The translations under genes were made by a program, and so were the position numbers. Shown here in pieces: positions 1 through 22,490 of a stretch of 22,490 nucleotides of DNA (positions within the stretch are counted from its first letter, which is position 1; each line of letters begins with the position of its first letter). A model generated the notes under the pieces. The model searched no databases and was not told the DNA's origin. It was given only the letters and a program-made list of their open reading frames with translations. The DNA comes from a virus. The stretch covers positions 1 through 22,490 of the IMG/VR virus record IMGVR_UViG_3300035150_000016; one strand, given 5' to 3'.

Positions 1-174
1 GTCGTTGAGGATGTCGGGGTTGTGGACTTCGAACCAGCGATCAAAGCGCGGAGTGACCTTGGCCGTGTCGGCACCGGTGCACCAGATTTCAACATCCGGA
101 ACGTGAAAACGTGCCTGTTGCCTCGTTGAGACGGCCGTTCCGAGGATATCGACCTTTCGCGAGACAACAGACAC
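1..174 (-). CDS. Phage protein of unknown function, N-terminal 58 residues (runs off window)
   Basis: Open reading frame on the minus strand that leaves the window at position 1, so only the N-terminus is visible. I chose the GTG at 174 because a strong GGGGGAG ribosome site lies about 6 bases upstream and no ATG is available. The translation contains VDILGTAV followed by EIWCTGADT and then TPRFDRWFEVHN. This resembles small phage proteins with an I-G-x-A start, an EIW turn and a DRWFE-H motif that sit near head/tail genes and look like Rossmann-type folds. No biochemical role is known to me. It follows the capsid and decoration genes in the same direction and is probably co-transcribed with them. 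Confidence 0.7.
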   Translation of the reverse strand, partial: MSVVSRKVDILGTAVSTRQQARFHVPDVEIWCTGADTAKVTPRFDRWFEVHNPDILND

Positions 175-202
175 GTTACACTCCCCCGCCTTACATCGGC
201 GG

Positions 203-742
203 TTAGCTTAGGACTGCTTCGCCCTGGTTGGCGACAATTTCCCACCGCGTGGACGATACGGCCCGGAACCGCACCGTGTCGCCCTGTACGAGGGTGACGG
301 TGCCGCCGGACGCGCCGATGGTGTAAGCCGTCGAGCCGTCAACGATGGTCGAGCCGGTCGACGCCGTGGCCAGATTGGCCATGACCTCCAGGCCCTTTGC
401 CGGGGTCGGCAGGCTGTACGCCTGATTGGTGATGTCCGACAGCACGTTGAATCCGTAATCGAGGTCGGTGTCCTCGCTCGATTTGTCGTGCTGGTTCATG
501 TCGGTGCTGATCACGGCGAGCGAAACGTCTCCGCTGGCCGACGTGACCTGAGCGCGGCACTCGCCGTCGCTGCCCTTGATGTAGATGACATCGCCGGTTT
601 GCAGAACGCTGGCGTAGGTGTCGAAATACGCGTCGGCCAGGATCGTGGCCAATGCGTCGGTAGCCGAAACGTATGTCGGGAACTTGGGGGAACCCTTGCG
701 CCCGGCACCGGTCGGGTCCAAACCCTGTGCATCGAAGCTCAT
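203..742 (-). CDS. Probable virion decoration or head-fibre protein
   Basis: 179 residues, 24 bases downstream of the major capsid gene, with ribosome site AAAGGA before the ATG. The sequence is rich in Gly, Ser, Thr and Val with no long helices, as expected for a beta-rich structural protein. Residues about 27-75 hold a motif of the form AYFDTYASVLQTGDVIYI followed by a short strand and VTSASG. The C-terminus (GGTVTLVQGDTVRFRA then RWEIV) looks like the beta-hairpin end common in phage appendage proteins. Position directly after the capsid gene supports a capsid-decorating or head-fibre role. This is inferred from composition and context, not from a firm family match. The YF-x-L-x-GD motif recurs in the early gene at 15964. 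Confidence 0.7.
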   Translation of the reverse strand: MSFDAQGLDPTGAGRKGSPKFPTYVSATDALATILADAYFDTYASVLQTGDVIYIKGSDGECRAQVTSASGDVSLAVISTDMNQHDKSSEDTDLDYGFNVLSDITNQAYSLPTPAKGLEVMANLATASTGSTIVDGSTAYTIGASGGTVTLVQGDTVRFRAVSSTRWEIVANQGEAVLS

Positions 743-766
743 CTTTGGTGTCCTTTCCTGCCGGGG

Positions 767-1609
767 TTAGCTCTCGGTGGTCGAAACTTCGACGATGCCG
801 AGCGCGTCGATTGCGACCGAACCGGCGGCGAAAATGCCGTTGGCCAGCCACGAGGTCATGTCCGGGATGTAGTTGATTTCCGTGCGGAACTCGATCCCCT
901 GGGCAAGACCAATTGCGGTGTTGTGATAGAAATACGAGGTCCGGACGCTCGACGCGACCGGCAGGCCGCCTTCGTCGCGGTCCTCCATTTCCTTGAAATC
1001 GAAAGCCAGCCACCGCGTAATCTCGCCGTCGACCAGCGCCTTGATGATGTTCTTGTCGACGGTATTGGCGTCGTCGTCGCCGAGAAGCTGCTCCATCCCG
1101 TAGGACGATACGCACGCGGTACGCATACCGTTTTTCGGGACGCCCTGCTGGTTGAGCAACCGGCGGGCGCGGCGGCATTTGGCGGTGTTGAGGCCGGAGG
1201 ACGTACCGCCGATATCGGTGCTGATCGTCAACGTGGTGGAGGCCGCGTCGAGAGCATCCAGGATCAGTTGATCCTCGCGGCGTCCGATGGCCCCGGAGAT
1301 GACCTCGGCCAACGCCTGCTGTTCGTCGTAGTTGACCTTCTGCTGATCGAAGATGTCGGTGAACTCGGGAGCGTTCCAATCTTCGATGGTGGCCGTCGCC
1401 TTGGTGTGCGCGATGTTCATCGGCACGACGCGGGTTTGCGGAACGCGGCGGGTCGCGGTGCCCTTGCCGATTTTCGGGAAACGGTAGGTCGAACCGACAA
1501 CGCCGGAGCGGAGACGGACGGTCTCGCGCAGCATACCCATGCCCTGGTATGCCTGCTTGACTATTGCGTCGAATTCCGCAACCGCATTGTTTGTGAGGGT
1601 TTTCGACAT
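767..1609 (-). CDS. Major capsid protein
   Basis: 280 residues, within the size range of compact HK97-fold capsid proteins. The opening (LTNNAVAEFDAIVKQAYQG, then RLRSGVVGSTYRFPKIGKG) and later GAIGRREDQLILDAL and IEFRTEINY segments resemble a podophage capsid family usually labelled phage capsid protein (Phage_capsid_2-like). It lies straight after the scaffold gene and before a decoration-like gene, the usual order for a head module. The start has an AGAAAGG ribosome site eight bases upstream. A dedicated promoter and a leader of about 215 bases precede it, which fits the need for much more capsid than portal or scaffold. The fold assignment is from family knowledge; identity as the capsid gene is from sequence plus context. 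Confidence 0.88.
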   Translation of the reverse strand: MSKTLTNNAVAEFDAIVKQAYQGMGMLRETVRLRSGVVGSTYRFPKIGKGTATRRVPQTRVVPMNIAHTKATATIEDWNAPEFTDIFDQQKVNYDEQQALAEVISGAIGRREDQLILDALDAASTTLTISTDIGGTSSGLNTAKCRRARRLLNQQGVPKNGMRTACVSSYGMEQLLGDDDANTVDKNIIKALVDGEITRWLAFDFKEMEDRDEGGLPVASSVRTSYFYHNTAIGLAQGIEFRTEINYIPDMTSWLANGIFAAGSVAIDALGIVEVSTTES

Positions 1610-1832
1610 TTGCCGAACCTTTCTGAGCTATGAGTACGATCCTTAAAATCGCATCCGATAGCCAAGCTTGGTTCGGGTCCGTCGTGCGGATAGCCGGTCT
1701 TTGCTTGGGTCTTCCGCTGCCTGTTCTGATCCCCCGGCCCTTTCGGGGTAGCGGGGGAGGGGGAGCCTAACAGGGGTGAAAGTGCCCCCCCTCTTTTATT
1801 CTCCCGACGCACCGGGAGAAAAACTCCATTTC
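1610..1832 (-). other. Long 5' leader of the capsid gene, no coding sequence seen
   Basis: The space between scaffold stop and capsid start is about 300 bases and holds no convincing gene; the only frame across it is Pro/Gly-rich, starts with GTG and lacks a ribosome site. On the minus strand the leader carries an 8-bp inverted repeat (arms TTCTCCCG and CGGGAGAA, about 1803-1824) close to the likely transcript 5' end. It also has a short CCC-GAAA-GGG hairpin near 1737-1750. These may stabilise the capsid mRNA, but that is inference. Confidence 0.5.
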
Positions 1833-1861
1833 GATATACGCTGGTTTTTTGAACTGGTCAA
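1833..1861 (-). promoter_or_regulatory. Sigma70-like promoter for the capsid gene
   Basis: On the minus strand a TTGACC -35 box (1861-1856) and a TATATC -10 box (1838-1833) are separated by exactly 17 bases. It lies just after the terminator hairpin that follows the scaffold gene and points at the capsid gene. The -35 differs from consensus at one position; the -10 is weaker. Confidence 0.6.
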
Positions 1862-1889
1862 GACAAAGGGGCCGCAACATGGCGGCCCC
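1861..1889 (-). terminator. Rho-independent terminator after the scaffold gene
   Basis: Perfect 8-bp stem GGGGCCGC / GCGGCCCC with a six-base loop, followed on the minus strand by TTTGTCTT. It sits 23 bases after the scaffold stop codon. The T tract is interrupted, so read-through is likely and would let some terminase/portal transcript continue into the capsid gene. Confidence 0.7.
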
Positions 1890-1912
1890 TACGGTCTGTC
1901 TGTGCCGTGCGT

Positions 1913-2887
1913 TTAGACGCCAAGCCCGCTTTCGGACGATCCGGACGGCGCGGTGCCAAACAGTTCCTTGCCCTGTTCCTGCCACTGCTCGTATTTCGCC
2001 GGTTCCTTGTGCGGGTCAGGCCGGGACTTGTACCATTCGGCTTTGGATGGCAGTTCCCCGGCAACGCCGGTCCCTTCGCCGGTCGGGAGCGGTTTTCCGC
2101 CCGCCAGCATCCGCATCTTGTTGACGACGGACAGGCCGACCGCATCCCGGCCCATAGCCTTGACGTGCGCGGCTTCGGCGGCCGACATCTCGCCGGACTT
2201 CACCAATCCGTCGACCCAGGCGACGTTGGCCATGCCAACGGCCTTGTAGTTCTTGCCGAACTTCTCGCCCTCGGCCTTTTCGTCAAACGGCGGCGCGGTC
2301 ATGCCATCCGCGATCAACATCGTTCCCTTGACGATGGTCTCGAACTGCTTTGGTGTCAGCTTGGCTTCATGGGCGACCTTGAGAAACTCCGTAAGGCCGG
2401 GATCGTCCGACTTGATCGCCTCCAGGTTCTTGACGCCTTCCGGAGTCTGGATTTGCCCTTCATGGAGAATATCGTCGCTCAGATAGTCCTCCGGCTTTTC
2501 CGGAATCTCGCCCGGCTCGCCGGTTTCCTTGATGGTCTTGATTTCGTTCTGTAGCTTGGTGAGTTCCTTCCGGCTGTCGAGTGCGGACTTCAGGGCGGCC
2601 CCCACGTTCACTTCGCTCTTGTCCTTATCCCAGAACGCGTCGGGCACCTTGATCGTTTCTTCGCCGAACTTGTATTCGTGCTCGTCCTTACCTCCGTCGT
2701 CGCCTTCCTTCGGCGGCGTGCCATCGCCCATTAGGCCGCCGGAGCGGTCAAGATTGTCATCGCCGCCTTCGTCGCCGTCACCTTTGCCGCCGCCCGTGCC
2801 GTCGCCGTCCCCCTCTTCCTCGGCATTGCAGAACAGCGCCGGGGAATGACGCTGCTCAAGCCAGTCTTCGATGCTGCTGATTTTCAT
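1913..2887 (-). CDS. Scaffolding (capsid assembly) protein
   Basis: 324 residues, strongly acidic. Residues about 23-70 are a low-complexity Gly/Asp/Glu stretch, followed by FGEETIKVPDAFWDKDKSEV, a helical segment with ALKSALDSRKELTKLQNEIKT, and a more ordered C-terminal half ending in Pro/Lys/Ser-rich sequence. An acidic, helical, partly disordered protein placed just before the capsid gene is the classic pattern for a T7-gp9-type scaffold, which lines the procapsid and leaves during packaging. No protease domain is visible. Ribosome site AAGGA precedes the ATG. The function rests on position and composition; sequence similarity to scaffolds is diffuse. Confidence 0.78.
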   Translation of the reverse strand: MKISSIEDWLEQRHSPALFCNAEEEGDGDGTGGGKGDGDEGGDDNLDRSGGLMGDGTPPKEGDDGGKDEHEYKFGEETIKVPDAFWDKDKSEVNVGAALKSALDSRKELTKLQNEIKTIKETGEPGEIPEKPEDYLSDDILHEGQIQTPEGVKNLEAIKSDDPGLTEFLKVAHEAKLTPKQFETIVKGTMLIADGMTAPPFDEKAEGEKFGKNYKAVGMANVAWVDGLVKSGEMSAAEAAHVKAMGRDAVGLSVVNKMRMLAGGKPLPTGEGTGVAGELPSKAEWYKSRPDPHKEPAKYEQWQEQGKELFGTAPSGSSESGLGV

Positions 2888-2913
2888 GGTCGGTCCTTCT
2901 GGTGGTCTAGGGT

Positions 2914-3369
2914 TCAGTAGCCGCCGCTGCGCCGGGTCGCAAGACGGCGCTGACGCTCGAGGATGGACGGCTTATTCGCCTGATAGAGTCGGAACACGTC
3001 GTAGAGTTCCGGCTGATACCGCACCGCCTCCGGGGTCATGGTCCGGTCGAGTTCGTCAAGCCCGGCGATGATCTTGGCGGTTACGGCCTCGACGGCGGAC
3101 ACTTCCGGGGCTTTCTGAGGCTCGGAAACGGCCTTCGGGTCGGGAACGTCGTTGGCATCACCAGAGGTCACGGCAACGCCCGCACGCTCGTCTTCGGTGA
3201 TACGTCGCACGTCGCCAAGCCCGGCGGCCTCGACTTCCTTGCGCGACACCGGGTGCCCGATGGCTTCGCGGATGACGTTCAGGTTGGGCAACCCGGCCAC
3301 GGTCCAATGGGCGTCATCGTCGTGGTTCAGATTGCCGATAGCAACAATGAGTTCATCGGTGTTAGTCAT
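2914..3369 (-). CDS. Conserved phage structural-module protein, 151 aa, function unknown
   Basis: I place the start at the ATG at 3369 because GAGGAAGG lies just upstream and the ATG overlaps the stop of the preceding gene (ATGA), indicating coupled translation; a longer frame extending to 3633 would overlap that gene heavily. The N-terminus has NLNHDDDAHWTVAGLPNLNVIREAIGHPVSRKEVE, a pattern (D-D-x-H-W-T-x-x-G-x-P followed by a helix and an S/T-R-x-E turn) I associate with small proteins in phage head modules. The C-terminal third is predicted helical and basic at its end. It lies between portal and scaffold genes. The role is unknown; a connector or assembly accessory is possible. Confidence 0.75.
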   Translation of the reverse strand: MTNTDELIVAIGNLNHDDDAHWTVAGLPNLNVIREAIGHPVSRKEVEAAGLGDVRRITEDERAGVAVTSGDANDVPDPKAVSEPQKAPEVSAVEAVTAKIIAGLDELDRTMTPEAVRYQPELYDVFRLYQANKPSILERQRRLATRRSGGY

Positions 3370-3749
3370 TTTGCCTTCCTCGTCTTGCGGTTTCGCGGGG
3401 CATTCTCGCCGTCCTGGCTGGCGAACTGTGGTGGCCCGGCCTCGGCTCGGGCGATAGCCCGCTTGATTTCCCGGAAAAAAGCGAACTGCCCCTCCCGATA
3501 GAAGCTTCTGAACGCGATTGTCATGCCGTCGCCGGTGTCCATTGGTTCGAACCGGCACCCGTTGGAAAGCCTTTCCATCCACGCTAAAACGCGCTGCCCC
3601 GCTGGAGTCCGGAAAGTTTGGGCAACGGCACAATCGAAGTCGAACTGCTCTTCAGCGTCCCGTTGCCTCTCTTCGTCGGTCCTCGAGTCTCTTGTGGCCC
3701 GGTTGATGACCGGCCAGCCGCCCATATCTCCGAAAAAATCTTCTGCCAT
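3366..3749 (-). CDS. Bbp19-like phage protein between portal and scaffold
   Basis: 127 residues. The core AVAQTFRTPAGQRVLAWME, followed by a loop and a FYREGQFAFFREIKRAI helix, resembles the small Bbp19-like family found next to the portal gene in podophages such as Bordetella phage BPP-1. The pattern is a helix ending in a TPAG turn, then an REG motif and a long helix. The C-terminus is basic. It begins 30 bases after the portal stop and its own stop overlaps the next start by four bases. The family is known by position in the head module; its exact virion role is not established to my knowledge. Confidence 0.72.
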   Translation of the reverse strand: MAEDFFGDMGGWPVINRATRDSRTDEERQRDAEEQFDFDCAVAQTFRTPAGQRVLAWMERLSNGCRFEPMDTGDGMTIAFRSFYREGQFAFFREIKRAIARAEAGPPQFASQDGENAPRNRKTRKAK

Positions 3750-3779
3750 GGTCTGGTGTCCTCTGGTTGGAAAGCCCTA

Positions 3780-5387
3780 TCAGGCGGCGGCTTGCAGCGC
3801 CCCGCCTCCGTCGTTGGCGGGAATGGCCCCGCCCTGCTGGTTGGCTATGATCGAACCGACCATCCTTTGCAGCCCCTCGCGCTGCTGCTGATCGCGGACA
3901 ATACGCCGGTCGACGCCCATTTTCTCGGCGAACCACTCGCCAGCGTCTTCCACGTTGCAGCCGATCAAAAACGCCTCTTCTCCCATTTCCTTGAGGATGG
4001 CCAGCCAGTTCGTAGCCGCCTGAACGTCGTTGAGGTTCTGGGCCTGGGCGAGCGGTGACTGAATCTGTACGTCGATGGTCCCGCCATTGACCTTGATTTT
4101 CCGGCCCCGCTCAATCGGGATGATCCCGGCCTGAGCCAAGGTGTTGAGGGTGATTTGCACCACAGGCCGGATAAGCTCGGACATCAGGCGGCCGAATGGC
4201 GCTCCGATGTCCTGCTGAAGCTGTTTCAGGCGGGCGACGATTTCGGTAGCCGACCGCACCGACCCTTCCTCCGGCGGGAGCGTGCCGTCCATCATGATTG
4301 TCTTGATCGACATGATAAGATCGTCTGCAAGGATATCGGCAACGCTGAAATTTGCCCCGGTTTCCAGCGCTTGCAAGGATGGCCCCAAAGCCCCGCCGTT
4401 GCTGCCAACCGGGATCACCGCGCCCGGCGTGATGCGGATAGTATAGGGGTTCAGCACCCCGTCATCTACCGCCGTCCACACCCCGGAAACCGCGATGCTG
4501 GCGTTCATCAGCACGAGTTCTTTCAGCTTGTTCAGGGTCTTGGCGTCGGGCAGGGCAAACAGCACGGGACCGCGCCCTTCGACTTCGCCGGGAAGCTTGA
4601 TCCAGCGGGTAATGACCCACGGTGTATCGATGAAATCGTGCTCGACAAGGCGGTGGGGCTGTTTCTTGCTCGCGCCCTGCGTCTTGTATTCGAGCATGAC
4701 GTCATAGTGCCAGTTGTCCTGCTGATAGTCGTAATACGTCGCCTCAGTGATCCGAACTGTCTTGGTCGGATCGTCGGCGATGTCCTTTTCCAAGCCGCTC
4801 GGCATGTCGACCTTGAACGCGGCCCATGTCTCTTCGATGTTGCCGATCGCCACTTCGTGGATACGGTAAACGGCGCACACCCCGCCCCAAGCCCCCTCTT
4901 CCAAGGCGCATTGGGCTTGCGGCACGGCGACATATCGGACCGGCATTTCGTCGTCGCCGGGGATCACCATCATGCACCCGGTCCCAACGGCCAAATCCAG
5001 CAGGAATTCGGCAATGGACACATCGAAGTTGCTGGTGGAAATCGCGGTAAACAGTGTTTCGGTCAGGCTGTCGAGTTTCTTGGCGACTTCGCCCCGCCGC
5101 TCCTGAGGGATGAATGCGCCGGGGATCAGCTTGGCCCAACGCTGGAATGGCGGCATGAGTTCGGATTGCAGCCGGGAGGCGAAACGCATGGTCGACACCA
5201 TCAACGTGCTGTCGAACACGTGGCGCATCTTGCCGTCTCCCGGCTGCGCCCGGCCGTTGTTGTCGTAGGTGTTCCGCATGGGGAGCGCTAGCTCATATGC
5301 GGATTGACGGATGCTGTTCCAACGTGATTTACGGTCCCAGGCTTTCCGGGACCGCTTCATGACCTGTTCGGGGGACAGGCGGGCCAT
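3780..5387 (-). CDS. Portal protein (T7-type head-tail connector)
   Basis: 535 residues, the usual length for podophage connectors. The N-terminus (RSRKAWDRKSRWNSIRQSAYELALP) followed by FDSTLMVSTMRFASRLQSELMPP matches the start of the T7 gp8-like head-to-tail connector family: an opening helix, a D-S-T turn and an A-x-x-L-x-S-x-L-x-P-P helix. The segment LLDLAVGTGCMMVIPGD also fits. The long middle helix and the TAxEIVARLKQLQQDIGAPFGRLMSELIRP segment correspond to the portal stem/wing helices. The protein forms the ring at one capsid vertex through which DNA enters. Its ATG shares a base with the stop of the 78-aa gene (TAATG), so translation is likely coupled. The C-terminus is disordered and Ala/Gly-rich. 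Confidence 0.93.
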   Translation of the reverse strand: MARLSPEQVMKRSRKAWDRKSRWNSIRQSAYELALPMRNTYDNNGRAQPGDGKMRHVFDSTLMVSTMRFASRLQSELMPPFQRWAKLIPGAFIPQERRGEVAKKLDSLTETLFTAISTSNFDVSIAEFLLDLAVGTGCMMVIPGDDEMPVRYVAVPQAQCALEEGAWGGVCAVYRIHEVAIGNIEETWAAFKVDMPSGLEKDIADDPTKTVRITEATYYDYQQDNWHYDVMLEYKTQGASKKQPHRLVEHDFIDTPWVITRWIKLPGEVEGRGPVLFALPDAKTLNKLKELVLMNASIAVSGVWTAVDDGVLNPYTIRITPGAVIPVGSNGGALGPSLQALETGANFSVADILADDLIMSIKTIMMDGTLPPEEGSVRSATEIVARLKQLQQDIGAPFGRLMSELIRPVVQITLNTLAQAGIIPIERGRKIKVNGGTIDVQIQSPLAQAQNLNDVQAATNWLAILKEMGEEAFLIGCNVEDAGEWFAEKMGVDRRIVRDQQQREGLQRMVGSIIANQQGGAIPANDGGGALQAAA

Positions 5388-5623
5388 TAGGAACCGCCGC
5401 CCAACTTATCGGAAATGCCGGAGCGCCCGGTCTGGGTGTTGAGGGTGACGCCCCCGCCGGAGCCGCGCGCCGCAATCACGGCCAGGGCCGCTTTCTTTTC
5501 CTTTTTGGTTTCGGCTTCCTGGCGGGCGATGCTCTCGGCCTGTTTCTTCTGTGCCGCTACTAGCTCGGGATCAGGGCCTTTCGGCTTCGACCCGCCAAAT
5601 AGCTTCCCGACCACTTTGCCCAT
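5387..5623 (-). CDS. Small helical protein before the portal gene
   Basis: 78 residues with a Gly/Lys/Pro-rich N-terminus (FGGSKPKGPDPE), one charged helix rich in Ala, Lys, Glu and Gln (about 20-50), and a Gly/Ser-rich tail. An AGGAGA ribosome site precedes the ATG and the stop overlaps the portal ATG. Short proteins of this type are common immediately before portal genes in podophages. I recognise no function. It overlaps the end of the preceding gene by 53 bases. Confidence 0.72.
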   Translation of the reverse strand: MGKVVGKLFGGSKPKGPDPELVAAQKKQAESIARQEAETKKEKKAALAVIAARGSGGGVTLNTQTGRSGISDKLGGGS

Positions 5624-6074
5624 TGCCGCCGTCTCCTACCGGTAGTATGCGCCCCCCCTGTCGAGCGACAAGATACCTGAATAACTGCCGTGGTGTCCAG
5701 ATGCGCCAATTCCGCACCGCGATAATCGCCTTGACCATCGTAACGCACGTCAAAAAGCCGCGCGGCACGAAGCCGGGATTTGGTGGCGTATAGACGCCAA
5801 CTTCGACAATCGCCGTCGCACCGTCCTCGTACATCTGTTTTGCGACTGTCAGCGGGTCGGCCCACCACACGGCCACGTCGACGCCCCACAGCAAGGGCTC
5901 GACCTTGACGCTGTAATCCGTCGTCATCAAACCGGGCTCGCCAAGCGGCGCGGGCAGGATCACCCAGCAATGCCGGAACGCAGGGTCGGTGAAGAAATCC
6001 CAGAAGGATTTTCGGGAGGAAGGGGAAAACACGACATAGGCCAGGAAGCGCCGGGCCGGTTGCTGCTGGATCAC
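5571..6074 (-). CDS. Conserved podophage protein with His/Cys motif, 167 aa
   Basis: The start is taken as the GTG at 6074, which overlaps the stop of the 56-aa gene (GTGA). The open frame continues farther upstream, but that part would lie over two better-supported genes. The core has FRHCWVILPAP, then a central VDVAVWWADP segment, a GVYTPPNP loop, FLTCVTMVKAII and WTPRQLFRYL. I associate this order (F-R-H near the start, then C-V-x-x-V-K, then TP-x-Q-L-x-x-Y-L) with small proteins located between terminase and portal genes. An early His and later Cys could suit a permuted papain/NlpC-like fold, but this is speculation. The C-terminal 35 residues run over the next gene and may be unstructured. 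Confidence 0.72.
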   Translation of the reverse strand: MIQQQPARRFLAYVVFSPSSRKSFWDFFTDPAFRHCWVILPAPLGEPGLMTTDYSVKVEPLLWGVDVAVWWADPLTVAKQMYEDGATAIVEVGVYTPPNPGFVPRGFLTCVTMVKAIIAVRNWRIWTPRQLFRYLVARQGGRILPVGDGGNGQSGREAIWRVEAERP

Positions 6075-6241
6075 CAGAAGACCCACCACCAGAAGCGGGC
6101 CGCCGCGACCAGAAGGCCCATGACGATGAAGATCGTCCCGGCCAAGGGGATCAGTTCCAAGGAATTGGCCGCCGTCCGGCGTATGTTCGCCAGTACGACG
6201 GCCTTGAACAGGGCGAGTTTGTAAGGGTTGATTATGACCAT
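6071..6241 (-). CDS. Small single-pass membrane protein, 56 aa
   Basis: Reading frame of 56 residues starting at an ATG inside the last codons of the preceding gene (10-base overlap) and ending in a TGA that overlaps the next GTG. A basic N-terminal segment is followed by a hydrophobic stretch (about 30-50: LIPLAGTIFIVMGLLVAAA) and a Trp-rich C-terminus. Start and stop overlaps on both sides support translation even though no separate ribosome site is visible. It could be a membrane-active small protein such as a holin-like or superinfection factor, but nothing in the sequence proves that. Confidence 0.62.
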   Translation of the reverse strand: MVIINPYKLALFKAVVLANIRRTAANSLELIPLAGTIFIVMGLLVAAARFWWWVFW

Positions 6242-6453
6242 TCGATGCCATGGCGTTGAAGTGCCGCCTCAACATCGAGCGCTGAGGCTTCGCTCATCAT
6301 GCGGTCAATTCCGTCGTCTGTGCGGATGGCAAGATTGCCCCCGACTTTGGCGACAACCACACCATAACAGTCTTCGCACCATGGCACCCTGTCACCTACG
6401 GCAAAAACGCCTAAGTCTTCCGGAACTTGCGTCCAGATGTCGCCATATGCCAT
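6232..6453 (-). CDS. Small protein of unknown function, 73 aa
   Basis: Begins at the ATG at 6453, which shares a base with the stop of the preceding gene (TGATG), so translation is probably coupled. The sequence has a beta-rich look: DLGVFAVGDRVPWCEDCYGVVVAKVGGNLAIRTDDGI, including a C-E-D-C pair, then a short C-terminal helix (SALDVEAALQRHGI). Proteins of this length with a GDRV start often form SH3-like barrels, but I cannot assign a family. Part of the terminase-to-portal gene string. Confidence 0.65.
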   Translation of the reverse strand: MAYGDIWTQVPEDLGVFAVGDRVPWCEDCYGVVVAKVGGNLAIRTDDGIDRMMSEASALDVEAALQRHGIEWS

Positions 6454-6728
6454 CACAGTGCCGCCGGATAGGTCACGGCAACGCGGCCCCTGCCGTCGAT
6501 GACGTGGAACTGACCCTCTCGCCAAGCCCACAACTCCCTGTTTGCGCGCGCCAAATTGCGGCGCACGGCACGCGGAGGGAGACGGCGAAGCGAAGAGGTC
6601 GGAACGCGCTTGGCCCGGAGATGCTTTCCGGGCTCACGCTTCTTTTCCTGGCGACACCGGAACGGAAAATGGAAGTAGTCCGTGAAGTCGATCTTATTCA
6701 GAAGGATCGGAAAAATCTTGTTTCTCAT
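6453..6728 (-). CDS. Small basic protein after the terminase gene, 91 aa
   Basis: The ATG at 6728 lies one base after the terminase stop and has AGGGGTG eight bases upstream. A longer frame reading back into the terminase gene exists but is less likely. The protein is markedly basic, with Arg/Lys clusters in the middle (RCRQEKKREPGKHLRAKR, LRRLPPRAVRRNLAR) and a C-terminal beta-like end (WREGQFHVIDGRGRVAVTY). The charge suggests nucleic-acid contact, possibly linked to packaging, but no family is recognised. The stop overlaps the next start. Confidence 0.62.
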   Translation of the reverse strand: MRNKIFPILLNKIDFTDYFHFPFRCRQEKKREPGKHLRAKRVPTSSLRRLPPRAVRRNLARANRELWAWREGQFHVIDGRGRVAVTYPAAL

Positions 6729-6729
6729 C

Positions 6730-8427
6730 TTAGTCACCCCTGCTAAAGACATCGAAATTCGTCTTCGCCATTGTAACCACTCCGGGGCGTATGCGTCCAG
6801 CGCCTTCACCCGGAACCTGTTGCGTCCCCCGGTTCAGCGCCCTGGTTTCACCGGCTCCCGACAGCCCATATCCGAGCGCGTCTCCGATGTCCGACCACGG
6901 GTGCGTCTTGTCTGGCGTCTCGCTATAGCGTTCCTGGCCGCTGGTGTTGATGCGACGATAACACCATGCGCCGTTCAGCGCCTTGATCAGCTTGGTACAG
7001 CGGCGATGGATCAGGATGCCCGGCCGCCCGTCGATGTTGCGGCCCATTGGAGCCTTGATGGCGTCGACCCGTACCTTGATGTCTTGCGACGGCGCGGGGC
7101 GAGCGGGCCATCCCTTGGCAATCAGATGTTGGAACGCGACTGTCTCGAAAATCCCGTCTCGCGTCCTGCCCGCCGGATCGCCCCACAGGTGCGCGCAGGG
7201 CTGGCTTCCGAACGTGTCGGCCCAAACGAATGACAGTTCGTCGCTGAAGCGGTCAAGGCCCATATCGGACGCGATGCACTCGTTGTGAACCAGCCACATC
7301 CCGCGCGGCCCTCGTTGGAACAGCACGCCAGCCGGATTGAGAGTATTGCCTCCGATGTCCGCCCCGACTTGCGGCGGTGCGTTGGCAATCGGCAAATCAT
7401 CCACCACCATGGCCAGTTCGTCGAAATCCGGGATAACCGGCTTGCCCTCGCGGACGAACTGATATCGGCCCTGGTAGTAGCAGACGATCCAATCGCGGTC
7501 TTTGCTCGACAGCGATTTGATATAGTAGCTCCCCGGCCCGAACGGATCGCCCGTGGGGTCGAGCGCCTTGTTGACCTGAAGGTGATAGATGTTCTCGGCT
7601 TGTGGGTTGACGCACCACAGGGACTTGGCCGCGCGGTGAACATGCCTTGGGTCATAAACGGTATACTTGAACGGCTCGCTTTCGACCGTCCGCCACTCCT
7701 TTTCCGCGACCTGTACGACTTCCAAAACGGCGGGCGGCTGAAAGTAGAAAGACCAGCCGGACGGTCGCCCGACATACTCGCCGTATTCGTCCACGCCCTT
7801 TTCGAGGCGATAAATCCAGTGATCTTGATCGGGCGGGTTGGTGTCGAGGATGATCCCGTACCATGTGCATTCGACCCCGCCTTGTTCCTTCGACGGGTAG
7901 CGCCCTACGCGATCCGTCGCCATATCGACCAGCGACTTCGGAATTTCCCGAACCTCGTTAAACCAGATCAGCGTCCCCTCGAACGACAGCAGTTTGCGCA
8001 CGTCCTTCGGCTTATCCAGGCTCATGAACTCGACCAGAAGGTCAAGGCCGGGCGATCCCTCGTAGGTGCCCGCTTCCCTATCGATCCACTTGAAGTTCTT
8101 GGGGCGGATGCGGATGTGGTGGCGCATGGGCGCGGTCTGAACCATCGGCCCACACGCTTCCTCGGGGAAGATTGACAGCCACGTTGCAACCGTCGTGCGC
8201 TTCATGTCCGGTTCGGTATTTCGGACGATGGCCGCCTTGAAGCGGCGCACCCCGTCAGGCGACGGCTCTTGCTCCATGGCGCGGGCCATGATTTCCGCGC
8301 AACACACCGTGGACTTTCCAGAGCCGAGTGGGCCAACCACGAGCCGCACGAAATTATCGTCGTTGATGAAGTTCCACAGCGTCGGGTGTTGGGAAAGGTC
8401 TAGGTCTTGTACCCAGGGATAGGGCAT
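6730..8427 (-). CDS. terL: Terminase large subunit (packaging ATPase and nuclease)
   Basis: 565 residues. The N-terminal ATPase has a Walker A motif GPLGSGKS at 32-39 and a Walker B-type LIWFNE at about 153-158, with Glu158 as the likely catalytic carboxylate. The C-terminal part has the RNase-H-like nuclease pattern: Asp357 in GADIGG, Asp417 in WGDPAG, and Asp513/Asp516 in HPWSDIGDALGY. The protein docks on the portal, pumps DNA into the procapsid and cuts the concatemer. Only GGGGCG precedes the ATG, a weak ribosome site, so coupling to the gene ending three bases upstream is likely. No clear small terminase is next to it; the 114-aa gene upstream is a positional candidate only. Confidence 0.94.
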   Translation of the reverse strand: MPYPWVQDLDLSQHPTLWNFINDDNFVRLVVGPLGSGKSTVCCAEIMARAMEQEPSPDGVRRFKAAIVRNTEPDMKRTTVATWLSIFPEEACGPMVQTAPMRHHIRIRPKNFKWIDREAGTYEGSPGLDLLVEFMSLDKPKDVRKLLSFEGTLIWFNEVREIPKSLVDMATDRVGRYPSKEQGGVECTWYGIILDTNPPDQDHWIYRLEKGVDEYGEYVGRPSGWSFYFQPPAVLEVVQVAEKEWRTVESEPFKYTVYDPRHVHRAAKSLWCVNPQAENIYHLQVNKALDPTGDPFGPGSYYIKSLSSKDRDWIVCYYQGRYQFVREGKPVIPDFDELAMVVDDLPIANAPPQVGADIGGNTLNPAGVLFQRGPRGMWLVHNECIASDMGLDRFSDELSFVWADTFGSQPCAHLWGDPAGRTRDGIFETVAFQHLIAKGWPARPAPSQDIKVRVDAIKAPMGRNIDGRPGILIHRRCTKLIKALNGAWCYRRINTSGQERYSETPDKTHPWSDIGDALGYGLSGAGETRALNRGTQQVPGEGAGRIRPGVVTMAKTNFDVFSRGD

Positions 8428-8430
8428 AGG

Positions 8431-8775
8431 CTACGCCCCGGCAATGCGGACGTGGCAGTTGTGCCAATGGCGGGTGACTTGGAGCTTTTCCTCGCGGGTG
8501 AGGTCGGCCCACGGCACGCCGTGCATAATGCCGGACGGGTAGGAATTCAGCGCCTCGGCTTCGCTTTTCGGGTTGGGAGTGAATGCGCCGTGGCCGGGGT
8601 TGTCCGTCGCCTCGTTGCGGTCTCGCATCAGGCGACGGCCCTTGTTTTCCCACCACAACATAGCGCTGTCGATGGCCTCCCCTACCGTCATACCCGTGTC
8701 GAGTTTCCGCGTCAGGCTGTCGTGGGTCCGGTCGGCGGTGAGAATGGGGGTATCAAGGATTTGAGTGGTGGTCAT
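8431..8775 (-). CDS. Phage protein upstream of terminase, 114 aa, unknown
   Basis: Reads MTTTQILDTP, then a segment with DTGMTVGEAIDSAMLWWENKGRRLMRDR and a C-terminal WADLTREEKLQVTRHWHNCHV. The last part (L-T-x-E-E-K-x-x-V-x-x-x-W-H) suggests a compact helical domain. It ends three bases before the terminase ATG. It occupies the place where a small terminase would be expected, yet I see no helix-turn-helix, so I leave the role open. A ribosome site GGAGGG lies upstream, but both it and the ATG are inside a predicted hairpin (8771-8808) that could limit translation. Confidence 0.72.
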   Translation of the reverse strand: MTTTQILDTPILTADRTHDSLTRKLDTGMTVGEAIDSAMLWWENKGRRLMRDRNEATDNPGHGAFTPNPKSEAEALNSYPSGIMHGVPWADLTREEKLQVTRHWHNCHVRIAGA

Positions 8776-8808
8776 GGTGCGGCCCTCCGATCAGGCTCAC
8801 ACCATGAC
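8771..8808 (-). promoter_or_regulatory. Hairpin covering the start codon of the pre-terminase gene
   Basis: Perfect 9-bp inverted repeat, GTCATGGTG and CACCATGAC on the minus strand, separated by 20 bases. In RNA the 3' arm contains the ATG of the 114-aa gene and the loop contains its GGAGGG ribosome site. This could act as a translational brake on that gene and, through coupling, on the terminase. At DNA level it could instead be an operator. Confidence 0.5.
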
Positions 8809-8825
8809 GCAAAAGGCGGGGGTTT

Positions 8826-9068
8826 TCAAGATTTCGAAGCGAGCATCTTTCCCATTGTCTCGTACTTGATGCACTCAAGCGCGCCGATAAGAGCAACCCC
8901 GTCGAGAAACCGGCCGTCGGAATAGAAGTGGTTTCCGGTTAGGGTGCCGTATGCGACAAGCTCCCGAAGCTCCCCGCTTTTGGCGCGCTCTAGAATGCGC
9001 TCGGCAACCTCGACGATATAGGGGTCGGGCTTCGCGTTGGTATCGTGAAGTTTCACCGGTTCAGTCAT
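8826..9068 (-). CDS. Small conserved-type phage protein, 80 aa
   Basis: Start chosen at the ATG at 9068, which has GGGGGAGAGG just upstream and overlaps the end of the preceding gene by eight bases; a longer frame to 9218 would bury that gene. The sequence AERILERAKSGELRELVAYGTLTGN followed by FLDGVALIGALECIKYETMGKML has the helix, SGE-turn, strand, then helix pattern of a widespread group of uncharacterised phage and bacterial proteins. No function is known to me. Confidence 0.7.
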   Translation of the reverse strand: MTEPVKLHDTNAKPDPYIVEVAERILERAKSGELRELVAYGTLTGNHFYSDGRFLDGVALIGALECIKYETMGKMLASKS

Positions 9069-9435
9069 CCTCTCCCCCTTCTTGCTCGGCAAGGGCGCTG
9101 ATTCTGTTGTAAATTTCCAACGCACATATAGCCGTCGACCGCTCCACGACGGAATCGCCCCCGATTTTGGAGGTAAAGTCAACAAGCGTGTCGAAAAAGG
9201 TGCGGATATCGTCCGCAATTCCGGCCGCCTCTAACAGCGCCCTCCGCCGTGCCTCGTCACGCTCCCGCCTCAGTTCGATGATGTCCGCCCGTGCCCGCTG
9301 GAACATGCGGCGCGCGGCCTGGAGGATCGCGGTTGCCTGGAGCGCTGTGAGCCTGCCGTTGACGATGCAGTCTTCGGGCTGTAGCCGGTCCAGGTCATCA
9401 ACGATGTCGTTCGGCGGTGTTCTCTCGCTCATCAT
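9061..9435 (-). CDS. Helical, coiled-coil protein, 124 aa, unknown
   Basis: Ribosome site AGGGGAC precedes the tandem ATGATG start. Most of the protein is helical; residues about 30-70 (LQAARRMFQRARADIIELRRERDEARRRALLEAAG) look like a coiled coil. The N-terminus contains LQPEDCIVNGRLTALQATAIL. No catalytic motif is visible. The start overlaps the stop of the 39-aa membrane protein by four bases, placing it in a chain of translationally coupled genes. Confidence 0.68.
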   Translation of the reverse strand: MMSERTPPNDIVDDLDRLQPEDCIVNGRLTALQATAILQAARRMFQRARADIIELRRERDEARRRALLEAAGIADDIRTFFDTLVDFTSKIGGDSVVERSTAICALEIYNRISALAEQEGGEDD

Positions 9436-9551
9436 TTTCGTCCCCTTATCTCATCCACGATTGTCTCAAGCGCGCAGGCTATCCGCGACAGTTCCCATGC
9501 GGCCCATATGGCCAGCGGGATGAAGCCTAGCAGCACGTCCCCGGCGTCCAT
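9432..9551 (-). CDS. Very small membrane protein, 39 aa
   Basis: Frame of 39 residues whose ATG shares a base with the preceding stop (TGATG) and whose TGA overlaps the next ATG (ATGA). A hydrophobic segment (VLLGFIPLAIWAAWEL, about 6-21) is followed by a charged amphipathic tail ending in basic residues. Overlaps at both ends suggest real translation. It pairs with the 33-aa membrane protein directly upstream. Function unknown; small paired membrane proteins in phages are sometimes lysis-related. Confidence 0.6.
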   Translation of the reverse strand: MDAGDVLLGFIPLAIWAAWELSRIACALETIVDEIRGRK

Positions 9552-9652
9552 CACAGGCCCCACGCGGCGAAGATCGGTTCGAAGTCGGTCGCGGCTAGGG
9601 TCAAGAGGACGAGCAAGGCCGCCACGATGAAGGCTTGTGCTCGCGTGCTCAT
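9551..9652 (-). CDS. Very small membrane protein, 33 aa
   Basis: Frame of 33 residues. Its ATG overlaps the stop of the DUF551-like gene (ATGA) and its stop overlaps the start of the 39-aa gene (TGATG). A short basic N-terminus precedes a strong hydrophobic core (FIVAALLVLLTLAA, about 8-21) and a short tail containing EPIFAAW. It is likely an inner-membrane peptide. Existence is inferred from the exact overlaps and clean hydrophobic segment. Confidence 0.6.
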   Translation of the reverse strand: MSTRAQAFIVAALLVLLTLAATDFEPIFAAWGL

Positions 9653-9999
9653 AGCACGTTCCCCTTGCCAGAAAGGCCGTTCCTTGCCGCCGCGATCAAT
9701 TCCAGGAAATCGTCAACTTGAAGCGTGACGGATTCCGCCATTCTGGCGCGATTCTCCATTTCATCCAGACGGCGATTATTGACCGGCTGGCGAGTCTCGT
9801 TTACGGGAGGCGGAGGCAGGGGCATCCAATGGGTTGGTTCAGCTTCCTTGTTTAAGACCGAGTGTGCGTACCAATTGCTGGCCGTTTCACCCCAATTGTG
9901 CTGTGCTCGGTAGTGACCAGTGCTTGCCCCATACGGAGGAACGAATAGAAGAACCCGAGTTCCGTCCTTAGGAGCCGTCTCAATCGGTTGCCATTTCAT
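9649..9999 (-). CDS. DUF551-like phage protein
   Basis: 116 residues from the ATG at 9999; a GTG one codon earlier is also possible, and GGAGG lies 5-8 bases upstream of the two. The N-terminus WQPIETAPKDGTRVLLF and the later THWMPLPPPP are the two hallmarks of the DUF551-type family, a small domain frequent in phages of proteobacteria whose biochemical role is unknown. The C-terminal 45 residues form a helical extension (RRLDEMENRARMAESVTLQVDDFLELIAAAR). It heads the coupled chain of the 33-, 39-, 124- and 80-aa genes. Confidence 0.82.
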   Translation of the reverse strand: MKWQPIETAPKDGTRVLLFVPPYGASTGHYRAQHNWGETASNWYAHSVLNKEAEPTHWMPLPPPPVNETRQPVNNRRLDEMENRARMAESVTLQVDDFLELIAAARNGLSGKGNVL

Positions 10000-10023
10000 C
10001 ACGAATTCCTCCTTGTGTTGATA

Positions 10024-10047
10024 GCGGCCCAGGTTTCCCCGGGCCGC
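10024..10047 (-). terminator. Intercistronic hairpin, possible weak terminator
   Basis: Perfect 7-bp stem GCGGCCC / GGGCCGC with an inner GG/CC pairing, just after the stop of the 67-aa gene. No T tract follows on the minus strand, so it may mark an RNA end or processing site rather than a full terminator. Confidence 0.4.
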
Positions 10048-10062
10048 GCCGTCGATCCGGTG

Positions 10063-10266
10063 TTAGTCGCTGGCCTCGCGCCGGTTGACGTGCTTGAACG
10101 TGGCGCTGTCGATCTCGACGCCGGTGTCATTGCGTTCGGAGAACAGGGCCGACACGTCGCCGTTTTGCACGTTTTGGAGCGTTTGTAGAGCTTCGATAGA
10201 CTTGGGAACGTCGCTCGTGTCGACGGGGAGAAAAGCCTTGATGGTAATCGCGTAGCCAGAACGCAT
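10063..10266 (-). CDS. Small protein of unknown function, 67 aa
   Basis: Ribosome site GAAAGGA lies eight bases before the ATG. The sequence begins MRSGYAITIKAFLPVDTSDVPKSIEALQTLQN and ends with SERNDTGVEIDSATFKHVNRRE, giving a strand-helix-strand impression. No family is recognised. The region just upstream carries the CACCAGA element seen before several other leftward genes. Confidence 0.62.
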   Translation of the reverse strand: MRSGYAITIKAFLPVDTSDVPKSIEALQTLQNVQNGDVSALFSERNDTGVEIDSATFKHVNRREASD

Positions 10267-10305
10267 GATGCGATCCTTTCTTCTGGTGTTTAAAGCCCAC
10301 GGGTA

Positions 10306-10560
10306 TTATTGCAGAAGAGACGATGTTTCCGCAATGTCTTCGTCTTCGCCGTCCTCGTACACGACGTAGACGTGGCCGTGGTCGAGGTAGCTGGCGTCGA
10401 GATGAATTGGAACGCAGTCAGCAGGAACGGCGGCCTCCATTATCTCCTTGACGCCTTTGCGTAGGGCGTCCTCTTCCTGTGAGAGTTGCTGTAGACGCTC
10501 ATGGAGCGCCCTGAAGCGTTCGGTGGTTTCCGCGTCGAGCGGGATTGATTTCTTGGTCAT
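10306..10560 (-). CDS. Small acidic protein with N-terminal coiled coil, 84 aa
   Basis: The ATG at 10560 shares a base with the stop of the preceding gene (TGATG); GAGG is eight bases upstream. The N-terminal half is helical (FRALHERLQQLSQEEDALRKGVKEIME), the C-terminal half acidic with short strands (HGHVYVVYEDGEDEDIAE). No family is recognised. Coupled to the 191-aa gene. Confidence 0.66.
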   Translation of the reverse strand: MTKKSIPLDAETTERFRALHERLQQLSQEEDALRKGVKEIMEAAVPADCVPIHLDASYLDHGHVYVVYEDGEDEDIAETSSLLQ

Positions 10561-11135
10561 CACATATCCTCGAAAGTCTTGACGGTGTGAAGGTCAAAGT
10601 CGTGCCCGAGGGGGATTTCGACCTCGGTTTCCTGTCCGCCGAACCCTTTGGATTTGCGCCGTATAACGCCGCCCGGCCGGTCCTTCTTGTCTTCCTCGCG
10701 GACACGGGTCTGGTAGCCCGACAATTCGGCCACACGGCGACGGGATTGCTGAAGGTCTTCGGACAGTCGGGCTTTGTCCATTTCCGCGTCGTCGACCATC
10801 TCGGCCAGCTTGTCAATACGAACATTAGCGGTGACGAGAAGCCGGACCACATCCCGCGCGAAATCGAGAATTTCGGCCTTGGTGGCCTTGGTTGAATTCG
10901 TAAGATCGTTGCGGGGGTAGCTCGGCACATTGAGCCTATTCCAACCCCGTTCTTGCATAATTCCGGGGAGCGTCCGGTGCTGGCGATCATAGATAGACAT
11001 GTCATTCCCTTTCGGTGTGAAGTTTTGAATCCCCTCTGCCATGTAGGCGAGCGCGTCCAACCTATCGGAATCGCGTATCGCTTGCTCGGACAAAGAGCCC
11101 CAATTAAATGACGGCTTAATAACGAATTTAGGCAT
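10560..11135 (-). CDS. Phage protein with coiled coil, 191 aa, unknown
   Basis: I chose the ATG at 11135 because GGGGAA lies eight bases upstream; a second in-frame ATG with its own AAAGGGAA site occurs at residue 46 and is an alternative. Residues about 80-150 are a long helix with heptad-like spacing (LDFARDVVRLLVTANVRIDKLAEMVDDAEMDKARLSEDLQQSRRRVAEL). This is followed by a basic segment (RPGGVIRRKSKGFG) and a short C-terminal domain. It is the first gene after a terminator-like hairpin, so a promoter is expected in the AT-rich stretch at about 11290-11340. Confidence 0.7.
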   Translation of the reverse strand: MPKFVIKPSFNWGSLSEQAIRDSDRLDALAYMAEGIQNFTPKGNDMSIYDRQHRTLPGIMQERGWNRLNVPSYPRNDLTNSTKATKAEILDFARDVVRLLVTANVRIDKLAEMVDDAEMDKARLSEDLQQSRRRVAELSGYQTRVREEDKKDRPGGVIRRKSKGFGGQETEVEIPLGHDFDLHTVKTFEDM

Positions 11136-11159
11136 TTTGAGTTCCCCGTTATGCCTCAC

Positions 11160-11194
11160 AAAAGCGCCGCGCCGCTGGACGCGAACGGCGCGGC
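11160..11194 (-). terminator. Terminator-like hairpin before the 191-aa gene
   Basis: Perfect 9-bp GC-rich stem (arms GCCGCGCCG and CGGCGCGGC, 11-base loop) followed on the minus strand by GCTTTTGTG. It lies between the zinc-ribbon gene ending at 11347 and the gene starting at 11135. A 13-codon frame ends at the base of the stem, so regulated read-through (attenuation) is possible. Confidence 0.6.
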
Positions 11195-11235
11195 TACCGG
11201 GTCAAACCATAGAACCGAAAACCTTTCATGCTCAT
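11194..11235 (-). CDS. Candidate 13-aa leader peptide
   Basis: Frame MSMKGFRFYGLTR ending in TAG at the foot of the hairpin at 11160-11194. A GGGAAGGG tract lies about 12 bases upstream of the ATG, farther than ideal. The arrangement of a short frame followed by a terminator resembles attenuation leaders, but there is no run of one regulatory amino acid. Weakly supported. Confidence 0.25.
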   Translation of the reverse strand: MSMKGFRFYGLTR

Positions 11236-11346
11236 GGTGGGGTTGCCCTTCCCGCGTCCAGCCCCTAGGGCGGTGTCAGGGGCGGTTGTGAAAGTCTATT
11301 TTAGGCACACTTATAAATTAATTGCCAGAGGTTTTTGACACACGGA

Positions 11347-11649
11347 TTATGCGTCGGTCATAGGGCCTTTCAGCAACTCGAGTCTCCGCGCGGTCGCCAG
11401 CTTGTTGATCTCTTCGATCAAGTCCTTTCTGGCCTGCTCCGAAAGCTTCATGCAGCCGCCTCGGCCGCCGCTGTTGCGTGTGCGCACAGCGTCTAGGATG
11501 GCCTCCCCTGGAGTCTTGTGCTTGCGCCGCTTGTGGATGTGGATTTTCTGGTTGCCGGAGCAGAACGAGCACAGCTTTCTCTCACCTGGTTTGTCGTCGA
11601 ACATTGGTATCCCGCATTTCTCGCATCTGCCGACTCTGTGGAGTTCCAT
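11347..11649 (-). CDS. Zinc-ribbon protein, 100 aa
   Basis: Two CxxC pairs near the N-terminus (CEKCG at 9-13 and CSFCSG at 27-32) predict one bound zinc. They are followed by a very basic stretch (QKIHIHKRRKHKTPG) and a C-terminal helical segment (KLSEQARKDLIEEINKLATARRLELL). The layout suits a small DNA- or RNA-binding regulator. GAGGGG precedes the ATG. An intergenic region of 144 bases with an inverted repeat lies upstream. The specific family is not recognised. Confidence 0.7.
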   Translation of the reverse strand: MELHRVGRCEKCGIPMFDDKPGERKLCSFCSGNQKIHIHKRRKHKTPGEAILDAVRTRNSGGRGGCMKLSEQARKDLIEEINKLATARRLELLKGPMTDA

Positions 11650-11698
11650 TGTTCATCCCCTCATAAAATCGATTGTGATGCGGTTTTCCGTCCGCTGT

Positions 11699-11753
11699 GT
11701 GCGCAAGTCGGACCTTTTGGTATGCGCCCTAGCCGAAAACACCACTTGCGCAC
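11699..11753. repeat. 10-bp inverted repeat in intergenic region
   Basis: Perfect inverted repeat GTGCGCAAGT (11699-11708) and ACTTGCGCAC (11744-11753) with 35 bases between. It lies in the 144-base gap before the zinc-ribbon gene, next to an AT-rich stretch with a palindromic CTATATAG that could serve as a minus-strand -10 region. Possible operator pair or RNA stem. Confidence 0.5.
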
Positions 11754-11793
11754 CACAAGGCAAATTTGGACACTATATAGCATATTGCCAAAA

Positions 11794-12204
11794 TCACCCC
11801 TTTTCTTCCCCGTCGCCACCTTCCGAGTTTAAACGCTTCCGCCTCGACGGCCCCTGAGACGCACTCGGCGGGCCGATAACCCGGAGACCCGCCAGCGCCG
11901 GAGTATCGTCGTCTGGGTCTTCCTGAGACAGCGAGTGGGTCAGTTCCAAATCCACCGCCTTCAGGATCAGCGCCAGAGCCTTGATCAGCCGATCCCCTTC
12001 AGGCCCCGTGATTTTGCCGCCGCGCATTTCCCGATAAACCTTGGCCATCTCGGTTTTGACGTTGCCCGCCGTCACCAGTTTGACCTTGGAGGCCCTGTGT
12101 TCCTGCGCCGTCCTGCCGTCGTAGGTTTCGCGCTCGATGTCCTCCGGCGTGATGATTTCGCCGTCCAGCGCGTTGTCTTCGTCGGTGTTTTTGCCGTTTT
12201 TCAT
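11794..12204 (-). CDS. Conserved-looking phage protein, 136 aa, unknown
   Basis: The middle (KVKLVTAGNVKTEMAKVYREMRGGKITGPEGDRLIKALALILKAVDLEL) is a helical domain with a V-Y-R-E-x-R-x-G turn, a pattern I associate with small phage proteins near packaging or replication genes. The N-terminus is acidic (ALDGEIITPEDIERE) and the C-terminus is basic and disordered. The ribosome site before the ATG is weak (AGG). No firm function. Confidence 0.66.
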   Translation of the reverse strand: MKNGKNTDEDNALDGEIITPEDIERETYDGRTAQEHRASKVKLVTAGNVKTEMAKVYREMRGGKITGPEGDRLIKALALILKAVDLELTHSLSQEDPDDDTPALAGLRVIGPPSASQGPSRRKRLNSEGGDGEEKG

Positions 12205-12223
12205 GCGCCTATCGCAAATCCGT

Positions 12224-12255
12224 CATGTGCGGTTTTGGGAGTTTACCATGTGCGG
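12224..12255. repeat. Pair of 9-bp direct repeats upstream of the 136-aa gene
   Basis: CATGTGCGG occurs at 12224-12232 and again at 12247-12255, a 23-base period, which places both copies on nearly the same face of the helix. Located in the short gap between two genes, just before the 136-aa start on the minus strand. Could be a regulator-binding site. Confidence 0.4.
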
Positions 12256-12262
12256 ACAGCGG

Positions 12263-12916
12263 TCACAGGGGGTTGTTTTTGACGTGGTTCTTGACGAAGG
12301 CGACGAAGGCGGCGTCGGGATTTTTGATGTTTTTGCCTGGTGCCCACTCGATAAACCGGCGCTCAAGGTTGTGGATATCGTATCCTTCGGCAAAAACGCG
12401 AGCGTTTTCAATTCCGTTAGCTGTCGGGCGTATCGAGTTATCCACACAATTCATCCTTTCCACAGATTTATCCACATCCCTCTTAGAATTCTTAATTCTA
12501 TTACTAGAATTATGAATAGCATTGCTATCGCGTGAGGATCGATTTTGCTTATCCGATTTAGATGCAGTCGCATTATCGAGTTTCTTTTTATCTTTCCAGC
12601 GCTTATTGGAATTTTCGCGGCCTACCTTCGAATAATTTTCGGCAGTTGCGTAAGATTCGCGAGCGTGTGCGTTGCCGACTTTACCGTGACTATAACGCCT
12701 TAACTTGTTCGGCATGTTCAACAGCCTGTCGACGATCTTGTCAAGATTCTTCGGCGGCTGCTTGAACAACGTATGGATGTCCTCTCGGCTTATGAATTTT
12801 CCGGTGTTCCATGTATACAGGCAGATTTTGAAGAACACGAATTCCTCTTCATCCGTCAGGAAAGCCGTGCCTCCAATCCATTTATCGGTATAGAACCTGA
12901 CGTAGGGAACCGGCAT
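12263..12916 (-). CDS. DUF1376-like phage replication protein
   Basis: 217 residues from the ATG at 12916, one base after the previous stop and with GGGGGAG upstream. The N-terminus (PYVRFYTDKWIGGTAFLTDEEEFVFFKICLYTWNTGKFI) matches the DUF1376-type domain, a winged-helix-like module in phage and prophage replication proteins: P-Y-x-x-F-Y, D-W, L-T-x-x-E, F-x-x-W-x-x-G. Residues about 105-165 are a Lys/Asn/Ser-rich linker coded in AT-rich DNA. The C-terminal YDIHNLERRFIEW and NPDAAFVAFVKNHV resemble the tail seen in related proteins. Likely involved in origin recognition or helicase loading. Confidence 0.78.
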   Translation of the reverse strand: MPVPYVRFYTDKWIGGTAFLTDEEEFVFFKICLYTWNTGKFISREDIHTLFKQPPKNLDKIVDRLLNMPNKLRRYSHGKVGNAHARESYATAENYSKVGRENSNKRWKDKKKLDNATASKSDKQNRSSRDSNAIHNSSNRIKNSKRDVDKSVERMNCVDNSIRPTANGIENARVFAEGYDIHNLERRFIEWAPGKNIKNPDAAFVAFVKNHVKNNPL

Positions 12917-12917
12917 G

Positions 12918-13541
12918 TCACTCCCCCGGCCGATGGTTTTTGCAGAACCATGTCTTTCCGAAGTCAGGAGAGTAATACGCTTCATGGTTGCCGCAAACGG
13001 CGCATGATCTGGCCCCTAAAATGAGCGCCGGAAAGGGCGTCAACTCGGACTTCTCGACAAAAAACATTCCGGGCGGAACAGATTTTCGAACGACATCGGC
13101 CCGACTACATTTAGATTTGAAACGTTTTGCCGAAATAAAACCCAATATTTCCACGGTATTAGGCATTTTGAGGAAGCCGACGCGACAGGCCACCAAATAC
13201 TCAGCTTTTAGGCCCCGCACGGCGGTCTTACTCAGCGCGAAGTGGGTCGAGTGCTCGGGCATGGTCTTCACGTCGGCGGTATGAATATGACCGTTCATCT
13301 TGAATTCTACGTCGATCCCGCCATCCGGTTCGCCGATGCTGAAATTGACCGGCCGGGCCAGCGCGTTGCAGACCGCAACCTCACCCATTTTTGCTTGAGC
13401 GTGCCGCTCCGGCGTGCGTGAAAACCATGCTTTGCGATAGTTGGCGTCCATGAGGCATTCGCCCGTTGCGATCCCTTCAAGCATACCTTCAGCCCACTTT
13501 CTGCATTTTGCAATCTCTTCCTCGGTTAGGACGATTTGCAT
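12918..13541 (-). CDS. PD-(D/E)XK nuclease-like protein with C-terminal Cys cluster
   Basis: 207 residues. MGEVAVCNAL, then DGGIDVEFKMNGHIHTADVKTMPEH, fits the PD-(D/E)XK core: a Glu on the first helix (about 53), Asp in GGIDVEF (about 76), and a D-V-K triad (about 88-90). The C-terminus holds CAVCGNHE and WFCKNH, a likely zinc-binding cluster. The closest general likeness is to small phage endonucleases. A weak ribosome site (GGGGG) precedes the ATG and the gene overlaps the previous one by 53 bases. The family is inferred from motif order only. Confidence 0.6.
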   Translation of the reverse strand: MQIVLTEEEIAKCRKWAEGMLEGIATGECLMDANYRKAWFSRTPERHAQAKMGEVAVCNALARPVNFSIGEPDGGIDVEFKMNGHIHTADVKTMPEHSTHFALSKTAVRGLKAEYLVACRVGFLKMPNTVEILGFISAKRFKSKCSRADVVRKSVPPGMFFVEKSELTPFPALILGARSCAVCGNHEAYYSPDFGKTWFCKNHRPGE

Positions 13542-13791
13542 GATAGCCCCCTGTATTATGACGGGCAGGCAGTCCCATCATTTCCCGGTAACTGTCCTCA
13601 ATCAGATAATAGAGTTCCTGCCCAGATTTGACCGTGCGCGGCTCTGCGCCGAATACGTGTTCAGCGATATAGGCCGGGCCTTCGAAGGGGAACTTGCGGC
13701 TCAGGTAGAGGTATTCTTCATGTGCGATTGCCGCAATTTCCCAATCGAGTTCATCGCAGCTATTGGTTGTCGCCACGGAAGGGATTCTCAT
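13489..13791 (-). CDS. Small phage protein, 100 aa, unknown
   Basis: Starts at the ATG at 13791 inside the end of the preceding gene (32-base overlap); a GTG five codons on is an alternative. Residues about 14-75 are helical and acidic (DELDWEIAAIAHEEYLYLSRKF, then GQELYYLIEDSYREMMGL). The C-terminal 25 residues are basic and lie over the next gene. No family is recognised and the ribosome site is weak, so confidence is moderate. Confidence 0.55.
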   Translation of the reverse strand: MRIPSVATTNSCDELDWEIAAIAHEEYLYLSRKFPFEGPAYIAEHVFGAEPRTVKSGQELYYLIEDSYREMMGLPARHNTGGYHANRPNRGRDCKMQKVG

Positions 13792-14230
13792 CGGCCCGCA
13801 CCGTCTTGCCGCCAACCTGCCGGATGTCCGGGGAATCCCTCAATCCGGCCTTTTCGGGATCGTCGAAATACTTCTGCCGAACGCACCACTCGATCACACC
13901 GCCCGGCTCAAGTCCGGTCAGGCGAGCGTAGGCGTCGATCCAGTCGGCGTGACGGTTCTGGAGCTTCACGGTATAGGTCCGGTGGGTCGGAACCCGAGTC
14001 ACAGGGGTCTTGGATTTTGGCTTCGCTTCGGCCGCCATGTCGGCTTTCCGCATTTCCTGAAACGCGCCGTCCCGCACGTCCGCGATTTGCAGCAGCGCCT
14101 TGGGGCCGATGCCCGGCACCGCCTTGAAGTCGTCGAGCTTGCCGTTGAGCAACATCTCGACGGTTTCAATCCCATGAGCGGCCAGGGCGGCTTGGACCTT
14201 GGCCGGGAGGGAAGTTTCATTCAGATTCAT
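13760..14230 (-). CDS. Helix-hairpin-helix protein, 156 aa
   Basis: The ATG at 14230 has AAGGAA seven bases upstream; the longer frame to 14257 is not needed. Residues about 10-55 contain a helix-hairpin-helix segment (LLNGKLDDFKAVPGIGPKALLQIADV) with the PGIGPK turn typical of non-specific DNA contact. A basic linker rich in Lys, Pro and Thr follows, then a second domain (HRTYTVKLQNRHADWIDAYARLTGLEPGGVIEWCVRQKYF) that resembles a ribbon-helix-helix-like fold. Likely binds DNA, possibly in replication or transcription control; no specific family assigned. Confidence 0.68.
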   Translation of the reverse strand: MNLNETSLPAKVQAALAAHGIETVEMLLNGKLDDFKAVPGIGPKALLQIADVRDGAFQEMRKADMAAEAKPKSKTPVTRVPTHRTYTVKLQNRHADWIDAYARLTGLEPGGVIEWCVRQKYFDDPEKAGLRDSPDIRQVGGKTVRADENPFRGDNQ

Positions 14231-14501
14231 CGGAGTTCCTTTCATTTCGACGATCACGGACAGGGCCGATCAAGACGTAAACCCCGTCTTCGCATTGCAA
14301 GAGCGCAACCTTTTCGGTCGCTCGCACGAACGAGGACCAAGCTGGTGTAATGTAGGATTGCCCTAGGTAGATTTTCTCAAGGTCACACAGCGGATTCTGG
14401 TCGCGGTGCCATACGACCCTGCCCATTGCGTGGCTGTCAACAAGCGTCGGCAACCTAAGCACGGCCACCAACGATCCGGGAGGTTTCTGGTTCGGTTTCA
14501 T
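14217..14501 (-). CDS. Small protein of unknown function, 94 aa
   Basis: The ATG at 14501 has GGAGGAAGAA directly upstream. The sequence contains LVAVLRLPTLVDSHAMGRVVWHRDQNP, YLGQSYITPAWSSFVRATEKVALLQ and GVYVLIGPVRDRR, mostly beta-like with a charged tail. Its end overlaps the HhH gene by 14 bases. No family is recognised. Confidence 0.62.
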   Translation of the reverse strand: MKPNQKPPGSLVAVLRLPTLVDSHAMGRVVWHRDQNPLCDLEKIYLGQSYITPAWSSFVRATEKVALLQCEDGVYVLIGPVRDRRNERNSDESE

Positions 14502-14520
14502 TTCTTCCTCCATCAACGGC

Positions 14521-14539
14521 GGCGGGCATTCTGCCCGCC
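14521..14539 (-). other. Intercistronic hairpin
   Basis: Perfect 7-bp stem GGCGGGC / GCCCGCC with a five-base loop, 18 bases after the stop of the GapR-like gene and 20 bases before the next ATG. No T tract follows, so it is more likely an mRNA-stabilising or processing element than a terminator. Confidence 0.45.
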
Positions 14540-14557
14540 GGGCCGTCGTCGGGCTGG

Positions 14558-14917
14558 TCAATCCGGCAGGTTGTCGAAGAGGTCGCGCTGCATCGGAAAG
14601 CCGGTGGCCTCCCGGCAGATGGCGAACGCCAAATCGAAGTTGCGCCGCTTGTCCTCCGGCCATCCCGCGTATTTCAACGAAAGGTCGAAAGCTTCCTTCG
14701 GGATGCCTTTGGCGTAGAGGTCTTCGCGGATCGCCTGGACCTTCTGGTTGATGCTCTCGCGGTCCTTCTGGTGTTGGGCAATGTCGGAGACAGCTTTCTT
14801 GATGTCTTCCGACAGCGCCGTCATGCTGTTGTCGCCGATTTCGGGGAGTTCCTTCCTCGGGCGACCGGGGCCTTTCTTCTCTTCGCCCATGCCTTCGGTG
14901 TCGTCTTCGTCGCTCAT
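14558..14917 (-). CDS. GapR/DUF2312-like helical protein with AT-hook-like N-terminus
   Basis: 119 residues. The N-terminus is acidic and then carries KKGPGRPRK, an AT-hook-like minor-groove binding motif. From residue about 32 it is a helical hairpin (DIKKAVSDIAQHQKDRESINQKVQAIREDLYAKGIPKEAFDLSLKY). The helix, K-G-I/F turn and helix layout recalls the GapR-like family of alphaproteobacteria and their phages, but the closing RNFDLAFAICREATGFPMQRDLF differs from cellular GapR. It may bind DNA as a nucleoid-like or anti-repression factor. AAAGGGAA precedes the ATG, and the upstream stretch contains TAGACCACCAGA, shared with the scaffold gene leader. Confidence 0.66.
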   Translation of the reverse strand: MSDEDDTEGMGEEKKGPGRPRKELPEIGDNSMTALSEDIKKAVSDIAQHQKDRESINQKVQAIREDLYAKGIPKEAFDLSLKYAGWPEDKRRNFDLAFAICREATGFPMQRDLFDNLPD

Positions 14918-14939
14918 GTCGTTCCCTTTCTCTGGTGGT

Positions 14940-15347
14940 CTACCTTGTGATGATGTTCACCGGGACACCGTATTGCGCCTCGGTATGCTTACGTTTCCAG
15001 GCGGATAGCGCCGTGTCCGCACCGCCCTTTACGTCCTCGTAGACGGGCATTCCGTCCCGATAATACGCGAAGTCGACAACATAGGTGCCGATCTTCGTTC
15101 CGTTGACAGCAAGCGGCAAGCGAACCTGACAACGCAAATTGCAAATCGCGCCATGTGCGCTTTCAAGGCGAAGCTCACCATATCGCTTGGCCTCTGCCTT
15201 GCTGTCGAATTTAAGGAAATCCATCCGGCCGCACGCCCGGCACTGGCCCGGCTTCGGCCCCTCATGCCACGTTCCGCATCCGCCGCAAGCCCATACCCGC
15301 TTGTTAGGAATGTTCGCCCCGGAAGTCCGTCCAGACCAACGCTTCAT
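14940..15347 (-). CDS. DUF1064-like phage nuclease with N-terminal zinc ribbon
   Basis: 135 residues. Two cysteine pairs (CGGC at 21-24, CRAC at 36-39) form a probable zinc ribbon. The rest follows the DUF1064 pattern of phage PD-(D/E)XK-like endonucleases: FDSKAEAKRYGELRL with conserved Glu residues, then a Q-x-x-L-P-L strand, YVVDFAYY and VYEDVKGG (Asp and the E-D-V-K motif), and a helix after. Members are thought to act in recombination or replication and cut branched or double-stranded DNA; that role is from family knowledge. The start overlaps the preceding stop (ATGA). Confidence 0.82.
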   Translation of the reverse strand: MKRWSGRTSGANIPNKRVWACGGCGTWHEGPKPGQCRACGRMDFLKFDSKAEAKRYGELRLESAHGAICNLRCQVRLPLAVNGTKIGTYVVDFAYYRDGMPVYEDVKGGADTALSAWKRKHTEAQYGVPVNIITR

Positions 15348-15604
15348 TCATCGAGTCCCTTGTCTCGCATATATTTTTTGTCCGGTTCCGTGCGAATACC
15401 GAGAATAGAAAAGGATGGCAAGCCGCGTTGTTTCCGAACAATAAACGGCTTGCCGCAACGGTCGCAAACGACGTGCCGCTTGGTTACATTTCGATCCTTC
15501 GTTTTGAAACGTAAGGGGGAGGTATGCTCCTTGCCGCACCAGGGGCATGGGAAAGTTTCGTCGTGAATTCCCTTCACGCACGACGGAAGCGGTTTGATGT
15601 CCAT
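15344..15604 (-). CDS. Zinc-ribbon protein, 86 aa
   Basis: Two Cys pairs, CPWCGKEH (about 20-27) and CDRCGKPF (about 47-54), with a basic segment between them (FKTKDRNVTKRHVV), give a standard zinc ribbon. GAGGGACC lies directly before the ATG. A small DNA- or protein-binding factor is likely; its stop overlaps the DUF1064-like gene start, which itself carries a zinc ribbon, so the two may act together. Confidence 0.72.
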   Translation of the reverse strand: MDIKPLPSCVKGIHDETFPCPWCGKEHTSPLRFKTKDRNVTKRHVVCDRCGKPFIVRKQRGLPSFSILGIRTEPDKKYMRDKGLDE

Positions 15605-15610
15605 GGTCCC

Positions 15611-15670
15611 TCACTTCAGCAACAGCCATAACACGAACAGCCCTAGACAGGGCCATTCCAGCCAATCCAT
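15611..15670 (-). CDS. Candidate 19-aa hydrophobic peptide
   Basis: Frame MDWLEWPCLGLFVLWLLLK between the RHH gene stop and the zinc-ribbon gene. Almost the whole peptide is one membrane-spanning stretch capped by Lys. The spacing fits the gap exactly, but there is no clear ribosome site, so it is listed with low confidence. Confidence 0.35.
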   Translation of the reverse strand: MDWLEWPCLGLFVLWLLLK

Positions 15671-15680
15671 ACCAAGCGGC

Positions 15681-15866
15681 CTAGTGGGCGGCGGTCTTCT
15701 GCTCGGCATATTGGCGGATTATCCGGTTGACGGCCTTGGAGAAGTTATGCTTCCCTTCGGTGGTTTCCTGCTCCAGGATTGCAATCACGTCCGCTTCGAA
15801 ATAGACGTGTTTGCGAACGCTATCCGTAGGGGGCCTTCCCGGCTTTCTCCGCTGTTCGGCTTCCAT
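15681..15866 (-). CDS. Ribbon-helix-helix regulator with AT-hook-like N-terminus
   Basis: 61 residues. N-terminal RRKPGRPPTDS resembles an AT hook. It is followed by a strand (VRKHVYFEADV), a first helix (VIAILEQETTEG) and NFSKAVNRIIRQYAEQK, the strand-helix-helix order with the N-x-S-x-A-V-N-x-I-I signature of RHH repressors, which bind operators as dimers. GAGG lies nine bases before the ATG. It is the first leftward gene and borders the divergent control region, so it is a natural candidate to repress its own promoter or the facing rightward one. Confidence 0.75.
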   Translation of the reverse strand: MEAEQRRKPGRPPTDSVRKHVYFEADVIAILEQETTEGKHNFSKAVNRIIRQYAEQKTAAH

Positions 15867-15889
15867 TTATCTGTACCTCAAAAATTTAT

Positions 15890-15919
15890 TTGACACACCC
15901 TTTATTTTCATGGGATAAA
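15890..15919 (+). promoter_or_regulatory. Rightward early promoter
   Basis: Consensus TTGACA at 15890-15895 and GATAAA at 15914-15919 with an 18-base spacer (or GGATAA at 17). It points to the gene starting at 15964, with an expected transcript start near 15926. The surrounding DNA is AT-rich in an otherwise GC-rich region. Confidence 0.65.
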
Positions 15920-15931
15920 AACTTTAGTCAA
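15904..15931 (-). promoter_or_regulatory. Candidate leftward promoter facing the rightward one
   Basis: On the minus strand, TTGACT at 15931-15926 is followed after 16 bases by GAAAAT (15909-15904). The -10 is a poor match. If used, transcription would start near 15895 and read toward the RHH gene, overlapping the rightward promoter almost fully. Confidence 0.4.
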
Positions 15932-15963
15932 CATGACCGACGCGAGAACAGGGGAAATCTTAT

Positions 15964-16242
15964 ATGGTCGACGATCCGAAACGTGCGCTTTCGTTGATGT
16001 CTTGCAATGGCTCTTGCCTTTGGCACTATCACACGAAGGACGGGCGCAATCACATTCAGTTCGGATATCAGGACGGCGGACGGCACGCCAATTATTTCGA
16101 CCGCGCGGCCGCGCTTCTGACCGAGGGGGACACGATCATTTGCCACTATTCCACGCAAAAGGAACGTCCCGGAGGAATGCTGTTGCTCGTGACTTCGGTC
16201 GACAAGATCAAGGGCATCGTGCGTACAACGGTGTTTGACTGA
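15964..16242 (+). CDS. Small early phage protein, 92 aa
   Basis: First gene of the rightward operon; AGGGGAAA lies nine bases before the ATG. The sequence LSLMSCNGSCLWHYHTKDGRN, then RHANYFDRAAALLTEGDTIICHYS, then MLLLVTSVDKIKG forms a small beta-type domain: aromatic strand, a Y-F-x-x-A-x-x-L-x-x-G-D turn, a strand, a loop, a strand. The same Y-F ... L-x-x-G-D-x-I pattern occurs in the decoration-like protein at 203-742 and is common in phage structural proteins, so this may be a stand-alone copy. Function unknown. A different frame starting at 15933 is a shadow. Confidence 0.75.
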   Translation: MVDDPKRALSLMSCNGSCLWHYHTKDGRNHIQFGYQDGGRHANYFDRAAALLTEGDTIICHYSTQKERPGGMLLLVTSVDKIKGIVRTTVFD

Positions 16243-16270
16243 TTGCTGAAACCGTCTCCGGCGGACGCAA

Positions 16271-16309
16271 GCCCCGGCAACCAAGCCGACCCCTCCCGGT
16301 TGCCGGGGC
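16271..16309 (+). promoter_or_regulatory. Perfect 12-bp hairpin before the 165-aa gene
   Basis: Arms GCCCCGGCAACC (16271-16282) and GGTTGCCGGGGC (16298-16309) with a 15-base C-rich loop. It lies in the 90-base space between the first two rightward genes, 23 bases before the ATG. No T tract follows, so it is not a standard terminator; it could protect or regulate the downstream mRNA. Confidence 0.65.
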
Positions 16310-16332
16310 ACCAACCTTCGAAAGGAACGCAG

Positions 16333-16830
16333 ATGAGAAGCGATTATACGATTTTTCTGGCCTCTGATACCGTATGCGGTGTCTTGGCCTCGTATTCCGT
16401 CAACAGCAAGGGCGAAGGCGACGACGTGAAGTTGTTCAAGACCTTCGACCCGAGTTTGCAGGTCGGGGATTTCCTGATCGTGCCGACCGAAACCCGGCAC
16501 AAGATGACGGTGGTTCGGGTCGAAGCGGTCGACGTGGAGCCGGATTTCGACAGTGATCAGCCGTGTCTGTGGGTGATCGGCAAGATTCCGCCGGAATATG
16601 CGACCGAGTTCCATCGGCTCAAGTCTCAGGAAGGCGATATGCTGGCCAAGATCAAGGAAGGCGAGAAGCGCCGCCGCCGCGAGGAACTCCGGAAGGACTA
16701 CATCAACGGGGACATGGACGAAATCCGCTCCATGCCGTTGATCGCCAACAACTCCGGCGCGGTTTCGCCTGCCCCGAGGGAATTCGCTCGCACCCCCGCC
16801 CCTGATGATGACGGCGAATTCCCTATCTAA
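16333..16830 (+). CDS. Early phage protein, 165 aa, unknown
   Basis: The ATG at 16333 is preferred because AAAGGAACGCAG is directly upstream; the open frame back to 16243 runs through the hairpin spacer. The first 85 residues look beta-rich (TIFLASDTVCGVLASYSVNS, then LQVGDFLIVPTETRHKMTVVRVEAVDVEPDF). The L-x-V-G-D-x-L-I-V strand and V-x-V-E-A loosely echo the preceding protein. Residues about 110-145 are helical and basic (EGDMLAKIKEGEKRRRREELRKDYI). The tail is Pro-rich. No family is recognised. Confidence 0.68.
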   Translation: MRSDYTIFLASDTVCGVLASYSVNSKGEGDDVKLFKTFDPSLQVGDFLIVPTETRHKMTVVRVEAVDVEPDFDSDQPCLWVIGKIPPEYATEFHRLKSQEGDMLAKIKEGEKRRRREELRKDYINGDMDEIRSMPLIANNSGAVSPAPREFARTPAPDDDGEFPI

Positions 16831-16840
16831 CCTATTCTAT

Positions 16841-17010
16841 GCCGCCGGGTCGATTGGCTCCTATGCCAGAGGCCCCAGGGAAGAGGCCCGGCGGCGAGTG
16901 CATCTCGCATACGCTCGATGCACTATCAAGAATCTTTAACAAGATCCTTGATCAGGGAACGGGGCGGGAAAGGCCAAGGGGCCGAACCGCTGGCGGAGGC
17001 ACCCCGCCCC
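16841..17010 (+). ncRNA. Tandem four-hairpin element before the recombination genes
   Basis: About 170 bases without a gene, folded by eye into four adjacent units. H1 is 16841-16849 paired with 16887-16895 (9 bp, GCCGCCGGG/CCCGGCGGC) around a small inner hairpin. H2 is 16897-16904 with 16917-16924 (8 bp). H3 is 16925-16930 with 16947-16952 plus 16932-16936 with 16941-16945 (11 bp, one mismatch, TAAC loop), directly touching H2. H4 is 16961-16968 with 17003-17010 (8 bp) enclosing two short hairpins. It ends nine bases before the ribosome site of the next gene, so it may be a structured leader, a separate small RNA or a DNA replication or packaging element. No known family is recognised. Confidence 0.45.
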
Positions 17011-17034
17011 TAGTACCCCGAAGGAATGAAGCCC

Positions 17035-17229
17035 ATGGCACATTGCCGGAAGTGTGGCCGCCGCATCTACAAGAATAAATATTCCCGAATATTCGAGTGC
17101 GCGCATTGCGGCCCTCGCTCCTCAAAACCCACGACGGAAGAGCAGGAAAGGCGCTTGTCCAATGAACGACAAACCCGAGAAGTCCCGCGAAGTGGCGAAG
17201 GCGGAACCCGCCGATCTGCAAACTTATGA
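17035..17229 (+). CDS. Small zinc-ribbon protein, 64 aa
   Basis: The ATG at 17035 is chosen over the one three codons earlier because AAGGA is nine bases before it and touching the other. The N-terminus has CRKCGRRIYKNKYSRIFECAHCG, two CxxC pairs that would bind one zinc, followed by a charged tail. The tail overlaps the start of the ERF gene by 68 bases, and only the first 30 residues look constrained. Confidence 0.6.
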   Translation: MAHCRKCGRRIYKNKYSRIFECAHCGPRSSKPTTEEQERRLSNERQTREVPRSGEGGTRRSANL

Positions 17230-17941
17230 AGAGCTATCGCCGCTATCGATCATCCGGCAGGCCGTCACGTCGGGCGCGGACCCCGACACTCTGGCGAAGC
17301 TCATGGACCTTCAGGAACGCTATCAGGCGAACGAGGCGAAGCGGGCCTTTACCCGCGCGCTCAATGCCTTCAAGGCCAATCCTCCGGAAATCTTCAAGAC
17401 CAGCGCGGTAGACTATACGCCACAGGGAAAGGCGCGCGTGCATTACATGTATGCTGCGCTCGACACGGTGTGCGGTATCCTCAACCCGGCGCTACGGAAT
17501 CACGGCTTGTCTTTTCGTTGGGAAACAGCGACCGAGAACAACCTGATTAAGGTGACGTGCGTCCTTACCCATGAACTCGGGCACAGCGAAGAGACGAGCC
17601 TGCAATGCACGGCGGATCAATCCGGCGGGAAGAACCCGATTCAAGCCATTGGGTCGGCCGTGACCTATCTCCAGCGATACACGCTTCTCGCTGCCACCGG
17701 AATGGCCGTACAGGGACAGGATGACGACGGGCGAAGCTCGCAGCAGAAGGAAGAGGCGGGGCCAGTTTCCGAGGAACAGCGCACGGCGCTTCAGGCCGCT
17801 CTTGACGACGCCGGATTGTCCGCCGCCGCGTTGTGCAAATGGCTCAGGGTATCCGCCGTTCCCGAAATTAAGGCCGCCGATTTCGACAAGGCAATGGGGG
17901 CGATCAGGCGGCAGGCGGCAGACGCGAGGGGGCAAAAATGA
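17162..17941 (+). CDS. erf: ERF-family single-strand annealing protein
   Basis: 259 residues. The segment LMDLQERYQANEAKRAFTRALNAFKANPPEI, then KARVHYMYAALDTVCGILNPALRNHGLSFRWET and NPIQAIGSAVTYLQRYTLLAATGMA, is the full signature of the P22 ERF-like superfamily: W/Y-x-A-N-E-A-x-x-A-F, K-x-H-Y-x-Y-A-x-L, G-S-A-x-T-Y-x-x-R-Y-x-L. These form rings on single-stranded DNA and pair complementary strands during phage recombination and circularisation. The C-terminal part (SEEQRTALQAALDDAGLSAAALCKWLRV) is a helical partner-binding region. The ATG at 17162 excludes an upstream shadow frame. It overlaps the exonuclease start by four bases, so both are made together. Confidence 0.93.
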   Translation: MNDKPEKSREVAKAEPADLQTYEELSPLSIIRQAVTSGADPDTLAKLMDLQERYQANEAKRAFTRALNAFKANPPEIFKTSAVDYTPQGKARVHYMYAALDTVCGILNPALRNHGLSFRWETATENNLIKVTCVLTHELGHSEETSLQCTADQSGGKNPIQAIGSAVTYLQRYTLLAATGMAVQGQDDDGRSSQQKEEAGPVSEEQRTALQAALDDAGLSAAALCKWLRVSAVPEIKAADFDKAMGAIRRQAADARGQK

Positions 17942-18735
17942 AAATCCATGACGTAGAACAAAGGTCTGCGGAGTGGTTCGCCGTCCGGACCGGAAAGCCG
18001 ACAGCGAGCGCGTTTTCTCGGATCGTTGCTCCTCTAGTCAACATCCCGGATACCTACAACGAGAACGCCCCTTTCGGTGTGTGCTGCTGGTGTGGCAAGG
18101 ATGACTTGCCCAGGAAGAAAGACGGAACTCCAAAGACGAACGTTCGCTATCACCCGGATTGTAAAAAAGAACGTGATAGGAACGTAGGCAAGGCCAATCC
18201 CGGCGCGGCGCGGCTATCCTACGCCCGCGAACTCGCCGCCGAAATCGTCGGCGGCCCTGATGTCAACCAGTGGGGCGGAAACATGGATTTGGAGCGCGGG
18301 AAATTTCTGGAAGAGGACGCGCTTTCCATGTACTCGTTTATCCGTGGGGTTGAGGTTCGGCGCGTCGGGTTCATCACCGACGACGACGAAACAATCGGAT
18401 GCTCCCCTGACGGGCTGGTCGGCGACGATGGCATGATTGAGATCAAATGCCTGAACGCCAATCACCATATTGACGTGATCATGCGGTGGCACGACAAGCG
18501 GGAAATTGCTCCGGATTATGTCGCGCAGCCACAGGGGCAGATGTACGTTTCCGGGCGGCCGTGGTGCGACGTGGTATTTTACCATTACGCCTTGCCGCCG
18601 CTGATCATCCGCCAGACGCCAGACGCCGAATACCGGGCGGCTCTGGCCACCGGGATAACCGAAGTGATCGCCGAGCGCGACCGCATCGTTGGGGTGCTGC
18701 ATCAACTCAAGAACGGAGATATCGATGAGATGTAG
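17938..18735 (+). CDS. YqaJ/lambda-exonuclease-like nuclease with inserted Cys/His cluster
   Basis: 265 residues. The N-terminus (QRSAEWFAVRTGKPTASAF) is the YqaJ substrate-side motif. The core contains LERGKFLEEDA, then Asp158 in CSPDGLV and Glu168-x-Lys170 in MIEIKC, the same D-x9-E-x-K spacing as lambda exonuclease (Asp119, Glu129, Lys131). A later YVAQPQGQMYVSG helix is also typical. The enzyme resects double-strand ends 5' to 3' and loads the ERF protein. Between residues about 45 and 85 there is an unusual insertion with Cys49, Cys50, Cys52, His72 and Cys75, probably zinc-binding. The ATG overlaps the ERF stop. Confidence 0.92.
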   Translation: MKIHDVEQRSAEWFAVRTGKPTASAFSRIVAPLVNIPDTYNENAPFGVCCWCGKDDLPRKKDGTPKTNVRYHPDCKKERDRNVGKANPGAARLSYARELAAEIVGGPDVNQWGGNMDLERGKFLEEDALSMYSFIRGVEVRRVGFITDDDETIGCSPDGLVGDDGMIEIKCLNANHHIDVIMRWHDKREIAPDYVAQPQGQMYVSGRPWCDVVFYHYALPPLIIRQTPDAEYRAALATGITEVIAERDRIVGVLHQLKNGDIDEM

Positions 18736-18937
18736 TAAGTCGACCATTCGAGCCGCCGCTATGGTCCACATCCACAATGTTGGTGGATGTTGTGGTAACT
18801 GCGAGTGCTATGACGGCGAATGGTGCGACCGGCCATCCAGTCATGATCCGCACGGCGGTAAGGTCAAGATGCCGCCCCAATCCAGGTGTTTGGATTGGAC
18901 GGGGGAGATATCCGAGAAGCGAGACGATGATGGCTAA
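18725..18937 (+). CDS. Cys-rich small phage protein, 70 aa
   Basis: The ATG at 18725 has GGAGATATCG upstream and overlaps the exonuclease end by 11 bases. The segment CCGNCECYDGEWCDRPSSHDP, followed by PPQSRCLDW, gives five or more closely spaced cysteines and a His, a likely zinc-binding knuckle. The layout (C-G-N-C ... C-x-R-P-S-S-H ... C-x-D-W) is shared in outline by the protein at 20965-21183. Function unknown. Confidence 0.7.
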   Translation: MRCSKSTIRAAAMVHIHNVGGCCGNCECYDGEWCDRPSSHDPHGGKVKMPPQSRCLDWTGEISEKRDDDG

Positions 18938-19139
18938 GCAGAAAGTGTCGACGCGCCGATTACGCCGCGATGCTGACCGGGCGGAGCGCGAAGGCCGCTC
19001 CCTTGCAAAATGGCCCAGATGGGTTGATGCCGCTAGAGCGCTGTTAAATGCCAGTCGTCAGTTAAACCGGGCAGCCGATGAGATCGACGCGCTATATGTG
19101 GCGTCCCCTACACGGACACAAGGAACGGATGGGAAATGA
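18927..19139 (+). CDS. Small basic helical protein, 70 aa
   Basis: Tandem ATGATG start overlapping the previous stop by 11 bases. The N-terminal half is very basic (KVSTRRLRRDADRAEREGR), the C-terminal half helical (WVDAARALLNASRQLNRAADEIDALY). No motif is recognised. The last codon overlaps the next ATG by four bases. Confidence 0.62.
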   Translation: MMAKQKVSTRRLRRDADRAEREGRSLAKWPRWVDAARALLNASRQLNRAADEIDALYVASPTRTQGTDGK

Positions 19140-19777
19140 ACACGATTGCTGCCCTCTTTGTCGAAACCGACGGCTGCTACTACGGGCTGCCGGGCGTCGA
19201 TCCGTGGGACATTGAGCGGGACGCTAGGCGTTATCAGGGACCGTGGCCGGTGGTCGCGCATCCACCGTGCCAACGATGGGGAAGATATTGGCATGGGTCG
19301 CCGAGCAAACCACACCAATACCAGCTTGGCGCGGATGGGGGATGTTTCGCTACGGCGCTACATGCGGTCAGAATTTACGGTGGCATCCTGGAACACCCGA
19401 AAGACAGCCGGGCTTGGGAATGGTTCGGTCTGAATAAACCGCCACATGACGGCGGTTGGGTCGAGTCGGACTTCATGGGCGGTTGGACGTGCTGCGTCTC
19501 ACAGGGCCACTACGGGCATCTGGCTGGAAAACCGACGTGGCTCTATGCGGTCGGTTGTGAATTGCCGGAACTGCTCTGGGGGCCATGCGAACAGCGGATT
19601 CACCCGCGCGCTCTGGAACTACACGGGTATGAGAAAGCTAGGCGCATCGGAATGATGGCGATGGTCGGCGGCAAAGATAAAACCCGTATCAGAAACGCAA
19701 CACCGCTGGAATTCCGAGACGTGCTGATCGACATGGCGCGGTCGGTGTCCGACAAGCGGACAGAGGAAGGCGGTTAA
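19136..19777 (+). CDS. Phage protein resembling a reduced C5 DNA methyltransferase
   Basis: 213 residues. AALFVETDGCYYGLPGVDPWDIERDARRY, VVAHPPCQRWG, GGILEHPKDSRAWEWFGL and the W-x-x-x-V-x-Q-x-H-Y-G-H-x-A-x-K-x-T-W-L-Y segment match a family often seen in proteobacterial phages and usually left unnamed. PPCQ is like motif IV of cytosine-C5 methyltransferases, whose Cys attacks the base, and LEHP is placed like motif VI. The usual F-x-G-x-G cofactor motif is absent. Modification of host or phage DNA is therefore possible but unproven. The start overlaps the preceding stop (ATGA). Confidence 0.72.
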   Translation: MNTIAALFVETDGCYYGLPGVDPWDIERDARRYQGPWPVVAHPPCQRWGRYWHGSPSKPHQYQLGADGGCFATALHAVRIYGGILEHPKDSRAWEWFGLNKPPHDGGWVESDFMGGWTCCVSQGHYGHLAGKPTWLYAVGCELPELLWGPCEQRIHPRALELHGYEKARRIGMMAMVGGKDKTRIRNATPLEFRDVLIDMARSVSDKRTEEGG

Positions 19778-19779
19778 GG

Positions 19780-20007
19780 GTGATCAATTGGATTGCAGCA
19801 CTCGACGACATGGACCTTGTGGTGGTCCTGCTTAATGGCAATCTTCCTATGGTTATATATCGTGTGGAGATGGATTTCTACGAGCACAACCCACGGAACA
19901 GTTTCCGCCAGATCACCGACGAAGAAAAAGCGGATTACGAGCGGTCAATCCAGCGGTACGGTGAAAGCATCAAGCGCGACCGGGACGCAGGTTGGGCGCT
20001 GACGTAG
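19780..20007 (+). CDS. Small protein of unknown function, 75 aa
   Basis: GTG start at 19780, directly after the previous stop and with AAGG upstream; an internal ATG at MDLVVVLL is an alternative. The N-terminal half is hydrophobic with strand character (DLVVVLLNGNLPMVIYRVEM), the rest charged and helical (DEEKADYERSIQRYGESIKRD). Not recognised. Confidence 0.58.
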   Translation: MINWIAALDDMDLVVVLLNGNLPMVIYRVEMDFYEHNPRNSFRQITDEEKADYERSIQRYGESIKRDRDAGWALT

Positions 20008-20017
20008 GAGAGAGACG

Positions 20018-20455
20018 ATGGATGACAGGGTTACGAAATGTTTTCAGGATTGCGCAGAGCGCGACGAACTAAAGGCCACCATCGACCGGCTACGGGCGGC
20101 GCTGTCTTGGTCAATCGACAACCTTGAAAAGCTAGTTACGGAAGACGTCGGTAACGGAACCTTCGTCAGGCTTAACGCAGCACGTATGGAGCTTGTTGGA
20201 TTCGGTGCGAGGTTGGACGAAGCTCGCACTGCCCTGTCCGAAACCGGCCCTCGGAATGCGGAGCGGTCGGGGGATGAGGAAGCGGACACCGTCACCATCC
20301 CGCGCGTGACCATTCAGCCGTTTATCGAAGAGGCCAAATTCGCGGCCAACCGTCCGGACGGTCCGGGCAATCTCACGAAAGAGAACTGGCAGCGGCTTGA
20401 AGAAGACGCTGGCCGCGAAGCTATGGATGTTCGCCCTACTTGGGCGCGCGGCTGA
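20018..20455 (+). CDS. Coiled-coil protein, 145 aa, unknown
   Basis: TAGGAGAGA precedes the ATG. Residues about 12-75 form a helical, probably coiled-coil, region (CAERDELKATIDRLRAALSWSIDNLEKLV, then ELVGFGARLDEARTALSE). The C-terminal part is charged. Proteins of this type are common in early phage operons. No family is recognised. Confidence 0.65.
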   Translation: MDDRVTKCFQDCAERDELKATIDRLRAALSWSIDNLEKLVTEDVGNGTFVRLNAARMELVGFGARLDEARTALSETGPRNAERSGDEEADTVTIPRVTIQPFIEEAKFAANRPDGPGNLTKENWQRLEEDAGREAMDVRPTWARG

Positions 20456-20472
20456 AAAGGAGGATTTTTCAG

Positions 20473-20706
20473 ATGAAAATCAACGAGTTGATTATGGACG
20501 AAAAAGTGAAAACACCCGGCAACGGATATTACTGGGCATGGTTCGACACGGGTGACTCAGTGCGGTGCGAGCCCGTTAATTGCCTGCCGAACGGCAAGGT
20601 CGAAATCATCGGCGACGAGATACTGGGGACTCCGGACGATCTGGGCATCGTGGCATTCGAAGACGAGCCAATTGATCCGCCGACTTGGCCGAACGACGAC
20701 GCGTGA
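20473..20706 (+). CDS. Small protein with GYYWAWFD motif, 77 aa
   Basis: The ATG at 20473 is chosen because AAAAGGAGG is nine bases upstream. The core GNGYYWAWFDTGDSVRCEPVNCLPNGKVEIIGDEI, then PDDLGIVAFEDEPI, looks like a small beta domain. The gene starting at 22447 begins with a related GYYWAWTD, so the two are probably paralogues. Function unknown. Confidence 0.68.
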   Translation: MKINELIMDEKVKTPGNGYYWAWFDTGDSVRCEPVNCLPNGKVEIIGDEILGTPDDLGIVAFEDEPIDPPTWPNDDA

Positions 20707-20728
20707 CACAAAGGAGGAACCAGAGGCC

Positions 20729-20944
20729 ATGAACAAGGTAGACGAGATCATGCGTGATATCTGCGAACTGACGCCCAGCACACTGCCTGACGATAATCAC
20801 GATTTTATCGGTGTCGATTACGGCGACTTGCGCGCGGTTCTTACGCATCATCTTCTAGACCCAGACGCGCCGTCGTCCTGTATCTGCCGCAGTTATTACG
20901 AGCGAACCGGGCAGCATATCCCAGACTGCCCTTGTCACAACTGA
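20729..20944 (+). CDS. Small Cys-containing protein, 71 aa
   Basis: AAAGGAGGAACC lies upstream of the ATG. The N-terminal half is helical, and the C-terminus has CICRSYYERTGQHIPDCPCH, a C-x-C ... H ... C-x-C-H cluster likely to bind zinc. Function unknown. Part of the rightward small-gene cluster. Confidence 0.66.
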   Translation: MNKVDEIMRDICELTPSTLPDDNHDFIGVDYGDLRAVLTHHLLDPDAPSSCICRSYYERTGQHIPDCPCHN

Positions 20945-20964
20945 GCGAAAACGAGGCCGGAGCG

Positions 20965-21183
20965 ATGGCGAATAAGGACGATCAGACCTGCGATATTTGC
21001 CGCTGGTGGTCAAGCGAAGTGTGGTCCAACAAGGGCACGTGTATGCGTCTTCATTGTGGCGGAGGCGGTCGCGACACGGCGAGAATTTTCCCTAACACGT
21101 CGGGCGCGTACCTTCAAACGCCGTCTTGGTTTAGCTGTTGCGAATTCGAAATCAGTGATGCTGCCAAAGCACGGGCCGATTAG
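20965..21183 (+). CDS. Cys-rich small protein, 72 aa
   Basis: GAGGCCGGAG lies before the ATG; a TTG frame reading back to 20932 is less likely. The layout CDICRWWSSEVWSNKGTCMRLHCGGG, then TPSWFSCCEFE, gives a C-x-x-C-R-W-W start, a C-x-R turn and a closing T-P-x-W-F-S-C-x-E-F-E. I recognise this as a widespread small phage zinc-binding type without an assigned role. Confidence 0.7.
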   Translation: MANKDDQTCDICRWWSSEVWSNKGTCMRLHCGGGGRDTARIFPNTSGAYLQTPSWFSCCEFEISDAAKARAD

Positions 21184-21194
21184 GAGGGCTGAAC

Positions 21195-21524
21195 ATGACT
21201 TCTGGATTGACAGTCAAGCAACGGAAGCAAATCGAGAAAACAGGCGTGATCCCTCCTGAGATTAAGGCGTGGGACCCTTCTCTCCATTTCTGCCCGGATT
21301 GGGATTTCATGCTTGTCAGTAAGCATGATCCAGAAGCCGAAGGATGCACATGTGATCTGACGCCCAAGCTCTTCCATGCCACACCTGATATTGAGAAGTG
21401 CATCGATGGCAGCGAGCACGACTTTACCGGTTGGCGCGATTTCGAAGATGGAACCGGCGGCGAGCAGGTTTGCAGTAAATGCGGCATCGGGGCGATGGCT
21501 TGGTCGCTTCGTGTAGGACCGTAA
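21195..21524 (+). CDS. Small protein with C-terminal Cys pair, 109 aa
   Basis: AGGAGGGCT precedes the ATG. The C-terminal half contains CIDGSEHDFTGWRDFEDGTGGEQVCSKCGIGAM, where the last C-S-K-C-G with preceding Cys and His residues suggests a zinc knuckle, a common ending in phage proteins. The N-terminal half (KQRKQIEKTGVIPPEIKAWDP) is not recognised. Confidence 0.65.
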   Translation: MTSGLTVKQRKQIEKTGVIPPEIKAWDPSLHFCPDWDFMLVSKHDPEAEGCTCDLTPKLFHATPDIEKCIDGSEHDFTGWRDFEDGTGGEQVCSKCGIGAMAWSLRVGP

Positions 21525-21534
21525 AGGAGGAAAC

Positions 21535-21753
21535 ATGACAATTTCAGAACAGCTTTGGAAGCATCAATTCGTTCAGACACTTTCCGAACTTTTGGAGGCA
21601 GACCCGGCGTCTGATGGCGAAGACGACTTTCTCGACTTGGCCTATCATAGCGCTAATTCCGCTTTCGACGAAGACGGTATTGGGCGCGACCCAATCGAAG
21701 CCGCTCTGGCAGAATACGACGCGATGTGCGACAGAGCCGCGTCTGAACGCTAA
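21535..21753 (+). CDS. Small acidic helical protein, 72 aa
   Basis: Strong AAAGGAGGAA site directly before the ATG. Acidic, with helices (ISEQLWKHQFVQTLSELLE and PIEAALAEYDAMCDRAASE). Acidic small early phage proteins often inhibit host enzymes or mimic DNA, but nothing specific points to this here. Confidence 0.6.
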   Translation: MTISEQLWKHQFVQTLSELLEADPASDGEDDFLDLAYHSANSAFDEDGIGRDPIEAALAEYDAMCDRAASER

Positions 21754-21763
21754 TGAGGCCGTC

Positions 21764-21937
21764 ATGAAGCATTGCCCACAGTGCGGAAACGAAACGGACA
21801 GGCTGCATGAAGGCTACTGCGAAGATTGCCGGAACGCTAACCAAGCGGCCTTGGACGAACACAATGCCGCTTATGATCGGTGGCAGAAGATGACCGACCG
21901 AGAACGCGCCGACGATATCCGGCGGGCTGTCGGCTAA
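21764..21937 (+). CDS. Small zinc-ribbon protein, 57 aa
   Basis: The ATG at 21764 follows TAATGAGGCC closely. CPQCGNETDRLHEGYCEDCRN has two CxxC pairs and would bind one zinc; the rest is helical and charged (YDRWQKMTDRERADDIRRAVG). A longer frame starting at 21614 overlaps the acidic gene and is a shadow. Function unknown. Confidence 0.68.
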   Translation: MKHCPQCGNETDRLHEGYCEDCRNANQAALDEHNAAYDRWQKMTDRERADDIRRAVG

Positions 21938-21971
21938 AAAGGAGGCCGAGATTGGCGAGGCGAAAGAGCGG

Positions 21972-22163
21972 ATGTTTGGGCAGATCAGGGTGCAGGCGCA
22001 CCGGCTACCGTCGAGGCCGCGACGTTGCCCCATATCCAGATGTGTTTATTGCGTTGAGGAAATTTGCGATGCCCCGCGTATCAACAAGGGGAACGGAGAC
22101 GCGACCTGTTACCGTTGGACGAACCGCCGCGTGTTGACGATGTTGGAACCAGTGACCGATTAG
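21972..22163 (+). CDS. Cys-rich small phage protein, 63 aa
   Basis: The segment RCPISRCVYCVEEICDAPRINKGNGDATCYRW has a strongly patterned Cys arrangement and a C-D-A-P-R-x-N-K-G-N-x-D-A core that I associate with a small phage protein group. The ATG at 21972 lacks a good ribosome site, whereas AAAAAGGAGG at 21936-21945 is ideally spaced for an in-frame ATT at 21951 or for a TTG at 21952 in the other frame. The true N-terminus, or a one-base shift near it, is therefore uncertain. Confidence 0.58.
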   Translation: MFGQIRVQAHRLPSRPRRCPISRCVYCVEEICDAPRINKGNGDATCYRWTNRRVLTMLEPVTD

Positions 22164-22170
22164 GAGCAAA

Positions 22171-22335
22171 ATGATGACAAAGATTTTTATCCACCCCACC
22201 GGCCCATTCGTGCGCTACGAAGATGGCCTTCTCAAAATTGATGACCTTAACCCCGAGGTCAAGACCAAGTGGTGCATGAGCCGATGGGAGATGGTGAAGT
22301 TCGCCGCCCGGTCGCTCTGGGCCGCCGTCCGCTAG
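22171..22335 (+). CDS. Small phage protein, 54 aa
   Basis: Tandem ATGATG start with AGGAGCAAA upstream. It contains DDLNPEVKTKWCMSRWEMVKFAARSLWAAV, a pattern (L-N-P-x-x-x-x-x-W-x-M-S-R-x-E-M) seen in small early phage proteins: a short strand part then an amphipathic helix. It was too short for common length cut-offs. Function unknown. Confidence 0.66.
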   Translation: MMTKIFIHPTGPFVRYEDGLLKIDDLNPEVKTKWCMSRWEMVKFAARSLWAAVR

Positions 22336-22346
22336 GGAGGGCCGAA

Positions 22347-22418
22347 GTGACGGCCCAGGCCATGCTTCACGTCTTGGACGACGCCGGATTTCTTGTTGTC
22401 CCGAAGGCCGGGACTTAA
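22347..22418 (+). CDS. Very small protein, 23 aa
   Basis: GTG start with GGAGGGCC a few bases upstream. Reads MTAQAMLHVLDDAGFLVV and then PKAGT, a helix followed by a strand. Size and style match short early-operon phage peptides, and it fits the gap exactly. Low information content limits confidence. Confidence 0.45.
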   Translation: MTAQAMLHVLDDAGFLVVPKAGT

Positions 22419-22446
22419 AGGATCCCCATGGGGCAAGGAGATGACA

Positions 22447-22490
22447 ATGTCAAATAGAGCAGCCGGATATTATTGGGCTTGGACCGACAG
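22447..22490 (+). CDS. GYYWAW-motif protein, N-terminus only (runs off window)
   Basis: The visible part reads MSNRAAGYYWAWTD before the window ends. AAGGAG lies seven bases upstream of the ATG at 22447; an in-frame ATG six bases earlier would touch the site. It is similar to the protein at 20473-20706 around GYYWAW, so likely a paralogue. Confidence 0.55.
   Translation, partial: MSNRAAGYYWAWTD

Follow-up and report, generated by a model that had tools for sequence, protein, structure and literature searches.

What is a tight row of hairpins doing in the gap ahead of a phage's recombination genes? The gap in question lies in a 22.5-kb virus record (IMG/VR IMGVR_UViG_3300035150_000016) of an uncultured tailed phage that is podovirus-like and poorly known; the whole stretch analysed, 22,490 nucleotides, is called the window here. 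A sequence-only reading had described four adjacent stems between 16841 and 17010 and offered a leader regulating recombinase translation, or a DNA element such as an origin, as explanations. We re-examined the stems, the spacer that holds them and the explanations that have been or can be given for them.

The spacer and its setting

Leftward of ~15.9 kb, the genes of the window lie on the minus strand and include, by PHROGs matches, those for a major head protein, a head–tail adaptor and a terminase; a DUF1376 protein (Pfam) is encoded among them. From 15964 onward, genes lie on the plus strand, in the order 92-aa ORF, 165-aa ORF, zinc-ribbon ORF, ERF, YqaJ exonuclease and further small genes. 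The features on which the argument turns are as follows.

16333–16830, plus strand: upstream ORF of 165 aa, codon score +0.48, stop codon at 16828–16830
16831–17034, plus strand: non-coding intergenic spacer, preceded by the 165-aa ORF and followed by the zinc-ribbon/ERF/exonuclease genes
16841–16895, no strand assigned: hairpin H1, with an inner stem and 9 perfect bp, or 11 on the plus strand when a U–G pair is included
16897–16924, no strand assigned: hairpin H2, 28 nt, 8 perfect outer and 2 inner bp, 4-nt loop
16925–16952, no strand assigned: hairpin H3, 28 nt, abutting H2, 4-nt loop
16961–17010, no strand assigned: H4, a G+C-rich 8-bp stem with a branched interior, not beyond chance
17021–17025, plus strand: Shine–Dalgarno-like AAGGA, 9 nt ahead of ATG 17035 and outside H1–H4
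17162–17941, plus strand: ERF single-strand annealing protein (Pfam ERF, 2.5e-17; phrog_155, 3.9e-33)
17938–18735, plus strand: YqaJ-type exonuclease (Pfam YqaJ, 1.6e-17)

No relatives were found for the 92-aa and 165-aa ORFs, the latter having neither a Pfam or PHROGs match nor a relative in IMG/VR. Among phage isolates, the nearest portal relative belongs to Methylophilales phage MEP301 (44% identity). A near-identical contig, L070, spans only positions 1–8315 of the window and thus ends before the spacer. Farther along the plus strand, 19136–19777 encodes a phrog_12600 protein of unknown function whose counterparts in at least 80 phage contigs are 63–76% identical to it. By comparison of ERF, exonuclease and DNA, the loci of these contigs share little else with the present phage, and the protein looks horizontally mobile.

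The spacer has a G+C content of 65%. Judged by the codon usage of the phage itself, ORFs running across it scored negative and the neighbouring genes +0.28 to +0.48; on these scores we rejected it as coding sequence, and the earlier remark that no gene fits here holds. A search for tRNA and tmRNA found none. None of the stems is followed by a T tract on either strand, a lack that the sequence-only reading had noted, and no terminator is predicted in the spacer; an intrinsic terminator, which would need such a tract behind a stable hairpin, was rejected. The spacing of AAGGA suits ATG 17035 and not ATG 17026, which the motif touches; the zinc-ribbon gene probably starts at ATG 17035.

Three of the four stems exceed chance

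All four stems are present where they had been placed. H1 pairs over 9 of 9 bp (16841–49/16887–95), H2 over 8 of 8 bp (16897–904/16917–24), H3 over 11 of 12 positions (16925–36/16941–52) and H4 over 8 of 8 bp (16961–68/17003–10). H1 begins 10 nt past the stop codon of the 165-aa ORF. The unpaired gaps measure 1 nt between H1 and H2, none between H2 and H3, and 8 nt between H3 and H4, and H1–H3 together occupy exactly 112 nt (16841–16952).

Folding was compared with dinucleotide-preserving shuffles. The 170-nt region 16841–17010 gave z scores of -3.6 on the plus strand (1 of 200 shuffles as good) and -4.2 on the minus strand (0 of 200), and -3.9 with DNA parameters. For H1–H3 the folding energy was -54.9 kcal/mol on the plus strand (shuffle mean -34.8, sd 3.6) and -59.5 kcal/mol on the minus strand (mean -37.1, sd 3.8), about 5.6–5.9 sd from the mean, and none of 500 shuffles was as good on either strand. 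Three perfect stems of at least 8 bp fall within a single stretch of this kind, a total that none of 2000 shuffles matched. When the whole sequence was scanned with a 112-nt window, position 16841 ranked first of 560 on both strands (z -6.3/-5.3), a rank that is slightly overstated as the window boundaries were picked after the fold was seen. Of 91 G+C-rich intergenic spacers from other phage contigs, a single one passed a cut-off of z -3.4 on both strands.

Tested singly, H1 was equalled in stability by 6 of 500 shuffles on the plus strand and 20 on the minus strand, H2 by 3 and 0, and H3 by 5 and 0. H4 was equalled by 103 and 59 of 500, and its pairing probability ranged from 0 to 0.98 depending on the length of flank included; H2 and H3 were paired in all such flank-length tests and H1 in most. 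The earlier judgement that such dense pairing is unlikely by chance thus stands for H1–H3 and fails for H4. The four-hairpin picture reduces to three real hairpins and a G+C-rich background.

The stems do not agree on a strand. H1 leans to the plus strand through its U–G pair, and H3 to the minus strand, where 12 continuous pairs include one G–U; on the plus strand H3 forms 6 + 5 pairs with an A–C mismatch. The internal loop of H2 reads GA/GA on the minus strand and UC/UC on the plus strand. H1–H3 as a whole are equally or slightly more stable on the minus strand; the evidence is mixed and, by energy, leans slightly toward minus. Equal or higher stability on the minus strand is also what palindromic DNA would be expected to show.

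Searches for relatives of the array

An Rfam search of the window gave no match at the gathering threshold, in keeping with the earlier statement that no known family was recognised, and permissive settings returned chance-level matches only (E 2.4 and 7.8). Comparison of the spacer with phage and plasmid records by blastn produced only chance pieces of 21–31 nt. In IMG/VR, a pattern describing H2 and H3 matched seven contigs that represent just two distinct sequences, both unrelated to the spacer, and a pattern for H3 had no match. A covariance model, built on the single sequence and run over 77 sources (0.67 Mb), found only the window itself. Relatives reached through ERF, the exonuclease, the portal protein or the 19136 protein carried no homologous spacer. 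H1–H3 are a real and statistically strong orphan structure that is, as far as can be seen, ordinary in kind.

In most of ~43 ERF relatives, ERF is packed against the preceding gene and the sequence upstream folds in an ordinary way; a leader conserved with the ERF operon was rejected on this ground and on the covariance-model result. One lineage (L005, L009, L146/L167), whose ERF is 45% identical over the alignment, has a hairpin spacer of its own (z -4.5) that is unrelated to H1–H3 and sits directly upstream of ERF. In L005 this block of ~90 nt lies at 4165–4252, and it is present in L009 and L167. It is cleanly missing between CAGG repeats from L084 (about position 1861), a contig otherwise 97–99% identical, which indicates that such hairpin blocks can be gained or lost. 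Another phage contig, L191, also has a very strong fold between two of its genes (10168–10348, z -6.3/-8.1).

Other hairpins in the window

The top-scoring inverted repeat of the whole window lies upstream of the 165-aa ORF.

16271–16309, no strand assigned: 12-bp perfect hairpin, no T tract

It falls in 16243–16332; early in the plus-strand operon this is the one long spacer besides that of H1–H3. Hairpins lacking a T tract occur in further inter-gene spacers (1757–1890, 11166–11194 and 14520–14540), among them spacers between minus-strand genes. The first of these, which on the minus strand separates the 1913–2887 ORF from the gene for the major head protein, holds three consecutive hairpins. 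Overall, strong hairpins are in modest excess over shuffled sequence, with 20 against 8–18 at a lower cut-off and 7 against 1–4 at a higher one. The lowest z score of a 170-nt scan (-6.4) belongs to positions 86–255 on the minus strand, where an imperfect 18-bp hairpin (AACGTGTCTGTTGTCTCG / CGAGGCAACAGGCACGTT) covers what is probably the GTG start codon of the gene that follows 203–742 and could control the translation of that gene.

A possible translational leader or riboswitch

A leader regulating recombinase translation, as first suggested, fits the spacer poorly. AAGGA and ATG 17035 lie outside every stem, and the hairpin nearest the start, H4, is at chance level with pairing that shifts when flank is included. 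The ~43 ERF relatives, most of which lack such a spacer and fold in an ordinary way ahead of ERF, speak against it as well. In longer folds, GGGGCGGG of H4 (16961–68) pairs with CCCGCCCC at 16795–16802 and thereby encloses H1–H3. We rejected a riboswitch-like closing helix formed in this way, since the upstream flank, once shuffled, gave folds as good in 112 and 17 of 300 trials. The locus thus resembles a riboswitch or translational leader in having structure upstream of genes and a possible competing closing helix, and differs from one in that this helix is not significant and the ribosome-binding site is in no stem.

Discussion

We read H1–H3, tentatively and with a probability of roughly 0.4, as an intercistronic RNA structure in the early plus-strand operon that would act between cistrons as a 3′-end barrier, a processing element or an insulator. 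In the plus-strand transcript, the array would halt 3′–5′ decay into the upstream message and would part the ribosomes and fate of that message from those of the zinc-ribbon/ERF/exonuclease message. The two halves of the operon may thereby be expressed at different levels. That the array is transcribed, on this strand and to this effect, is what we infer; its structure, position and non-coding nature were observed directly.

We favour an intercistronic structure because H1–H3 exceed chance, with H2 and H3 paired at every flank length tested and H1 at most, and because the array stands between co-directional genes directly past a stop codon. The spacer bears neither a terminator signature nor a coding signal, and leaves the downstream ribosome-binding site free. 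The sister spacer with the 16271–16309 hairpin, and other spacers of the window, also carry hairpins without T tracts, and the separate L005/L146 lineage has an unrelated hairpin block directly upstream of ERF. Counted against this reading are the lack of any homologue in our searches, a stability on the minus strand that equals or slightly exceeds that on the plus strand, and the absence of a stem near the ~20 bp of typical RNase III sites.

The same position directly past the stop codon, with strong hairpins on both strands, would suit a terminator that is partial, Rho-assisted or devoid of a T tract, is possibly bidirectional and ends early transcription past the 165-aa ORF. We consider this unlikely, as the spacer has no T tract on either strand and no terminator prediction, and no promoter-like site was found from which the recombination genes could be transcribed anew. 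If the minus strand is taken as the RNA, the 28-nt hairpins H2 and H3 come to match in design, with loops GUAU and GUUA; both are stabler than on the plus strand, H3 through its 12 continuous pairs with a G–U and H2 with its GA/GA internal loop. A minus-strand product, whether small RNA or RNA domain, that lies antisense to the early operon is nevertheless improbable in our estimate: H1 favours the plus strand through its U–G pair, no minus-strand promoter is predicted near the spacer, and the neighbouring genes are all on the plus strand. Significance on both strands, and with DNA parameters, would equally be expected of a cluster of DNA palindromes that bind proteins, form cruciforms or act as a signal for replication or packaging, and cumulative GC skew has a broad minimum at ~15.5–17.5 kb. 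That minimum is confounded, because it falls where the genes change strand, near 15.9 kb. A double-strand origin, the other idea of the sequence-only reading, is disfavoured: the spacer has 65% G+C and no multi-copy iteron-like repeats, and the lowest G+C of the window (0.50) lies elsewhere, at ~12–13.5 kb. We give a DNA-level role the same low odds as an antisense RNA.

H1–H3 could also be a palindromic element gained as a unit, REP- or MITE-like, with little or no role. No relative of the phage was found to carry H1–H3, and the ~90-nt block that comes and goes upstream of ERF between the near-identical L005 and L084 offers a parallel. A REP or MITE proper was rejected, as no second copy turned up in the window, in phage or plasmid records or in the IMG/VR scans for the stem pattern, and we rate a gained element, too, as improbable. 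There is a slim chance that the 112-nt triple hairpin is a new cis-acting phage RNA through which early transcription is switched on into the genes for recombination; an antiterminator resembling put, or some other RNA that binds polymerase or ribosomes, would be an example. The put RNA of phage HK022 binds the zinc-binding domain of the RNA polymerase beta′ subunit and suppresses termination. By its published definition (PMC9378689) it is ~70 nt long and folds into two stem-loops, and each early operon holds one of two related copies, past its promoter. The array brings to mind an RNA that, in the manner of put, binds polymerase and makes it read through terminators of the early operon, since it too lines up hairpins in tandem within such an operon and leaves only 0–1 unpaired nt from one to the next. 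The array differs from put in having three hairpins rather than two and 112 rather than ~70 nt. It also lies ~0.9–1 kb past the region where the early promoter probably sits, and comparison of the spacer with the window revealed no second copy in the divergent operon. Since these features of put, which sequence can test, are missing, we do not class H1–H3 as put and think a put-like role highly doubtful.

The intercistronic structure that we prefer, if functional, would be a compact case of a poorly known podovirus-like phage separating adjacent early genes without terminators. Typical RNase III sites have stems of roughly 20 bp. In position and structure, H1–H3 would be compatible with an intercistronic stabiliser or RNase III site if the flanking genes are co-transcribed. 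They resemble REP-type palindromes and T7-type RNase III sites in being hairpins past a stop codon, between co-directional genes and without a T tract, and they differ from both in forming three contiguous hairpins in a single copy, with stems of 8–12 bp that are shorter than those of typical RNase III sites.
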